NCBI GenBank assembly: GCA_022483015.1
Contig: JAKVOB010000001.1
Coordinates: 1,636,902-1,700,901 of the forward strand
Direction of reading: 5' to 3'
Source of the DNA: Atopobiaceae bacterium
GTDB taxonomy: Bacteria; Actinomycetota; Coriobacteriia; Coriobacteriales; Atopobiaceae
Length of the DNA: 64,000 bases
The position numbers and the translations under genes were made by a program. Below the pieces are notes generated by a model. It saw only the letters and a list, made by a program, of their open reading frames with translations. It made no database searches and was not told the origin of the DNA. Shown here piece after piece: positions 1-64,000 of this stretch. Every line of letters starts with the position of its first letter. Position 1 is the stretch's first letter.

Positions 1-715
1 AGGGGACGGGGGCAGAGGACTCCTGTCGTGCGGCGCGCCTCGCCTGACGGGCGGCACGACGCGCCTCGACGCTCTCGTCATCGGTGGGCAGAGCAGAGGA
101 GTCCCGAGGCATCCGCCCGGTATAGGGCCTGCCTTGGGGGTAGCCTTGCGTCGATGGCGTCTGAGATGACGATGGGCGACGAGTGCTCCCAGCCATCGTG
201 TCCGATGAGGGACGCTGCCAGGACGACGATGGCGTGACACCATGGCCCTGGTCTCCCGAACCGCGCCAGCCAGCCCCCTGGCTCCCCCTGCCAGGGCGTG
301 AGGTGACCGTCCGGTAACCGGCCGGGTCCGATGCGTTCACGGCCGGCTGATACCTGCTCGAAGCGGTACGCACGGACGAGGCGCCGGTATTGGGAAGCTC
401 ATAGATCGGCTCGTTGGCAGGGGTGTGTGTCGTCCGCCTCCGTGGGGATCCAGAACCGGGGGTCTCCGCATTGAACTCAAATAGGTCCTCAGAGAACTGG
501 TCGATGACCTGTTGGGGGTTCAGCCCGAGGTAGCGAGCATATGACGAGAGCATCCCCTGTGCATAGCCGCTCTTGGGGAGGCTCTGGAAGTCACCCTCCT
601 CGAAGGCCAGGAGGACCTGCTCCTTGATCCTGAGCACGTTCGAGGCCTGGGTAAGCGAGAGGCCAAGCTGCCGCCGCCTTGTGACCAGCAGCTGGCTAAA
701 ACGCGGACGAGACAA
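1..715 (-). CDS. RodZ-type helix-turn-helix protein, partial (3' end beyond window)
   Basis: About 238 codons are visible with no stop; the C-terminus lies outside the window. Residues about 5-75 form a RodZ-like HTH_25 domain: an RRRQLGLSLTQASNVL helix pair, then LAFEEGDFQSLPKSGYAQG and SSYARYLGL. RodZ proteins link this DNA-binding-like fold to MreB and the membrane. After it comes a long linker rich in S, R, P, Q and T, ending in an Arg/Ala-rich stretch; no membrane helix appears in the visible part, so RodZ function is not proven. The start is a TTG at 715, chosen because GGGAGG lies 6 nt upstream, inside the end of ftsK; ftsK stops 1 nt before it, so the genes are probably co-transcribed and coupled. 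Family call firm, exact role uncertain. Confidence 0.75.
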   Translation of the reverse strand, partial: MSRPRFSQLLVTRRRQLGLSLTQASNVLRIKEQVLLAFEEGDFQSLPKSGYAQGMLSSYARYLGLNPQQVIDQFSEDLFEFNAETPGSGSPRRRTTHTPANEPIYELPNTGASSVRTASSRYQPAVNASDPAGYRTVTSRPGRGSQGAGWRGSGDQGHGVTPSSSWQRPSSDTMAGSTRRPSSSQTPSTQGYPQGRPYTGRMPRDSSALPTDDESVEARRAARQARRAARQESSAPVP

Positions 716-716
716 C

Positions 717-3257
717 CTACACCTCCCGGAACTCGGTCTCGGCGGACCTCAGCTCCTCGAGTCCAGCCGCGTCGAGAAGCACCTCTCGTGGCTTGGATCC
801 GTCGGGGGGACCGACGACGCCCTTCTGCTCGAGCATGTCCATGATTCTACCTGCCCTAGCGTACCCCACCTTCAGCCTACGCTGCAGTCCGGATGTCGAA
901 CCGAGTTGAGAGTCCACAACTATCTGCGCTGCCTCCCATACGAGCGGGTCGTCGTCCGAGGCGACCTCATCGGACGTATCCGCCCTCCCTGGGACCACCG
1001 CCGACAGGATCTCGTCATGATACTCCGGCGTGACCTGCTGCTTGATGAACTCGACCGTCTGCTCGATCTCGCTGTCGGAGACGAAGCACCCTTGGGCGCG
1101 GCGCGGGCGCTTGCCACGGAGCTTCACGAGCATGTCTCCGTTGCCCAGGAGGCGTTCGGCGCCGGTCTGGTCGAGGATGATGCGCGAGTTCATGCCATTG
1201 TCGACCGAAAGGGCCACACGATTGTCGATGTTGGCCTTGATGAGGCCCGTGACAACGTCAGCCGAGGGACGCTGCGTTGCGACGACGAGATGAATTCCAG
1301 CAGCCCGGCCGAGCTGGGCGATCCGCACGATCGAGGCCTCGACGTCCTTCCCAGCCACCATCATGAGGTCAGCGAGCTCGTCGATCACGATGACGAAGTA
1401 GGGCATGGCCTTCGGCGGGTTGTCCATGCTATCCCACTTGCCCCCGCTCACGTTCCGGTTGTACGTCTTTATGTCACGTACCCGATAGTGCTCGAAGACC
1501 TTGAGCCTGCGCTCCATCTCGGAGACACCCCACTGGAGCGCGCTCGCAGCCTGGCGAGGCTCGGTCACCACAGGCACATAGAGGTGAGGAAGCCCTGCAT
1601 AGCCGGTGAACTCCACGCGCTTGGGATCGACCATGATGAGCCGCACCTGGTCAGGCGTGGCCCTCATGAGAATTGACATGATGATGGAGTTCAGCATGAC
1701 CGACTTGCCCGATCCCGTGGTACCTGCCACCAGGAGGTGCGGAAGCGTCGCGAGGTCGACGACGATGGGCTTGCCCTCCGAGTCGCGCCCGAAGGCGACG
1801 TCGAGCGGTCCACCCTGCGCATAAGGAAGCACGTCGCCGAGGCAGACGCTCTGCGACTCCTTGTTCGGAATCTCGATGCCCACGAGCGAGGTCCCGGGAA
1901 TGGGAGCGAATATGCGGACGCTCTTGGAGGCGAGCGATAGGGCGATGTCATCCTCGAGGTTCGTGATCTTGCTCACCCGCTCGCCCTCGCCCATGGAGAT
2001 CTTGAACGTGGTGACACGAGGACCAGCGACCCAACCGACGACCTTGCTCGCGAGGCCGAACTCCTCGAGGGTGCCCTGGAGCCGGTTTGCGACCGCCTGG
2101 AGCTCAGACTGCGAGGATGCCGACGTTGCCGAGTTGGGGTTCGAGTCGAGAATCGACAAGGGTGGGAGCTCGAGGTCGGAGCTTGCGTCGCCGGGACGCT
2201 TGAGGTCCTTGGGCGAGCCCGCCTTGATGTCCTTCTCCCCCCTCTTCCCACGAGGATGTGCGCGTTTGGTCGTACGCTTGGCCCCTGACTCGAGGAACTC
2301 GGGAACCGATCCACGGGTGGCATCCTGGCCATCGTCCTCGGGGACGGCCACCTCCTGTACGACCGCGGGCACTGGCTTGGGCGCCTCGGTCGCCGCCTTG
2401 CGTGCCCTACCTGACTTGCCAGGCTTCCTTGAGGCGCCTCGTTTCAGCACGCTGGTCTGACGGGCCCCGATATAGGTGGTGACGGCGTTACCGTCACCGT
2501 CGAGCAGGGACGCCTGAGCCGGATTGGCGACGGGTGGGACCTGCTCCACCTCATCAATTCCATCCGTGGGACGCACACGAGAGCGCGAGCGCAGCGAGGG
2601 GAACCTCCTGCGGTCCCGCATCGTGTCGGACCCATCCTCGGCATCCCGTACCTGCTGGGCACGATGGGAGTTCAGAGACCTCCTTACCTTGAGGACGAGG
2701 TCGGAGATCGAGAATCCGCAGACGATGACGCCTGCGATGATGAGTCCTGCCAGTATCACGTCGCCCACGACCGTGCCCACGAGCCTCACGAGCACCCAGG
2801 CGATGCCTGCACCGACATAGCCGCCCGAGGCCGCAAGGACGGACTCCTGGAAGAGCGAGTCAGGCATGAGCTCCACACCTGGCACGTTGAGCGAGAGGAG
2901 TGCCAGGACGGCGAGCACGACCATGGAGAGCCCGACTGCCGCGCGGGCGGAGATGGGCTTCTCGGAACGCACGAAGAACGTGAGCGAGAAGAGGAACAAC
3001 GCGATAGGCACGAGCAAGGCACCTGATCCGAAGCCCATGGTGAGTCCGACCGAGCAGGCATGCGTCACCAAGGCCGAGCTCGGAGAGACAAGCGAGAGGA
3101 CCATGGCCACCGACAGGACGGCACATGTGACCCCGGCAATGTCATTGCGGGCGGTGCCCCCTACGACACGGTCGTCAGACTTCGGCTTTGACGCCGTTCT
3201 CGACTGGCGCGCGCCGTTCTTCTTCTTTGCTGCGTTTTGGGTGCGACTCTTGGGCAT
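717..3257 (-). CDS. ftsK: DNA translocase FtsK/SpoIIIE
   Basis: Membrane-anchored hexameric motor that pumps chromosomal DNA through the closing septum. The 846-residue product has several hydrophobic segments between residues about 40 and 190, a charged low-complexity linker (about 190-380), and the RecA-like motor with Walker A GTTGSGKS at 512-519, Walker B FVIVIDELADLMM near 621-633 and the VVATQRPSADVVTG segment. A winged-helix gamma domain (SGLQRRLKVGYARAGRIMDMLE) near the C-terminus should read KOPS-like sequences. The ATG follows the RNase J stop directly, with GGAGG 5 nt upstream inside the end of the RNase J gene. It is followed by the RodZ-like HTH gene, giving a cell-division/shape context. 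Confidence 0.96.
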   Translation of the reverse strand: MPKSRTQNAAKKKNGARQSRTASKPKSDDRVVGGTARNDIAGVTCAVLSVAMVLSLVSPSSALVTHACSVGLTMGFGSGALLVPIALFLFSLTFFVRSEKPISARAAVGLSMVVLAVLALLSLNVPGVELMPDSLFQESVLAASGGYVGAGIAWVLVRLVGTVVGDVILAGLIIAGVIVCGFSISDLVLKVRRSLNSHRAQQVRDAEDGSDTMRDRRRFPSLRSRSRVRPTDGIDEVEQVPPVANPAQASLLDGDGNAVTTYIGARQTSVLKRGASRKPGKSGRARKAATEAPKPVPAVVQEVAVPEDDGQDATRGSVPEFLESGAKRTTKRAHPRGKRGEKDIKAGSPKDLKRPGDASSDLELPPLSILDSNPNSATSASSQSELQAVANRLQGTLEEFGLASKVVGWVAGPRVTTFKISMGEGERVSKITNLEDDIALSLASKSVRIFAPIPGTSLVGIEIPNKESQSVCLGDVLPYAQGGPLDVAFGRDSEGKPIVVDLATLPHLLVAGTTGSGKSVMLNSIIMSILMRATPDQVRLIMVDPKRVEFTGYAGLPHLYVPVVTEPRQAASALQWGVSEMERRLKVFEHYRVRDIKTYNRNVSGGKWDSMDNPPKAMPYFVIVIDELADLMMVAGKDVEASIVRIAQLGRAAGIHLVVATQRPSADVVTGLIKANIDNRVALSVDNGMNSRIILDQTGAERLLGNGDMLVKLRGKRPRRAQGCFVSDSEIEQTVEFIKQQVTPEYHDEILSAVVPGRADTSDEVASDDDPLVWEAAQIVVDSQLGSTSGLQRRLKVGYARAGRIMDMLEQKGVVGPPDGSKPREVLLDAAGLEELRSAETEFREV

Positions 3258-4922
3258 CTAGACCTCCATCACCACCGGGATGACCATGGGCCTCGTCTGG
3301 GTCTTGTTCCAAAGGAAGTTGGAGAGGCTGTTGCGGACGGCCTTGCGAACCGCATCGGTGCCGCCAGCGGACGAGAAGCTACCAGACTCGACGGTCTTCC
3401 TGATGGCGGCCTCGGCCTCGTCGATGAGGGACTGGTCGTCGGCGAACGAGACGCCTCGGCTCGTGAAGTCGACCTCGTCCACCTTGTGCTTACGCGTGGA
3501 GACCGTGACGACGCAGGTCACGATGCCGTCAGTCGCGAGCTTCTGGCGGTCGCGAAGCACCACGGGGTCGGTGTCGCCGATTCTAAGGCCGTCGACATAG
3601 ACGATGCCGGAGTCGACGGGCTGCCCGAGGGTCACCTTGCCACCGCGCATCTCGAGCGTGTCGCCGTTGTCGCAGATGAAGACATGGTCCTTGGGGATGC
3701 CCATGCTATAGGCGAGCTTCGCATGCGCGCGAAGGTGGACGGCCTCGCCGTGTACCGGCATGAAGTAGGAGGGTCTCGTCATGGCGAGCATGAGCTTGAG
3801 CTCCTCCTGGGAGCCATGGCCCGAGACGTGGACGACGGCGTTGGACTTGTCGTAGATGTCGCAGCCGATCTTGGAGAGCGAGTTGATGATGCCCTGGACG
3901 CTCTTCTCGTTACCAGGCACCGGCGTGGCAGAGATGATGACCGTGTCACTTGCCGTGATGGTGAGCGAGCGATGCTCGCCGTTGGCCATGCGGGCAAGAG
4001 CAGAGAGAGGCTCGCCCTGGCTACCGGTGCAGAGCACGACGATCTTGTTATCGGGAAGGTCATGGACGTCATAGGCGTCGACGATGTCGTTCTCGGAGAT
4101 GTTGAGGTACCCGAGCTCACGGGCGATCTTGGTGTTGGTGAGCATGGAACGTCCCGTCACCACGACCTTGCGGCCCACGGCCGTGCTCGCGTCACAGACT
4201 TGCTGAAGGCGGTGGATATGGCTCGAGAAGGATGCCACGAAGACGCGACCTGGTGCGTTCTTGATGATATGGCGCAGGGCCGCGCCCACGGTCGCCTCGC
4301 TCGGCGTGAAGCCGGGCTTCGTCGCATTGGTGGAGTCCGACATGAGCAGGTCGATGCCTTGCTTGCCGTACTTGTTGATGGCGGCATAGTCGGACCGGAC
4401 CCCGTCGATGGGGGTCTGGTCAAGCTTGAAGTCACCCGTGTGGAGCACCGTCCCCTCAGGGGTCTTGATGAGGACGCCCAGCGCCGCAGGGATGGAGTGC
4501 GTCATCGAGAAGAAGTCGATGGAGAAGGCGCCGAGGTTGACATGGCTGCCATCAGACACCGGACGGAACTTAGGCTGCTTGATGTTGTGCTCGGCAAGCT
4601 TGCCCTCGATGAGTCCGAGGGTGAGCTTGCTCGAGAAGATGGGGACCTTATGCTGCAGGTCCATGAGCAGGTATGGGAGGGCCCCGGTGTGGTCCTCGTG
4701 GCCGTGGGTGATGATGATGCCCCTCAGCTTCTCCTCGTGCTCGAGCACGTAGGTATAGTCAGGGAGCACCAGGTCGATGCCTGGTTGGTCATCGTCAGGG
4801 AACATGAGCCCGGCATCCACGAGTACCATGTCGTTGCCGTACTCGAAGGCCGTCATGTTCTTGCCGATGCCGTCAAGTCCTCCCAGCGGGATGATCTTGA
4901 GTGCTGGTGTCTTCTTTGCCAT
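3258..4922 (-). CDS. rnj: Ribonuclease J
   Basis: Metallo-beta-lactamase/beta-CASP nuclease with 5'-3' exonuclease and endonuclease activity on RNA, central to mRNA turnover and rRNA maturation in bacteria of this kind. The 554-residue length is typical. The zinc-binding HGHEDH motif is at residues 73-78, followed by TGALPYLL; other family signatures are DSTNATKPGF, VSGHGSQEELKLML and FMPVHGE. It heads an operon with ftsK directly downstream. AAAGGA lies about 11 nt upstream of the ATG. A stem-loop at 4950-4974 lies in its leader/promoter region. Whether a second RNase J paralogue exists cannot be seen here. Confidence 0.95.
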   Translation of the reverse strand: MAKKTPALKIIPLGGLDGIGKNMTAFEYGNDMVLVDAGLMFPDDDQPGIDLVLPDYTYVLEHEEKLRGIIITHGHEDHTGALPYLLMDLQHKVPIFSSKLTLGLIEGKLAEHNIKQPKFRPVSDGSHVNLGAFSIDFFSMTHSIPAALGVLIKTPEGTVLHTGDFKLDQTPIDGVRSDYAAINKYGKQGIDLLMSDSTNATKPGFTPSEATVGAALRHIIKNAPGRVFVASFSSHIHRLQQVCDASTAVGRKVVVTGRSMLTNTKIARELGYLNISENDIVDAYDVHDLPDNKIVVLCTGSQGEPLSALARMANGEHRSLTITASDTVIISATPVPGNEKSVQGIINSLSKIGCDIYDKSNAVVHVSGHGSQEELKLMLAMTRPSYFMPVHGEAVHLRAHAKLAYSMGIPKDHVFICDNGDTLEMRGGKVTLGQPVDSGIVYVDGLRIGDTDPVVLRDRQKLATDGIVTCVVTVSTRKHKVDEVDFTSRGVSFADDQSLIDEAEAAIRKTVESGSFSSAGGTDAVRKAVRNSLSNFLWNKTQTRPMVIPVVMEV

Positions 4923-4949
4923 AAGGGCTGATATCCTTTCGATCAGAAC

Positions 4950-4974
4950 ACCTGACGCGCAGCGCGCCTCAGGT
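4950..4974. repeat. Inverted repeat upstream of RNase J
   Basis: ACCTGA (4950-4955) and TCAGGT (4969-4974) are perfect complements, and the GC-rich interior CGCGC..GCGCG can extend the stem. It lies 28-52 nt upstream of the RNase J start, within the 105-bp divergent gap shared with the rescue-factor gene. It could be an operator or a leader stem-loop; RNase J and RNase E genes in other bacteria are often autoregulated through their 5' leaders, but that role here is only inferred. Confidence 0.4.
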
Positions 4975-5027
4975 CGTATACGGTGAAGCTACAGTTGAAA
5001 TCATTGTACTCGATGGGAGGCCCAGCC

Positions 5028-5399
5028 ATGTCCTGCACGAAGGCCGAGTATCGCAGATATGCGTCACTTGCGGACGACGTCCTCACGAGTCAGTGTGCCC
5101 TCTCGGCGTTCCACGCGTCCGGCCCCGGGGGGCAGGGGGTCAACACGAGCGACTCCGCCGTCCGCCTCGTCCACAGGCCCACGGGAATCGTGGTCACCTC
5201 TCGCGAGGAGAGGAGTCAGCTGCTCAACAGGAAGAGAGCGCTTGCGAAGCTCCGAGCACGACTCAGGGTCTTGGGCACGCCCGCCAAGCATCGCACGAAG
5301 ACCAAGCCGAGCAAGGCCTCGCGCCAACGACGTCTCGACGCAAAGCATCGAGACGGCCGCATCAAGCAGATGAGGCGCAAGCCGCACGACGAGGGCTAG
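5028..5399 (+). CDS. arfB: Peptide chain release factor-like rescue hydrolase (ArfB/ICT1 type)
   Basis: A small, 123-residue class I release-factor catalytic domain without codon-recognition domains. The catalytic SGPGGQGVN motif is at residues 31-39 (GGQ 34-36), followed by the family stretch [18 protein letters not shown]; the C-terminus is strongly basic ([20 protein letters not shown]), as in ArfB, where such a tail enters the empty mRNA channel of stalled ribosomes. The expected activity is hydrolysis of peptidyl-tRNA on non-stop ribosomes. I chose the ATG at 5028 because GGGAGG lies 7 nt upstream; an in-frame ATG at 4983 lacks such a site. It is a lone plus-strand gene, divergent from RNase J and convergent with pnp. 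PrfH-like function is a less likely alternative. Confidence 0.85.
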
Positions 5400-5401
5400 A
5401 G

Positions 5402-5437
5402 AGCGGCCCCGGCAACCGCATGGTCACCGGGGCCGCT
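5402..5437. terminator. Bidirectional stem-loop terminator between arfB and pnp
   Basis: AGCGGCCCCGG (5402-5412) pairs perfectly with CCGGGGCCGCT (5427-5437) around a 14-nt loop. It sits between two convergent stop codons (arfB ends at 5399, pnp at 5461). There is no long T-run on either side, so it may slow or terminate transcription in both directions or protect 3' ends. Confidence 0.7.
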
Positions 5438-5460
5438 GCGGACACGTTCGTCCCTACGAC

Positions 5461-7722
5461 CTAGCTCTCGTGATGACGGCGGGGTGTGCGCTCGGAGCGT
5501 CCGCCGTTGTCGCCGGGCCTACGGTCATGGCTGTGACCATTGCCGTTCGAGTGGTTGCGGTCATTCCCACGGTGGTCACCACCGCGGTGGTCGTGGCTGC
5601 CGCCATTCGAATGACCGGAGCCGGCAGGTGCCTCGGGCTTGTCGATACGGTCCAGGCTGATCTTGCCCTTCTCGTCGACCTCGAGCACGCGCACGTGGAC
5701 CTCGTCGCCGATGTTGAGGACGTCCTCGACCTTCTCGACGCGGCCCTTGGCCACGCGCGAGATGTGAAGAAGGCCGTCCTTGCCCGGGAGCAGCTCGATG
5801 AAGGCTCCGAAGGGCTGGATGCCGACCACGCGACCGGTGTACTCCTCGCCGACCTCGGGGACCTTGACGATTGCCTTGATGCGCGCCGCGGCCTCGTCGC
5901 CCGCACCATTGGTGCCTGCGATGAAGACGGTACCGTCCTCCTGGATGTCGATCGTGGCACCCGTGTCGTCCTGGATGCCGCGGATGACCTTGCCACCGCT
6001 GCCGATGACGTCGCGGATCTTGTCGGTCGGGATGTTGAGCGTGATGATCTGGGGCGCGTTGGCCTTGGGGGCCTTGCGCGGCTCTGGAATCTTCTCGAGC
6101 ATCTTGCCGAGGATGTAGGCACGGCCCTCGTGGGACTGGTTCATGGCCTGCGTGAGAATCTCGGGCGTGAGGCCCGTGGCCTTGTTGTCCATCTGCATTG
6201 CGGTGATGCCACGCTCGGTACCGGTGACCTTGAAGTCCATGTCACCGAGGAAGTCCTCGAGGCCCTGGATGTCGGACAGGACGACGGTCTTGCCCTCCTC
6301 CTGGATGAGGCCCATGGCGATGCCGGAGACCGGACGCTTGATGGGCACGCCGGCGTCCATGAGGGCAAGGGTGCTACCGCAGGTGGAAGCCATCGAGCTC
6401 GAGCCGTTGGAGCTCATGACCTCGGAGACGACGCGGATGGTGTAGGGGAACTCGTCCTCCGACGGGATCACCGGGAGCAGTGCGCGCTCGGCAAGGTTGC
6501 CGTGCCCGATCTCGCGGCGCTTGGGGCTTCCCATGCGACCGGTCTGACCGGTGCAATAGGGCGGGAAGTTGTAATGGTGGATGTAGCGCTTGCCGTCGAC
6601 GGGCTCGATGGTGTCAAGGCGCTGCCACTCGTTCAGCATGCCGAGCGTTGCGACGGAGAGGACCTGGGTCTGGCCGCGCTGGAAGAGGCCGGAACCATGG
6701 ACCAGGGGCAGGTAGTCGGGGGTCACCGTGATCGGACGGATCTCGTCAGCCACGCGGCCGTCGACGCGCTCGCCGGTCTCGACGACCATGCGGCGCATCG
6801 CGTGCTTCTCGAGGCCCTTGAGCTCGACGGGGATGGCACGCGAGTACTGGAGCTGCTCCTCGGGCGTGAACTCGTCCTTGATCGAGGCCTTGAGAGCCTC
6901 AACCTTGCCGATGCGGCTGAGCTTGTCTGCGTCCTTGAGAGCGGCGCTCATCTCGTCCATGTGAGCGATGACCTTGTCGTGGACATAGGGAATCGGCTCG
7001 TCGAGGACGTAGCTACGCTGCTCGATCTGGCCGTTGGCCTCGACCCACTTGGCGAAGAACTTCTTCTCCTCCTCACAGAAGGCGCCGATGGCCTCCTGGC
7101 CGAAGGCCATGGCAGCGAGCATGTCCTCCTCGGAGATCTCCTGAGCCGAGGCCTCGAGCATCGAGATGAACGTTGAGGTGCCGGCAAGCTCGAGGTCGAG
7201 GTCGGAGGCATCGCGCTCCTCGTACGTCGGGTTCACGATGTACTCGCCGGTCTCGGGGTTACGGCCGATGCGCACGCCAGCGAGAGGACCTTCGTAGGGG
7301 ACTCCACCGACGGTCAGTGCCGAGCTGGCACCCATGATGCACATCATGTCGACGGGGTTCACCTGGTCGGCGACGAGCGAGGTCGCGACGACCTGGACCT
7401 CGTTACGGAACCCATCGGGGAAGCTCGGGCGCAGCGGACGGTCGATCATCCGTGCCGTGAGGGTGGCCTTCTCCGAGGGACGTGCCTCGCGCTTAAGGTA
7501 GCCTCCCGGGATACGGCCGACGGCGTACATCTTCTCGATGAAGTCGACCGTGAGCGGGAAGAAGTCGTAGTCCTTGCGCTCATCGGAGACGACGACGGTG
7601 ACGAGCACCGTGGAGTCGCCCTGCTTGACGAGCACGGCGCCCGTGGCCTGCTCGGCGAGCTCGCCGGCCTCGAGGACATAGTGCTTGCCGTAGAGGTCGA
7701 ACTCGTGGGTAACCTTGGTCAT
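5461..7722 (-). CDS. pnp: Polyribonucleotide nucleotidyltransferase (PNPase)
   Basis: Phosphorolytic 3'-5' exoribonuclease of 753 residues. Domains in order: RNase PH-like 1 (about 1-215), all-alpha linker, RNase PH-like 2 (about 310-545) with the catalytic GDMDFKVTG near 493-501 and ITAMQMDNK near 506-514, KH domain with IGSGGK near 573-578, and S1 domain (about 625-695). The last ~53 residues form a low-complexity Gly/Asn/Arg/His tail with nine histidines, beyond the usual end. The ATG at 7722 was chosen because AGAGG lies 6 nt upstream and MTKVTHEFDL fits the family N-terminus; the reading frame is open for 37 more codons upstream, which lack conserved sequence. It follows rpsO, the classical order. 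Confidence 0.97.
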   Translation of the reverse strand: MTKVTHEFDLYGKHYVLEAGELAEQATGAVLVKQGDSTVLVTVVVSDERKDYDFFPLTVDFIEKMYAVGRIPGGYLKREARPSEKATLTARMIDRPLRPSFPDGFRNEVQVVATSLVADQVNPVDMMCIMGASSALTVGGVPYEGPLAGVRIGRNPETGEYIVNPTYEERDASDLDLELAGTSTFISMLEASAQEISEEDMLAAMAFGQEAIGAFCEEEKKFFAKWVEANGQIEQRSYVLDEPIPYVHDKVIAHMDEMSAALKDADKLSRIGKVEALKASIKDEFTPEEQLQYSRAIPVELKGLEKHAMRRMVVETGERVDGRVADEIRPITVTPDYLPLVHGSGLFQRGQTQVLSVATLGMLNEWQRLDTIEPVDGKRYIHHYNFPPYCTGQTGRMGSPKRREIGHGNLAERALLPVIPSEDEFPYTIRVVSEVMSSNGSSSMASTCGSTLALMDAGVPIKRPVSGIAMGLIQEEGKTVVLSDIQGLEDFLGDMDFKVTGTERGITAMQMDNKATGLTPEILTQAMNQSHEGRAYILGKMLEKIPEPRKAPKANAPQIITLNIPTDKIRDVIGSGGKVIRGIQDDTGATIDIQEDGTVFIAGTNGAGDEAAARIKAIVKVPEVGEEYTGRVVGIQPFGAFIELLPGKDGLLHISRVAKGRVEKVEDVLNIGDEVHVRVLEVDEKGKISLDRIDKPEAPAGSGHSNGGSHDHRGGDHRGNDRNHSNGNGHSHDRRPGDNGGRSERTPRRHHES

Positions 7723-7860
7723 GTTGTTCCTCTTATCTCCGCCTGCCACATTGCAGACGGGCCTCGTGGGGCCTCCCCTGTGCACGGGGACGTATCTGTT
7801 CGGCGCGACGCGTCGCGCTGCCCCGACGTGCATCCCACCGTGGGCGCACGTCTATCTGAA

Positions 7861-7882
7861 GAGGGCGCCCGCAGGCGCCCTC
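7861..7882 (-). terminator. Stem-loop downstream of rpsO
   Basis: GAGGGCGCC (7861-7869) and GGCGCCCTC (7874-7882) form a 9-bp GC-rich stem with a 4-nt loop, starting 11 nt beyond the rpsO stop codon. Read on the minus strand it is followed by TTCAGATAG, not a strong T-run. In E. coli the equivalent position holds a partial terminator and RNase processing site between rpsO and pnp; a similar role is plausible. Confidence 0.65.
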
Positions 7883-7893
7883 ACCGGTCCTAC

Positions 7894-8172
7894 CTACTGG
7901 ATGTTGTCGCGAATCTTGAGTTCCGCGATGAGGCTGCGGTACTCCTCGATGTCGTTCTTCTTGATGTAGCCCAGAAGACGGCGACGCTTGCCGACGAGCA
8001 TGAGGAGTCCACGACGGGTGTGGTAGTCCTTCTTGTGGCTCTTCATGTGCTCGGTGAGCTCGCGAATGCGCTCGGTGAGAAGGGCGACCTGCACGGATGC
8101 AGAGCCGGAGTCCTGCTCGTTCTTGCCGAACTGCTTGATGAGCTCGGCCTTGCGCTCCTTGGTAACGGTCAT
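7894..8172 (-). CDS. rpsO: 30S ribosomal protein S15
   Basis: Primary 16S rRNA-binding protein of the small-subunit platform. The 92-residue product matches the usual ~89 and carries family sequences such as [31 protein letters not shown] and YIKKND. The ATG at 8172 is preceded by GAAAGGTG about 7 nt upstream; the frame stays open further up but without homologous sequence. S15 often represses its own translation through leader RNA; the ~95-nt leader here could serve that, but I could not identify a specific structure. pnp lies downstream beyond a stem-loop. Confidence 0.97.
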
Positions 8173-8266
8173 GCTATGACACCTTTCCTCATGGATTCGC
8201 CCCGGACTGGGTGCGCCGTCGGTGTGTGACGTGCGACCAGGTACGGGGTACGGACGAACGAACGAA

Positions 8267-8298
8267 ATCTTAGCACATATTAACTTGGCTCCCGTCAA
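8267..8298 (-). promoter_or_regulatory. Candidate promoter for rpsO
   Basis: On the minus strand TTGACG (8298-8293) is a good -35 and TAAGAT (8272-8267) preceded by TGC is an extended -10. The 20-nt spacer is longer than the 17-18 optimum, so the extended -10 probably dominates. The local sequence is AT-rich compared with its surroundings and sits about 95 nt upstream of the rpsO ATG. Confidence 0.5.
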
Positions 8299-8334
8299 GA
8301 TGGTTTCGTTCCTGTCACAACGCCGGCAACCATC
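8299..8334 (-). terminator. Weak stem-loop downstream of the GT4 genes
   Basis: GATGGTT (8299-8305) and AACCATC (8328-8334) are perfect complements separated by 22 nt. The structure lies just past the stop of the glycosyltransferase gene ending at 8358 and just upstream of the rpsO -35 box, so it could separate the two transcription units. No T-run follows. Confidence 0.3.
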
Positions 8335-8357
8335 AACGTCGCCCGTGCCTCATCGCG

Positions 8358-11285
8358 TCACTCATACAAAGCGAGAATCTGAGGAATCAATGCGTGCCAA
8401 TCACGATTTCGAGCAGTTTCAAGACCGCCCGAGACGAGAACCTGCCTTAGCGCCTCGTCGTTTGCCAGCCTCTCCACTTTCTCAACGCCCCCCTCTATAT
8501 CCCCAAGTTGATAGAGAAGGCAATTGCTTCCATCAATAAGATACTCTGAGTTCCCGTTGTTTAGAGCGGCAACGACAAGTCCGCCGGTGGACATCATCTC
8601 CAAGGGAGGGTAAGAAAAGCTCTCTAGCGAGCTCGTCTTGAGAAGGATGTGGCATTGCGAGTAGACCTCGGGGACTCTCTGATGTGGCACATCATGGAAA
8701 TACTTATCGACCTTCCACTCATCCTTTGGACCAGAGCCATATGACATGTACCAAATCTCGAATCGTTCCGGATCGAGTCTAGAGGCGATTTGAAAAGCTT
8801 CCTCGACGTTCTTATGTGGAGACTCTGAGTCGCCCTCTATGAGGACCCTGATCTTGCCTCCCCATGATCGTTCTGATGAAGAGAACAATCCTATGTCAAT
8901 TCCATTTGGTGCAAACAGTGGCTCTCTGTGATAGACCCGTTCAAGCCAGTCCGAGCACCACTTTGAGATGGTGACGTAACCCACGTCATCGCAAGCATAG
9001 GTGGCGTTTGCCCCAAGACGAAAGTCAGACGTATTCGGATAGAACCCGGGTTCCCAATTTTGAACCAAATAAAGCAGTTTCGTAACGTTAGGACAACCCC
9101 TAAGAGGGAGAAGCGTATTCCAAAGCGTCGCTACGGCAATATCGACCTTGCCGCCGAGGAGGGAAGCCGTTGTAACTGAATGGGATGGCCTCATGCGAAT
9201 TACTGGGAACTCATGCCCTTCGAACTCATAGAGGTATGGAATGGGATTTGCATTCTGATAATCGTCGACAACCGTTACATCATATCCGGCATCCTGCAGC
9301 ATGCAGCAGTGTTTTAGTGCAACGAGAGAGCCACCGCTCGTCCAGAGCGACGGCAAAGCCATGAGGACGTTCGTACTCTGGTCAGCCCGAAGAGCAGAAG
9401 CACGTGCAAGAGCCTTATCGGAACAGACTGGGTCGGTCTCCGGAAGCAGAGTACCTAGTTGAGCAGTGCTGAGAGTTGGGCTCTTCCCAGAATCGAGAAT
9501 GCCTATCAACTCGTTGATACCTCGATAGACTCTCTTCTTGAGATTTGAGGCCTTCGAACAAAACGACTCGCAAACATCGTTCATGGGGCCACAGAACAAG
9601 AATGAACGGGCGAGAGCAAGGCACGTTAGGTCGCATTGGGCCTTCGGAACCCTTTGTACGGATACACCTGAAGCGGAAAGCTGGTCGCAGATAAAGCCAA
9701 GGATTTCTTCGTCCTCTTTGCACATGTCGATCTCCTCGAACACAAGAAGATCAAAAAAGGTCGCGTGCGCAGTGAGAGCTGAATAGGTCGAACGGATGTT
9801 GGAACAGGATTGTATCGGGGCGTCAATCCCATCCGAACAGACGAAAGCCCTGTCAATAGTGCCCCGTAGATTCCCGCACGGAGCGTCGCCATGGTAGCGC
9901 GTATATATGATTGCAGCAGATGAGTGGGCTAAGTCTGCGCATCCAGAATCTTCAGCAGGCACGCTAGAACCACAAACGACGAAAGCGTCAATTCCACTGT
10001 TGATGAGATTCTCACAATACTTCGAATACTTCCCGAGCGTTGCGCCATCAACATCATTTCCAAGGAAGTATGCTGCGTTGATATGCCGATGCGAAACAAT
10101 GTACTTGGCAATACTTGAGCCAGTCCCAAGGGTCGTGCAATGCGCCCTACAGAAGTCGCGAGCCCTCTCGCCAATCTCAGTCCGAACACTCTCATTGGTC
10201 ACCAGTAAGTTCAGGGCCTCTCGCCAATCAAGTTCAGTCCGACAGAGTAGGCCGGTCTGCCCGTCATGAATCATCTGCGCAAACGCCCCGATATCGCTGG
10301 CAACTGTAGGCACACCTACAAGTCCTGCCTCGACCCACTTGTTCTCGGACTTAGCCTCGTTGAAGACATTATTCGTCAAGGGAGCGATATTGATATCGCA
10401 ACTTGCGATGAGCCCTGGTAAGTCTCTCCAATCGCAAAAGTCGCGGGTATGGACGCGGCCCGTAAAACCGTCAAGTTCGGATGGAAGATCAAGGTCTCCG
10501 ACAAGAAGAAGCTCGACATTCTCGTGCCTCTCAAGAATGGAAACCAGTGCAGGTAACACCATATTGAAATCATCGTTATGCGTGATGCTACCGCTAAAAT
10601 AGCCTATCGTTACATGGTCCCGATGGGCTTGCCTCAGGCTATATGCGGCATCAGACAGGGCTACCATCTCAGCTGAAGCGACATTACGATTGACAAACAC
10701 ATTAGGCACGAGGCGCCTTAGCCCGTCTGCCATCCCATCGGTAGTGGTGATTGCAGAGCCACACAATTTCAGCAGTCGAGCATAGGACTCGACACCAGCA
10801 TCATAGCTAGCCTTATCTGCCGGTGCCATAGATGCAACATATGGAATCTGATCCGTATAGAACGTATCTATGACGAGATCATCGATATCGAAGTAGACGT
10901 CCTTGTTCAGCTCCTTTGCTCTCCGGACGAAGAGCTCCATATCGGAGGACCATGGACATCGAAAGATGACAAAGGAACGCGCAAGTCCGACGTCTTCCAG
11001 ATGAAGGTCACAAGCATCCAAGGAACAGACGGCAAGCCCAGCGGAACGGAGTTGCTCCACTTGATGATCAACCCTGTACCTTATGGGATGTGGAAGCGTC
11101 CTATCGCATCCGTTGATAAAGAGCACGTCGTAGAAGTTTGGAATGCTGGCCGACTCATGACCAGAGGACAACAGAGGAATGAAGTGCCTTGCTCTCGCCG
11201 TAATGCCAGACCAAGCGATTGACCAAGGGCTCTCATTCTCAAGGCGCTTGCCAAAGCGACTGACTTTTGTGCTGATATAGCCCAT
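8358..11285 (-). CDS. Two-domain family-4-type glycosyltransferase
   Basis: A 975-residue predicted cytoplasmic enzyme with two GT-B type halves. The N-terminal half (about 50-400) has VYFDIDDLV near 131, IGYFSGSITHNDDF near 227 and VELLLVGDLDLP near 257, and closely resembles the protein encoded just upstream (11320-12789). The C-terminal half (about 640-970) shows the GT4 pattern: SLWTSGGSLVALKH, YVTISKWCSDWLERVY and SSLESFSYPPLEMMSTGG (E-x7-E). It resembles enzymes that build rhamnose-type or other wall polysaccharides, but donor and acceptor sugars are unknown. The ATG at 11285 is chosen because GAGG lies 6 nt upstream; the ATG six nt earlier abuts that site. It lies 34 nt after the upstream gene and is AT-rich compared with the core genes. 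Confidence 0.8.
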   Translation of the reverse strand: MGYISTKVSRFGKRLENESPWSIAWSGITARARHFIPLLSSGHESASIPNFYDVLFINGCDRTLPHPIRYRVDHQVEQLRSAGLAVCSLDACDLHLEDVGLARSFVIFRCPWSSDMELFVRRAKELNKDVYFDIDDLVIDTFYTDQIPYVASMAPADKASYDAGVESYARLLKLCGSAITTTDGMADGLRRLVPNVFVNRNVASAEMVALSDAAYSLRQAHRDHVTIGYFSGSITHNDDFNMVLPALVSILERHENVELLLVGDLDLPSELDGFTGRVHTRDFCDWRDLPGLIASCDINIAPLTNNVFNEAKSENKWVEAGLVGVPTVASDIGAFAQMIHDGQTGLLCRTELDWREALNLLVTNESVRTEIGERARDFCRAHCTTLGTGSSIAKYIVSHRHINAAYFLGNDVDGATLGKYSKYCENLINSGIDAFVVCGSSVPAEDSGCADLAHSSAAIIYTRYHGDAPCGNLRGTIDRAFVCSDGIDAPIQSCSNIRSTYSALTAHATFFDLLVFEEIDMCKEDEEILGFICDQLSASGVSVQRVPKAQCDLTCLALARSFLFCGPMNDVCESFCSKASNLKKRVYRGINELIGILDSGKSPTLSTAQLGTLLPETDPVCSDKALARASALRADQSTNVLMALPSLWTSGGSLVALKHCCMLQDAGYDVTVVDDYQNANPIPYLYEFEGHEFPVIRMRPSHSVTTASLLGGKVDIAVATLWNTLLPLRGCPNVTKLLYLVQNWEPGFYPNTSDFRLGANATYACDDVGYVTISKWCSDWLERVYHREPLFAPNGIDIGLFSSSERSWGGKIRVLIEGDSESPHKNVEEAFQIASRLDPERFEIWYMSYGSGPKDEWKVDKYFHDVPHQRVPEVYSQCHILLKTSSLESFSYPPLEMMSTGGLVVAALNNGNSEYLIDGSNCLLYQLGDIEGGVEKVERLANDEALRQVLVSGGLETARNRDWHALIPQILALYE

Positions 11286-11319
11286 ATGCATCCTCGCATC
11301 TATATGTTGAACTAATCGC

Positions 11320-12789
11320 TTATCTGCGGTCGGAAACGGACCTGCCCGCAGGCGTTGCAAACAACGGATTGACCGTAAACGGGTTTCCCCAATCCACATC
11401 TTTGCTAATCAATTCCTCAATTGCGCGCTCTTCCGATAGAGGAACATGATGGATGGGACACTCGCATGCACCTGCAAGAACTTGCTCAATATTTCTCATG
11501 GGCACCGCACCGTAGCGTTCGGAGAGCGCCTTATTCCTAGCAGCCTTACCAATCGAACCGGAGTCCTCTCGATCGGCGAGGCATGACTGAAGGCCTGCAA
11601 TCCAGTCTTGTTCAGACCTGCAGACGAAACCGGACCTTCCATCGTCTATCGCCTCACAGTACGAAGAGACGCTGCTAGCGCAGGTAGGAGTTCCCACAGC
11701 CCCAGCCTCAAAGACCTTAAGCGCGCTCTTGCAGTTTGTAAAATCATCGATTACCAGCGGCGCAAGAGCCACGTCGACGGTCGCCTGCAGCGCTTGAAGG
11801 CACGCCATGTCGACGATAGGCAATCGGATGAGCCTGCCGGCATGTGTGATTTCGTCATAGCTGCTATCTAGTAAGAGGTCGCCAACAATTAAGAGCTGGG
11901 CATTCTCAGCAAGCAAAAATGAGGACAGAGCGCCTGAGAGAATTGAAAAATCACGATCGTGGCTCGCAGTCCCGCTGAAGTACCCGATGGTGAAAGGTTC
12001 GCCCCTACGCTCCCGCCTCGATTCATATAGCTCATTCGATAAGCGAGCCTGTCCTTCGCTCAGAAAGGACCTCAACGTATACGAGGGCTTGTTGTAACGA
12101 GCGCTAAGCAATTCCGTAAGGTATGTAGTGGATCCAATAAAGCAGTCAGAGACCGATGACATGAGCTCGAAACGGTTACAGCACCCGTACCAGAAGGCTA
12201 GCTCCTCGGTGTTCCGCTTATCCCTAACCATGGCATCAATTACCCGCGGGGCAGCAAGCAGTCCGAGGACATCATCATCAACAAGATATGCAATTCGAAT
12301 CAACCGGCCCTTTGCTGCTAACGAAAAAGCCCACACGTCCGGCCGGATGCGCATTCGTATGAGAACAATAAGGTCGACAAGTCCTAGCAGCTCATCTTTT
12401 ACGAGATCAAGCTCTTCGACATAGATGCAAACGGCGTATGAATTCGTAGACAGGCTGAGACACTCAGACACATTCCGTCCAAAGTACCGGAACGTCGCAT
12501 CATCACCAGATTCCCGCTCGTATAACAAGAGCGCGCAGCGCTTACCCTGTCGATGCGCGGCGCGTAGCGCCTCCATCCGATTTGAAATGGAGGGCCAAGA
12601 TAATCCTTCTTCACAATCAAATGGAGCGTGATACCCATACCGAGCAAGCCATCCGTCGACAGATGGCGTGGTATTAATATCGGACGAGGACGCCTCACGC
12701 GTTCTGTGGGCAGTATGTGAGCCGAGAGACGAGATGCAGTTCTTCAGACGGTGATATGGAGAACTATCTGCGGGACGAACTCCTCCCAT
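11320..12789 (-). CDS. Glycosyltransferase (GT4-like), paralogue of the N-half of the neighbouring enzyme
   Basis: 489 residues. The central and C-terminal region aligns by eye with the N-terminal half of the gene downstream: IGYFSGTASHDRDFSILSGAL near 268 and AQLLIVGDLLLDSSYDE near 297 against the equivalent segments there, then KVFEAGAVGTPTCASS and EAIDDGRSGFVCRSEQDW. The segment AYLVDDDVLGLLAAPRV near 167 parallels its VYFDIDDLV. It probably transfers a sugar to a growing surface polysaccharide; specificity cannot be read from sequence. AAGGAG lies 9 nt before the ATG. It is the first gene of a two-gene minus-strand unit diverging from the GT2 pair. Confidence 0.75.
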   Translation of the reverse strand: MGGVRPADSSPYHRLKNCISSLGSHTAHRTREASSSDINTTPSVDGWLARYGYHAPFDCEEGLSWPSISNRMEALRAAHRQGKRCALLLYERESGDDATFRYFGRNVSECLSLSTNSYAVCIYVEELDLVKDELLGLVDLIVLIRMRIRPDVWAFSLAAKGRLIRIAYLVDDDVLGLLAAPRVIDAMVRDKRNTEELAFWYGCCNRFELMSSVSDCFIGSTTYLTELLSARYNKPSYTLRSFLSEGQARLSNELYESRRERRGEPFTIGYFSGTASHDRDFSILSGALSSFLLAENAQLLIVGDLLLDSSYDEITHAGRLIRLPIVDMACLQALQATVDVALAPLVIDDFTNCKSALKVFEAGAVGTPTCASSVSSYCEAIDDGRSGFVCRSEQDWIAGLQSCLADREDSGSIGKAARNKALSERYGAVPMRNIEQVLAGACECPIHHVPLSEERAIEELISKDVDWGNPFTVNPLFATPAGRSVSDRR

Positions 12790-13089
12790 AAGCTGTAACT
12801 CCTTAGCCTCAGTTAGTATAAATCGTGCCTTTAAGGGCTAAATTTCTTTGAGCTCATTCCAATCGGTAACCCATTCATTGCTCAGTATGGCCTAAGCAAG
12901 CTATCACCATTAAGAGAACTATATCTGGCTCGACCCAGATAGCGAGACGAGACCGCGCGAACCTTTCAACATCACACGCCCTCATATGGAATACGAGCAT
13001 ATTCAACCGGACACCTGATCTTCTATCCGGGTGTATTACCATAGCTTGGATGGCATCATGCGAACGACTTGCTAACGCTCTGGAGGAAC
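12790..13089. promoter_or_regulatory. Divergent promoter region of the glycosyltransferase locus
   Basis: This 300-bp gap between divergent gene pairs has no convincing gene. It is AT-rich. On the minus strand TATACT (12820-12815), about 30 nt upstream of the GT4 start, is a good -10 without a clear -35. On the plus strand TTGCTC (12878-12883) and CTATCA (12901-12906), 17 nt apart, are a weak promoter candidate, leaving a leader of about 180 nt. A 20-bp inverted repeat lies at 12922-12941. Confidence 0.45.
12922..12941. repeat. Inverted repeat (candidate operator or leader hairpin)
   Basis: TATCTGG (12922-12928) and CCAGATA (12935-12941) are perfect complements around CTCGAC. It is centred in the divergent gap of the glycosyltransferase locus, a position suited to an operator, or to a stem-loop in the 5' leader of the plus-strand gene. 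Confidence 0.4.
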
Positions 13090-15552
13090 ATGTCAGCAAA
13101 CGATAACGTCAAGCTAGATAATACTTCATACCTAAAGTTCGGTAGCCTCATTCGCGGTGATGGAAAGATATTTCAACAGGTTATAGCTAATCTACCGCAG
13201 GGTAGCCGCCTTATTAGCAATGCGAAGACAGCTGGCGAGAGTCCCACGCCCCTGCCTTCGCTCATCATAGAACGCGACGCAGCCAAAACCAGCTACGTTC
13301 TCATTCTGGCCATTCTATCTGTTCCCCAGGATGTAACGATCACTGTCGTTGATGAGAGCAATGAGACGATTTCGAGTTATCAGGAAACTCTAAGTCCAAG
13401 GACGACGAAGCTCGTGGGTCGTCTCAATACGATCAACAAGAGCAGAGTGGTCGAACTTAGAAATTGCGACAGAGAGGCTCTCCCGCATTCAGCACGGCTA
13501 TCTGTCAACAACATTATCAATGATGCTAATGACCAGGATATTGTATGGGGAGAGGCCACCTTTGACGTCTTTACCGATGCTGAGCGGCAGGCTCGGGTGC
13601 ACATGCACATCCTTGGATCAGACGGTCAAGAGATTTCAAGCGAGCCATGCATCATTCTTCGCGACAGCTGTGATTGCATGCATGAGTTTCCAAACGTCTA
13701 TCTAAGGACAATCCAATACTCCATCAGGATCCCCTCCAAGACGGAGTCTTTCATAGTCTGGGCTGAATCTGATTCACCGCTTCCCGATGGTATGGTGTGC
13801 GTGCAGCCTGATTGGGCAGCAAACCTCCGGAAAGACTGGCATGCCATGACGGATGGAGCGATGCTCGACCCCGACTATAATGATTGGTTCATACATAATC
13901 ACCGATCGAATCCTCGCTCAATCAGCCTCCAGCGCACCGTATCGTTTGATATTCAGCCGACCTTTTCGATTGTTGTTCCTCTCTATCACACGCCCCTAAC
14001 GTTCCTTGACGAAATGATTCAGTCCGTACTCTCGCAGACCTATTCAAGATTTGAACTTATCCTTGTGAATTCGACCACAGAAGATCTTGATCTCACATTG
14101 GCGGTGGACAAATATGCCAAATCAGACAAACGTATAAAGGTAATATCGCTCAATACCAATCTCGGGATAACCGAGAACACCAACGCGGGCATCAGATCGG
14201 CAACTGGTGACTTCATAGCGTTTCTCGACCATGATGACATATTGGAGCCGGACATACTCTATCAATATGTTGTAGGAATTAACGAATACCCCACGACGGA
14301 TCTTTTATATTGTGATGAGGACAAGGTCCAGGACGGCGTGTATAGCGCACCGAACCTTAAGCCTGACTTTGATTGGGACCGACTATATAGCTTCAATTAT
14401 GTTTGTCATATGCTTACCGTACGCAGCAGCGTGCTAAATACCCTTGAACTTCCAGGTAGCGAGTTCGACGGAGCACAGGACTATCACATGACGCTCCGAG
14501 TCGCCGAGAAGGCAAGGAACATCTTTCATGCTAGAAAAGTCCTCTACCACTGGCGAATCCACGATGGCTCGGTCGCATCAAACGCCGACGCTAAGAGCTG
14601 GACTTCTGATGCAGGCACTCTAGCTATCCAGACGCATTTTGACCGCATCGGTGTTCATGCGCATGTGACCGCTCGAGACATTTCTCCTAACACATACAAA
14701 GTGAATTACGAGCTCTTTGACAAGCCCCTCATTTCCATAGTCATCCCGAACAAAGATGCTTCAGCGTATCTAAAGCGTTGTCTCGACTCGATATTGCATG
14801 GAACGTCCTACGACAATCTCGAGATCATCGTGGTAGAGAACAACAGCTCAGAGCCAGAGACGTTTGAGTATTATGACCAGGTGGTTAAGGATGATCCTCG
14901 GGTAAAGGTCCTGCGTTACCAGGGGGAGTTCAACTATTCGGCAATCAATAACTGGGCTGTCGACCAATCGACGGGTGAATACGTCATTCTCCTGAATAAC
15001 GACATTAAGGTAATTTCACCCGATTGGATAGAGCAGATGCTCGGTCACTTTCTTGAGAAGCGGGTAGGCATCGTAGGCGCAAAACTATTGTTTCCCGACA
15101 ACACGGTCCAGCATGCAGGAGTGAGGATGCGTCCTGCCGGTCCGAATCACATCTTCCTTCGATATCCGTCCGATATGCCAGGATATCTCTCATATAACCT
15201 CGTATGCCGTCAGTGCTCTGCCGTTACGGGCGCGTGTCTCATGGTAAGTAGAGAAGCATTCGATGACGTCGGAGGTCTTGACGTAGGGTTTAGAGTCGCT
15301 TTCAATGACGTTGATTTTTGCCTGCGCGTCGGAGCTACGGGAAGATCTGTGGTTTGGGAACCAGATGCTCTTCTCTACCACTATGAATCGGTTTCGCGCG
15401 GGCTTGACGATCTAGACAACACTAAGCTACTGCGCCTCAAGAAAGAATCTGGGACGCTTCAATCTAGATGGCCTGAAGGTTTCACCGGTGAAGACCCCTT
15501 CTCAAGCGTCTCGTTTGACTACGAAACGCTCTATTGTGCACTAAGAAAATGA
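13090..15552 (+). CDS. Tandem GT2 glycosyltransferase
   Basis: 820 residues. An N-terminal region (about 1-285), rich in predicted beta strands and not recognised, precedes two GT-A family 2 domains. The first begins at FSIVVPLYHTPLTF (about 292) and has the donor/metal motif FLDHDD near 378-383; the second begins at ISIVIPNKDASAYLKRC and has the LLNNDIK motif. Such two-headed enzymes are common in O-antigen and rhamnan loci, where each domain adds one residue. The ATG at 13090 follows GGAGG closely (3-nt gap); an upstream in-frame TTG at 13069 lacks a site. The gene is visibly AT-rich, unlike its downstream paralogue, with which it overlaps as ATGA. Confidence 0.82.
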   Translation: MSANDNVKLDNTSYLKFGSLIRGDGKIFQQVIANLPQGSRLISNAKTAGESPTPLPSLIIERDAAKTSYVLILAILSVPQDVTITVVDESNETISSYQETLSPRTTKLVGRLNTINKSRVVELRNCDREALPHSARLSVNNIINDANDQDIVWGEATFDVFTDAERQARVHMHILGSDGQEISSEPCIILRDSCDCMHEFPNVYLRTIQYSIRIPSKTESFIVWAESDSPLPDGMVCVQPDWAANLRKDWHAMTDGAMLDPDYNDWFIHNHRSNPRSISLQRTVSFDIQPTFSIVVPLYHTPLTFLDEMIQSVLSQTYSRFELILVNSTTEDLDLTLAVDKYAKSDKRIKVISLNTNLGITENTNAGIRSATGDFIAFLDHDDILEPDILYQYVVGINEYPTTDLLYCDEDKVQDGVYSAPNLKPDFDWDRLYSFNYVCHMLTVRSSVLNTLELPGSEFDGAQDYHMTLRVAEKARNIFHARKVLYHWRIHDGSVASNADAKSWTSDAGTLAIQTHFDRIGVHAHVTARDISPNTYKVNYELFDKPLISIVIPNKDASAYLKRCLDSILHGTSYDNLEIIVVENNSSEPETFEYYDQVVKDDPRVKVLRYQGEFNYSAINNWAVDQSTGEYVILLNNDIKVISPDWIEQMLGHFLEKRVGIVGAKLLFPDNTVQHAGVRMRPAGPNHIFLRYPSDMPGYLSYNLVCRQCSAVTGACLMVSREAFDDVGGLDVGFRVAFNDVDFCLRVGATGRSVVWEPDALLYHYESVSRGLDDLDNTKLLRLKKESGTLQSRWPEGFTGEDPFSSVSFDYETLYCALRK

Positions 15553-17531
15553 ACTGGTCAGAGTACCCACACGTCGACATCAGGTTCCTCGGCCTCGTCC
15601 CTTCTTCACCGACGTCCGTCATCCTCGACTTCAGGGTCACGGCAAGGGGGCTTGCTCGAGACCTGGTCTGCCTCAGAGCTGGAACCGGCAAGGACTGTCG
15701 CATCGACCTCCCCGTGACCACGCTCAGCGATGAAGAGTCCTCTCGCGGCGTCCGTACCATGGAAGTTACCGTCGAACTCACAGATGGGTTGCTGAACTGC
15801 GTGCTGTCGGCTCATCTGATAGCCCCACATCGAGCCACACGGATCGCCTATCGACTGCTCGAGCCAGATGAGACCAAGGGGCTCGTGGATGATTGGTACC
15901 TTGGCCATGAGGACGCGCTCTCCTCGCCGATGTACCCCGACTGGCTCGAACGGCACAGGACGCCCCAGGAAGATCTCGACCGCGAGCGCGTGGACACGAG
16001 CGAGCTACCATCGCGTCCGCTTATAAGTATCGTGACCCCTGTGTATCGGACCCCTCCTGCATACCTCAGGGCCATGATCGACTCGGTCTTGGGCCAGACC
16101 TACGACAACTTCGAGCTCATCCTCGCCAATGCCAGCGGTGAGTGCCGAGAGGTCGACTCCGTTCTCGCCTCGTATCATGATGCGAGGCTCCGTATCCTCA
16201 CCATCGAGAACCGGTCGATCTCGGAGAACACGAACGCGGCAATAGCCGAGTCCGAGGGCGACTATGTGGGCTTCGTCGACCACGATGACCTCCTGGAGCC
16301 CGACTGCCTCTATCGTTACGTCGAGGAGATCGACGCTCGTCCACAGGCGGACCTGCTCTTCTGTGACGAGGACCTCGTGAGGGAGCCTGCCCCCGCCGGG
16401 GGCGAGACGTCCCACGTCGACTCCCTCGACGGTCTGGTGCACTTCTGCGCCAAGTTCAAGCCAGGCTGGAACCCCGACCTCATCATGACCCACAACTATG
16501 CCTGCCACCTCCTTATGGTGAGCAGAAGGGCCCTCGAGCTCACGGAACGTTCCGGAGCGGACGTCACAGGCGCACAGGACTACGATCTCGCATTCAAGGC
16601 AGCTGAGGTCGCACGGGAGGTCGTCTGCATACCTCGCGTGCTCTACCACTGGCGTGACCACCCAGCGTCCATCGCGACGAACCGGGACAGCAAACCGTAC
16701 GCATTCGAAGCGGGTCGACTTGCCATCCAACGACATCTCGGGAGGGAAGGCATCGAGGCAACGGTCGGAGAGGGGAGCTTCCCCCTCTCGTATAGGGTGC
16801 ACTACAAGCAATCGGAGCAGGCCATCGGAGTCATCTGCTACGGCGAGCGCTCGTCTGAGACCGCCGATGCACTTCGTTCGGGGAAGCTCGCAGACGAGTC
16901 GACGGTCATCCATGTGCCAGACCTTGACCATGCGCATGATGCCATGGCGCGCATGGAATCCGACATAGTCGTGCTGGTCTCAGACCGATGCCACGGGTTC
17001 GCCGATGGGTGGCTTGACGAGTTGACCGCTCCCCTCGCACGAAGGGATGACATAGCGATGGTCGCACCTGAGCTCCTCGCCGAGGATGGGACCGTGGCCT
17101 CCCACGGTCTCACCGTGTGCCCAGACGGGTCGCTCACCAGTGCCGAGCAGGGACTTCCGAGAGGACTTTCCGGTTACATGACCTACCTCTGTCATGCACG
17201 CGACGTCAATGCCGTAGCAGGTGCCGTCGTGGCACTGAGGAGGGATGACTACGTTGCGGGCGACGGATTCACAGGTGACCTGCCAGACGAGCTGCGCATC
17301 CCCGACCTCAGCCTCACCTTGGCCGATGCCGGGTCGCTCGTCATGGTCGAGCCCTATGGCCCCGTGACCGTATGCCAGGAAGCGAATGGCCCATCGCCAT
17401 ACGCCTGCCCGCAGGTCTCGGGGAGCTCACGCCATCTGCTCCTTTCGCGGCATCCGGGAATGCGGCAAGGAGACCGTTGGCTCGACCCTGCCATTGACCC
17501 CACGAGCCCATCCTTCGACCTGTCACGTTAG
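15549..17531 (+). CDS. GT2 glycosyltransferase with a degenerate second domain
   Basis: 660 residues, paralogous to the preceding gene along its length: beta-rich N-terminus (about 1-150), GT2 domain from ISIVTPVYRTPPAYL (about 159) with FVDHDD at 243-248, and the shared GAQDYDLAFKAAE and RVLYHWRDHPAS segments. The second GT2 half (about 425-600) is diverged: where the paralogue has LLNND this has VLVSDRC, so donor binding may be lost there. Its ATG overlaps the preceding TGA (ATGA), so translation is probably coupled. GC content is core-genome-like, in contrast to the overlapping neighbour. The sugar specificity is unknown. Confidence 0.8.
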   Translation: MNWSEYPHVDIRFLGLVPSSPTSVILDFRVTARGLARDLVCLRAGTGKDCRIDLPVTTLSDEESSRGVRTMEVTVELTDGLLNCVLSAHLIAPHRATRIAYRLLEPDETKGLVDDWYLGHEDALSSPMYPDWLERHRTPQEDLDRERVDTSELPSRPLISIVTPVYRTPPAYLRAMIDSVLGQTYDNFELILANASGECREVDSVLASYHDARLRILTIENRSISENTNAAIAESEGDYVGFVDHDDLLEPDCLYRYVEEIDARPQADLLFCDEDLVREPAPAGGETSHVDSLDGLVHFCAKFKPGWNPDLIMTHNYACHLLMVSRRALELTERSGADVTGAQDYDLAFKAAEVAREVVCIPRVLYHWRDHPASIATNRDSKPYAFEAGRLAIQRHLGREGIEATVGEGSFPLSYRVHYKQSEQAIGVICYGERSSETADALRSGKLADESTVIHVPDLDHAHDAMARMESDIVVLVSDRCHGFADGWLDELTAPLARRDDIAMVAPELLAEDGTVASHGLTVCPDGSLTSAEQGLPRGLSGYMTYLCHARDVNAVAGAVVALRRDDYVAGDGFTGDLPDELRIPDLSLTLADAGSLVMVEPYGPVTVCQEANGPSPYACPQVSGSSRHLLLSRHPGMRQGDRWLDPAIDPTSPSFDLSR

Positions 17532-17579
17532 CACCCCTGTCCCGAGGCATGCGTCCATGAGTATCGCCCACACGAGGGC

Positions 17580-18329
17580 CTACAGTCCCCGCATGAACTC
17601 CCAGGAGCGAAGTCGGCAGTCAAGGTGCGTGGCGCACCAGCCATGCGCCACGTGGACGAGCCATGAGGCCGTGCCGGGGTCGACATCTGCAGCGAGCAAC
17701 TCGTCGAACGTGAGGCCTATGAGCGCTTCGAGCCAAGCCCGCCGCTCGGCCGTTATATGCTCGGCACCCTCCACCTTACCTGCGCACTCACCACACAGCA
17801 CGCCGCCTGCTGCGACCGAGAACCACCGGGGATTTGCCGACCCGCAGGCCACACATGCCGCAAGCTGCGGGCGAAGGCCCTGATGCGCCGCCGCCTTCAT
17901 GGCATACCCAGCGCAGACCAGGTCGAGATGCGGGCGGTCGACCGCTTCCTCGACTGCGGCAAGCGACCGCATCAGGAGGGGGAACAGGAATGGGTCTGGT
18001 GCGTCCTCGTATGAGGTCACCTTTGCCACCTCGCACAGGGCCGATGCGGCACTCAACCGTTCGAGGTCGCCACGTATCCGGGCATGAGGTTCCAGAAGCT
18101 GCGCCTCGGCTACCACGTCAAGCGAACGTCCTGCAGCCACGAGCAGGTCGCACTCGCAGAAGAGCTCGCAGCGGCTTGCGAGCCGTCCCCCAGGCTTGCG
18201 TCCACCCTTGGCAACCGCGCGAAGCTGGCACCCATCAGACCCGAGCAGGGAGAGGATGAGGTCCTGCTCGCCCAGCTTGGTGTGGTCGAGCACGATGGCC
18301 TTCACATGGCGGGTGCGAGCACGCGCCAT
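17580..18329 (-). CDS. recO: DNA repair protein RecO
   Basis: Recombination mediator that, with RecR, loads RecA onto SSB-coated DNA gaps. The 249-residue protein has the N-terminal OB fold (KAIVLDHTKLGEQDLILSLL, VAKGGRKP) and a C-terminal zinc-finger arrangement, CVACG followed by LCGECAGK. It starts 5 nt after era, a common pairing, and ends the long operon that begins at 24566. The 48-bp gap to the convergent glycosyltransferase gene shows no clear terminator. Confidence 0.93.
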   Translation of the reverse strand: MARARTRHVKAIVLDHTKLGEQDLILSLLGSDGCQLRAVAKGGRKPGGRLASRCELFCECDLLVAAGRSLDVVAEAQLLEPHARIRGDLERLSAASALCEVAKVTSYEDAPDPFLFPLLMRSLAAVEEAVDRPHLDLVCAGYAMKAAAHQGLRPQLAACVACGSANPRWFSVAAGGVLCGECAGKVEGAEHITAERRAWLEALIGLTFDELLAADVDPGTASWLVHVAHGWCATHLDCRLRSWEFMRGL

Positions 18330-18334
18330 GGCCG

Positions 18335-19267
18335 CTACTCCCCTGCCTCGTAGCCCAGGCGCCGTATCTCACTCTGGTCGCGTCGCCACTCGGGCACCAC
18401 CCGTACCTGGAGGTCGAGAAACACCTTATGTCCCAGGAGACGCTCGACATCGTGCCTCGCCTGCGTCCCGATGCGCTTGATCATGGACCCACCATGACCG
18501 ATGATGATGGCCTTCTGCCCCTCGCGCTCCACCATGATCGTGGCCCTCACCGAGGCATGGCCGTCCTTGGCCCAGTCGATGTCCTCACACCGCACGGCCA
18601 CGGAATGCGGCACCTCGTCTCGACAGTTGAGCAAGACCTTCTCGCGTACGAACTCTGAGACCAGGTCCTCGTCGGTAGCGTCACAGTCCATGTCCTCCGG
18701 GAACCAGCGCGGGCCTTCGGGAAGCTGTGCCTCCACCAGGTCCACGAAGGCATCCACGTTGAAACCCTCCTTGGCAGAGAGCACGATAACGTCATCGAAG
18801 CGGGCGAGCTTGGAGGCCGCCTCCACCTGAGCGGCAGCCTTCTCAGGGCTCGCCAGGTCAGCCTTGGTGACCACAAGGAGCCTGTAGCAGTCGCAGGCAT
18901 CGACATGCTTCGCGACCCAGGCATCCCCCGTCCCCACCGGACGGGTCGCGTCCACGAGCATCGCGGCCACGTCGACATCGGCAAGGGAGGTGAGTGCCGC
19001 CTTGTTGAGCTCCCTGCCCAAGGCGTCCTTGGGCTTATGGAGTCCCGGCGTGTCCACGATCACGAGCTGCGACCCAGGCCGGTTGATGACGCACCGCAGA
19101 CGCCTGCGAGTGGTCTGGGCGACGGGGCTTGTGATGGCGATACGCATGCCGAAGCAGGCGTTCAACAGAGTCGACTTGCCCGCGTTAGGACGACCTACCA
19201 AGGCGACGAAACCGCTCCTGAAGGGGGCTTCGTCCCCTGGAGCCGACTGACCATCGTCTACGGTCAT
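18335..19267 (-). CDS. era: GTPase Era
   Basis: Ribosome-assembly GTPase that binds the 3' end of 16S rRNA. The 310-residue product has G1 GRPNAGKS at 25-32, the switch segment TSPVAQTTRRR, G3 DTPG at 72-75, G4 TKAD near 135 and a C-terminal KH domain with IIIGHGGSMIKRIG. It lies between dgkA and recO, the usual Gram-positive order, with 3-5 nt spacing to both. The first ~16 residues are a non-conserved acidic extension, but the ATG is the only convenient start. Confidence 0.96.
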   Translation of the reverse strand: MTVDDGQSAPGDEAPFRSGFVALVGRPNAGKSTLLNACFGMRIAITSPVAQTTRRRLRCVINRPGSQLVIVDTPGLHKPKDALGRELNKAALTSLADVDVAAMLVDATRPVGTGDAWVAKHVDACDCYRLLVVTKADLASPEKAAAQVEAASKLARFDDVIVLSAKEGFNVDAFVDLVEAQLPEGPRWFPEDMDCDATDEDLVSEFVREKVLLNCRDEVPHSVAVRCEDIDWAKDGHASVRATIMVEREGQKAIIIGHGGSMIKRIGTQARHDVERLLGHKVFLDLQVRVVPEWRRDQSEIRRLGYEAGE

Positions 19268-19270
19268 GCG

Positions 19271-19660
19271 CTACCACCACCCAAACCGGGCACCTATCAC
19301 CCGTGCGAAGAGAATGACACCCACCAGTCCCACAAGGACGCAGAGCACATACACCGCCGCAGCTGCGATGTCCTTGGCACGTCCCGCGAGGGGATGGTAC
19401 TCGGGACTCACCAGGTCGACGACCGTCTCGATAGCGGTGTTGACGAGCTCCGCCTGAAGGACGAGCCCTATGCAGAGGCCCACGATCACCCAGCTCACGA
19501 AATCGAGCTCCAAGATGATGCCGGCGATGATGACAGCAATCGCACCCACGAGCATGACCTTGATGTTCCGCTCGGAGTGCAACGCGAACCGGAAGCCCTG
19601 GATCGCATAGCCGAAGCTGTGACGGAAGGTGGGATGGTCCCTGTCTGATCCGGGAATCAT
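19271..19660 (-). CDS. dgkA: Diacylglycerol/undecaprenol kinase family protein
   Basis: Small integral membrane kinase of 129 residues with three hydrophobic segments: about 34-52, 55-70 and 100-120. The family motif is clear: QAELVNTAIETVVDLVSPEYHPLAGRAKDIAAAAV in overlapping pieces, with the catalytic Glu in ELVNTAIE. In Gram-positives this family (DgkA/UdpK) phosphorylates undecaprenol to feed the lipid carrier of wall and polysaccharide synthesis, which suits the two glycan loci here. Its ATG overlaps the ybeY stop by four bases. Confidence 0.92.
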   Translation of the reverse strand: MIPGSDRDHPTFRHSFGYAIQGFRFALHSERNIKVMLVGAIAVIIAGIILELDFVSWVIVGLCIGLVLQAELVNTAIETVVDLVSPEYHPLAGRAKDIAAAAVYVLCVLVGLVGVILFARVIGARFGWW

Positions 19661-20166
19661 CCCTCGTCACCGCCATGCCGCGTGAGCTCGACGTGGATGG
19701 GGGCACCTGCGTGGGCAAGCTGCGAGACGAGCTCGTCCTCGCGGGCCTCCATGAGCCTTGCGTCGCCCTCGTCCACATGGTCATACCCCAGGAGATGGAG
19801 CGTGGCATGCACGAGGAGCAGGGTCGTCTCCTCGGCGGGGGTCGTCTTCATATGGCACGCCTGACGAGAGATGTACCCGGGAGCGAGGATGACATCACCA
19901 AGCTCGCATGGCTCGTCCTCGCCCAATGAACGGTCATCAGGACGCTCGCATTCGAGCGAGAGCACGTCGGTGCAGCGATCGACGTGACGCCACTCGAGGT
20001 TGAGCTCTCGCATCTGGTCGTCAGACACGACCGAGAGCGAGAGATAGCAGGGGCGTGTCACGCCCTCATGCGCAAGCACGAAAGCTACGGCACGTTGAGC
20101 CTCATGGTCCGTGAGAGCACAGGTGATGCCGTCCCCGTTGGAGATGTCGACCGTGCAGGCTAGCAT
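19657..20166 (-). CDS. ybeY: Endoribonuclease YbeY
   Basis: Zinc-dependent endoribonuclease for 16S rRNA 3'-end maturation and ribosome quality control. The metal triad is in HATLHLLGYDH, with His at 120, 124 and 130 of 169 residues. Other family signatures are LNLEWRHVDRCTDVLSLE and LGDVILAPGY. It overlaps phoH by 7 nt upstream and dgkA by 4 nt downstream, the conserved phoH-ybeY-dgkA-era order. Confidence 0.95.
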   Translation of the reverse strand: MLACTVDISNGDGITCALTDHEAQRAVAFVLAHEGVTRPCYLSLSVVSDDQMRELNLEWRHVDRCTDVLSLECERPDDRSLGEDEPCELGDVILAPGYISRQACHMKTTPAEETTLLLVHATLHLLGYDHVDEGDARLMEAREDELVSQLAHAGAPIHVELTRHGGDEG

Positions 20167-21143
20167 ATGCCATCGCCTCCGTCAGGCCGACCGGACGACC
20201 TCGAGCCTGCCTTCTCGTAGGCATCGACGATCGCGGCGACCAACGTGTGGCGAACGATGTCCGAGCGGCTCATATCCACGAACTCGATGTCGTCGACCCC
20301 CTCGAGGACGGAGCGAGCTGACTCGAGGCCATTCTCGCCGAGCAGGTCCCGTTGGGTGTTGTCTCCCGTGATCACGAACTTGGACGAGAAGCCCAGGCGG
20401 GTCAGGAACATCTTCATCTGCTCTGGTGTGGTGTTCTGCGCCTCGTCGAGAATGACGAAGGCATCGTTCAGCGTACGTCCACGCATGAAGGCGAGGGGCG
20501 CGATCTCTATGACGCCCTGCTCGATGAGGGCATTGCCCTTCTCCATGTCCGTCATGTCGAACAGCGCATCGTACAGGGGCCTCACATAGGGGTCGAGCTT
20601 CTCCTGCAGGGTCCCTGGCAGGAATCCCAACGACTCACCTGCCTCAACGACCGGCCGCGCGAGGACGATGCGCCCGATCTCGCGTCGCTTCAGGGCTGCC
20701 ACGGCCATGGCCATCGCCAGGTAGGTCTTGCCAGTCCCAGCAGGGCCGATGCCGAACGTGATAGTGCTGTGTCGAATGGCATCGACATAGTGACGCTGCC
20801 CGTCAGTCTTAGGACGGATGGCACGGCCACGATAGGTGAGCAGGATATCGTCAGAGAGCTCGACCGCCGGGAGCGTCTTGTGCTCGATCTGGTCGACCAC
20901 GAGATCCACGTCGGCAGTGGTCGGGACGTCACCACGCTCGACGATACGGATGAGCCTGGAGAACAGGGATGTCACCATGTCCACGTCGTCTGGGCTGCCA
21001 CAGACGGACACCTGGTTGCCACGGACGGTGAGGTCAGCCGGCGTCAGGGACTCGACATGTCGAAGCAGCCCGTCGGCAGGGCCCATGAGCCGGGTCATAT
21101 CGACCGAATCCGGGATGGTGAGACGTACCTGCGTTGGCTCCAT
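20160..21143 (-). CDS. phoH: PhoH-like ATPase (YbeZ type)
   Basis: Cytoplasmic P-loop NTPase that partners YbeY in rRNA processing. The 327-residue protein has an N-terminal KH-like part and an ATPase with Walker A GPAGTGKT at 133-140, Walker B FVILDEAQN near 229-237, and the motifs VLARPVVEAGESLGFLPGT and FVITGDNTQRDL. Gene order dnaJ-phoH-ybeY-dgkA-era supports a ribosome-maturation operon. The product overlaps ybeY by 7 nt. Confidence 0.93.
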   Translation of the reverse strand: MEPTQVRLTIPDSVDMTRLMGPADGLLRHVESLTPADLTVRGNQVSVCGSPDDVDMVTSLFSRLIRIVERGDVPTTADVDLVVDQIEHKTLPAVELSDDILLTYRGRAIRPKTDGQRHYVDAIRHSTITFGIGPAGTGKTYLAMAMAVAALKRREIGRIVLARPVVEAGESLGFLPGTLQEKLDPYVRPLYDALFDMTDMEKGNALIEQGVIEIAPLAFMRGRTLNDAFVILDEAQNTTPEQMKMFLTRLGFSSKFVITGDNTQRDLLGENGLESARSVLEGVDDIEFVDMSRSDIVRHTLVAAIVDAYEKAGSRSSGRPDGGDGIC

Positions 21144-21241
21144 GCTCCTCCGAAGACGTGGCTTCCAAGAACGTGACCTTGAAGCTCATAGTACCCAATG
21201 CACGCCGCGACGGCCGCGGCCAAGCCGCCCAGGCGCTGCCA

Positions 21242-21260
21242 GCGGCCGGCTATCGGCCGC
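21242..21260 (-). other. GC-rich stem-loop at the dnaJ stop codon
   Basis: GCGGCCG (21242-21248) and CGGCCGC (21254-21260) are perfect complements around a 5-nt loop that includes part of the dnaJ stop. It heads the 106-bp gap before phoH and may reduce read-through or protect the upstream mRNA. No T-run follows, so a true terminator is doubtful. Confidence 0.35.
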
Positions 21261-22413
21261 CCTTTCGAGCAGGCTTACGAGGGGCGGCGCGGCCAGGCCT
21301 GCGATGCGGGGCAGGATGGGCGTCCTGCGACGAGCGTGAGTCCGCCAGCTGCTCGACCATGGCACGTTCGTCATCAGTGAGATCGCGGGGAACGAGCACC
21401 TCGATCGTCACGATGAGGTGGCCTCGGGCCCCCGAACCCATACGAGGCATGCCACGACCCTCGACCGAGACGGTCTGGCCGGGTTGACATCCGGACGGCA
21501 CCTCGACCTCGACGACCTCTCCGTCGAGGATGCCCTCGACCTCGACCGTGCACCCGAGGATCGCATCGAAGGCCGAGACCTTCCGCGAGCAGAACAGGTC
21601 ATCCCCCTGACGCGAGAAGCGCTCGTCATCAGCGACCTCGACCTGGACCACGAGGTCACCCGAGCGGTCGCCACGCATGCCGGCCTCGCCATATCCGTCG
21701 ACCTTGAGGCTCTGCCCGGAGTGGATGCCGGCGGGCACCTTGATGTCGACCTTCTCGCGAGAGGGCGCACGGCCTTGGCCCTCGCAGGTCTCACACGGAT
21801 GATCGACGACATGGCCTGTGCCGTGGCAATCGGGGCAGGCAGACTGCGTCTGCATCTGACCGAGGATGGTACGTTGGACGGTGACCACGCGCCCGGTCCC
21901 ATGGCAGCGTGGGCAGGTCTTGACCGAACCGCCCTCTGCCACGCCCGTGCCGTTGCAGTCGTCGCAAGGAGCGAGTCGGTCATAGGCGATGGTCTTCGTG
22001 CAGCCTGCGGCAGCCTCGGCCAGCGACACCTTGAGCGAGATCCCCATGTCACGACCGCGGGACTGCTGGGCACGACCGCCGCCTCCGCCGCCGCCTCCGA
22101 AGAAGGAGTCGAAGATGTCGTTCATCCCGAAGCCACCGCCGAAGATGTCGCTCATGTCGACGTAGTCGCCACCGCCGCCGAAGCCAGCCGGACCGTTCGG
22201 GTCGCCGTACTGGTCATAGTTAGCACGCTTACGGTCGTCGGAGAGGACCGAGTAGGCCTCGTTGACCTCCTTGAAGCGTTCCTCGGCATCGGGCGCGTCG
22301 GAGACGTCGGGGTGGAGCTTGCGCGCCTTCTTGAGGAAGGCACGCTTGATCGTACGTGCATCGGCATCGTGCTCGACACCGAGCACGTCATAGTAGTCCG
22401 TCTTGCTATCCAA
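21250..22413 (-). CDS. dnaJ: Chaperone protein DnaJ
   Basis: Type I Hsp40 co-chaperone of 387 residues. J domain (about 6-70) with HPD at 34-36; Gly/Phe-rich region with runs of glycine (about 75-115); cysteine-rich domain with four repeats CDDCNGTG, CPRCHGTG, CPDCHGTG and CETCEGQG; then both C-terminal beta domains (VDIKVPAGIHSGQSLKV and later VEVEVPSGCQPGQTVSV). The C-terminus is basic (RKPARKGGR). It lies directly after hrcA. A second, atypical DnaJ is encoded upstream in the same operon. Confidence 0.96.
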   Translation of the reverse strand: MDSKTDYYDVLGVEHDADARTIKRAFLKKARKLHPDVSDAPDAEERFKEVNEAYSVLSDDRKRANYDQYGDPNGPAGFGGGGDYVDMSDIFGGGFGMNDIFDSFFGGGGGGGGRAQQSRGRDMGISLKVSLAEAAAGCTKTIAYDRLAPCDDCNGTGVAEGGSVKTCPRCHGTGRVVTVQRTILGQMQTQSACPDCHGTGHVVDHPCETCEGQGRAPSREKVDIKVPAGIHSGQSLKVDGYGEAGMRGDRSGDLVVQVEVADDERFSRQGDDLFCSRKVSAFDAILGCTVEVEGILDGEVVEVEVPSGCQPGQTVSVEGRGMPRMGSGARGHLIVTIEVLVPRDLTDDERAMVEQLADSRSSQDAHPAPHRRPGRAAPRKPARKGGR

Positions 22414-22443
22414 GCTGCTTCAGTCCCATCGATTCCTCGTACC

Positions 22444-23430
22444 TTATCCTTCGATACCAGCGTACACGCTCTTCGCCTCTGCGGCGGCAGCGCCGACCGC
22501 GGCAATGCTTGCCCGGTAGTCCATCCGGCGAGGCCCGACGCACGCCACAAAGCCCATACCCGTTCCCGACCAGAACTCCTGCGCCACGAACGATAATCTT
22601 CCAAGCCGTGTGTCGGGGTTCTCCCGCCCGATGCGGACCACCAGCCCCTCGCGTGCGGACGAGAGCTGGCGGGCGAAGTCGACATCGCCGGATTCGAGCG
22701 CATCGACCGCCGAGCGGGACCCCTCGTCATCGACCAGCTCCGGTTGGCCGAGCAGGAACGAGACGCCGGCACAGGCGCTCGGCGCCCCAGCCGGACGGAA
22801 CACGAGGGAATGGACCTGCCTCATGAGACTCCCCATGAGGACGTCCGCCTCGTCGGTGAGATGCACGGCCCGAGAGCGAGTGACGTTCACGTCCTTCCCC
22901 ACGAAGGCATCCTGGAGCTCGCCTTCGATGCCCGAGAGCTCGTCCTCCGAGAGGGACGAGCACGACACGATACGGTTCTCGACGCGGCCATCATCGAGGA
23001 TCACCACGAGGACGGCACTGCCCGCCTGCGTCCTCGTGAGCGTGATGCGTGCCACGGCAGCGGACTGCGAGACCGGAGCGCTCACGATGGCGAGGCATCT
23101 CGTCATGTCGGCCAACGCGACGGCTATGCCACGAAGCGCCTCGGCGAGAGAACCGGCCCTCAGGTGGGGCCTCATGGCAGCAGGCGTACGCCTCGTCGTG
23201 AGCTCCTCGTCGACGACGGCACGATACCCGAGGTCGGTGGGGACCCTTCCGGCGGATACGTGTGGCTGAACGAGGTGACCCGTGCCCTCGAGCCGCGAGA
23301 GGTCACCGCGCACCGTGGCGCTCGAGACACCCAGGCCGTAGTTGTCCACGATGACCTTGCTCCCCACCGGAGCACAAGTCTCGACGTACTCGTCTATCAC
23401 CGCCCGAAGTACCGCCATCGACCTTGACAT
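22444..23430 (-). CDS. hrcA: Heat-inducible transcription repressor HrcA
   Basis: Repressor of chaperone genes that binds CIRCE elements (TTAGCACTC-N9-GAGTGCTAA) in known systems. The 328-residue product has an N-terminal winged helix (RAVIDEYVETCAPVGSKVI, then GVSSATVRGDLSRLE) and a GAF-like dimerisation region with VVILDDGRVENRIV. The ATG at 23430 lies 2 nt after the stop of the membrane-type dnaJ and was chosen because MSRSMAVLRAVIDEY matches the family start; an upstream-extended frame overlaps that gene and has no homology. No CIRCE was found anywhere in the window, so its target here is unknown. Confidence 0.92.
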   Translation of the reverse strand: MSRSMAVLRAVIDEYVETCAPVGSKVIVDNYGLGVSSATVRGDLSRLEGTGHLVQPHVSAGRVPTDLGYRAVVDEELTTRRTPAAMRPHLRAGSLAEALRGIAVALADMTRCLAIVSAPVSQSAAVARITLTRTQAGSAVLVVILDDGRVENRIVSCSSLSEDELSGIEGELQDAFVGKDVNVTRSRAVHLTDEADVLMGSLMRQVHSLVFRPAGAPSACAGVSFLLGQPELVDDEGSRSAVDALESGDVDFARQLSSAREGLVVRIGRENPDTRLGRLSFVAQEFWSGTGMGFVACVGPRRMDYRASIAAVGAAAAEAKSVYAGIEG

Positions 23431-23432
23431 GG

Positions 23433-24566
23433 CTAGACACCCATGCCGGTCACGTTGCGGGTATAGGTCGCCGCGCTCCCCATCCGGGCACTGCACGAGA
23501 ACATGAAGCCGAGGAAGAGCGCGAACATGAAGCCGGTGGAGAAGCCGTTCACGAACGCCTTGCCAGCGTTCTTCCACCAGACGGAGTTGCGCTTCGCGAT
23601 GCCGTCGGAGAGCACGAACACGACCCCGAGCACGAGCGGTACGCAGATCACGAAGGCCATGGACGAGAGGATGCTCATGATGATGCCCATGAGCAGGAAC
23701 GGTGCCGCAAAGCCGATGAGCTGGAACCCCATGGCGCTCTTTCGGCCGAGCCGCTCCGTCGGGACACCGACACGACAGACGAAGTCACCCGTGGAGCTGC
23801 CGTTGGTACCTGCGTTGCCCTTGCCTGAGATGCGTATCTCGTCGCCGTCATGGCTGTTGGCAGGGACGTCGACCACGACCTCGCTCGCCTCGAGCACACG
23901 GCCGGAACCACCGCAGGTGGGGCAGGGATCCGCCACGACCCGTCCAGTCCCCTCGCACTCGGGGCAGACCATCTCCATGACACCGAAGAGGCCCGTGTCG
24001 ACGGTCAGCCGCCCAGTGCCCCCGCAGGTGGGGCAGGCCTTGGAATGCTCGGTATGGACCGAGCCCGAACCGCCGCAGTTGGTGCAGCTGGCATAGCGCT
24101 GGTAGGTCACACCACGACGGCAGCCCTCGCGGGCCTTGTCGGCATCGATGTCGAGCTGGTAGACCACGTCGGCACCGGCCTTGGGATTGAAGGCACGGGA
24201 CTTGCCGCTGCGACGCTGCTGGGTCCCCATGCCGCCGAAGGGGAAGCCGCCGAACCCTCCGAAGGGGTCATAGCCGCCGTACCCACCACCGGTGTATCCA
24301 CCTCCTTGTGAGGCAGAGGTATCACCACCATACGAGAAGACGTTCCCCGAGCGCATGGCATCATAACGGGCACGCTTGTCCTTGTCGGAGAGCACCGCGT
24401 AGGCCTCTGAGACCTCCTTGAACTGCTCCTCGGCATCCGGCGCCTTGTTCACGTCGGGGTGGAGCTTGCGAGCCTTTGTCTGGAAGGCCTTGCGGATCTC
24501 CTCGATGGAAGCCTTCTCGTCGACGCCGAGAATCGCGTAGTAGTCCTTGTCGTTCATTGAGGCCAT
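23433..24566 (-). CDS. Atypical DnaJ: J domain and zinc fingers fused to C-terminal membrane helices
   Basis: 377 residues. J domain (about 7-70, HPD 36-38), Gly/Tyr/Phe-rich linker (about 80-115), and four cysteine repeats (CTNCGGSG 161-168, CPTCGGTG 178-185, CPECEGTG 201-208, CPTCGGSG 215-222). After the first C-terminal beta domain ([20 protein letters not shown]) the second substrate-binding/dimerisation domain is missing; instead there are strongly hydrophobic stretches at about 280-320 and 338-358. It is probably a membrane-bound Hsp40 that recruits Hsp70 to the membrane. Start: ATG at 24566 with GGAG 9 nt upstream. It is first in the operon, before hrcA. Confidence 0.85.
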
Positions 24567-24596
24567 GCGGTTTGGCTCCTGTCGTTTCCTCGTCCC

Positions 24597-24614
24597 TGTG
24601 TGCCGATGCACACA
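24597..24614. promoter_or_regulatory. 18-bp palindrome upstream of the dnaJ-hrcA operon
   Basis: TGTGTGC (24597-24603) and GCACACA (24608-24614) are perfect complements around CGAT. It lies 31 nt before the start of the membrane-type dnaJ, in the 171-bp divergent gap shared with ettA. It does not match CIRCE or the HspR HAIR consensus. It is a candidate operator for this operon. Confidence 0.4.
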
Positions 24615-24737
24615 CTTCGCGACATTGTACCCGTGGTCGGCCAATGGAGACAGGCGAGACAGGCGCCCACATGGAGCCTAGACACCTGCACTCGGCTACG
24701 ATGGCTCCAGACGACACACCCCGACGAAGGGATTCCC

Positions 24738-26417
<1,680 letters not shown>

Positions 26418-26429
26418 CAGGGCCAACCA

Positions 26430-27677
26430 TCATCCAACCGAGAGCTCAAGCGTCTTCGGGTCTGCCAGCCCCCAGAGGGGGCCGTAGACATCGTTGCCCA
26501 TGAGCCAGCCACGCTCGGTGGGCGCATATGATCCGTCGAGCTTGAGCTCGAGGAGGCACTCGTCGACCAGCGTCGCGAAGCAGGCATCGACCCTCTCGCC
26601 GAGAATGGCGCGAGCACGAGCAACAAGCGCTGCTGGGATTCCCCGACTCATACGGGCCGCGAGCATGAGATCCTCGGCAAGGGCCTGCTGTGCCGTGAGG
26701 CCCTCGACCTCCCAGGAGACGTCTGCCAGCCTCGCGGCAGAGGCGATCTCTCGCGTGGAAGACGCCATCCGTAGACGCACCCGGACGATGTCCTCGGGTA
26801 ACCCTGGGAGACGCGACGCAAGCCCACGCAGCCGCTCGTAGCCCTCACGGTCGACCATGCTCGCAGCCTGGGTTCCCAGCCCCAGATATCCCACGCCTGT
26901 CCAGTAGGCGATGTTGTGCTCGCAGGCATGGCCCTCACGGGCGTAGCTTGCGACCTCGTAGCGAGTGAGCCCATGCCCGGCACAGGCCCTCTCGGCAGCC
27001 TCCATGAAGGTGGCCTCAGTGTCATCGTCGGGCCACGGCAGCTCACCGGCATCGCAGGAGGCCATGAGCGGCGTGCCATCCTCTACCATGAGGGGATAGC
27101 AGCTGAGATGGCTCACACCCGCATCGAGCACACCGGCGAGCGACGCCTGCCAGCTCATGCTGGTCTGGTATGGGATGCCACACATGAGGTCGGCCGAGAC
27201 GTCAAGGCCAGATTCCACGGCTGCGGCAAGACGGTCACGTGCGAGTGCGGCGTCATGGATGCGGCCCAGGGCAACGAGCTCACGGTCATCAAGCGATTGC
27301 ACGCCGATCGAGACCCGCGTGGCATCTGCCCTGCTCACGGACTCGAGCACCTCATCCGTGAGCGACTCGGGGTTCGCCTCGATGGAGAGCTCACGGGGAG
27401 CCATCGCGTCATGCGCACAGGAGACGAGCCTACCGAGCTGCTCAGACCCCAGCATGGTAGGCGTACCGCCACCGATGTAGGCCGTCCCAGCAGGGGCAAG
27501 AAGCCCTACCGCTGACACCTCTCGCAGCATGCGCTCCAGCGACTCACCGTAGGCAGCCATGAGCGGATTATCATGGGCCGTTGCCGAACTCGCGAAGTCG
27601 CAATAGGCACAGCGTCTCAGGCAGAAGGGGACATGCAGGTAGAGTGCTTGGACGGAAGGCCCTTCTCCCCCGCTCAT
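26430..27677 (-). CDS. hemW: Heme chaperone HemW-like radical SAM protein
   Basis: Radical SAM protein related to, but distinct from, oxygen-independent coproporphyrinogen oxidase; HemW is thought to deliver heme. The 4Fe-4S/SAM motif CxxxCxxC is at Cys19, 23 and 26 (HVPFCLRRCAYCDF), followed by AYIGGGTPTML and RVSIGVQSLDDREL. The C-terminal HemW domain is present in the 415 residues. No other heme genes are nearby. Its ATG overlaps the stop of the dus gene by four bases. Confidence 0.9.
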   Translation of the reverse strand: MSGGEGPSVQALYLHVPFCLRRCAYCDFASSATAHDNPLMAAYGESLERMLREVSAVGLLAPAGTAYIGGGTPTMLGSEQLGRLVSCAHDAMAPRELSIEANPESLTDEVLESVSRADATRVSIGVQSLDDRELVALGRIHDAALARDRLAAAVESGLDVSADLMCGIPYQTSMSWQASLAGVLDAGVSHLSCYPLMVEDGTPLMASCDAGELPWPDDDTEATFMEAAERACAGHGLTRYEVASYAREGHACEHNIAYWTGVGYLGLGTQAASMVDREGYERLRGLASRLPGLPEDIVRVRLRMASSTREIASAARLADVSWEVEGLTAQQALAEDLMLAARMSRGIPAALVARARAILGERVDACFATLVDECLLELKLDGSYAPTERGWLMGNDVYGPLWGLADPKTLELSVG

Positions 27678-28798
27678 GGGAGACGCTCCCCCGCCGCGAC
27701 AGCACGTTCGTCCTCCGCCACCTCGTCAGAGAGCGCCAGATAGTCATCGAGCGTCACGCAGCGCATGGCGGCGTCGCGCCATGCGCTCGCGTGAGGAAGG
27801 CCCCTGAGGTACCAGCCAGCGAGGCTCCTCGCGCGGGCGAGGTGCGCATGCGTCGCTGCGAGCAGCCGCACATGGAGCTTGAATGCGGCAAGTCGCAGCT
27901 CGGGCGTGGGCTGGGCGGGGCCCCCTCCAAGGAGACGTTCGTTGGCACGTCCGAAGACCCAGGGGTCCCCATAGGTCCCCCTGGCCACGAAGACGCCCGC
28001 GGCACCAGTCGCGCGCAACAGGTCCACGCAGGCGGCATCACCCAAGGCGTCCCCCGAGGCGATCACCGGGATTCCCACGGCACGCACCACGTCCGCTATC
28101 GCTGCAGGGTCCGAATGCCCGTGATAGAGCTGGGAGGCACAGCGCCCGTGCACGGCCACGGCCGACACGCCTGCAGCCTCGAGCGTCCGCGCGAACTCAG
28201 GCCCCACGACGGCATCGGGCCTCCGTCCGATACGGATCTTTGCGGTGACCGGCACATCTGCCTCGGCCAGGCAGGCCCGCACGATGTCCGCCGCCCTCTC
28301 GGGCTCATCGAGGAGGGCCGACCCCTCGCCCTTCCGGGTCACCTTGGGGACGGGGCATGCCATGTTGACGTCGATGAGGGCAAGCTTGGGACCGAGACGC
28401 TCCACGACACCTGCGACAGCCTCGCGGAACTGCTCGGGCTCGCTGCCGAAGAGCTGCACGGCGATGTCAGGCTCGGCCGCACCTGGCTCCACGAGCTCCC
28501 AGGTCTTCTGCGACCCATAGTGGATGCCCGCCACCGAGACCATCTCGGTGTAGGCGAGGGCGGCACCACCCGCGCGCGCCATGAGGCGATAGGCCGCATC
28601 CGAGACCCCTGCCATGGGAGCCATGAGGAAGGGGTTCGCGGCCAACCGCTCGGAGAACGTGGCTCCCATGGGAAAGGGCTCGACCATCCTGGCAAGGCCG
28701 GCGCGGTCGGCACCGTCCGCAAGGATCCGGCCAGCGCCAGCCAAGGGAAGACCCATGCGACCGGTCAGTTCCTCTCGCCCTGCCGTGACATGCGTCAC
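27674..28798 (-). CDS. dus: tRNA-dihydrouridine synthase
   Basis: FMN-dependent reductase making dihydrouridine in tRNA. TIM-barrel signatures: LMAPMAGVSDAAYR, the substrate-binding DVNMACPVPKVTRKGEGSALL with the catalytic Cys, VTAKIRIG and VAVHGR. About 374 residues. I chose a GTG at 28798 because GAGAGG lies 8 nt upstream and the GTG overlaps the hydrolase stop as GTGA; a GTG three codons earlier is also possible. The first ~40 residues are not conserved. Dus subtype (DusB-like) is likely but not certain. Confidence 0.92.
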   Translation of the reverse strand: MTHVTAGREELTGRMGLPLAGAGRILADGADRAGLARMVEPFPMGATFSERLAANPFLMAPMAGVSDAAYRLMARAGGAALAYTEMVSVAGIHYGSQKTWELVEPGAAEPDIAVQLFGSEPEQFREAVAGVVERLGPKLALIDVNMACPVPKVTRKGEGSALLDEPERAADIVRACLAEADVPVTAKIRIGRRPDAVVGPEFARTLEAAGVSAVAVHGRCASQLYHGHSDPAAIADVVRAVGIPVIASGDALGDAACVDLLRATGAAGVFVARGTYGDPWVFGRANERLLGGGPAQPTPELRLAAFKLHVRLLAATHAHLARARSLAGWYLRGLPHASAWRDAAMRCVTLDDYLALSDEVAEDERAVAAGERLP

Positions 28799-29658
28799 GC
28801 GTGGCACCTCTCGACGAGGTCTGCGATTGCCTCCGTGCAGAACGGCGGGTTGTCAGATGGGGCATTGTGGGCAGCATCAGGCACGATCTCGAGCCCGCAG
28901 CCATAGGCGGCAGACCACTCATGCATCGCCTCGGCAACAAGGCCCGTGGTGTCACCGTCACCCAACGCGAAGGAGAGGGACATTCCTTCGGGGAAGGTGA
29001 GCTTGTCACGGTTGATGACGTCACGATAGCAGAGCTTGCTGGCCTGGAGCAGGCCGCCCTTGCCAAGGGCCCTGAGGTCGGCGGCGAACCCCTCACGGGC
29101 GGCCTCCGTGGCACACGCGGCCTTGGTCGCCTGCGAGACGTAGGCATCGAGCGGATACACCCACGCGAAGTCGGCGTAGTAATAGACGGACCAGTGCTCG
29201 AGGCCCGTGAGCGGATAGCTCAACGGCATGCCATCGAAGAGGGCCGCGCCGTCCACCATCTCGGGATGGGCCTCCACGAGCTGCTGGGCCACGTAGCAGC
29301 CGAAGGAGTGCGCGGCCACGACGCAGGACTCGACCTCGCAGGAATCGAGGATGCCCACGAGGTCATCGACACATCCCTCGAGGGTGAAGTCGCCGTCGTG
29401 ACGGCTCTCGCCGTGGAGGGGCATGTCCCAGGCGATGACATGGAGGCCACGCTCGGCCAGGAGCCTCGCGACGGGCGACCAGGAGCGATGGGATGACGTG
29501 ATGCCGTGGAGCAACAGGACGCTCGGCTTGGCTGGGTCGCCCCACTCCCACCAGGCGATGTCCCGACGCTTGAGCTCGTGCCTGGTCGCATCGGCATCAT
29601 CTGCACAGGGAGGCATCACGAACATGTTCTTCTCGTCCGCATGGGACCGGATCTTCAT
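28795..29658 (-). CDS. Alpha/beta hydrolase family protein
   Basis: 287 residues with the alpha/beta hydrolase pattern: oxyanion-hole segment VLLLHGITSSHRSWSP (about 47-62), IAWDMPLHGES, nucleophile elbow AAHSFGCY (Ser near 117), acid residue probably in LGDGDTTG, and catalytic His in PDAAHNAPSDNPP near the end. The substrate is unknown; lipases, esterases and C-C hydrolases share this pattern. No signal peptide is seen, so it is probably cytoplasmic. It lies 3 nt after lepA and is coupled to the dus gene. Confidence 0.85.
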   Translation of the reverse strand: MKIRSHADEKNMFVMPPCADDADATRHELKRRDIAWWEWGDPAKPSVLLLHGITSSHRSWSPVARLLAERGLHVIAWDMPLHGESRHDGDFTLEGCVDDLVGILDSCEVESCVVAAHSFGCYVAQQLVEAHPEMVDGAALFDGMPLSYPLTGLEHWSVYYYADFAWVYPLDAYVSQATKAACATEAAREGFAADLRALGKGGLLQASKLCYRDVINRDKLTFPEGMSLSFALGDGDTTGLVAEAMHEWSAAYGCGLEIVPDAAHNAPSDNPPFCTEAIADLVERCHA

Positions 29659-29661
29659 CAG

Positions 29662-31470
29662 CTAATCATCCACCTTGAGAATCGCCATGAAGGCCTCCTG
29701 CGGGACCTCGACGCTACCGATGGCCTTCATCCGCTTCTTGCCCTCCTTCTGCTTCTCGAGCAGTTTGCGCTTGCGAGAGATGTCGCCACCGTAGCACTTG
29801 GCGAGCACGTCCTTTCGCCGGGCCCGTACCGTCGAGCGCGCGATGATGCGGCCGCCCTGCGCAGCCTGGATCGGCACCTCGAAGAGCTGCTGCGGGATGA
29901 TCTCCTTGAGCTTGTCGCAGAGCGCACGCCCACGTGCATAGGCCTTGTCGCGGTGGATGATGAACGAGAGTGCGTCCACCGCCTCGCCGGCCAGGAGGAT
30001 GTCGAGCTTCACGAGGTCTGAGGCCTCATAGCCGCTGAAGTCATAGTCCAAGCTGGCATACCCCTTGGTGCGGCTCTTGAGCTGGTCGAAGTAGTCCATG
30101 ATGAGCTCGGAGAGCGGCATGTGGTAGTGGAGCTCGACCGTGCCGGCGCTGAGATAGACCATGTCGTCGAAGGTGCCATGGTGGTCCTGCGTGAGGTCCA
30201 TGACGGCACCCACGAAGTCCTTGGGCACGATGACCTTGACCTTCAGGAATGGCTCCTCGATACGGTCGATCCGCGAGGGGTCGGGCATGTCCTGCGGGCT
30301 CGTGACCTCCTCCATGGAACCGTCGGTGAGGAAGACATGGAAGTCCACGGAGGGGCTCGTGGCGATGAGGTCGAGGTCGAACTCTCGCTCGAGACGCTCC
30401 TTCACGACCTCCATGTGCAGGAGCCCCAGGAAGCCCACACGGAACCCGAAGCCCAGGGCCACGGACGTCTCGGGTGTGTAGGTGATGGCCGGGTCGTTCA
30501 GTATCAGCTTGTCCAGCGCGTCCCGGAGGTTCTCGTATTGGTCGGTGTCTATCGGGAAGAGACCGGTGAAGACCATGGGCTTGGCCTCGCGGTAGCCGGC
30601 GCATGGCATGGTGCATGGACGCTCGTCGAGGGTGACCGTGTCGCCCACCTTGATGAGGTCCGGGTCCTTGAGGCCGGTCACGACGTAGCCCACCTCGCCC
30701 ACGCCCAGCGAGTGGGTCGCCACCTCCTTGGGACGCCGGCAGCCTACCTCCTCGACGTCGAAGGTGTCACCCAGCGCCATCAGGCGCACATGGTCACCTG
30801 CCGAGATTCGACCGTCAAAGACGCGGATGATGGCAACAACGCCACGATAGGCGTCGAACCACGAGTCGATGATGAGGGCCTTGAGGGGTGCGCCCGCATC
30901 ACCTTCCGGGGCAGGTATGAGCACGGTGATCGCTTCGAGGAGGTCATGGATGCCCTCGCCGGTCTTGCCCGAGACGCAGACGGCATCGTCAGCCGGGAGG
31001 GCAAGCACGTCCTCGATCTCGGCACGGACACGGTCCGGGTCGGCCGAGGGGAGGTCGATCTTGTTGATGGCGGGCACGATCTCGAGGTCGTTGTTCATGG
31101 CGAGAAGGGCATTCGAGACCGTCTGGGCCTCGACTCCCTGCGTGGCATCCACCACCAGGACCGCCCCCTCGCACGCGGCGAGGCTCCTCGAGACCTCATA
31201 GGAGAAGTCGACGTGGCCTGGCGTGTCGATGAGGTTGAACTGGTAGGTCTCGCCGTCATCGGCAGCGTACATCACGCGGACGGCGTTGGACTTGATGGTG
31301 ATCCCACGCTCGCGTTCGATGTCCATGGAGTCGAGGAGCTGCGCCGACATGTCCCGCTCGTCCACCGTATGGGTGGACTCGAGGATGCGGTCGCAGATGG
31401 TCGACTTGCCGTGGTCGATGTGGGCAATGACGGAGAAGTTCCTGATATGTGCGGTGTCTTGTGTAGTCAT
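29662..31470 (-). CDS. lepA: Elongation factor 4 (LepA)
   Basis: Translational GTPase of 602 residues that binds ribosomes and can back-translocate or aid assembly. G1 AHIDHGKS at 16-23, G3 DTPGHVDF, G4 NKID, then the LepA-specific C-terminal domain with [21 protein letters not shown] and the basic end [26 protein letters not shown]. It heads a four-gene operon and diverges from rpsT across 106 bp, a neighbourhood common in bacteria. Confidence 0.97.
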
Positions 31471-31502
31471 GAGGCAAATAATAGCCTATGCGCGCCGTTA
31501 CA

Positions 31503-31511
31503 TGCTATACT
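31503..31511 (+). promoter_or_regulatory. Extended -10 promoter for rpsT
   Basis: TGCTATACT is an excellent extended -10 (TGn plus TATACT at 31506-31511), about 66 nt upstream of the rpsT GTG. No consensus -35 is present at 16-18 nt, as expected for an extended -10 promoter. Confidence 0.55.
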
Positions 31512-31576
31512 CGCACCTGCTGCTTACCGAAGTCCCCAAAGAGGTTTCACCAGGTTTCATACGGAAGGATCTGCAC

Positions 31577-31840
31577 GTGGCTAACATCAAGTCCCAGAAG
31601 AAGCGCATCAAGACCAACGAGAAGGCCCGCATTCGCAACAAGGCCGTCCGCTCCGAGCTGAAGACTGCCGTCAAGGGCGTCCAGGCTGCGGTCGACGCCA
31701 AGGATGCCACCGCCGCACAGACTGCCGCCGAGAAGGCCTGCCGCCTGTTCGACAAGGCTGCCTCCAAGGGCATCATCCACAAGAACCAGGCCGCCCAGCG
31801 CAAGAGCGGCGCCATGAAGCTGGCCAACAGCATCAAGTAG
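31577..31840 (+). CDS. rpsT: 30S ribosomal protein S20
   Basis: 87-residue basic helical protein of the small-subunit body. The sequence begins ANIKSQKKRIKTNEKARIRN and ends SGAMKLANSIK, typical of S20. The start is GTG at 31577 with GAAGGA 8 nt upstream; a longer open frame upstream overlaps the lepA promoter region and is not conserved. A non-ATG start is common for rpsT and limits its translation. A strong terminator follows. Confidence 0.97.
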   Translation: MANIKSQKKRIKTNEKARIRNKAVRSELKTAVKGVQAAVDAKDATAAQTAAEKACRLFDKAASKGIIHKNQAAQRKSGAMKLANSIK

Positions 31841-31861
31841 CTCGCATCCACCTGCATCGAT

Positions 31862-31895
31862 GAGAAGGCCCTCGGCATCAGCCGGGGGCCTTCTC
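31862..31895 (+). terminator. Rho-independent-like terminator after rpsT
   Basis: A 15-bp stem (31862-31876 with 31881-31895, one G-U wobble) closed by an ATCA loop begins 21 nt past the rpsT stop. It is followed by GTATTCC, only moderately T-rich. It may also serve the convergent holA operon that ends at 31949. Confidence 0.75.
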
Positions 31896-31948
31896 GTATT
31901 CCAAGCCCCTGCTCGACGACCTCGCCGATGGGGCCTGGCGAGAGACGC

Positions 31949-32914
31949 TCATCCGCAGATCGAGAGCATCCATTCCACGAAGGCGAGGTCCGAGTCGGCA
32001 GAGCCCTTAAGCTGGCGCTCGCACCGTGCCGCACCCGCAAGGTCGGCGGAGAGCTCGGCGGCCGTGAACTTGTGTGCCCATCTCAGATGGTTCTTCACCT
32101 GCCACTGCTGCTTGCCCAACGTATGGGCGAGCGCGGAGCCGTCGCCGCGGGCCAGGAGGGACCGGGCGCACACGAGCTCGCGCAGGCGTGCCACCAGCAG
32201 CGAGTGCAGCATGACCTGCGAAGGCCTCTCCATGAGGGTGTAGAGCGACATGGCCTTTGCCGCATCCCGCTCGCAGACCGCGTCGAGCAGGTCCCAGGGC
32301 TTGACCTCGGCGACACGTGCGACATGGGACTCGACGTCCTCGAGGTCGATCTGCCCAGAGCCGCCGACGAAGGCGGCCAGTGTCTTGACCTGGTTGTCGA
32401 GCATCACGGTGGACTCCCCCACCCTGCTCACCAGCTCGTCGGCAGCCCTGGAGGACATGGTGCAGCCGACCTCGCGCGCCATGCCGCAGACGAGCTTGGG
32501 AAGGTCCCAGCGCTTCTGGGAGGAGCAGTCCACGACGGACTTCGGACCCACCTTGGCGACGGCCTTGTAGAGCCGCGTGTTCTTCGCAAGCTTCGACGCC
32601 ACAAGGCACAGCACGCACGCGGGGTTAGGGTCCGCAAGGTAGGAGACCAGCGCCTCAGAGGCCTGCTTGGGGAGCTTCTCCGCCGAGAGGAGCACCACGA
32701 GCCTGAACGGGGCACCGAAGGGCATGGAGTTGAGCGCCGAGAGGATCGTGGACGCCTCGACATCCGAGGAAGCCGTGATCTCCTCGAGGTTGAAGTCGAC
32801 GAGGCTGGGGTCTACACGAGCCTCAAGGCGAGAGATGACGCGCTCGCGCTTGAGCTCGTCCTCCCCGACCACCAGGTAGGCCGACAACAACGGTGCCGTC
32901 TTCGAATCTGCCAT
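31949..32914 (-). CDS. holA: DNA polymerase III delta subunit
   Basis: Clamp-loader wrench subunit that opens the beta clamp. The 321-residue protein has the family pattern AYLVVGEDELKRERVISRLEARV, DFNLEEITASSDVEA, LNSMPFGAPFRLVVL and a C-terminal AELSADLAGAARCERQLKGS helical collar. Its position after comEC is the classical comEA-comEC-holA order. It is separated from comEC by 27 nt with GAGGAG before the ATG. rpsT, its usual neighbour, lies convergent downstream. Confidence 0.9.
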   Translation of the reverse strand: MADSKTAPLLSAYLVVGEDELKRERVISRLEARVDPSLVDFNLEEITASSDVEASTILSALNSMPFGAPFRLVVLLSAEKLPKQASEALVSYLADPNPACVLCLVASKLAKNTRLYKAVAKVGPKSVVDCSSQKRWDLPKLVCGMAREVGCTMSSRAADELVSRVGESTVMLDNQVKTLAAFVGGSGQIDLEDVESHVARVAEVKPWDLLDAVCERDAAKAMSLYTLMERPSQVMLHSLLVARLRELVCARSLLARGDGSALAHTLGKQQWQVKNHLRWAHKFTAAELSADLAGAARCERQLKGSADSDLAFVEWMLSICG

Positions 32915-32941
32915 CTCGCTCCTCGCCTCGTCATGGGTTCC

Positions 32942-35338
32942 TCACCCATCATAGGCCAGCCCGCCGCCTCGGCCGCTCGTCTCCACGACAGGTCCCGAGG
33001 CCCCAGGCATGACACAGACATCGCCGTCGTCCTTGGTGCAGAAGAACCGTGAGCCAGCCCCCTCGAGTATCGCCAGGCACTCGTCCTTTGGATGTCCGTA
33101 CCTGTTGTTCTCGCCGGCACTCGCCACCGAGACCTCGGGATCGAGGGTTGCAGCCTCGTCCTGGTCGATCGAGACGGCCGAGCCGTGATGGCCCACCTTC
33201 AGAAGATCGACGTCTCCCACCTCGCCCGACGCGAGCACCTGACGGGTCTCGTCCCTCTCGGCGTCGCCCGTGAGATAGGCGTCGAGCGTCCTCTCGCCGT
33301 CATCGAAGCTCACAGACAGGCAGAGCGAGTCGGCGTTCTCGGACCCGTCCACCGCCCGGTCGGGCCATACCACCTCCATGGCAAAACCGCCAACCTGCAG
33401 CGAGTCGCCCATCTCGAGGGTCTTCGAATCGGAGTTCGTGAGCCGCCGTATCGCAGCACGCAGGTCATCGCCCATGGAGGTGTCGACGCCGTCGGCAACG
33501 AACACGTCTCGTACCGACACGACGCCGACGAGGTCGTCCACACCTCCGATGTGATCGTCATGAAGGTGCGTGAGGACGATCGCATCGAGCGCGAGCACGT
33601 GCTCACGAGCCAATGCCGAGGCGATGGCATCACCCGGCCCGGTGTCGACGAGCACGGCATGGGGACCTTGTTGGACGAGGATGGCATCCCCCTGTCCGAT
33701 GTCGAGGATGACGATGCGAGCCGGAGCGCCCCACCAGGGCACAAACACCATAAGGGCAGCGGCGACCAGGCAACATACGAGGACCTCGCATGCCCCGCCA
33801 CGCGAGGGGCATGGCCAGAGGACGAGCACGAGTGCCTCGGCCGCGACCCCCGCGACGACGACCCAAGCACCCACCTCCACGGGGATGCAGGCGAACGGCA
33901 CCTGCGAGAGCCATCGGGCGACCATGATGAAGAGGCCCATGACGCAATCGCTCGTCGCCAGGAGCGCAGCCCCCACGAGACCAGCCCCCGAGAGCAGGAC
34001 CGCACCAAGCCCCACGAGCATGCAGAGCGAGAAGAGCGGTCCCACCAGGAGGTTGGCGAGAGGCCCCACGAGCGAGAGGGAGGAGAACGTGGTCATCACA
34101 AGCGGGGCCGAGGCAAAGTGGGCCACGAGCGACGACGCTGCCTGGGAGCGGATGGACCTGGCCACAGAGCGTATCGTCCGTGCGCAGCGACGAAGCAAGG
34201 GCCTCCCTGGACCCAGGTGAAGTCCGCCCTGCCCCGGAGGCCTCACGAGGACGCACAGAAGCGCATCCACGTACCCCGAGAAGATGCAGAGGGACACTAC
34301 CGAGCTCACCGACAGCAGGAAGCCAAGGTCACCGACGAGCGTCGGGCGGAGGAGGAGCATGGCCAGGGCCACCAGCGACACGGCCGAGAGAGGGTGCGCC
34401 CTCCGACCCGCGAGGCGGGCCACCTCCGCAGCACCCAGCATGGCAAGGGACCGGACGGCCGAGGTCGCCATCCCCGTGAGGACCACATAGAGCGAGCAGA
34501 GCACGATGACCATGACCGATCGCACAGAGGGCCCGAGCCTCGTGCCCGAGAGCGCTGCCGCGACGAAGGAGGCGAGCAAGGCGAGGTGAGATCCGGAGAC
34601 GGCGACGAGGTGCGAAAGTCCGTCAGCGGAGAAGACGTCCTCGAGCCCGGAATCCTTGAGGTCGACCCTCCACCCAAGCACGCACCCAGCGAGAAGGGCA
34701 CGCTCCTCGCAGGAGGATGGCCCGACCTGCGAGAGCAGATGTCGTCGCAGTGCCAGGATGGTGCCAAACGCACCTCCCGCCTCCGCTCGCTCGAGGACAT
34801 GCGAGACAGAGACCGTACCTACCATGCCACGGAGCCTGCTCGACCGACCCCAGTCATCATCGCCGAGATGCTCGAAGCGTCCGACGCAGACCAGCCGTGT
34901 GCCCCGCTCGAAGGCCTCGTCAGACGAGAGCCATACGTCTGCCGTCCCACCATCCGGGAGCTCGAGCCGCGCACTCGTGAAGGACCCCGACACTCCCTCC
35001 GAGGGATCGCCGACGACCTCGATGGCACACCGAGAGACGGGCGTCGAAGACATACGGACCTCGAGGGAATCCCGCACGCAGACACCCCAGATCGAGGTCA
35101 CGAGCATGAGACCGGCGACGACGATGCACACCACACCCAACGCGAAGGACTCGCGCCGCTTGACGGCAAGGACGGACAGCAGGAGTGCCACAGTGCCCAT
35201 CATCGAGACGCACAGGAGCACCTGGAGCACGGAGGGGAACGAGAGGATCTCCTCGCCCCACGAGAGGCCGACAGAGGCGGCTACAAGGGCAGCGAGCAAG
35301 GCACAGAGGGCCGGCGGCACGAACGGCCGCTCGGGCAT
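32942..35338 (-). CDS. comEC: DNA internalisation protein ComEC/Rec2
   Basis: Membrane channel that moves single-stranded DNA across the cytoplasmic membrane during natural transformation. 798 residues: N-terminal hydrophobic segments and OB-like part, the Competence domain with many membrane spans (about 230-510), and a C-terminal metallo-beta-lactamase domain with VILDIGQGDAILVQ, LTHLHDDHIGGVDDL and KVGHHGSAVS. The MBL domain probably degrades one strand. The ATG at 35338 is just after the comEA stop; an in-frame GTG at 35356 overlapping comEA is an alternative. An open frame continues far upstream but only as an antiphase reading of comEA. Confidence 0.92.
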   Translation of the reverse strand: MPERPFVPPALCALLAALVAASVGLSWGEEILSFPSVLQVLLCVSMMGTVALLLSVLAVKRRESFALGVVCIVVAGLMLVTSIWGVCVRDSLEVRMSSTPVSRCAIEVVGDPSEGVSGSFTSARLELPDGGTADVWLSSDEAFERGTRLVCVGRFEHLGDDDWGRSSRLRGMVGTVSVSHVLERAEAGGAFGTILALRRHLLSQVGPSSCEERALLAGCVLGWRVDLKDSGLEDVFSADGLSHLVAVSGSHLALLASFVAAALSGTRLGPSVRSVMVIVLCSLYVVLTGMATSAVRSLAMLGAAEVARLAGRRAHPLSAVSLVALAMLLLRPTLVGDLGFLLSVSSVVSLCIFSGYVDALLCVLVRPPGQGGLHLGPGRPLLRRCARTIRSVARSIRSQAASSLVAHFASAPLVMTTFSSLSLVGPLANLLVGPLFSLCMLVGLGAVLLSGAGLVGAALLATSDCVMGLFIMVARWLSQVPFACIPVEVGAWVVVAGVAAEALVLVLWPCPSRGGACEVLVCCLVAAALMVFVPWWGAPARIVILDIGQGDAILVQQGPHAVLVDTGPGDAIASALAREHVLALDAIVLTHLHDDHIGGVDDLVGVVSVRDVFVADGVDTSMGDDLRAAIRRLTNSDSKTLEMGDSLQVGGFAMEVVWPDRAVDGSENADSLCLSVSFDDGERTLDAYLTGDAERDETRQVLASGEVGDVDLLKVGHHGSAVSIDQDEAATLDPEVSVASAGENNRYGHPKDECLAILEGAGSRFFCTKDDGDVCVMPGASGPVVETSGRGGGLAYDG

Positions 35339-35348
35339 CCTCTCGACC

Positions 35349-36044
35349 TCAGACACAGATGCCGTCCTTGAGCTTCTCGTACTTCTTCTCGGCGATCCCC
35401 GTGACGCGCATGATGTCCTCGGTCGAGGAGAACGGCCCGTTGGCCTCGCGGTCCTTGATGATGGCCTTGGCCGTGGCCTCGCCGACACCGGGGAGTGTCT
35501 CGAGCGCCGCAAGGTCCGCCGAGTTGATGTTGACCAGGGACGAGGGGGACGCAGGGGAACCGGTCGTCGCAGAGGCCGACGCCGTAGCCTGACTCGTCGG
35601 CACGGGCTCCTCGCCCAGCGCGGGGACATGCACCTTCTCCCCGTCCTGCACGAGCTCGGCCAGGTTGAGCTCGGAGGTGTCAGCGTCATCGGCAAGGCCC
35701 CCGGCAGCCGCCACCGCGTCCCGTATCCGAAGCGTCCCGCCGACGAGGTCGTAGACGCCTGGGACGGCCACCGCACCGTCGACATGCACGCACACGGCCT
35801 GCGAGAGATCAGGAGAGTCCGCAGTCTCAGGCGTCGCCTGGAAGGTCGTGGCGGCCGATGGCGACGCCGTGGTCGTAGAGGCCCGCGCCACCTCGACCGA
35901 GGCATGGCCCTGCCCGGTCATGACGATTCCTATGAGCGCGACACCAGCAGCCACGAGGCCCAAGGAGATGGCGACGCCCCTGCGAGGCGTCAGCCCGAGC
36001 CTCCGCACCAGCCGTCCACCGCCCTGTCGTGACATCTGCGCCAT
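35349..36044 (-). CDS. comEA: Competence DNA receptor ComEA
   Basis: Membrane-anchored double-stranded DNA receptor of 231 residues. A basic N-terminus is followed by one hydrophobic helix (about 23-44, VAISLGLVAAGVALIGIVMTG), an SLBB domain (VHVDGAVAVPGVYDLVGGTLRI), a Ser/Ala/Thr-rich linker and a C-terminal helix-hairpin-helix region (VNINSADLAALETLPGVGEA, TGIAEKKYEKLKDGI). The ATG at 36044 has GGAGG 6 nt upstream. It precedes comEC directly. It follows thiI after a 148-bp gap, in which I see no gene or clear terminator, so it may have its own promoter. Confidence 0.92.
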   Translation of the reverse strand: MAQMSRQGGGRLVRRLGLTPRRGVAISLGLVAAGVALIGIVMTGQGHASVEVARASTTTASPSAATTFQATPETADSPDLSQAVCVHVDGAVAVPGVYDLVGGTLRIRDAVAAAGGLADDADTSELNLAELVQDGEKVHVPALGEEPVPTSQATASASATTGSPASPSSLVNINSADLAALETLPGVGEATAKAIIKDREANGPFSSTEDIMRVTGIAEKKYEKLKDGICV

Positions 36045-36192
36045 CGAACACCTCCCTCTCCTGATGTTGAGGGAAGTGCGAGGGACCGGCCATGACAAGT
36101 CGCGACAGGAGTCAGCGAGCTGGCACGGAGCTGTCACGGAAGAGACCGTCTGTCCTGAAGGCGCGGGTAAGAAGGCCTATATGGTTTGATTG

Positions 36193-37437
36193 CTAGTCGT
36201 TGTCTTGCGAGGCGGGGGCAAGCTCCCCATGGCGGGCCCTGAAGCGCTTGGGAGGCCGGTATGAGGGACAGGTGTCGAAGTCGACATACTCGACGGCCTC
36301 GACGAGCGATTCGATCATGCCATCATGGTCGAAGGAGTCCCAGGCGGCATGCACCTCACCGAGACGTGCATGGGTCTCGGGCCGACGCGGCATGAAGAGC
36401 GTGCAGCAGTCAGGGGCAGTCTCACAGCAGATGTCATAGGTGCCGATCTGCTCAGCACGCTCGATGATCTCCTGCTTGTCGGATCCGATGAGCGGCCTCA
36501 GGACCGGCATGCCCACGACCTCGTCCGTCGCGGCGATGTTGTCGAGCGTCTGCGATGCGACCTGTCCCACGGACTCACCCGTGACGAGCGCCTTACCTCC
36601 CTCGATGAGGGCGATGCGCTCGGCGACCGAGTACATGAGTCGCCGATACATGATGATGCGAAGCGATTGTGGGGCCTTGAGCGAGATCTCACGCTGGCAG
36701 TCACCGAAGGGGACCACATAGAGCCTCCCCACGCAGCCCGAAGGTGCCATCTCGCGTATGAGGTCCTGGCAGAGCCATTCGCTCGTGTCGGCCGTCTGAG
36801 GTCGCCCGGAGAAGTGCACGGGGACGCACACGCAGCCGCGACGCCCCAGCATCCAGGTGGCGACCGGCGAGTCGAACCCACTGGAGAGGAGTGGCACGAC
36901 CTTGCCCGCCGTACCGACCGGGAGACCACCCACGCCGCGCTCGGAGGCAGCGAACACGAAGACGTCGCCCTGCTGCACGAGGACGTTCACCTGGACGTCC
37001 GGATGATGCATCTGGACGACCTTCTCGGGATAGGCATCACACAGGGCCGAACCGACCAGACGGTTGATGTCCAAGGTGTGGATCGCATAGTCGGTGTTCG
37101 AGCGGTGGGCGTGGACCTTGAAGGTCACGAACTCCCCAGCCTCGGCCAAAGCCTCGACCGCGGCAGCGCAGTACTCATCCTCGTCCTGCGAGCAGAGGAA
37201 GGCGCGAGAGACCCGTGCGACACCGGGGACCTTGCCTATGGCCGCGGCCACATCCTCGAGCGCAGCATCGTCACCGAGTGTAACGAGGAGGTGCCCGGAG
37301 ATTCTCCGGACCCGTCCCACGGGCAGGCCTGCAAGCGCGTGCCTCAGGTTGTCGACGAGCTGGTTCTCGAACAGCGATCGGTTCTTGCCCTTGAGGCCAA
37401 TCTCATGGTAGTGGACAAGACAGACACGGCTCGCCAT
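36193..37437 (-). CDS. thiI: tRNA 4-thiouridine/thiamine sulfurtransferase ThiI
   Basis: Adenylates tRNA U8 for 4-thiouridine formation and can take part in thiazole synthesis. 414 residues: N-terminal ferredoxin-like and THUMP domains (HYHEIGLKGKNRSLFE, later VHAHRSNTDYAIHTLDINRLVG) and a PP-loop domain with LLSSGFDSPVATWML at about 183-197. The family usually has SGG(I/F)DSP; here the first Gly is Ser. There is no C-terminal rhodanese domain, as in Gram-positive ThiI. It starts 3 nt after rpoZ. Confidence 0.93.
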   Translation of the reverse strand: MASRVCLVHYHEIGLKGKNRSLFENQLVDNLRHALAGLPVGRVRRISGHLLVTLGDDAALEDVAAAIGKVPGVARVSRAFLCSQDEDEYCAAAVEALAEAGEFVTFKVHAHRSNTDYAIHTLDINRLVGSALCDAYPEKVVQMHHPDVQVNVLVQQGDVFVFAASERGVGGLPVGTAGKVVPLLSSGFDSPVATWMLGRRGCVCVPVHFSGRPQTADTSEWLCQDLIREMAPSGCVGRLYVVPFGDCQREISLKAPQSLRIIMYRRLMYSVAERIALIEGGKALVTGESVGQVASQTLDNIAATDEVVGMPVLRPLIGSDKQEIIERAEQIGTYDICCETAPDCCTLFMPRRPETHARLGEVHAAWDSFDHDGMIESLVEAVEYVDFDTCPSYRPPKRFRARHGELAPASQDND

Positions 37438-37440
37438 GGG

Positions 37441-37734
37441 CTAGTCGCTGACGGGAGTATCGGACGCCTCGCCGGCGATCTCCTGGTCGAACTCGTCCTT
37501 GACGAACCCGAGCGTGCCGTCATCAAGCTCGTTCATTGCGACCGAGATGGGATCCTGACCGGAGACGACGGTCGTGATGTCGTCGACCTCTTGGACGTTC
37601 GTGACGCGAAGGTGCTGCCCACGAAGCATGTTGTTGATGTCACAGGCCCGCTTCGAGGCAACGGAGCAGAGCAGGAACGGATTGTGCTCGGTCTTGTCGA
37701 GTAGGCTATCGATCTGGGGCTTGGTGACAGACAT
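37441..37734 (-). CDS. rpoZ: RNA polymerase omega subunit
   Basis: Small core-RNA-polymerase assembly subunit, 97 residues. The family segment PFLLCSVASKRACDINNMLRG near 19-39 matches the conserved RARQI region in modified form; KPQIDSLLDKTE precedes it. The C-terminus is acidic. The ATG at 37734 was chosen because GAAGG lies 5 nt upstream; a GTG four codons earlier overlaps the gmk stop. The gmk-rpoZ order is strongly conserved in actinobacteria and supports the call. Confidence 0.88.
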   Translation of the reverse strand: MSVTKPQIDSLLDKTEHNPFLLCSVASKRACDINNMLRGQHLRVTNVQEVDDITTVVSGQDPISVAMNELDDGTLGFVKDEFDQEIAGEASDTPVSD

Positions 37735-37742
37735 GGATACCT

Positions 37743-38312
37743 TCACTTCTTCTTCTCAAACGACTCCATGGCAGCGAGCAGTTGGTTGGTCGCCACGTCT
37801 AGGTCGTCGTTAACGATACGAACGTCATACCGGTCTGCGAGCTTCATCTCGTTGGCGGCATCCGCCATACGGAGCCGGAACGAGGCCTCATCCTCTGACC
37901 CACGACCCCGAAGGCGCTGGCCAAGGACCTCGAGCGAGGGGGGCTCGATGAAGACGAGGACACAGTCTGGGTAGATGGCGCGAACGTTGAGCGCGCCCTG
38001 CACATCGATCTCGAGGATGACGGAACTTCCGCCACCGATGAGTCGGTCGACCTCACTCCTCGGCGTCCCATAGCGGTGATCGTGGACCTGGGCCCACTCG
38101 AGGAAACCGCCCGCCTCGACCTGACGCGAGAACTCGTCATCGGTCAGGAAGTGGTATGAGACCCCATCGACCTCGCCAGCCCGCGGATGTCTGGTGGTCG
38201 CAGAGACCGACAGGCCAAGATCGGGACGCGCCTCCCGCACACGGGAGACCAACGTGCCCTTTCCTGCGCCTGCCGGTCCAGATACGACGAAGAGCCTGGG
38301 AGACTCGGGCAC
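37743..38312 (-). CDS. gmk: Guanylate kinase
   Basis: Phosphorylates GMP to GDP. 189 residues with P-loop GPAGAGKG at 12-19, GMP-binding VSATTRHPRAGEVDGVSYHFL, and the lid region RLRGRGSEDEASFRLRMADA. The start is GTG at 38312, overlapping the mihF stop by one base (TAGTG), so translation is probably coupled; no strong ribosome-binding site is seen. The MihF-Gmk pairing is the usual actinobacterial arrangement. Confidence 0.96.
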   Translation of the reverse strand: MPESPRLFVVSGPAGAGKGTLVSRVREARPDLGLSVSATTRHPRAGEVDGVSYHFLTDDEFSRQVEAGGFLEWAQVHDHRYGTPRSEVDRLIGGGSSVILEIDVQGALNVRAIYPDCVLVFIEPPSLEVLGQRLRGRGSEDEASFRLRMADAANEMKLADRYDVRIVNDDLDVATNQLLAAMESFEKKK

Positions 38313-38620
38313 TACTTGGAGAGGATCTCGAGGAGAGCCTCACGCTGACGTGCACCGAGGCCCTGGACACGACGCTTGGGAGAGATACCAAGCTCCTCCA
38401 TGATCTTGGCGGACTTGGCCTTGCCATACCCAGGGAGGGACTCGATGAGGGTGTGGACGGGCATACGCGCTGCTGCGGGGTCATCGGAGTTGAGAACCTT
38501 CTCCAGTGAGACCTTGCCGGTCTTGATCTGCTCGCGAAGCTCCGCGCGGGCATGACGAGCCTCGGCGGCCTTCTTGAGGTTGGCAGCACGCTGCTCTTCA
38601 GAGAGCTGAGGGAGAGCCAT
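38312..38620 (-). CDS. mihF: Actinobacterial integration host factor (MihF)
   Basis: Basic nucleoid-associated DNA-binding protein of 102 residues, not homologous to proteobacterial IHF. It begins MALPQLSEEQRAANLKKAAEAR and has the S13-like H2TH segment LIESLPGYGKAKSAKIMEELGI followed by SPKRRVQGLGARQ, the conserved MihF core. The ATG at 38620 has GGAGG 5 nt upstream. It heads the operon mihF-gmk-rpoZ-thiI and probably comEA-comEC-holA. Confidence 0.93.
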   Translation of the reverse strand: MALPQLSEEQRAANLKKAAEARHARAELREQIKTGKVSLEKVLNSDDPAAARMPVHTLIESLPGYGKAKSAKIMEELGISPKRRVQGLGARQREALLEILSK

Positions 38621-38703
38621 ACTTTCCTCCAAACGTTGGTGATACTTCCTTGCACATGGATCGCAACCTCCTGGCTGCGACTAACGCACGTAGACAGTGT
38701 GGC

Positions 38704-38731
38704 AATCTAGCGGCCTATTTGCAAGCAACAA
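38704..38731 (-). promoter_or_regulatory. Candidate promoter for the mihF operon
   Basis: On the minus strand TTGTTG (38731-38726), a 16-nt spacer and TAGATT (38709-38704) form a plausible housekeeping promoter about 85 nt upstream of the mihF ATG. The 257-bp gap between pyrF and mihF also holds a direct repeat CGCCCGGGAC (38778-38787 and 38801-38810), and GGAACG/CGTTCC (38773-38778, 38793-38798), which could fold as a weak stem-loop after pyrF. Confidence 0.45.
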
Positions 38732-38877
38732 CCCGGAATCAGTCGGTGATAAGCCACTCTCTTTCCACATACGGAACGCCCGGGACGCATGACGTTCCCC
38801 CGCCCGGGACACCCCTCATATGCCGCGAGGACCACCCGATAGGGCAACAAGCAGCACTTCCGCAGCATATCCGCAGC

Positions 38878-39630
38878 TCAAGAGGCATCAGGCGACGTGC
38901 CGAATCCCTCGAGGGCCTCGGCCACCTCACCAGCAATGGAATCGAACGCCATGGCGACATCAGGAGCCTCGGTGATGGGCCTGCCGACCACGATATGCGA
39001 GGCACCTGCCCTCATCGCATCCAGCGGGGTCGCGACGCGGCGCTGGTCGCCCACGGACGCACCGGCAGGACGCACGCCGGGTGTGACCACGAGCGCATCA
39101 TCCCCCAGGACGAGACGCATGGCAGCGGCCTCGCGCGGCGAGCAGACGACGCCGTCGGTCCCGGACTCATAGGCCATCCCCGCGAGCTGGGCCACCTCCT
39201 CGCCGAGGGAACGCTCGATACCCACCTGCGAGAGGGCCTCGGCGTCCATGCTCGTGAGCACGGTGATGCCGACGAGCCTGGTACGCTCTGCCCGTTCGGC
39301 AGCGGCATTATCGACACCCTTGCGTGCGGCGGCGATCATCTCGGCACCGCCAAGAGAGTGGACCGAGAGCAGGTCGGCACCGGCCAAGGAGGCTGCCCGG
39401 GCCGCGCCCTCGACCTGATGGGGGATGTCGTGGAGCTTCAGGTCAAGGAAGACCTTGAAGCCCCTCTCATGCATCTCGGTGACGACCGAGGGACCGCAGG
39501 CATAGTACAGGGTCATCCCGACCTTGATCCACCGGGCATGGCCGACAAGGGAATCAGCAAGGGACAGGGACTCCTCGTGGGAGCAGTCTAGAGCGACGAT
39601 GACACGGTCAGAAGCAGCAGCGTCTAGCAT
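38878..39630 (-). CDS. pyrF: Orotidine 5'-phosphate decarboxylase
   Basis: Last step of UMP synthesis, OMP to UMP plus CO2. 250 residues with the catalytic FLDLKLHDIPHQV segment (Lys-x-x-Asp) near 61-73, VIVALDCS at the N-terminus and VTPGVRPAGASVGDQRRVATP near the phosphate-binding end. It is the last gene of the operon; its ATG overlaps the pyrD stop by 7 nt. Confidence 0.96.
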   Translation of the reverse strand: MLDAAASDRVIVALDCSHEESLSLADSLVGHARWIKVGMTLYYACGPSVVTEMHERGFKVFLDLKLHDIPHQVEGAARAASLAGADLLSVHSLGGAEMIAAARKGVDNAAAERAERTRLVGITVLTSMDAEALSQVGIERSLGEEVAQLAGMAYESGTDGVVCSPREAAAMRLVLGDDALVVTPGVRPAGASVGDQRRVATPLDAMRAGASHIVVGRPITEAPDVAMAFDSIAGEVAEALEGFGTSPDAS

Positions 39631-40550
39631 TCGAATGCACCTACCAGTTCAGAGACGGATTCGACACCCTGTGAGGAGACCCAGTCGGTGAGCTCCTCGA
39701 GGATTCGCGGACCAGAGGGGGGATCGACCAGGTTGGAAGTGCCGACCGACACGCACGTGGCGCCGGCGAGAATGAACTCGGCGGCATCGGCACCGCTCGT
39801 GATGCCGCCCATGGCATTGATGGGTAGGCTCGTCGCGGACGCGGCCTCCCACACCATGCGAACGGCTATGGCATGGATCGCCGGGCCGGAGAGCCCCGCC
39901 GTGGGTCGGGATACGCGGCTCCTGCGAGTGTTGACGTCGATTGACATGGCAGGGATGGTGTTGATGAGCGATATCGCATCAGCCCCGGCATCCTCGACGG
40001 CATGGGCCACCTCTGGCACGCGCGCAGGGGCGAGCTTCACGAGGAGCGGTCGCGTCGTATGGTCCCTCACCGCAGCGACGACCTTCGCCGCCCCCTCTGG
40101 GGTGGCACCCATGGCCGCCCCGCCCTCGTCGATGTTAGGACAGCTGATGTTGATCTCGATTCCAGCGGCGAACGGCGCCCTCTCCTCGAAGAGGTCGACT
40201 GCCTTGACATACTCGTTGATCGAGTGGCCCACAGCCTGACAGATGACCGCGCAACCCCTCCGGGAGAGCCGCTCGAGGTACTCACCGTCCTCATCGATGA
40301 GACCAGCAACTCCCGGGTTCATGAGGCCGACAGAGTTCATGACACCAGAGGGGACCTCGCACATCCGGGGCGAGGGGTTACCTTCCCATGGCTCGGGAGA
40401 GCATCCCTTGAGCGTTATCGACCCGAGTTGGGCGACGTCATAGAAGCCCTCGAACTGCCATCCGAACCCGAAGGTTCCAGAGGCGGTACCCACAGGGTTC
40501 TGCATCTTGATGCCGCCAAGATCGACGGCCATGGTGGGAGCGCTCACCAT
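39624..40550 (-). CDS. pyrD: Dihydroorotate dehydrogenase, class 1B catalytic subunit
   Basis: FMN subunit oxidising dihydroorotate to orotate. 308 residues. The active-site base is Cys in INISCPNIDEGG, diagnostic of soluble class 1 enzymes, with VGTASGTFGFG and LINTIPAMSIDVNTRR for FMN and substrate. The neighbouring pyrK supplies FAD and the iron-sulfur cluster, so this is the NAD-dependent 1B type. The ATG at 40550 has AGGAGG 4 nt upstream and overlaps the pyrK end by 7 nt; the open frame upstream is an antiphase reading of pyrK. Confidence 0.96.
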   Translation of the reverse strand: MVSAPTMAVDLGGIKMQNPVGTASGTFGFGWQFEGFYDVAQLGSITLKGCSPEPWEGNPSPRMCEVPSGVMNSVGLMNPGVAGLIDEDGEYLERLSRRGCAVICQAVGHSINEYVKAVDLFEERAPFAAGIEINISCPNIDEGGAAMGATPEGAAKVVAAVRDHTTRPLLVKLAPARVPEVAHAVEDAGADAISLINTIPAMSIDVNTRRSRVSRPTAGLSGPAIHAIAVRMVWEAASATSLPINAMGGITSGADAAEFILAGATCVSVGTSNLVDPPSGPRILEELTDWVSSQGVESVSELVGAFEC

Positions 40551-41335
40551 TCGACCTCCTTCGCCTCGAACACAGGTCCTGCCATGCAGGCCTGCACGTT
40601 TCCATGCGTGGTGCTGACCACGCATGTGCCGCAAGCGCCAAAGCCACAGGTCATCATCCGTTCCATCGAGACCTGGCAAGGGACATCGGCAGCGTCACAG
40701 ATATTGGCACATGCACGCATCATCGCCTCGGGGCCACATGCGAGGACGAGGTCGTACTCGTGAGCGGCAAGCGCGGGCTCCAGCACATCCGTCACCAGCC
40801 CACGGTCCCCCGCAGTCCCGTCATCAGACGTCACCACGACCTGCTCGACCCCACAGGAGAGGAGCTCGTCATAGCCCCACAGCGTATGTGCCGTCCGCGT
40901 GCCGATGATGGCATCGTATCGCGCGCCACCCGCGGTGAGCGCTCGGGCCGCCGCCACGACAGGGGTGATGCCGATTCCCCCTGCGACCAGGAGCGGATGG
41001 CCCGGCATGGGATCGAGCTGCCAACCATGGCCCGCAGGCCCAAGTACGGAGACATGGTCCCCACTTCCGAGCTGCGAGATCCTTCTCGTACCCTCGCCCA
41101 CGACGGCATACTCAGTCTCGACGGTACCGTTCGAGGGGAGTGCGCAGGAGAAGGAAAGGGGGATACGGACCACCTGCGAGGGGTCGCCTGGGACGGTGAG
41201 GCTCATGAACTGGCCGGGAGAGATGGCCTCCGCAAGCTCGGGGGCACAGATCACGAGGCGATAGATGCCGCGTGCGACGACGTCGTTCGAGACGACGGAG
41301 ACCTCATGGACACGGGCAGATGACGGGTTGGGCAT
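40544..41335 (-). CDS. pyrK: Dihydroorotate dehydrogenase electron-transfer subunit
   Basis: FAD/[2Fe-2S] subunit passing electrons from PyrD to NAD+. 263 residues: ferredoxin-reductase-like fold with the flavin-binding RIPLSFS segment, nucleotide-binding VAGGIGITPVVAAARAL, and C-terminal cluster ligands in MTCGFGACGTCVV followed by QACMAGPVF (four Cys). It overlaps pyrD and lies 47 nt after pyrC. Confidence 0.95.
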   Translation of the reverse strand: MPNPSSARVHEVSVVSNDVVARGIYRLVICAPELAEAISPGQFMSLTVPGDPSQVVRIPLSFSCALPSNGTVETEYAVVGEGTRRISQLGSGDHVSVLGPAGHGWQLDPMPGHPLLVAGGIGITPVVAAARALTAGGARYDAIIGTRTAHTLWGYDELLSCGVEQVVVTSDDGTAGDRGLVTDVLEPALAAHEYDLVLACGPEAMMRACANICDAADVPCQVSMERMMTCGFGACGTCVVSTTHGNVQACMAGPVFEAKEVEW

Positions 41336-41382
41336 GACGTGATTCCTTTCGACGGACGCATGACGAGCGACGACGATGCCCT

Positions 41383-42672
41383 CTATGCCACGACCCCATC
41401 CATCAGGGTGCGCTTTCCGGCGACGAAGACGTCCCGCGCGGCACCGGTGAGATGTGTGCCGAGGAAGGCAGAGTTATGGGACCTGCTCTCGAAGAGCCCG
41501 TCGGACACGACGTACCCGATGGACGGGTCTATCACAGTGAGGTCGGCCGACGACCCCACAGCCAAGGTGACCGGCTGCATCCTCAGGAGCCGACGGGGCG
41601 ACACGCACATGAGCGACACGAGCTGGTCCCATGACAGCTTGCCGGGAAGCACGAGGTTGGTGAGCATGAGCCCGAGCGAGGTCTCGAGTCCGATGGAGCC
41701 GAACGAGGCAATCTCGAACTCGCAGTCCTTCTCATGGGCTGCATGCGGCGCGTGGTCGGTGACGATGCAGTCGATGGACCCATCACAGACCCCCTCGCGA
41801 AGCGCCGCAGCATCATGGGGGGTGCGCAGAGGTGGATTCACCTTGAGGTTCGTGTCATAGGTGTCGGTGATGTCATCCTCCGTGAGGAAGAGATGGAGCG
41901 GCGTGACCTCGCAGGTCACCGGTAGGCCCTCGGCCTTCGCTGAACGCACGAGGTCAAGGGAGCGCTCAGTCGAGATGTGGGCCACGTGCAGCGCACACCC
42001 CGTGAGCCTCACGAGGTCGATATCACGTGAGACCTCGAGCTCCTCGCCAGCCGCCGGCCATCCGAACATGCCGAGGCGCGTGGAACAGGTCCCCTCGTTC
42101 ACAAGACCGCCTGCCGTGATGGACTCGTCCTCGCAGTGTGCGATGGCGACGCGGTCGAACTGGCTGACGTAGTCCATGCAGCAGCGCATCATTCCCGCGC
42201 TCTGCACGCCATGTCCGTCGTCCGAGAAGGCAGCAGCTCCCTCCATCACCATGTCCCCGATCTCGGCCAGTGCCTCGCCCTTCTCACCACGGGTGAGTGC
42301 CCCTATGGGGTGCACGCGCGCGAGCCCTGCTGCCTTCGAACGATCGATCTGGTATCTGACACCGGTGCCGGTGTCACAGACGGGGTCCGTGTTCGGCATG
42401 GTTGCGACATCGGTGAAGCCACCCTTCGTGGCCGCCCGACAGCCGGTCTCGATGGTCTCCTTGTACTCGTATCCCGGGTCGCGAAAGTGAACGTGCATGT
42501 CGACCAGACCCGGGACGAGGTCACATCCGGTGCAGTCGATGGACTCCTCGCCGTCACATGCGACAAGGTCCTCCCCCACCTCGACGATCCTCTCACCGTC
42601 GATGCGGATGTCAGCGACGTCATCGATGGCCACCTGCGGGTCGTGGAGGTGAGCCCCCTTAAGCAAGGTCAT
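41383..42672 (-). CDS. pyrC: Dihydroorotase
   Basis: Zinc amidohydrolase cyclising carbamoyl aspartate to dihydroorotate. 429 residues, class I type: metal ligands in VDMHVHFRDPG near 58-68, later HCEDES, HVAHISTERS and the Asp in IVTDHAPHA. The ATG at 42672 lies 14 nt inside the pyrB end, with GGAGG about 8 nt upstream. All catalytic residues appear intact, so it is an active dihydroorotase, unlike the inactive partner seen with some PyrB proteins. Confidence 0.96.
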   Translation of the reverse strand: MTLLKGAHLHDPQVAIDDVADIRIDGERIVEVGEDLVACDGEESIDCTGCDLVPGLVDMHVHFRDPGYEYKETIETGCRAATKGGFTDVATMPNTDPVCDTGTGVRYQIDRSKAAGLARVHPIGALTRGEKGEALAEIGDMVMEGAAAFSDDGHGVQSAGMMRCCMDYVSQFDRVAIAHCEDESITAGGLVNEGTCSTRLGMFGWPAAGEELEVSRDIDLVRLTGCALHVAHISTERSLDLVRSAKAEGLPVTCEVTPLHLFLTEDDITDTYDTNLKVNPPLRTPHDAAALREGVCDGSIDCIVTDHAPHAAHEKDCEFEIASFGSIGLETSLGLMLTNLVLPGKLSWDQLVSLMCVSPRRLLRMQPVTLAVGSSADLTVIDPSIGYVVSDGLFESRSHNSAFLGTHLTGAARDVFVAGKRTLMDGVVA

Positions 42673-43590
42673 TGTCTTCTCCTCCCAGGAGCAGGTACAT
42701 GGCAGCCATACGCACGGCGACGCCGGCGCTGACCTGATCGAGGATCTTAGCGTAAGGGGCGTCTGCCACCTCAGGCATGATCTCCATGCCGCGGTTCATA
42801 GGGCCCGGGTGACACACGATGGCCCCCTCCTTCATATGGCTCGCACGTACCGTATCAAGGCCGAAGAGGCGGTTGTACTCGCGCCTCGAGGGGATGGCGG
42901 CGCCCTCCATGCGCTCGAGCTGCACACGAAGCATGTAGATCACGTCGACATCGGGGATGACCGAGTCGAAGTCGGCCGTCTGCTCGCAGCCAAACCATGC
43001 AGGGTCCATCACCTGGAAGGTCGGGGGCCCCACGAGCGTGACCTCCGCGCCCATGGTACGCAGAGCCGGGGCAAGCGAGCCGACCACGCGGCTGTGCAGG
43101 AGGTCACCTACGATAGCGACCTTGAGGCCGTCGAGGTGACCGAAGTTCTCTCGGATGGTGTAGAGGTCGAGAAGGGCCTGGGTGGGGTGCTGGTGCTTGC
43201 CATCACCTGCGTTGATGACACGGGCATCCGTGTTCTCGGTGATGAGGTGCGGCGTGCCCGCGAACTTGGCACGGCAGACGAACATGTCGACGTTCATGGC
43301 AGCGATCGTCTGGATGGTATCAGCGAGGCTCTCGCCCTTGACGACCGACGAGGTCGACCCGGACATGTTGAGGCTGTCGGCCGAGAGGCGCTTCTCGGCA
43401 AGCTCGAAGGAGCTCCGTGTGCGCGTGGAGGGCTCGAGGAAGAGGTTCACGATCGTGCGACCGCGCAGTGCGGGCACCTTCTTGATGGCCCTTGAGTTGA
43501 CCTCGGCGAATGACTGGGCCGTGTCAAGGATCTGCGTGATGTCGTCAGCCGTGAGACTCGTGGTGTCGATGAGGTTCCTGACCGAGAGCA

Positions 43591-43591
<1 letters not shown>
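42659..43591 (-). CDS. pyrB: Aspartate carbamoyltransferase, catalytic chain
   Basis: Condenses carbamoyl phosphate with aspartate, the committed step. 310 residues with the carbamoyl-phosphate loop EPSTRTRSSFELAEKRL, the KGES segment with the donated active-site Lys, and CHPGPMNRGMEI. No pyrI regulatory chain follows. The ATG overlaps the pyrR stop by one base (TGATG), so translation is probably coupled. Confidence 0.96.
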
Positions 43592-44346
<755 letters not shown>

Positions 44347-44371
44347 TCAGGAGCGGGAAGGCCGGTGGGCG

Positions 44372-46195
44372 TCAATCGGACGAGCCCACACCAAGGCTCT
44401 CCCGCCAGAAGGCCTCGCTCTCAAGCATCGGTGCAGCCTCGTGCCATGAGTTCGCGATGTCATCGCCATCCTCACGCATCTTGCCCGTGAGAAGGTCATA
44501 ACGGGACCGCAGCGCCTTCCACCTGTCCTTGTCCATGACGCGGACGTGCCCGTTCTCGCCCGAGGCGTCGTAGGCAACGAGAACCTTCCTCAGCAGGGTG
44601 CGGCGCGCGGGGTAGGCACCTCGACAGTAGTAGACGGCTGCGGGGCGCTCACGAAGCAGGAAACCCGGAGCCGCATGCCGATCGTGAGGCATCATCTCGA
44701 GCACCTTGAAGGCCATCGGATTCGACGGGGCGTTGTCCCCAAGCATGGAGGGATCCGCGGGGGCCTTCGCGACGACGCGCTTGTCCAGCTCTGAGACGGG
44801 CACCAGCTTCTCGTTCTTGGAACCCTCGCGCCGCATGACCTCATCGCCTGGGACCGAGATGAGGCGGTCGGGCCCTGCAAGGTAGTCCTCGAGCCCGTCG
44901 AGCATGATCTCACAGGTCTCGTAGGCCATGGCCCGCAGGTAGATATGGAAGGTGCGCGAGAAGCGCATCATAAACGGCCGCACGCAGTCCAGTGAGTCCG
45001 CCGCGCACATGATGAGGAAGTTCCTGGTGTACTGGTACTGGTCGACCGAGGCGCGGATCCTCCCCTCGAACTGCTCGTGCCACACGCAGATGCCGCCCAT
45101 GGTCATATACGTCGGCTTGCAGCGAATTCCGTATTCGACGTCATCACACCGCACGAACATCGGAAGCGGAAGGCCGTGGGCGCGAATTGCAGAGGTCGGT
45201 ATGCAGCTGTACCACCAGGCACCATAGGCGGACTCGACCTCTACGTCGACGAGCTCGTTCGCGATGACGTCGCGAGGGTCGCTCATGTCCATGTTCTTCT
45301 TGACCCTGGCGTACTTCCCGGACTTCAGCACCTGGGAGACGTCCTCGAACTGCACCTGTGGTGAGGCCATGTTGAGCATGGCACCGTTCACGAAGGCACT
45401 GGCATACCGATCGTTCGCGAGCGAGAGCAGGTTGAAGGTCCTCTTGATGCTCTCCGGCAGGACATGGACGTCATCATCCATGAGAAGGACATGGGTGTCC
45501 CCGGAGTCCAGCGCCTCGAGCATCCCTCGGGCGAAACCGCCGGAACCGCCCGTGTTGGCGTTGGGTATCACGGTCACGCCGCCGCCCGAGAGTTCGCCCG
45601 CATCGAGCGTTCGACCGTTGTCGACCACGACCATATGGAAGCCCGAGGAGATGGGCTCAGCGCTCTCGAGGATCTCGCGGCGCACCGAGTCGATGTTGGC
45701 AGTGATGTAGCGTTCCTTCTTGAAGGTCGTGGTACAGAGAGCGAGCCGAACCGGCCTGATGTCAGCGGCATCGAGGGACGTGACGTAGCGCGCCGCATGA
45801 AGCAGGACCGTACCACGCGTGCGGAGCCTGAAGGACGCGAGGGTGCCGCTCAGGTCAGAGAGGTCCACGCGCTCGGTGTGCACCGATCCCGACCCTTCGA
45901 TGTGACGCGACTCGAGCGTGGAGGTCGCGTCGGGTCCCATCTGGATGACGTCCACCTCACATGCGTCCCCCGAGAGCTCGAGCACGAGCTCGAAGGAGGA
46001 GGCGACGGTGTACCGGCGCCACTTCCCGATGGAGAGGGCATTGAGATACGTCGAGAAGTCGACCTCGCCGGCAATGACCAACTCGCCCCCGTCAGGCGAT
46101 GCAGACCCCGTCTCGCAGCGATAGTACAGGTCGGGGCATGTAGCGGCGAAATCGTCTCCGCCGAATAGCACGTTCGCGAGGGTGAACTCGATCAT
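44372..46195 (-). CDS. GlfT2-like galactofuranosyltransferase
   Basis: 607 residues, resembling mycobacterial GlfT2, which polymerises galactofuranose from UDP-Galf. An N-terminal beta-rich domain (about 1-145) precedes a GT-A domain with LCTTTFKKERYI, NANTGGSGGFARGM, metal motif LLMDDDVHV (Asp 240-242), FVRCDDVEYG (Asp 351-352) and CVWHEQFEGR (from 371), then a helical C-terminal domain. This is the GlfT2 arrangement. The ATG at 46195 has AGGA 8 nt upstream. It lies downstream of an ABC exporter and a GT2, which suggests a galactofuranose-containing surface glycan. UDP-galactopyranose mutase (glf) is not in the window. Confidence 0.82.
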   Translation of the reverse strand: MIEFTLANVLFGGDDFAATCPDLYYRCETGSASPDGGELVIAGEVDFSTYLNALSIGKWRRYTVASSFELVLELSGDACEVDVIQMGPDATSTLESRHIEGSGSVHTERVDLSDLSGTLASFRLRTRGTVLLHAARYVTSLDAADIRPVRLALCTTTFKKERYITANIDSVRREILESAEPISSGFHMVVVDNGRTLDAGELSGGGVTVIPNANTGGSGGFARGMLEALDSGDTHVLLMDDDVHVLPESIKRTFNLLSLANDRYASAFVNGAMLNMASPQVQFEDVSQVLKSGKYARVKKNMDMSDPRDVIANELVDVEVESAYGAWWYSCIPTSAIRAHGLPLPMFVRCDDVEYGIRCKPTYMTMGGICVWHEQFEGRIRASVDQYQYTRNFLIMCAADSLDCVRPFMMRFSRTFHIYLRAMAYETCEIMLDGLEDYLAGPDRLISVPGDEVMRREGSKNEKLVPVSELDKRVVAKAPADPSMLGDNAPSNPMAFKVLEMMPHDRHAAPGFLLRERPAAVYYCRGAYPARRTLLRKVLVAYDASGENGHVRVMDKDRWKALRSRYDLLTGKMREDGDDIANSWHEAAPMLESEAFWRESLGVGSSD

Positions 46196-46279
46196 CTCTT
46201 CGTTCCTTTCTTGATGGGACCAGGACCAACCGCCCCAGGGGCCCTTGCCATATCTTCGAGCCACCGAGACGCCAGGCCA

Positions 46280-47368
46280 TCAGGCCTCTCGCTCGGAGGC
46301 GTTTCGTCGAGCGAACAACGAGAGTTGCGAGACGGCGAAGGTCGGACCGTTGCAGCGGAGCGAGTACCAGAGCTCGTCGGCGAGGTTGGCGACGTGTCCC
46401 AGCGAGGAGAGCGATGGCTCAGGATAACCGGTGAGCTCAAAGTACACGTGCTTGAGCCCCGTGCTCACCTCGGGCATATCTCGAACGACGGATGGTTCCA
46501 TCCGACACAGGAGGGCAACCGCAGCCTCATGCAGGGCAGGGTCGTCGATCTGGCCGCTGACGATGGCATATCCCACGTAGTGGAAGCCGACGACATAGAG
46601 TGACTGGAGGACCCCCGTGGTCGAGTGGAGGTCCTGGAGGGTATCAAGCATCTGGTTCCAGCGCACGAAGGAGAGCGCGACGTCACGATGGATCGAGGAG
46701 GACCCTGCGACGTCCTCGCGGTAGTTGTAGAACGGCTCGTCCGTGTATACGATGGAACGCGCGCGGGCACAGGTCTCGACACAGAAGGGCCCGTCGACCC
46801 AACCCGCCCCAGGGGCCTCGATGAGCCGGATCCCATCATCGCCTAGGAAGCCGCGGCGGTACAGGGCGCTCCATATCGAAGGATGCCTCTGGATCAGACC
46901 TGGGCACATCTCCAACGTGAGGGGCTGGGAGCTGAGGTCGAAGCGACGGTAGTAGGCGCAATGGTACCGACGCTCGTCAGGTCCCTCGGCATGGCATATG
47001 CGCCAGTAGGACGACTTCACCATGTCGGGAAGGCCATATCTCAGACCAAGCTGGAAGAGGTCATCGTACATATGGGGCTCGACCCAGTCATCCGGCTCGA
47101 GGATCCCTACGTACGTTCCCCTCGCCTCCGAGAAGCCCCTGTTGACCGAGGCCCCATATCCCTGATTGTGCTTATTGATGACCCGCACGCGCTTGTCACG
47201 TGCGGCATGCTCCTGCATGACGGCAAGGGACCCATCCGTGGACCCATCGTTGACGGCGAGGATCTCAAGGGAGCACCGGTCGTTCTGCTCGGCCGAGGAC
47301 AGCGCCTGATCGAGATAGGCCTCGGTGTTGTAGCAAGGCACGACGACCGTGACGTCGACGTCACTCAT
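46280..47368 (-). CDS. Family 2 glycosyltransferase
   Basis: 362 residues. The GT-A domain begins VTVVVPCYNTEAYLDQALSS near residue 5, with ILAVNDGSTDGS and the metal motif ILEPDDWVEP near 90; later RAVF-like segments hold SIWSALYRRGFL and WVDGPFCVETC. It probably transfers a sugar in assembling the glycan exported by the adjacent ABC transporter. The ATG at 47368 overlaps the transporter ATPase stop by 8 nt; a longer upstream frame is an antiphase reading of that gene. The sugar is unknown. An 84-bp gap precedes the next gene. Confidence 0.85.
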   Translation of the reverse strand: MSDVDVTVVVPCYNTEAYLDQALSSAEQNDRCSLEILAVNDGSTDGSLAVMQEHAARDKRVRVINKHNQGYGASVNRGFSEARGTYVGILEPDDWVEPHMYDDLFQLGLRYGLPDMVKSSYWRICHAEGPDERRYHCAYYRRFDLSSQPLTLEMCPGLIQRHPSIWSALYRRGFLGDDGIRLIEAPGAGWVDGPFCVETCARARSIVYTDEPFYNYREDVAGSSSIHRDVALSFVRWNQMLDTLQDLHSTTGVLQSLYVVGFHYVGYAIVSGQIDDPALHEAAVALLCRMEPSVVRDMPEVSTGLKHVYFELTGYPEPSLSSLGHVANLADELWYSLRCNGPTFAVSQLSLFARRNASEREA

Positions 47369-48248
47369 CGGTCTCGCTGCTGTCGTCCACGTCCTTGGTG
47401 ACGAGGCCGTTCTCCTCGGCCTTCTGGGCCTCTTCGATCTGCCTGCCCATGTTGCGATAGGCTTCGCAGACCTCATCGGTCGGCCCGACCATGCGCTGAT
47501 GGCCCTTCTCGATCCAGCAGACGCGGTCGCACATCCGCTCGACGAGGTCGATGCTGTGGCTCACCAGCAGGACGGTCACGTTATTGGAGTCGACGAGCTC
47601 CTTGATGCGTCGCTCGCACTTCTGCTGGAAGATGAAGTCGCCCACCGACAGAGCCTCGTCCACGATCAAGATGTCGGGCTCGGTCACCGTGGCGATGGCA
47701 AAGGCGATTCGTGCGACCATGCCGCTCGAATAGTTCTTGAGCGGCATCTCCATGAACTCCCCGAGCTCGGCGAACTCGACAATCTGGTCGAAGCGCGAAT
47801 CGATGAAGTCCTTCGAATAGCCGAGGAGCGCCCCGTTCAGATAGATGTTCTCGGTCGCAGTGAGCTCCATGTCGAAACCGGCACCGAGCTCGATCAGCGG
47901 CGCGATGGAACCCACGACCGTGCAGGTTCCCTTCGATGCCTCCAGGACACCGGCAATGATCTTGAGCATGGTCGACTTGCCGCTGCCGTTGGTCCCGACG
48001 AGTCCGAAGGCCTCTCCCCTGTGCACCTTGAAGTCGATGTGCTCGAGGGCCTTGAACTCCTTGAAGAGCAGGTCATGCTTGGCGATGTGGACGAAGTACT
48101 CCTTCAGGGAGTTCAACTGCTCGGAGGCGATGTTGAACACCATCGTGACGTCATCGACGTCGATGACGACCGGCGAGTCCTCCGAGGGAAGCGAAGGCCG
48201 CATGAGGTTGCGTCCCGAACCCGCCGCACTGTCCTGTGAGATGTACAA
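47361..48248 (-). CDS. Polysaccharide ABC exporter, ATP-binding protein (Wzt/TagH-like)
   Basis: 295 residues. Walker A GTNGSGKST at 85-93, signature YSSGMVARIAFA, Walker B ILIVDEALSVGD and H-loop SHSIDL. The APLIELGAGFDMELTATENIYLNG segment marks the polysaccharide/teichoic acid exporter subfamily. The C-terminus ends soon after the nucleotide-binding domain, so there is no glycan-binding domain of the Wzt type. The start is TTG at 48248, chosen because GGGGGG lies 4 nt upstream; an ATG 15 codons later lacks a site. It follows the permease gene by 15 nt. Confidence 0.9.
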   Translation of the reverse strand: MYISQDSAAGSGRNLMRPSLPSEDSPVVIDVDDVTMVFNIASEQLNSLKEYFVHIAKHDLLFKEFKALEHIDFKVHRGEAFGLVGTNGSGKSTMLKIIAGVLEASKGTCTVVGSIAPLIELGAGFDMELTATENIYLNGALLGYSKDFIDSRFDQIVEFAELGEFMEMPLKNYSSGMVARIAFAIATVTEPDILIVDEALSVGDFIFQQKCERRIKELVDSNNVTVLLVSHSIDLVERMCDRVCWIEKGHQRMVGPTDEVCEAYRNMGRQIEEAQKAEENGLVTKDVDDSSETDE

Positions 48249-48263
48249 GCTGCCCCCCTCGGG

Positions 48264-49436
48264 CTAGATGTAGAGGATGAAACGGTGCTCGTTCTTGCGG
48301 AAGATGAGGTACCCGATGAGAAGGGCGCCGACCGCACAGCCCGCACAGATGAGGTTCGCATGCAGGGATGGCCAGACGCCGTTCAAAAGGATGTCACGGA
48401 AATAGGTGACGTAGTGGTACATGGGGTTGAACATCTCGAACCTCTGCATGAAGTCGGGGAGGATCGAGATGGTGTAGAAGAGCGGCGTGAGATAGGTCCA
48501 TGCCGTGACCACGACGCCCCACAGGTGCATGACGTCGCGGAAGAAGACCGAGAGGGCCGAAAGCGCAAGCGAGAGGCCGGCACAGAAGACCATGAGATAG
48601 AGGAGGGCCAGGGGGAACAGCACGATGGTGGCCGTCGGCGCGATCTGGAACCACAGCATGACGATGATGACGGCGATCATGGAGAAGGCAAAGTTCACAC
48701 AGGCGAACAGGACCTTCTCGATCGGGAAGACGTAACGGTTGATCTTGACCTTCTTGAGCAGCGATGCCGCATTGATGATCGAGCTCATGCCCTGGTTGGT
48801 CGAGTCGGTCATGACCTGGAAGACGGTGTTGCCGATGATGAGGTAGAGCGGGAAGCACTTGACCGTGTCAGAGCCGACCTTCATGAAGCTCGAGAAGACC
48901 AGTGCCATGACGCACATCATGAGCAGTGGGTTGAGGACGCTCCACAGGACGCCGAGCACGCTCCTGCGATACTTGAGCTTGAAGTCCTTGCCGACGAGCT
49001 GCCTGAGAATGAAGCCATCCCGCTTCGCTGGGGTGTTCCACGCCCGCTTGGCCCATCCGTCAGCCACCGTGAGCGTGCCACGCACGGTCTGGTTGGCCTC
49101 CGAACCGACCTTCTCCCCCGGTTCTACCACCTCGCAGGAGAGCTCGTAGGAGCCCGCGCGAGGAGGAAGGAACGTGAAGCAGTTCTCAATGGTGGGATGG
49201 TTCGAGAGGAACATGTTCGACGCGAAGTCACCAAGCGTCGACCAGGTGAAGTTATAGGACGCGCCCTCTGGCACCTCAGGAAGGTCGACGCTCATGGTGA
49301 CGGGTTGGCCTACCGTCGCACCGCCCCTGCGCTCGACCCTTATGGACGCCCGGGAAGGGTCGGCCTCGTCGCCTTCGTCTCCCGCGACGGCCGCAACCGC
49401 TGCTGGGCCCTTCGCGCTCTGAGTCATTGAATCCAA
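48264..49436 (-). CDS. Polysaccharide ABC exporter permease with N-terminal beta-sandwich-like domain
   Basis: 390 residues, well above the ~260-280 usual for Wzm/TagG permeases. Residues about 160-385 are the ABC-2 membrane domain with six hydrophobic segments and signatures such as LKYRRSVLGVLWSVLNPLL and FFRDVMHLWGVVVTAW. Residues about 30-124 are an extra soluble domain that looks like an Ig/PKD-type beta sandwich (SIRVERRGGATVGQPVTMSV, YNFTWSTLGDFAS, PPRAGSYELSCEVV). Because ABC-2 permeases start in the cytoplasm, this domain should face the ATPase side. TTG at 49436 with AGGAGG 4 nt upstream is preferred; an ATG three codons later is 13 nt away. Confidence 0.85.
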   Translation of the reverse strand: MDSMTQSAKGPAAVAAVAGDEGDEADPSRASIRVERRGGATVGQPVTMSVDLPEVPEGASYNFTWSTLGDFASNMFLSNHPTIENCFTFLPPRAGSYELSCEVVEPGEKVGSEANQTVRGTLTVADGWAKRAWNTPAKRDGFILRQLVGKDFKLKYRRSVLGVLWSVLNPLLMMCVMALVFSSFMKVGSDTVKCFPLYLIIGNTVFQVMTDSTNQGMSSIINAASLLKKVKINRYVFPIEKVLFACVNFAFSMIAVIIVMLWFQIAPTATIVLFPLALLYLMVFCAGLSLALSALSVFFRDVMHLWGVVVTAWTYLTPLFYTISILPDFMQRFEMFNPMYHYVTYFRDILLNGVWPSLHANLICAGCAVGALLIGYLIFRKNEHRFILYI

Positions 49437-49453
49437 GGTACCTCCTGCTGCGT

Positions 49454-49469
49454 CCTGCCACCTGGCAGG
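49454..49469. repeat. Palindrome in the exporter operon leader
   Basis: CCTGCCA (49454-49460) and TGGCAGG (49463-49469) are perfect complements separated by CC, 18 nt upstream of the exporter permease start and close to its ribosome-binding site. It could be an operator or a hairpin limiting translation. Confidence 0.35.
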
Positions 49470-49591
49470 TCTCCACGTTCAACCTCACAGATGCTACCAC
49501 AGCCTACGTGGTGCCATAGAAAACCCAGAGCGAGCCAGGCCCGCGGGACCGTTGGCTAGCACCTCGACGAAAGTTCCGGGAAAAACGTCCC

Positions 49592-49619
49592 TTGCATGTG
49601 AGCCCATCTCGTCTATACT
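49592..49619 (+). promoter_or_regulatory. Promoter of tRNA-Asn
   Basis: TTGCAT (49592-49597), a 16-nt spacer and TATACT (49614-49619) form a good housekeeping promoter, ending 26 nt upstream of the mature tRNA. Confidence 0.7.
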
Positions 49620-49645
49620 TCTGTCTCGTGCCTAGCGCACCGAAT

Positions 49646-49720
49646 TCCTCGGTAGCTCAATGGTAGAGCACGCGGCTGTTAACCGCGTTGTTGTAGGTTC
49701 GAGCCCTACCCGAGGAGCCA
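49646..49720 (+). tRNA. tRNA-Asn (anticodon GTT)
   Basis: A full cloverleaf can be folded: acceptor TCCTCGG with CCGAGGA, D arm GCTC..GAGC, anticodon stem CGCGG with CCGCG around CTGTTAA (anticodon GTT), and T arm GTAGG-TTCGAGC-CCTAC. The discriminator is G and the 3' CCA is encoded (49718-49720). It is a single-gene unit with its own promoter and terminator, convergent with rpoD. Confidence 0.96.
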
Positions 49721-49728
49721 GAAGCAGC

Positions 49729-49764
49729 AGCCCCGTCGACCAAGGTCGGCGGGGCTTTCTCTTT
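49729..49764 (+). terminator. Rho-independent terminator after tRNA-Asn
   Basis: AGCCCCGTCGACC (49729-49741) pairs with GGTCGGCGGGGCT (49744-49756), with one G-U pair, and is followed by TTCTCTTT. This is the clearest intrinsic terminator in the window. Confidence 0.85.
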
Positions 49765-49820
49765 GCCCCTTCCCTATGGCCTTGCCCTTAGCATCCCTGC
49801 CGACATGCCTTGATGAGGAG

Positions 49821-49898
49821 GACGCCCCCTCACCCTGCGAATCCATCCGCAGCGCCGAACTTCGGCGCGAGGACGCGAGCAGGGGGTGAGGGGGCGTC
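49821..49898. repeat. Large compound inverted repeat downstream of rpoD
   Basis: GACGCCCCCTCACC (49821-49834) pairs with GGTGAGGGGGCGTC (49885-49898), and the stem extends by CTGC/GCAG past a 2-nt bulge. Nested inside, GCGCCGAA (49852-49859) and TTCGGCGC (49861-49868) form a second perfect stem. It lies 28 nt past the rpoD stop, between rpoD and the convergent tRNA. A bidirectional terminator is the simplest role; there is no T-run. Confidence 0.65.
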
Positions 49899-49926
49899 TG
49901 AGGCCCGTCATAAAGGTTTCGGGCTC

Positions 49927-51279
49927 TTACTCCTCCATGTAGTCCTTCAGCTTGCCGCTCCTGCTGGGGTGCCGGAGCTTGGCCAGGGTCTTGCTCTCAA
50001 TCTGGCGGATTCGCTCGCGTGTGACGCCGAACTCCCTGCCGACCTCCTCGAGGGTGCGAGGATGCCCGTCCTCGAGGCCGAACCTGAGCTTGATGACCTT
50101 GCGCTCACGGTCGGCAAGGCCGTCGAGCACGGTATCGAGCTGCTCGCGGAGCATGGAGTCGGATGCAGCCTCCGGAGGGGCCACGGCCTGGGAGTCCTCG
50201 ATGAAGTCACCGAGCTGTGAGTCTTCCTCCTCGCCGATGGGCGTCTCGAGCGAGACCGGCTCCTGGCTGATCTTCTGGATCTCGCGGACGCGTTCCGCGG
50301 GAATCCCCATCTCCTCACCGATCTCCTCGGGAGTCGGGTCACGGCCGAGGTCCTGGAGCAGTTGCCTCTGGACACGTACGAGCTTGTTGATGGTCTCCAC
50401 CATGTGGACCGGGATACGGATGGTGCGGGCCTGGTCGGCGATGGCACGCGTGATGGCCTGACGGATCCACCAGGTGGCATACGTGGAGAACTTGAAGCCC
50501 TTGGTGTAATCGAACTTCTCGACAGCACGGATCAGGCCAAGGTTCCCCTCCTGGATGAGGTCGAGGAAGAGCATCCCACGTCCCACGTAGCGCTTGGCGA
50601 TGGAGACGACCAGACGCAGGTTCGCACTGATGAGGGCCTGCTTCGCGTCAAGACCGACCTGTTCGATTCGCGTCAGGCGACGAAGCTCGGCACGGGTGAG
50701 CTCCAACTCGCCGGCATCAGCCGCCTCGAGCTTCTCGGAGGCATCGGTGCCAGCCTGGATCTTCATGGCAAGGTGCACCTCTTCCGAGGCGGTCAGCAAG
50801 TCGACCTTCCCGATCTCCTTGAGGTACATCCTGACGGGGTCGCCCGTGAGCATGACCGTCACGTTTTCGGTGCGACGACGTGACTTTGCACGCCCCTTCG
50901 CCTTCGGCTTGCTTGCGGCAGCAGCCTCGCGGGTCGCCGCCTTCGTCTCGGCGACGTCGGCATCGACCGGCTCTCCGTCGGCATCCTCGCTGCCCGCGCC
51001 GGAGCTCTCGCCGTCCGCCGGGGCGTCATCGTCGTCATCACCGCCGAGGGAGTCGGGATCTGCGGCATCGTCACTGGAGATGTCGAGGCCCTTCTCGCGG
51101 ATCGCGTCATAGAGGTCAGAGAGCTCGTCCCCGTCGACATCGATGTCGCGGATCGCGACCTGGATGTCATCCTCGCTCACGGTCCCGTCGCCGGCGCCCG
51201 CCTTGGCCACGAGGGACTCGACGGCCTTCGTAAGCTCTCCGGAGAGTTTGGTGTCGGTGTTCGTCTTCTTGGCTGTCAC
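49927..51279 (-). CDS. rpoD: Primary sigma factor RpoD/SigA
   Basis: Housekeeping sigma-70 factor of 450 residues. An acidic, low-complexity N-terminal region (about 60-130) is followed by region 1.2 ([16 protein letters not shown]), region 2 ([32 protein letters not shown] in overlapping pieces) with -10 recognition, region 3, and region 4.2 ([26 protein letters not shown]) for the -35. The start is GTG at 51279 with AAAGGA about 5 nt upstream; an in-frame ATG nine codons earlier overlaps that site. It ends the long operon and follows dnaG, the classical order. Confidence 0.97.
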
Positions 51280-51327
51280 GTGTATCCTTTCGACGATAGC
51301 CCTCATATGCTACCCGTTTTTTGCGTT

Positions 51328-53163
51328 CTAAGCCATAGCAGATATCTTCGCGGCCAGGGCCTTGGCCCTCCTTTGGAGGTCCGTCGCCTGCCTGAAGAGG
51401 TCGTCCATCTCTTCCTTCTCGACATGCCCCTCGAGACGGGCCTTGATCGCACGTACCCGTCTCCTGCATGAGTACAGCTCGACGTTGTCGATGGCGAACG
51501 TCATCTTGTCCGCATCGGAGAGCTCGTCCCGCACGACGAGCCGACCCGTCGACAGGATCCTCGGAGCGAGTTCGCACGCCTCGGTCGCCGCCCTCACGAC
51601 ATCCGTAGGGCTCGTTCCGTCCGGGGTCGCGAGCATGGCCCAGGCGATCGCCCTGTCACGGTCATCGACCCACGAGAGGGCCGCTATCCTCTCGGCATCG
51701 GAACGTGCGACGTCGGGCGTCGCAGCCATGAGCGTGAGCAGCTCACGCTCCGCACGGAGCTGGCTGCGGTCGTCCGGCGAGAGCGTGCCCAGCACCTCCG
51801 CCGCCGTGGGACCCGAAGGTTCCCGTAGGTCGCTCTCGTCGCCTTCCGCCGACGACTCCCGCACCTCGTCGGCCTGCGTCGCCACCGGGGAGTCCCTGAT
51901 CCTTCGCTTGGTCTCGTCGACGGTGACCCCGAGCCGGTCCGCCACCTGCGTCGCATAGGAGTCGAGCAGCACGGAGTGCTTCAAGGGCGCGAGGAGCGAG
52001 GCCATGTCGCCCAAGGCCGCGACACGCTGGCCTGGGCTCGAGAGGTCCACCGACGAGAGGCGCTTGTCGAGGACGAAATCGACGAGGGGGACGGCTCCCC
52101 CGAGCTGATCGGTCAAAGCCGTGGCACCACGCGCCGCAACGAACTCGGCAGGGTCAAGGTCGTCCGGGAGGACGACGCAGAGGAGTCGCGCCTTCGTGCG
52201 GTCGAGGTACTGGATGGCATGCTCGGCCGCACGCTGTCCCGCAGCGTCGCCATCGAACATGCAGATGATGGTCGACGAGAACCTCGTGAGCAGCTTGACG
52301 TGGTCCTCCGTGAGGGCCGTGCCCAACGTGGCGACCACATTCGTGAAGCCAGCCTCATGGAGCGAGATGACGTCGGTGTAGCCTTCGACGACGATGGCCT
52401 CGTCCTTGGCTGCGATGCTCTCCTTCGCGCGGTCGAAGGCGAAGAGGTTCTTGGACTTATGGAATGTGCTGGTCTCCCGAGTGTTGAGATACTTCGGCTT
52501 TCCGTCGCCGATGACGCGTCCCCCGAACCCGATGCAACGCCCCTGCTCGTCATGGATGGGGAACATCGCCCGGTCATAGAAGCGGTCACGCAGTACCCCG
52601 CCTCGATCGACGGCAAGGTCGGCGGCCAGTATCTCGTCTCGACCGAACCCCTTCTGCGAGAGGTGTCCCACGAGGGCCCCGTTGCCAGGCGCGAACCCAA
52701 GATCCCATCGCCCGCAGACCGCTGAGCCGAAGCCACGCCCCGCCAGGTAGGAACGAGCCGCAGCGGCTCCCTCACCCTTCCCACGCATGAGCTGCAACGA
52801 GAAGAACCGCTCGGCCTCGACGAGCGCTTCGACCAGCCTGTTACGCTTCGGACCCCTAGGACCCGCAGCACGTTCCTCGGCGAGCTCGATGCCTGCACGG
52901 TCGGCAAGGTAGCGAATCGAGTCCGGGAAGTCGAGGTTCTCGCGCTTCATGACGTACGCGAACACATCGCCACCTGCACCACAGCCAAAGCACTTCCAGA
53001 GGCCGTTGGTGGGGTTGACGTGGAACGACGGGCTCTTCTCGTGATGGAAGGGGCAGCAGCCCCAGAACTCGCTGCCCCGTTGGCGCAGCACGACCGTCTC
53101 GCCGACGAGCGCAACGATATCGGTGGCTTGCCTGACCCGCTCCTTGTCCTCTTCAGAGATCAT
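51328..53163 (-). CDS. dnaG: DNA primase
   Basis: Makes RNA primers for replication. 611 residues: CHC2 zinc-binding domain (CCPFHHEKSPSFHVNP, then KCFGCGAGGD), TOPRIM catalytic core with VVEGYTDVISLHEAGF and MFDGDAAGQRAAEHA, and a C-terminal helicase-binding domain. The ATG overlaps the ribF stop by four bases (ATGA). It lies 48 nt before rpoD. Confidence 0.96.
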   Translation of the reverse strand: MISEEDKERVRQATDIVALVGETVVLRQRGSEFWGCCPFHHEKSPSFHVNPTNGLWKCFGCGAGGDVFAYVMKRENLDFPDSIRYLADRAGIELAEERAAGPRGPKRNRLVEALVEAERFFSLQLMRGKGEGAAAARSYLAGRGFGSAVCGRWDLGFAPGNGALVGHLSQKGFGRDEILAADLAVDRGGVLRDRFYDRAMFPIHDEQGRCIGFGGRVIGDGKPKYLNTRETSTFHKSKNLFAFDRAKESIAAKDEAIVVEGYTDVISLHEAGFTNVVATLGTALTEDHVKLLTRFSSTIICMFDGDAAGQRAAEHAIQYLDRTKARLLCVVLPDDLDPAEFVAARGATALTDQLGGAVPLVDFVLDKRLSSVDLSSPGQRVAALGDMASLLAPLKHSVLLDSYATQVADRLGVTVDETKRRIRDSPVATQADEVRESSAEGDESDLREPSGPTAAEVLGTLSPDDRSQLRAERELLTLMAATPDVARSDAERIAALSWVDDRDRAIAWAMLATPDGTSPTDVVRAATEACELAPRILSTGRLVVRDELSDADKMTFAIDNVELYSCRRRVRAIKARLEGHVEKEEMDDLFRQATDLQRRAKALAAKISAMA

Positions 53164-54200
53164 GCGCGCACCCCCACGACGGAACCACCCAGGTTGTCAT
53201 GTACCCAGTCGATGTTGCCTCGCACCACGTGCGCGAGCTCCGAGAGGGACGTGAAGCGCCTCGATGCGCGAAGCCAGTCAGCGAAGACGACCTCGACCTC
53301 CGCTCCATAGAGGTTGCCCTCGAAGCCCAGCAGGTTCGCCTCGAGGAACGACGTACGAGGTCCCGAGAACGAGGGGGGCGCGCCCACGTTGATGGCCGCC
53401 GGCCATGCCTCGGACCCGCTCCGGACGAAGCCCGCATACACGCCGTCGGCCGGCAGACAGGCCTCGAGGTCGCTCGTCACGTTGGCGGTGGGAAAGCCGA
53501 ACGTATGGCCCTCCCCACGTCCATGAAGCACCTGACCACGAACGAAGTGATGCCGCCCCATGAGCCGTGCGGCCTCTGCCACCCGCCCCTCGCCGAGCAG
53601 TCCCCGGATCCTCGTGGCCGTTACGGGCACACCGCCATCGACGACGAGGTCATGTCCGGTGACGTCGAACCCGCGTGCCCTCCCGATGGCCGCAAGGGCC
53701 GAGACGGTACCCTCCCCGCCCGCGCCGAGGCAGAAGTCACTCCCGACATGGACCGAGACCGGAGCGAGGAGAGGGATGAGGATGTCATCGATGAAGTCCG
53801 ACGCCCGCATAGAGGCCATGGCGGCGTCGAATGCAAGCGAGCAAGAGGCCAGTGCCCCTATGGTCGAGAGCGCACGCAGCCGATCCTCATGGCAGAGGAG
53901 CTCCTCCCCATGGCGCTCGGGAGCCAGCACGCGAGCCGGATCCGGATCGAAGGTGACCACGACAAACGGACAACCACGCTCCTCCGCGTCCGCACGGGCG
54001 GAGCGCAGAAGCTCGCGATGGCCCATATGGACGCCATCGAAGGCACCGATGGCGACGACACTCGGCGTCCCCAGCACGGGGATGCCCCGGAGCAGGGCCT
54101 CCCGAAGCGAGAACGAGACAGGAGGGAGGTCGACGCCCGCGAGTACCGACTCAGAGACGAGACGGGCAGCGTCAGGGGCTTCCATGGGCATGCTCGTCAC
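53160..54200 (-). CDS. ribF: Riboflavin kinase/FAD synthetase
   Basis: Converts riboflavin to FMN and FAD. 346 residues: adenylyltransferase domain with VAIGAFDGVHMGHRELL (nucleotidyl-transfer HxGH-type motif) and the RIRGLLGEGRVAEAARLMGR segment, then the kinase domain with HTFGFPTANV and GVYAGFV. The first ~40 residues are a non-conserved extension. A GTG at 54200 overlaps the truB stop as GTGA; an in-frame ATG three codons later sits 10 nt from a GGGGGAG and is equally possible. No FMN riboswitch was seen, as the gene is inside an operon. Confidence 0.93.
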   Translation of the reverse strand: MTSMPMEAPDAARLVSESVLAGVDLPPVSFSLREALLRGIPVLGTPSVVAIGAFDGVHMGHRELLRSARADAEERGCPFVVVTFDPDPARVLAPERHGEELLCHEDRLRALSTIGALASCSLAFDAAMASMRASDFIDDILIPLLAPVSVHVGSDFCLGAGGEGTVSALAAIGRARGFDVTGHDLVVDGGVPVTATRIRGLLGEGRVAEAARLMGRHHFVRGQVLHGRGEGHTFGFPTANVTSDLEACLPADGVYAGFVRSGSEAWPAAINVGAPPSFSGPRTSFLEANLLGFEGNLYGAEVEVVFADWLRASRRFTSLSELAHVVRGNIDWVHDNLGGSVVGVRA

Positions 54201-55132
54201 ACTCCCCCGCCGACGCCGATGATGCCATCGGGGAAGGTCGCCTTCGAAACGAGACGAGGGCCGTCCTTATACCAGACGCCGTAGAGGAGCCCGCCACACA
54301 CGAGGGAGCACATCCCCCCATCTCCGAGCTCCATGGGTGCGTCCAGAGGGCGGCCGCAGCGCACGTCCGCGAGGCCGGCCTCGTCGAGGGCATGCGTCGG
54401 ATACCCGAGGGCCCAGGTGGGGTCGAGGGCGACCTCTGCCACACGGGCCGGTCCGAGCTGACCAAGAAGGTCCAACGTCGTGCACCTACCAAGGTCGCAG
54501 GGACCGGACGAGGTCCTTCTGAGAGAGACGACATGGGCGGCGGTGCCACATGTACGGCCGAGGTCGCGTGCGATGGACCGAATGTAGCAGCCCTTCGAGA
54601 CGGTGAAGGCGCAGTCCCAGAACAGGTCCCCGTCCTGATGGCCGATACCCTGCAATGACGCCGAGAGGATCGAGACCGAACGGGAGTCGAGCTCGAACAC
54701 CTCCCCAGCGCGCGCCCGGTCATAGGCACGCCGCCCGCCGACCGAGATGGCAGAGTACGAAGGCGGCACCTGGTCATAGGTACCGACCATGCCCGCCAGG
54801 GCATCGATCGCATCTGCCTCCCCAGAGAGACGAGACGGTACGTCGCTCCTCCGGACCACCTCGCCCTCGGCATCGTCAGTAGACGTCTCTGCGCCGAAGA
54901 GGATGCGCGTCTCGTATGACTTGCGCTCCTGGGTGAGGAGCCCCATGATTCGTGTGGCCTGCCCGACGCCGACGACCAGGACGCCAGAGGCCTCGGGGTC
55001 GAGCGTGCCCGCATGGCCCACGCGCTGCTCGCCGAGAGCACGCCTCACGCGGCCGACCACGTCATGCGAGGTCATGCCACAGGGTTTATCAATCGCGAGC
55101 AGTGCGTTGATGCCGCTCGTGCCTCTTCTCAC
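54197..55132 (-). CDS. truB: tRNA pseudouridine-55 synthase TruB
   Basis: Makes the universal pseudouridine 55 in the T loop. 311 residues with the catalytic Asp45 in GHAGTLDPEASGVL, the N-terminal LLAIDKPCGMTSHDVV and the later RSIARDLG. GTG at 55132 overlaps the nrnA stop by four bases. Its place in the infB-rbfA-truB-ribF block is conserved in bacteria. Confidence 0.96.
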   Translation of the reverse strand: MRRGTSGINALLAIDKPCGMTSHDVVGRVRRALGEQRVGHAGTLDPEASGVLVVGVGQATRIMGLLTQERKSYETRILFGAETSTDDAEGEVVRRSDVPSRLSGEADAIDALAGMVGTYDQVPPSYSAISVGGRRAYDRARAGEVFELDSRSVSILSASLQGIGHQDGDLFWDCAFTVSKGCYIRSIARDLGRTCGTAAHVVSLRRTSSGPCDLGRCTTLDLLGQLGPARVAEVALDPTWALGYPTHALDEAGLADVRCGRPLDAPMELGDGGMCSLVCGGLLYGVWYKDGPRLVSKATFPDGIIGVGGGV

Positions 55133-56157
55133 TCGGATTCCCCCGAGTCATCGAAGAGGGACTGCAGCTTGGGCAGGACGCATGAGAGGACGTCGTCTAT
55201 GTCGCCATCGGCCGTGAAGCCAGCGGCAGCCACATGGCCGCCACCACCAAGCTCACGGGCGACCGCGGACACGTCGAAACTCCCCTTGGACCGGAGGTTC
55301 CCGCGAACGTGCCCATCGCCGGTCTCCTTCAGGAAGAGGGCGACCTTGCTGCCCTCGACGCTCCGCACGATGTCGATGAGCCCGTCGCACTCCTCGGCCA
55401 GGGCCCCCGTGCGCTCGAGGTCAGCCTGGGTGGCATAGCTATAGGCGATGAGTCCGTGGTCGAATGTGAGGATGCGGCCCATGACGACTGACTGGAGGTG
55501 CAGGTACGCCAGTCTGAAGCTCTGGTAGACGTTGAGCGAGATGCGGGAGGGCGAGGCCCCGGCATCCACGAGCATCGACGCGATCTCGAAGGCCTCCGCA
55601 TCGGCGTTCTGATACTGGAACCGACCCGTGTCGGTGATGATTGCCGTGAGAAGGCAGTCAGCCAGCCCGCTTGAGATGTCGATGCCAAGGTGCAACGCGA
55701 GCTCAGCTATCACGACCCCCGTGGCAGCGGCATCAGGACGCCTGATGGCGACATCACCGAACGCCTCGTCACACGGGTGGTGGTCGACGAGGGCGCGCCT
55801 CCGCGCGCGGGCACAGACGGCTGCGCCGTTGTTCATGCGGGATGGTATGGGAAGGTCGACGCAGATGAAGAGGTCCGGCGTCGCGCCATAGGTGCTCGCC
55901 CTCACGAGCTGGTCCGCCCCAGGAAGGAAGCTGTACAGGCGAGGCACGTCGTCATCATCAGCGAGGAGGCCGACCACGAGCTTGCCTGGCCAACGCTCCC
56001 TGATGAGCATGACCAAGGCGAGCTCGGAGCCGAGGGCATCGCCGTCGGGGTTGGTATGCGCACAGATGGCGATGCTGTCTGCCTCGTCGATGAGGTCGGA
56101 GAGCTCGTTGAAGCGTGCCGCCTGCCATGCATAGAGCTTGTCATCGCTCGTGTTCAT
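55129..56157 (-). CDS. nrnA: DHH-family nanoRNase/oligoribonuclease NrnA
   Basis: Bifunctional oligoribonuclease and pAp phosphatase of the DHH/DHHA1 superfamily, 342 residues. Metal-binding motifs: AHTNPDGDALGSELAL, ICVDLP, LVDHHPCD and ITDTGRF; the DHHA1 end has RELGGGGHVAAAGF. It would degrade the short RNAs left by PNPase and RNase J. The ATG at 56157 was chosen because MNTSDDKLYAWQAARF precedes the conserved core; the long upstream open frame overlaps rbfA and infB out of phase. Confidence 0.93.
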   Translation of the reverse strand: MNTSDDKLYAWQAARFNELSDLIDEADSIAICAHTNPDGDALGSELALVMLIRERWPGKLVVGLLADDDDVPRLYSFLPGADQLVRASTYGATPDLFICVDLPIPSRMNNGAAVCARARRRALVDHHPCDEAFGDVAIRRPDAAATGVVIAELALHLGIDISSGLADCLLTAIITDTGRFQYQNADAEAFEIASMLVDAGASPSRISLNVYQSFRLAYLHLQSVVMGRILTFDHGLIAYSYATQADLERTGALAEECDGLIDIVRSVEGSKVALFLKETGDGHVRGNLRSKGSFDVSAVARELGGGGHVAAAGFTADGDIDDVLSCVLPKLQSLFDDSGESE

Positions 56158-56167
56158 GATGTACCTG

Positions 56168-56581
56168 CTACTCCTCCCCGACGCCCGCATCCGGAGCGGG
56201 ACCATCCACGGGGTAGCCCTCCTCGTCCTTCTCGACGCCAAGCGTCGGGGGAACGTTCTCGAGCGCACGCGCGATGGCCTCGGCCTCATCGGTCGTGGTG
56301 TCGATCTTGAAGACCAGCTCAGGCGTGACACGCCAGCCGAGGGCATGACCCAGGAGCGAGCGAATCCGACCATGGCCGCGCTCGAGCGCCGCCATGGTCT
56401 GCTCATAGCGCTCGGCATCGCAGGTCACATAGGCCCGCACGAGCGAGCGATCAACCGAGACCTCGCACCCCGTGAGCGTCACGAGGTTGAGGTCAGGGTC
56501 GCTCATCTCGAAGAGCAGGATGTTCGCGAGCTTCTCGCGAGCGACCTGTGCCGTGCGTCGCGAGCCTTGGTTCTGCTTCAT
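56168..56581 (-). CDS. rbfA: Ribosome-binding factor A
   Basis: Small-subunit assembly factor with a KH-like fold, 137 residues. Family sequences include RTAQVAREKLANILLFEMSDPDL, VTLTGCEVSVDRSLVRAYV and RVTPELVFKIDTTTDEA. The ATG at 56581 has AGGTGGG about 5 nt upstream and lies 10 nt after infB. The acidic C-terminal ~25 residues are typical. Confidence 0.95.
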   Translation of the reverse strand: MKQNQGSRRTAQVAREKLANILLFEMSDPDLNLVTLTGCEVSVDRSLVRAYVTCDAERYEQTMAALERGHGRIRSLLGHALGWRVTPELVFKIDTTTDEAEAIARALENVPPTLGVEKDEEGYPVDGPAPDAGVGEE

Positions 56582-56591
56582 GAAAGCCCAC

Positions 56592-59210
56592 CTACTCGGT
56601 CCTGGCGACCTCGATGACCTTGTAGGTCTCGAGCACGTCGCCGATATGGAAGTCCTGGAAGTCTGTGAGGCCGAGACCGCACTCATAGCCGGACTTCACG
56701 CTCTTGACGTCATCCTTGAAGCGGCGCATGGACGCGAAGGTGCCGTCATAGACGACGATGCCATCGCGCACCAGACGGACCTGGTCGTCACGTCCGACCT
56801 CGCCTTCCGTGACCATGCAACCGGCAGCCACGCCGACCTTGGGTACCTTGAAGGTGTCGCGCACCTCCGCGGAACCAGTGGTCTGTTCCTCCTCGGTGGG
56901 CTTCAGGAGGCCGACACGGGCCGCGTCGATGTCCTCGATAGCCTTGTAGATGACGTTGTAGCACTTGATCTGGACGCCCTCGCGCTCGGCGAAGGTCCGT
57001 GCCTTGGCCTCGGGACGGACGCCGAAGCCGATGATGATGGCGTTCGACGCATCGGCCAGGGTCACGTCGGTCTCGGTGATGGCACCGACGGCCGAGTGGA
57101 TGATGTTGATGTGGACCTCGCTCTGGTCCATCTTCTCGAGCGCGTCGGAGAGGGCCTCGATCGAACCTTGGACATCGGCCTTGACCACGAGGTTGAGTTC
57201 CTTGACCTGCGACGCCTCCATGGTGTCGAAGAGGGTCTCGAGCGTGACGTGCCTGACCTTGTTCTGCTCCTCGATGCGCGCCTTGAGCGAGCGCTGCTCA
57301 GCAAGGTCGCGCGCGTCGCGCTCGTCCTGGAAGACGCGGAACTCGTCACCGGCATCGGGCACCGACTGCAGCCCGAGGATCTCGACAGGGTCGGAAGGCC
57401 TTGCCTCCTCGAGCGTCTGCCCGTGCTGGCCCAGCATGGCACGCACACGCCCATAGGCGGTACCTGCCACGAGCGAGTCGCCCACATGGAGGGTTCCACG
57501 GCTCACGAGGACCGTTGCGACAGATCCGCGGCCACGGTCGAGCTTGGCCTCGAGGACATAGCCGGAGGCGAAGGTATCTGGGTTAGCCTTGAGCTCGAGG
57601 ACGTCAGCCTGGAGCAGGATCGTCTCGAGGAGCTCGTCGATGCCCTGGTGCTTCTTGGCAGAGATGTTCACGAACATGTTCTGGCCACCCCACTCCTCGG
57701 GGATGACGCCATACTCGGTGAGCTCCTGACGTACGCGGTCTGGGTTCGCCTCAGGCTTGTCGCACTTGTTGACGGCGACGACGATGGGCACGTCGGCCGC
57801 CTTCGCGTGGTTGATGGACTCGATCGTCTGTGGCATCACGCCGTCGTCGGCAGCGACCACCAGCACGACGATGTCGGTCACCTTGGCACCGCGGGCACGC
57901 ATGGCCGTGAACGTCTCGTGACCAGGCGTGTCCACGAACGTGATGGTACGGCCCTTGATCTTGACCTGCGAGGCTCCGATGTGCTGCGTGATTCCGCCGG
58001 CCTCGCCCTCGGCGACGCCTGTATGCCTGATTGCATCGAGCAGGCTCGTCTTGCCGTGGTCGACGTGGCCCATGACCGTGACGACGGGGGGCCGGGACTG
58101 GAGGTCCTCGGGATCGTCGAAGAAGGTGAAGGAGTTCTCCTCCTCCTTGGTCATGACCTCGACCTCGCGACCGATGTCGTCAGCGACGAGCTCGATGAGG
58201 TCGTCAGACATGGACTGGGTCATCGTGAGGGGACTCCCCAGGAGGAAGAGGCGCTTCACGATGTCGTTGGCGGGGACCTCGAGAAGGTCGGCAAGCTCGG
58301 CCACGGTGGCTCCGGTCGGGACCTTCACCACGCCGATCTTGGAGACGTCCTGGTCGTTGGCGATGGCCTCCTCGACAGCCTTCTGCTCCGCGGCCTCCTC
58401 GGCCTGCTGCTGCCTGCGCTCCTTACGCTTCTTGCGGCGGCCCGTAGACTCGCGGGACGCCTCCTCGACGGAGGCACGGACGTCCTCGAGCACGCGCTCG
58501 CGGTTGTACTCCTCGGCGGCACGGGCCATGCGACTGTAGCGGTCCTCGCCCTCGTCCTCGCGGTGGCCCTTGTGGGCCTTGGTGTGGCGTTGTGCCGTGG
58601 CCTTGTCGGGATTGGGCTGATTGATGGACTCGGACGAGCGCTCATGGCGACCGTCGCCACCCCGACGGCTCCCCTCGCCCTTGGCCTTGCCCTTCGCCTT
58701 GGCAGCGGACGCCTCGGCCTGCTGCTCCTTCATGACCTTCTCCTGCTCGGCAATCTGGTCAAGCAGGCTGGTGAAGGACGGAGCAGCCTTCGGGGCCGTG
58801 TCGTGGACGCGGTTCTTCTCCTCCTCGGCACGACGCCTCTCCTCCTCGGCGGCGCGCTCGGCCTGCTCCTTGGCCTTGGCCTCCTCGGCGGCCTTCTGGG
58901 CGGCAGCCTCCTCGGCGCGCTCCTTCTCGCGGCGCTTCTCGGCAGCGATGCGCTCCTTCTCTGCCTTCTTCTTGGCCTCTGCCTCCTCGACGGCCTTGGC
59001 CTTCTCCTCTGCCTCCTTGGCAGCCTCGATCTCGGCGGAGCGCGCCTTCGCGACGGACGCGAGGTTCTTGCGCGCGACCGAGACGTAGGCGTCCTCGAGT
59101 GCGGACGAGGGCGACTTGGCAGGGATCTTCATGTCCCTGAGACGCTCGAGCATCTCCTTGCTGGTCATGCCATATTCTTTTGCGAGGTCATGTACACGGG
59201 TCTTGGCCAT
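56592..59210 (-). CDS. infB: Translation initiation factor IF-2
   Basis: GTPase placing initiator tRNA on the ribosome. 872 residues. N-terminal IF2_N motif ([20 protein letters not shown]), then a long Lys/Glu/Ala-rich helical region (about 60-150) and charged linker to about 290, a second IF2_N-like segment ([21 protein letters not shown]), GTPase domain with GHVDHGKTS near 390, DTPGHETF and NKCDKPEA, and C-terminal domains binding fMet-tRNA. nusA precedes it by 57 bp; no ylxR or L7Ae-like gene lies between them. Confidence 0.97.
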
Positions 59211-59267
59211 GTGGTTCTACCTTCCGGAAAACGTGCGGACGATGCGTACGGGAACGTGCCCCGTGGG

Positions 59268-60527
59268 TCAGATCAGGGAGTCGGGGTCAGCGGAGACCTC
59301 GGCGGAATCGACAAGGGCCATCTTCTCGTGGACCCCGCAGTACGCAGAGCCGGGACGGGCCATGTTGCGGCAACGCACGCCCGAGGGGCTCACGTACTCG
59401 CACCGGTGCCCACCCTCCTCGGCATCCACGAGGTCGACGGCATACTCGCTTGCCTCGGGCATGTTCTTGAGCACCCCTGCGGCCAGGGACTGGTTCTTGA
59501 TGTCGATGTGCCAGCCGGTGAGGCGAGCGGCGAGACGGGCGTTCTGGCCCTCCTTGCCGATGGCGAGCGACAGCTGGTCATCCGGGACGATGACCGTCGC
59601 GTAGTTGTTCTCCTCATCGACGATGACCCTGCTCACCTTTGCCGGCGAGAGAGCGTTGGCCACACAGCGCGCTGGGTCATCACTCCAGAGCACGACGTCC
59701 ACACGCTCGCCCCTGAGCTCGCCGACCACGGTACGTACGCGGCTGCCCTTTGGTCCCACGCAGGCACCGACCGGGTCGAGTCGGTCGTCGAGCGACGAGA
59801 CGGCGATCTTGGAACGCGCGCCCGCCTCACGGGCGACGGAACGGATCTCGACGACACCGTCATAGATCTCGGGGACCTCGACCTCGAAGAGCCTGCGGAT
59901 GAGGTCAGGATGGGTACGGGAGACCACGATCGAGGGGCGGGAGTGCTCGCCGCGCACGGAGGCCACCTGGGCGTTGGGGTCACGCACGTCGATGATGATG
60001 GCCTTGATGCGCTGGTTGTGCATGTAACGCTCGCCATTGGGGCGCTCGTTGCGCTCGTTGGGGTTGCGTCGCTTGTCGAAGTGGGGTAGCTCCGCCTCGA
60101 CGCCCTCGCGGATCTTGATGATGGTGAAGTCAGGCGTCGACTGGAGGACCGTGCCGGTGATGATGTCACCGATACGCTGGGAGAACTCCTCGTAGATCTG
60201 TTGGCGCGCCGCGTTGCGGACGATGTTGTTGATCTCGATCTTGGCATGCTGGGCAGCGATGCGGCTCGTGTCGGGAGGGGTCACATCCTCCTCGTCGAAC
60301 TCCGCGTACTCGCCAGTCTCCTCGTCGGGCTCGCCCTTGGGGATGAGCTTGTAGACGTAGATCTTGCCGGTGGCGCGATCGATCGTGACCTTCGCGCCGT
60401 TCTCGAGGTGGAGCACGTCCGCATAGCTCTTCGCAAGCGACTGCTCGAGGCGGTCGAGCAGGTAGAGCTGGTCAATGTGCTTCTCCTGGCAGAGCGCCAT
60501 GAGCGCTTCCATCATCTCGGATGCCAT
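59268..60527 (-). CDS. nusA: Transcription factor NusA with C-terminal Cys/His tail
   Basis: Pausing, termination and antitermination factor. 419 residues: N-terminal RNAP-binding domain (MMEALMALCQEKHIDQLYLL), S1 domain, and KH1/KH2 (ACVGPKGSRVRTVVGEL and LAIGKEGQNARLAARLTGW). The C-terminus adds a C-x9-C-x10-C-x2-H pattern (Cys376, Cys386, Cys397, His400) in RCEYVSPSGVRCRN and GSAYCGVH, resembling small zinc-binding motifs. No acidic AR repeats are present. The ATG at 60527 was chosen because the conserved N-terminus starts there; the frame upstream is an antiphase reading of rimP. Confidence 0.95.
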   Translation of the reverse strand: MASEMMEALMALCQEKHIDQLYLLDRLEQSLAKSYADVLHLENGAKVTIDRATGKIYVYKLIPKGEPDEETGEYAEFDEEDVTPPDTSRIAAQHAKIEINNIVRNAARQQIYEEFSQRIGDIITGTVLQSTPDFTIIKIREGVEAELPHFDKRRNPNERNERPNGERYMHNQRIKAIIIDVRDPNAQVASVRGEHSRPSIVVSRTHPDLIRRLFEVEVPEIYDGVVEIRSVAREAGARSKIAVSSLDDRLDPVGACVGPKGSRVRTVVGELRGERVDVVLWSDDPARCVANALSPAKVSRVIVDEENNYATVIVPDDQLSLAIGKEGQNARLAARLTGWHIDIKNQSLAAGVLKNMPEASEYAVDLVDAEEGGHRCEYVSPSGVRCRNMARPGSAYCGVHEKMALVDSAEVSADPDSLI

Positions 60528-60543
60528 AGGGTCGTGTTCCTTT

Positions 60544-61050
60544 CTAGTGCGCGTCGTGTGAGGCGGAGGGGGTTGTGAAGTCGATGGTGGGCTTGATCTT
60601 GCAACGCTTGACCTCATCCAAGGGGATGAGGACCGGCTGTCCGTCGACCTCGAGGGCGACGGAGCCGTCAGAGAAGCCCTTGAGGGTCCCCGCGTAGTGC
60701 TTGCGTCCCTCGGTGGCCGTGGTCGTGAGAGAGACGACCTCACCGGAGTACCGCTCGAAGTCATGCGGACGACGCAGCGGACGAGCAAGCCCGGGGCTCG
60801 AGACCTCAAGCACGTAGCTCCCCGGGAAGGGGTCAACGAGGTCGATCGTGTCCGAGACCCATGCGTTCTGGGCCGCGACCTCGTCGAGGGAGATCGGGTC
60901 GTCCGAGCCCTCTGGCAGGTCCACGCGGACGCGCACCGTGGGCTTCTCGGCAGAGCCGGTCACCTCTACATCGACGACATCGATGTCATGGTCTTGCGCC
61001 ACGCGCTCGAGCGCCTCGAGCAGGTGGTCGCGGACCGAGTCGTACGACAT
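60544..61050 (-). CDS. rimP: Ribosome maturation factor RimP
   Basis: 30S subunit assembly factor acting early near S12. 168 residues with HLLEALERVAQDHDIDVVDVEV, VRVRVDLPEGSDDPISLDEV, and the family motif YVLEVSSPGLARPLRRPHDFERY. AGGAG lies 4 nt before the ATG. First gene of the nine-gene operon ending with rpoD. A strong stem-loop is in its leader. Confidence 0.95.
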   Translation of the reverse strand: MSYDSVRDHLLEALERVAQDHDIDVVDVEVTGSAEKPTVRVRVDLPEGSDDPISLDEVAAQNAWVSDTIDLVDPFPGSYVLEVSSPGLARPLRRPHDFERYSGEVVSLTTTATEGRKHYAGTLKGFSDGSVALEVDGQPVLIPLDEVKRCKIKPTIDFTTPSASHDAH

Positions 61051-61075
61051 ATGTCTCCTCTCAAGCTTCAGACAG

Positions 61076-61113
61076 AGAGGAAGCGGGGCGAAACGATCCG
61101 CCCCACTTCCTCT
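61076..61113 (-). promoter_or_regulatory. Leader stem-loop upstream of rimP
   Basis: Positions 61076-61090 pair with 61099-61113 over 15 bp (one G-U pair) around an 8-nt loop. It lies between the rimP promoter and the rimP ATG (25 nt downstream), so it should be in the transcript of the whole operon. No T-run follows. Candidate for autoregulation or RNA processing. Confidence 0.6.
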
Positions 61114-61139
61114 CGAACGCTCACCTTCTGTACGTGCAC

Positions 61140-61169
61140 ACTATACCCGCAGGTTCCCTCACACGTCAA
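61140..61169 (-). promoter_or_regulatory. Promoter of the rimP-rpoD operon
   Basis: TTGACG (61169-61164), an 18-nt spacer and TATAGT (61145-61140) make the best housekeeping promoter match in the window. The start point would be near 61133, giving a leader of about 83 nt. Confidence 0.75.
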
Positions 61170-61199
61170 CCCGTCGGTGGTGGCATTGTGACCGCGCGC

Positions 61200-62486
61200 T
61201 CACGAGACCACCTCGTAGAGAGGTACGTCCGACTGCGGGTCGTCTATCGCGGTCACCTTCCCCTCGGAGTCGAAGGTGACCGTGACGGTACGGGTGTCCG
61301 TCGAGGTGACTCCGGCATAGGCTTCACCCATCCTGCTCCAGTCCCAGGTCACCGTGAAGGTGACACCGACCGTGAGGTCGCCGGTCGAGGTGGCGGTCGG
61401 GTCCCCCACAAGCGTACGCGTCAGCTGCTCGAGCTCGTCGGAGTTGATCGAGTTGGTCCGCCCCTTCTTCACGACCGCATACCACAGGTCATGGTCGCTC
61501 GGATATGCGGCGGAGACGGAGGTGGCAAGGTAGGGACGAATCGCCGTACCTATGACCGCCCCATTTGACTGCGTGGGGTCGCAGGAATAGATGGCCTGTA
61601 TGACCTTGGTGGCCACATCGAGCTCAGCGGCCGACTGCGGACGGATCACCGTGAGGTTCACGGTCGACCCCGGCGTGACCTCCGTTCCTGCCGTAATGTC
61701 GCTCGCGATGACAGTACCCTCCACCTGGGAGGCATCGGTCGCAACGACATAGGTCACCTTCGTCTGCAGCTGCTCCGCGGCAAGCGCAGCCGTGGCATCG
61801 GCCTCGCTGAGCCCTATGAGCGTCGGGACCTTCGAGGCTCTGGCGACGGTGAGGCTCACGGTATCAGTGGACGAGAGCTGGGTGCCCGAGGCGACCGAGG
61901 ATGCCGTGACCGTCCCGGCCGTCTCGGCAGAGATCTCCTCGTCGATCGTGCACGAGACACCTTGCGCCTTCACGGCAGCCCGGGCCTCCGAAGAGGTCTT
62001 CCCCACAACGTCAGGCATGGTACGGGCCAGGGAGACCTTGAGCGTGATGTCGGTATGCTCAGGCAGGCGCCCTGAAGCCGGCGACTGCGAGATCACGAAC
62101 CCAGGCTGTCCGTCTGCCAGCACGTCCTCCTGCGTCACAGAGAATCCGAGGTCCTCAAGGTCCGAGGCGGCGCGCTCGGCGCGCCAGCCTGTGACGTCCG
62201 GCGCGGTGACACCTCCCAGCAGCTCAGCGTTCCAAGCAAGCGCGACCACGGCCGCAATCGCGGCGAGCACGATCACGATGGCAACGAAGACCCTGAAGCG
62301 CCGCGGCTTCTGCCTTCCGGCATCGCGCACGAGCCCTTCGGCCTGGGCGCGAGAGTCAGCGGCCCGCCTTACGCCATCCTTGGCACCGGGGCCTACAGAT
62401 CCTTGGGTCAGGTTGGCGCCGCATTTCGGGCATCGGACGGGGAGGATGTCGCCTTCGAGCTCATGTCCGCACTTGGGGCATTTCAT
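61200..62486 (-). CDS. Zinc-ribbon, single-pass membrane protein with PASTA domains
   Basis: 428 residues. N-terminal zinc ribbon (CPKCGHEL at 3-10 and CPKCGANL at 19-26), basic linker, one membrane helix (about 67-88, VFVAIVIVLAAIAAVVALAW), then three PASTA repeats (APDVTGWRAERAASDLEDLG, PDVVGKTSSEARAAVKAQG, VPTLIGLSEADATAALAAEQ), each followed by a GxxV-type strand. A C-terminal domain of ~130 residues may be NTF2-like (DVATKVIQAIYSC, TVTWDWSRMGEAYA). PASTA domains bind muropeptides or wall polymers in Ser/Thr kinases and PBPs; no kinase domain is present. GGAGG lies 7 nt before the ATG. It sits between leuS and rimP. Confidence 0.82.
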   Translation of the reverse strand: MKCPKCGHELEGDILPVRCPKCGANLTQGSVGPGAKDGVRRAADSRAQAEGLVRDAGRQKPRRFRVFVAIVIVLAAIAAVVALAWNAELLGGVTAPDVTGWRAERAASDLEDLGFSVTQEDVLADGQPGFVISQSPASGRLPEHTDITLKVSLARTMPDVVGKTSSEARAAVKAQGVSCTIDEEISAETAGTVTASSVASGTQLSSTDTVSLTVARASKVPTLIGLSEADATAALAAEQLQTKVTYVVATDASQVEGTVIASDITAGTEVTPGSTVNLTVIRPQSAAELDVATKVIQAIYSCDPTQSNGAVIGTAIRPYLATSVSAAYPSDHDLWYAVVKKGRTNSINSDELEQLTRTLVGDPTATSTGDLTVGVTFTVTWDWSRMGEAYAGVTSTDTRTVTVTFDSEGKVTAIDDPQSDVPLYEVVS

Positions 62487-62515
62487 CAGACGACCTCCTC
62501 ACTACGGCCTCTTCG

Positions 62516-64000
62516 CTAGTTTGCGACGATGTTCACGAGCTTGCCAGGGACGACGATGACCTTCCGGACCGTCTTGCCCTCGAGGTGCGACGCGACCGCC
62601 GCCTTGGCAGCCTCCTCGCAGGTAGGTCGGTCTGCGTCGGCAGCGACACTGACATGTCCTCGGACCTTGCCCATGACCTGCACGGCGAGCTCGATCGTGG
62701 AGGCCTTTGCCTGCTCCGGATCGAACAGGGGCCACGGCTCGTTGTAGACGGAGCCCTCATGGCCCAGCGCCTCATGGAAGAGCTCCTCTGACCAATGGGG
62801 GCAGATGGGAGCCATGCAGTCCACGACCGCCTCGGCCACGCGGGCGCACAGCGCCGAGTCGCGAGACTCCGGGACGACATCGTTGACGTAGAGGCTTGCG
62901 GCGTTCACAAGCTCCATGATCGAGGATATCGCCGTGTTGAACTGCATGCGATCGAAGTCCTCCGAGCACTTGATGCCCAAGCCGTTCAGGCTTCGGTTGA
63001 GCTCGGCGGAACGCGAGTCGAGCGCGTCCGGGTCGACGGAGGCCGACGGGTCTGCCGTGCGTGCGAGCTCCCAGACGATCCTCCAGGCGCGCTTGAGGAA
63101 GCGGTTGCAGCCCGCGACGGCCTTGTCGTCCCACGCGAAGTCCTTCTCGGGAGGCGCGATGAACAGGATGGCAAGACGCATCGTGTCCGCACCATAGGGG
63201 TCGATGACCGAGCTCGGCGCCACGACGTTACCCAGCGACTTCGACATCGTGACCCCATTGGAGTCCTTGACCATCCCCTGACAGAGGAGGTTCTGGAACG
63301 GCTCGTCGCAATCGATGAGGCCGAGGTCACGAAGGACCTTGGTCCAGAAGCGGGAGTAGAGCAGGTGCAGGATGGCATGCTCGATGCCGCCGATGTAGTT
63401 GTCGACGGGCATCCAGCGGTCGACGGCCTCCTTCGAGAAGGGCAGCTCGTCGTTGTGAGGGTCACAATAGCGCAGATAGTACCAGCTCGAGCAGGTGAAG
63501 GTGTCCATGGTGTCTGTCTCGCGGCGGGCAGGTCTGCCACAGACGGGGCATGTGGTCTCATAGAACTCGGGACACTGGTCCAGGGTCTGGCCGGCAGAGA
63601 GGTCGAGGTCCTCTGGAAGCGTCACCGGCAGCTGGTCCTCTGGCACCGGTACGATGCCGCAATGGTCACAGTGGACGGCCGGGATGGGATTCCCCCAGTA
63701 CCGCTGACGAGAGATGAGCCAGTCGCGGAGGCGGAAGTTGACGGTTCGCTTGCCCATGCCCCGGCCCTGGAGCCACTCGATCATGGCCGACTCCGCAGGC
63801 GAGTGCTTGCCGCCGACCATGCCCGTGAACTGCCCGGACTGGATGAGCGTGCCCTCGGCGTCCATGGCATGGTCCCAGTCGACGTCGGTGACCTCGAGGT
63901 CGGTCACGTCCTTCAGCTGCTGGTAGAGGGGATCGTCGGTCGTCGCGATGATGGGAGGGACCGGCAGGCCGTACTTGCGGGCGAAGTCGAAGTCACGCTG
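62516..64000 (-). CDS. leuS: Leucyl-tRNA synthetase, partial (5' part beyond window)
   Basis: The last 494 residues are visible, from the end of the editing domain onward. Signatures: RLRDWLISRQRYWGNPIPAVHC, zinc-like CDHC and CPVC pairs, FTCSSWYYLRYCDPHN, GGIEHAILHLLYSRFW, the KMSKS loop as VTMSKSLGN, the anticodon-binding helical domain, and the C-terminal domain ending KVIVVPGKLVNIVAN. The first Lys of KMSKS is Thr, a variant seen in some LeuRS. It ends 29 nt before the zinc-ribbon PASTA gene starts. Confidence 0.97.
   Translation of the reverse strand, partial: QRDFDFARKYGLPVPPIIATTDDPLYQQLKDVTDLEVTDVDWDHAMDAEGTLIQSGQFTGMVGGKHSPAESAMIEWLQGRGMGKRTVNFRLRDWLISRQRYWGNPIPAVHCDHCGIVPVPEDQLPVTLPEDLDLSAGQTLDQCPEFYETTCPVCGRPARRETDTMDTFTCSSWYYLRYCDPHNDELPFSKEAVDRWMPVDNYIGGIEHAILHLLYSRFWTKVLRDLGLIDCDEPFQNLLCQGMVKDSNGVTMSKSLGNVVAPSSVIDPYGADTMRLAILFIAPPEKDFAWDDKAVAGCNRFLKRAWRIVWELARTADPSASVDPDALDSRSAELNRSLNGLGIKCSEDFDRMQFNTAISSIMELVNAASLYVNDVVPESRDSALCARVAEAVVDCMAPICPHWSEELFHEALGHEGSVYNEPWPLFDPEQAKASTIELAVQVMGKVRGHVSVAADADRPTCEEAAKAAVASHLEGKTVRKVIVVPGKLVNIVAN

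Follow-up and report, generated by a model that had tools for sequence, protein, structure and literature searches.

A beta-sandwich domain on the predicted cytoplasmic N-terminus of an Atopobiaceae Wzm/Wzt-type exporter permease: a candidate glycan-engaging module

Glycan checking by ABC exporters is best understood for the C-terminal domain of Wzt, which is missing in many exporters, including the Gram-positive and galactan types. Could a domain appended elsewhere on the exporter serve a similar purpose? The question is raised by an exporter locus in the window, by which we mean the whole 64,000-nucleotide stretch of Atopobiaceae DNA analysed here. The first-pass annotation had noted an unusually long permease next to an ATPase without the Wzt tail, and had proposed that substrate reading moved to the permease N-terminus.

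The permease gene starts with TTG directly downstream of AGGAGG and encodes 390 aa. Residues 145-350 matched ABC2_membrane (E 4e-18, 66.2 bits against a cut-off of 26.9), and transmembrane helices follow an N-terminal interface helix, as in Wzm/TagG-type ABC-2 (type V) permeases. The alignments with solved Wzm/TarG homologues mostly begin at residues 136-144. The permease is present in a single copy in the 2.28-Mb genome (next match in a genome search, E 0.14). In its relatives, an equivalent TTG start is followed by a short variable tail and then by the conserved motif [AG]KDAW..p.KRD; in the window permease about 140 residues precede this motif, which amounts to an insertion of about 115 residues and confirms the extra length. 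The parts of the gene are as follows.

48264-49436, minus strand: Wzm/TagG-type ABC-2 permease with N-terminal extra domain (PF01061; PDB homologues 6m96, 9qfx, 6jbh)
49062-49349, minus strand: extra domain, residues ~30-125, an Ig/PKD/Y_Y_Y-like beta-sandwich, predicted cytoplasmic (AlphaFold2, hhalign, ATPase-domain profile, Foldseek)
48966-49055, minus strand: linker with conserved AW..PAKRD motif and interface-helix region (residues 128-157), leading into TM1 (full-length model; motif common to other permeases)
48387-49004, minus strand: ABC2_membrane transmembrane core, residues 145-350 (PF01061, PDB homologues, full-length model)

An AlphaFold2 domain model of residues 26-142, built on a 13-sequence alignment, gave a beta-sandwich with a mean pLDDT of 81.9 and a pTM of 0.72. 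The full-length model, whose alignment contained only two domain sequences, exhibited the same strands at lower confidence; there the extra domain joins the interface-helix region directly, with helices at 128-132 and 136-157 and then 160-389. A Foldseek search of the PDB returned Ig, FN3 and PKD-like matches. The earlier reading of residues ~30-124 as a beta-rich, Ig/PKD-like fold therefore stands. The supposed likeness to Wzt C-terminal domains does not: no Wzt carbohydrate-binding domain (CBD) occurred among the 50 best PDB fold matches of the extra domain. In Pfam, the window domain gave a sub-threshold match to PKD (PF00801, 20.0 bits against a gathering cut-off of 23.5) and no match to Y_Y_Y (PF07495).

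On which side of the membrane would such a domain lie? PKD- and Y_Y_Y-like domains are usually extracellular, which speaks for an exported segment facing outside. We nevertheless consider this location very improbable, being contradicted by the cytosolic N-terminus of type V exporters and by the lack of any signal peptide or transmembrane segment ahead of the domain (maximum Kyte-Doolittle value of 0.51 in residues 1-140). Solved structures place the N-terminal interface helix of Wzm at the interface with the cytosol, beside the LG loop and the gate helix (PMC6379404). Because that helix is cytosolic and nothing resembling a signal or membrane segment precedes the domain, the latter is predicted to be cytoplasmic. 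Homologous domains are, moreover, fused to a soluble cytosolic ATPase (see below), which argues against the outside location and independently supports a cytoplasmic job. Overall, sequence and models agree that the extra domain should be cytoplasmic, as had been suggested; by prediction it is neither disordered nor periplasmic.

The genes downstream of the permease on the same strand are listed next.

47361-48248, minus strand: partner ATPase, Wzt/TagH-type nucleotide-binding domain (NBD), 295 aa, without N-terminal extra domain and without C-terminal CBD (PF00005, E 8e-20)
48165-48209, minus strand: ATPase N-terminal linker NLMRPSLPSEDSPVV, RPxxPSxD segment (sequence comparison)
46280-47476, minus strand: GT2 glycosyltransferase, conserved neighbour (PF00535, E 1e-25; synteny); its real start is probably near 47365
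44372-46264, minus strand: GlfT2-like glycosyltransferase, variable neighbour, unlinked to the extra domain (Glft2_N, E 1e-6)

The best PDB match of the partner ATPase was a Wzt NBD (6amx, E 7e-56), and the match to the ATPase-family profile begins only at profile position 81 of 349. With the Wzt-type ATPase adjoining the permease, the two form a Wzm/Wzt pair, and as part of the explanation that we prefer they would export a lipid-linked cell-surface glycan in a gut-type actinobacterium. No Wzt_C match was found in the ATPase, which ends 25 aa after the NBD core, so the Wzt C-terminal domain is indeed lacking. However, the examined ATPases of Atopobiaceae and Collinsella lack this tail too, whether or not they have an extra domain, and its absence is therefore no evidence that reading has moved.

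The exporter locus is largely syntenic in Atopobiaceae, lying between rpoD and pyrR with the GT2 gene adjoining, whether or not an extra domain is present. We rejected a link with GlfT2: the sister genome G020 has the permease extension and no GlfT2-like gene, and GlfT2 neighbours occur both with and without the ATPase domain, so that the survey suggested earlier revealed no tie. Several other observations concern the surroundings. A second GlfT2-like gene, 40% identical, lies elsewhere in the genome (G000:C1:1337918-1339807). On the plus strand, a tRNA-Asn (gtt) gene at 49646-49720 separates the rpoD-like gene from the permease gene. GC content is low across positions 8358-17531 (about 50-52% at 8-16 kb, compared with 64% in the flanks), a region encoding large, multi-module glycosyltransferases: a 1013-aa double GT4, a 489-aa GT4, an 827-aa double GT2 and a 665-aa GT2. 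This is probably an acquired glycan-assembly cluster and a candidate source of the exported glycan. The TRF-type repeats near 34 kb in the window held nothing of interest.

We then traced the relatives of the extra domain. The permease of the sister genome (locus L032) also carries the extension (tblastn, E 3e-13). The window domain matched the N-terminal domains of the relatives' ATPases by tblastn (E ~1e-6), and hhalign aligned the two profiles with a probability of 97% (E 9.5e-11). In a whole-genome search, a profile built from the ATPase domains alone (A2) found the window permease at E 3.6e-8 and the sister permease at E 9.4e-5, placing the domain in the Atopobiaceae ATPase N-terminal domain family. 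Since the sister has the domain too and the ATPase-only profile finds both, the permease extension is not a chance resemblance, and these searches show it to be homologous to the N-terminal domain of the relatives' partner ATPase. Pfam relates these ATPase N-domains to Y_Y_Y and PKD, with Y_Y_Y matching 7 of 16 ATPase homologues (best E 3e-6).

A census of 140 family genomes, read manually from the ATPase profile-search matches, showed how the two positions are distributed. The ATPase was present in 127 genomes and bore the N-terminal domain in 53 of them (three as partial matches). By contrast, the domain sat on the permease in only two of the 140, both from the window's genus. Not one of the 140 genomes had both positions occupied; relatives with the ATPase domain have a permease without it. 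Among 157 permease loci scanned, only the window and its sister carried the domain. Outside Atopobiaceae, the ATPase N-terminal domain did not appear among the matches listed (to E ~2e-69, in a sample covering part of the phylum). Loci in Anaerofilum and Fournierella (L088, L090, L092) seemed at first to match over the full length; we discarded them because the tblastn alignments extended across a stop codon and an rfbC-like gene upstream.

Beside the exporter, the domain recurs, often in tandem, in other Atopobiaceae proteins: with Amidase_3 and Glucosaminidase, with YkuD and either choline-binding modules or CWB2, and in one CHAP protein. These copies are up to ~50% identical to the ATPase domains. 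With leader-like segments at their N-termini, the proteins are presumably secreted wall enzymes; at eight loci (L162, L163, L166, L167, L168, L170, L172, L174) there are up to five or more repeats per protein. The family's amidases, glucosaminidases and L,D-transpeptidases thus bear homologous PKD/Y_Y_Y (PF00801, PF07495) repeats, mostly in several copies and presumably outside the cell, whereas the window permease has a single copy with a predicted cytoplasmic location. In most genomes with the ATPase domain, and in the window's genome, no second copy was seen in a secreted protein.

Where, then, did the permease obtain its domain? The permease and the ATPase may each have captured it separately from the wall-hydrolase repeats of the family, an origin that would fit any of the functions considered. 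A tree of the ATPase cores unites all ATPase-domain genomes in a single clade (94/94), in which the domain was lost several times; the window's genus (98/91) lies near the family base, outside that clade. In addition, the window domain matches the hydrolase repeats (48.9 bits) as well as the ATPase domains (44.3 bits). The base of the tree is a polytomy, however, so it is compatible both with independent capture and with a single early origin followed by relocation and losses. Against separate capture, the window ATPase has retained the RPxxPSxD linker, the segment found behind the extra domain in relatives, although this linker is also present in some domain-free relatives. On balance, we give separate capture even odds. 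A literal transfer from ATPase to permease was not established, given the polytomy and a domain similarity without preference for an ATPase source; as for the proposal that reading moved to the permease, the ATPase-core tree favours no direction of movement.

The domain has evolved fast. The ATPase N-domains show a median identity of 28% where the NBDs are 80-85% identical, and the permease domains of window and sister are 23-36% identical where the permease cores reach 80%. In close pairs, the ATPase domain exhibited purifying selection (dN/dS 0.03-0.22), mostly weaker than that on the NBD. For the permease domain, the window-sister estimate of dN/dS was 0.92, near saturation, a value compatible with relaxed constraint or with replacement. 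Might the extra domain then be a neutral or decaying insertion without function? Its presence on the permease of two genomes only, together with the low identity and the high, nearly saturated dN/dS between them, would fit such an insertion. Yet window and sister have both kept the open frame, the core motif (W, F.PP..G) and the predicted fold despite their divergence, and the ATPase homologues are under purifying selection, which makes a functionless insertion unlikely. Fast divergence combined with purifying selection on the ATPase domain is what would be expected if the domain follows a variable glycan.

A parallel came from Eggerthellaceae. There the orthologous ATPase has no N-terminal domain and often has a C-terminal tail of ~350 aa, in frame with the ATPase core at 25 loci, two of them in other families of the order. 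The first two Eggerthellaceae tails tested were too diverged for a Pfam call; five tested tails matched CWB2 (PF04122, E 1.5e-8 to 1.7e-20). The CWB2-tailed ATPases, cytosolic proteins, lie among loci L178-L207 (e.g., L191, L193, L199, L206). Known CWB2 proteins are extracellular. In C. difficile, CWB2 modules tie surface proteins to the wall polymer PSII (Willing 2015, as cited in PMC5765458). The tail on the Eggerthellaceae ATPase follows the same principle as these Cwp proteins, but differs from the window domain in module, terminus and family. The fusion of this established wall-binding module to a cytosolic ATPase is the strongest circumstantial argument that such appendages engage the substrate. 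Among the genomes tested, the one clear case of CWB2 on both the ATPase and other proteins was G205: three CWB2 genes on contig 1 (1633593-1638239 and 1654065-1655795) lie ~16-20 kb from the CWB2-tailed exporter ATPase. In most CWB2-ATPase genomes tested no secreted CWB2 protein was found. Since most genomes have no second or secreted copy, we rejected as a general rule the idea that one module recognises one polymer both inside the cell and outside it.

Taken together, it appears that one exporter has repeatedly received wall-type modules on its cytoplasmic face, where they probably engage the glycan, and that in the window's genus the recipient was the permease. An Ig/PKD/Y_Y_Y-like beta-sandwich of the wall-enzyme type would have been fused to the cytoplasmic N-terminus of the permease, directly before the interface helix. 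The N-termini of permease and ATPase would both lie close to the cytosolic portal that admits the glycan, and this portal would be the domain's site of action. There it would most likely bind the polymer and raise the local concentration of lipid-linked glycan, as proposed for the Wzt CBD, which recruits substrate (PMC9445017). According to evidence cited in that paper, the Wzt CBD works in trans, which would make the position of such a domain flexible. What counts against this reading is that the extra domain is dispensable, since many family members have the exporter alone. We give a probability of roughly 50% to the reading that the domain binds the polymer at the cytosolic portal and recruits it to the channel, a task comparable to the Wzt CBD's but performed by a different module and, in this genus, on the other subunit.

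A further point against polymer binding is that Ig-, PKD- and FN3-like domains are often spacers. The main rival sees the domain as a scaffold that docks a glycosyltransferase or another assembly enzyme to the exporter, coupling synthesis and export without touching the glycan. Ig/FN3-like folds often mediate protein contacts, a GT2 gene adjoins the exporter pair in the Atopobiaceae loci examined, and contacts between polymerases are known in ABC-dependent pathways (PMC11231755). Nevertheless, the neighbouring GT2 is equally present in domain-free genomes (L033, L049), and a glycan partner would better explain the fast divergence and the recurrence in secreted wall enzymes; we regard scaffolding as possible and the less probable of the two. 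Polymer binding, our preferred reading, extends to a broader and more tentative proposition: Coriobacteriia would have fitted this exporter repeatedly, on its cytoplasmic side, with wall-protein modules (Y_Y_Y/PKD-like at the N-terminus of ATPase or permease, CWB2 at the C-terminus of the ATPase). These modules would serve as glycan readers that can replace one another, equivalent to the Wzt CBD but not bound to one position. Of the original idea of a different solution to substrate reading, the folded cytoplasmic domain and, through the wall enzymes, a plausible link to glycan handling survive; the Wzt-CBD fold, the GlfT2 tie and the missing tail as cause do not.

We found no description of such domain-exporter fusions in the open-access literature, a scope that leaves out most subscription journals. 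What appears new is the type and the position of the cytosolic domain appended to this Wzm/Wzt exporter. A fast-evolving domain on either subunit, together with CWB2 in a sister family, amounts to a natural experiment on substrate recognition, which becomes testable with small soluble domains.

How does the pair compare with known exporters? The TagGH/TarGH wall teichoic acid exporters are Gram-positive type V systems related to it in sequence, but the solved TarG/TagG permeases match only the transmembrane part of the window permease and not the extra domain. The CBD-less galactan exporters (mycobacterial Wzm/Wzt; RfbD/RfbE, PDB 9qfx) likewise have a Wzt without C-terminal domain, and we know of no extra folded domain on their Wzm. 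In NCBIfam, the permease matched a galactan-type model best, and such models also ranked among the closest matches of the ATPase, although both scores lay far below the equivalog cut-offs (NF050109/NF050108, 74.1 against 380 and 197.7 against 400). The CBD-dependent O-antigen exporters (E. coli O9a, A. aeolicus, K. pneumoniae O12) share the permease and NBD type and, presumably, the engagement of substrate. In these systems a jelly-roll CBD sits at the C-terminus of Wzt; the window ATPase has no such domain, and the window exporter instead bears, at the N-terminus of Wzm, an Ig/PKD-like domain whose fold, judged by its 50 best PDB matches, is not that of the Wzt CBD.
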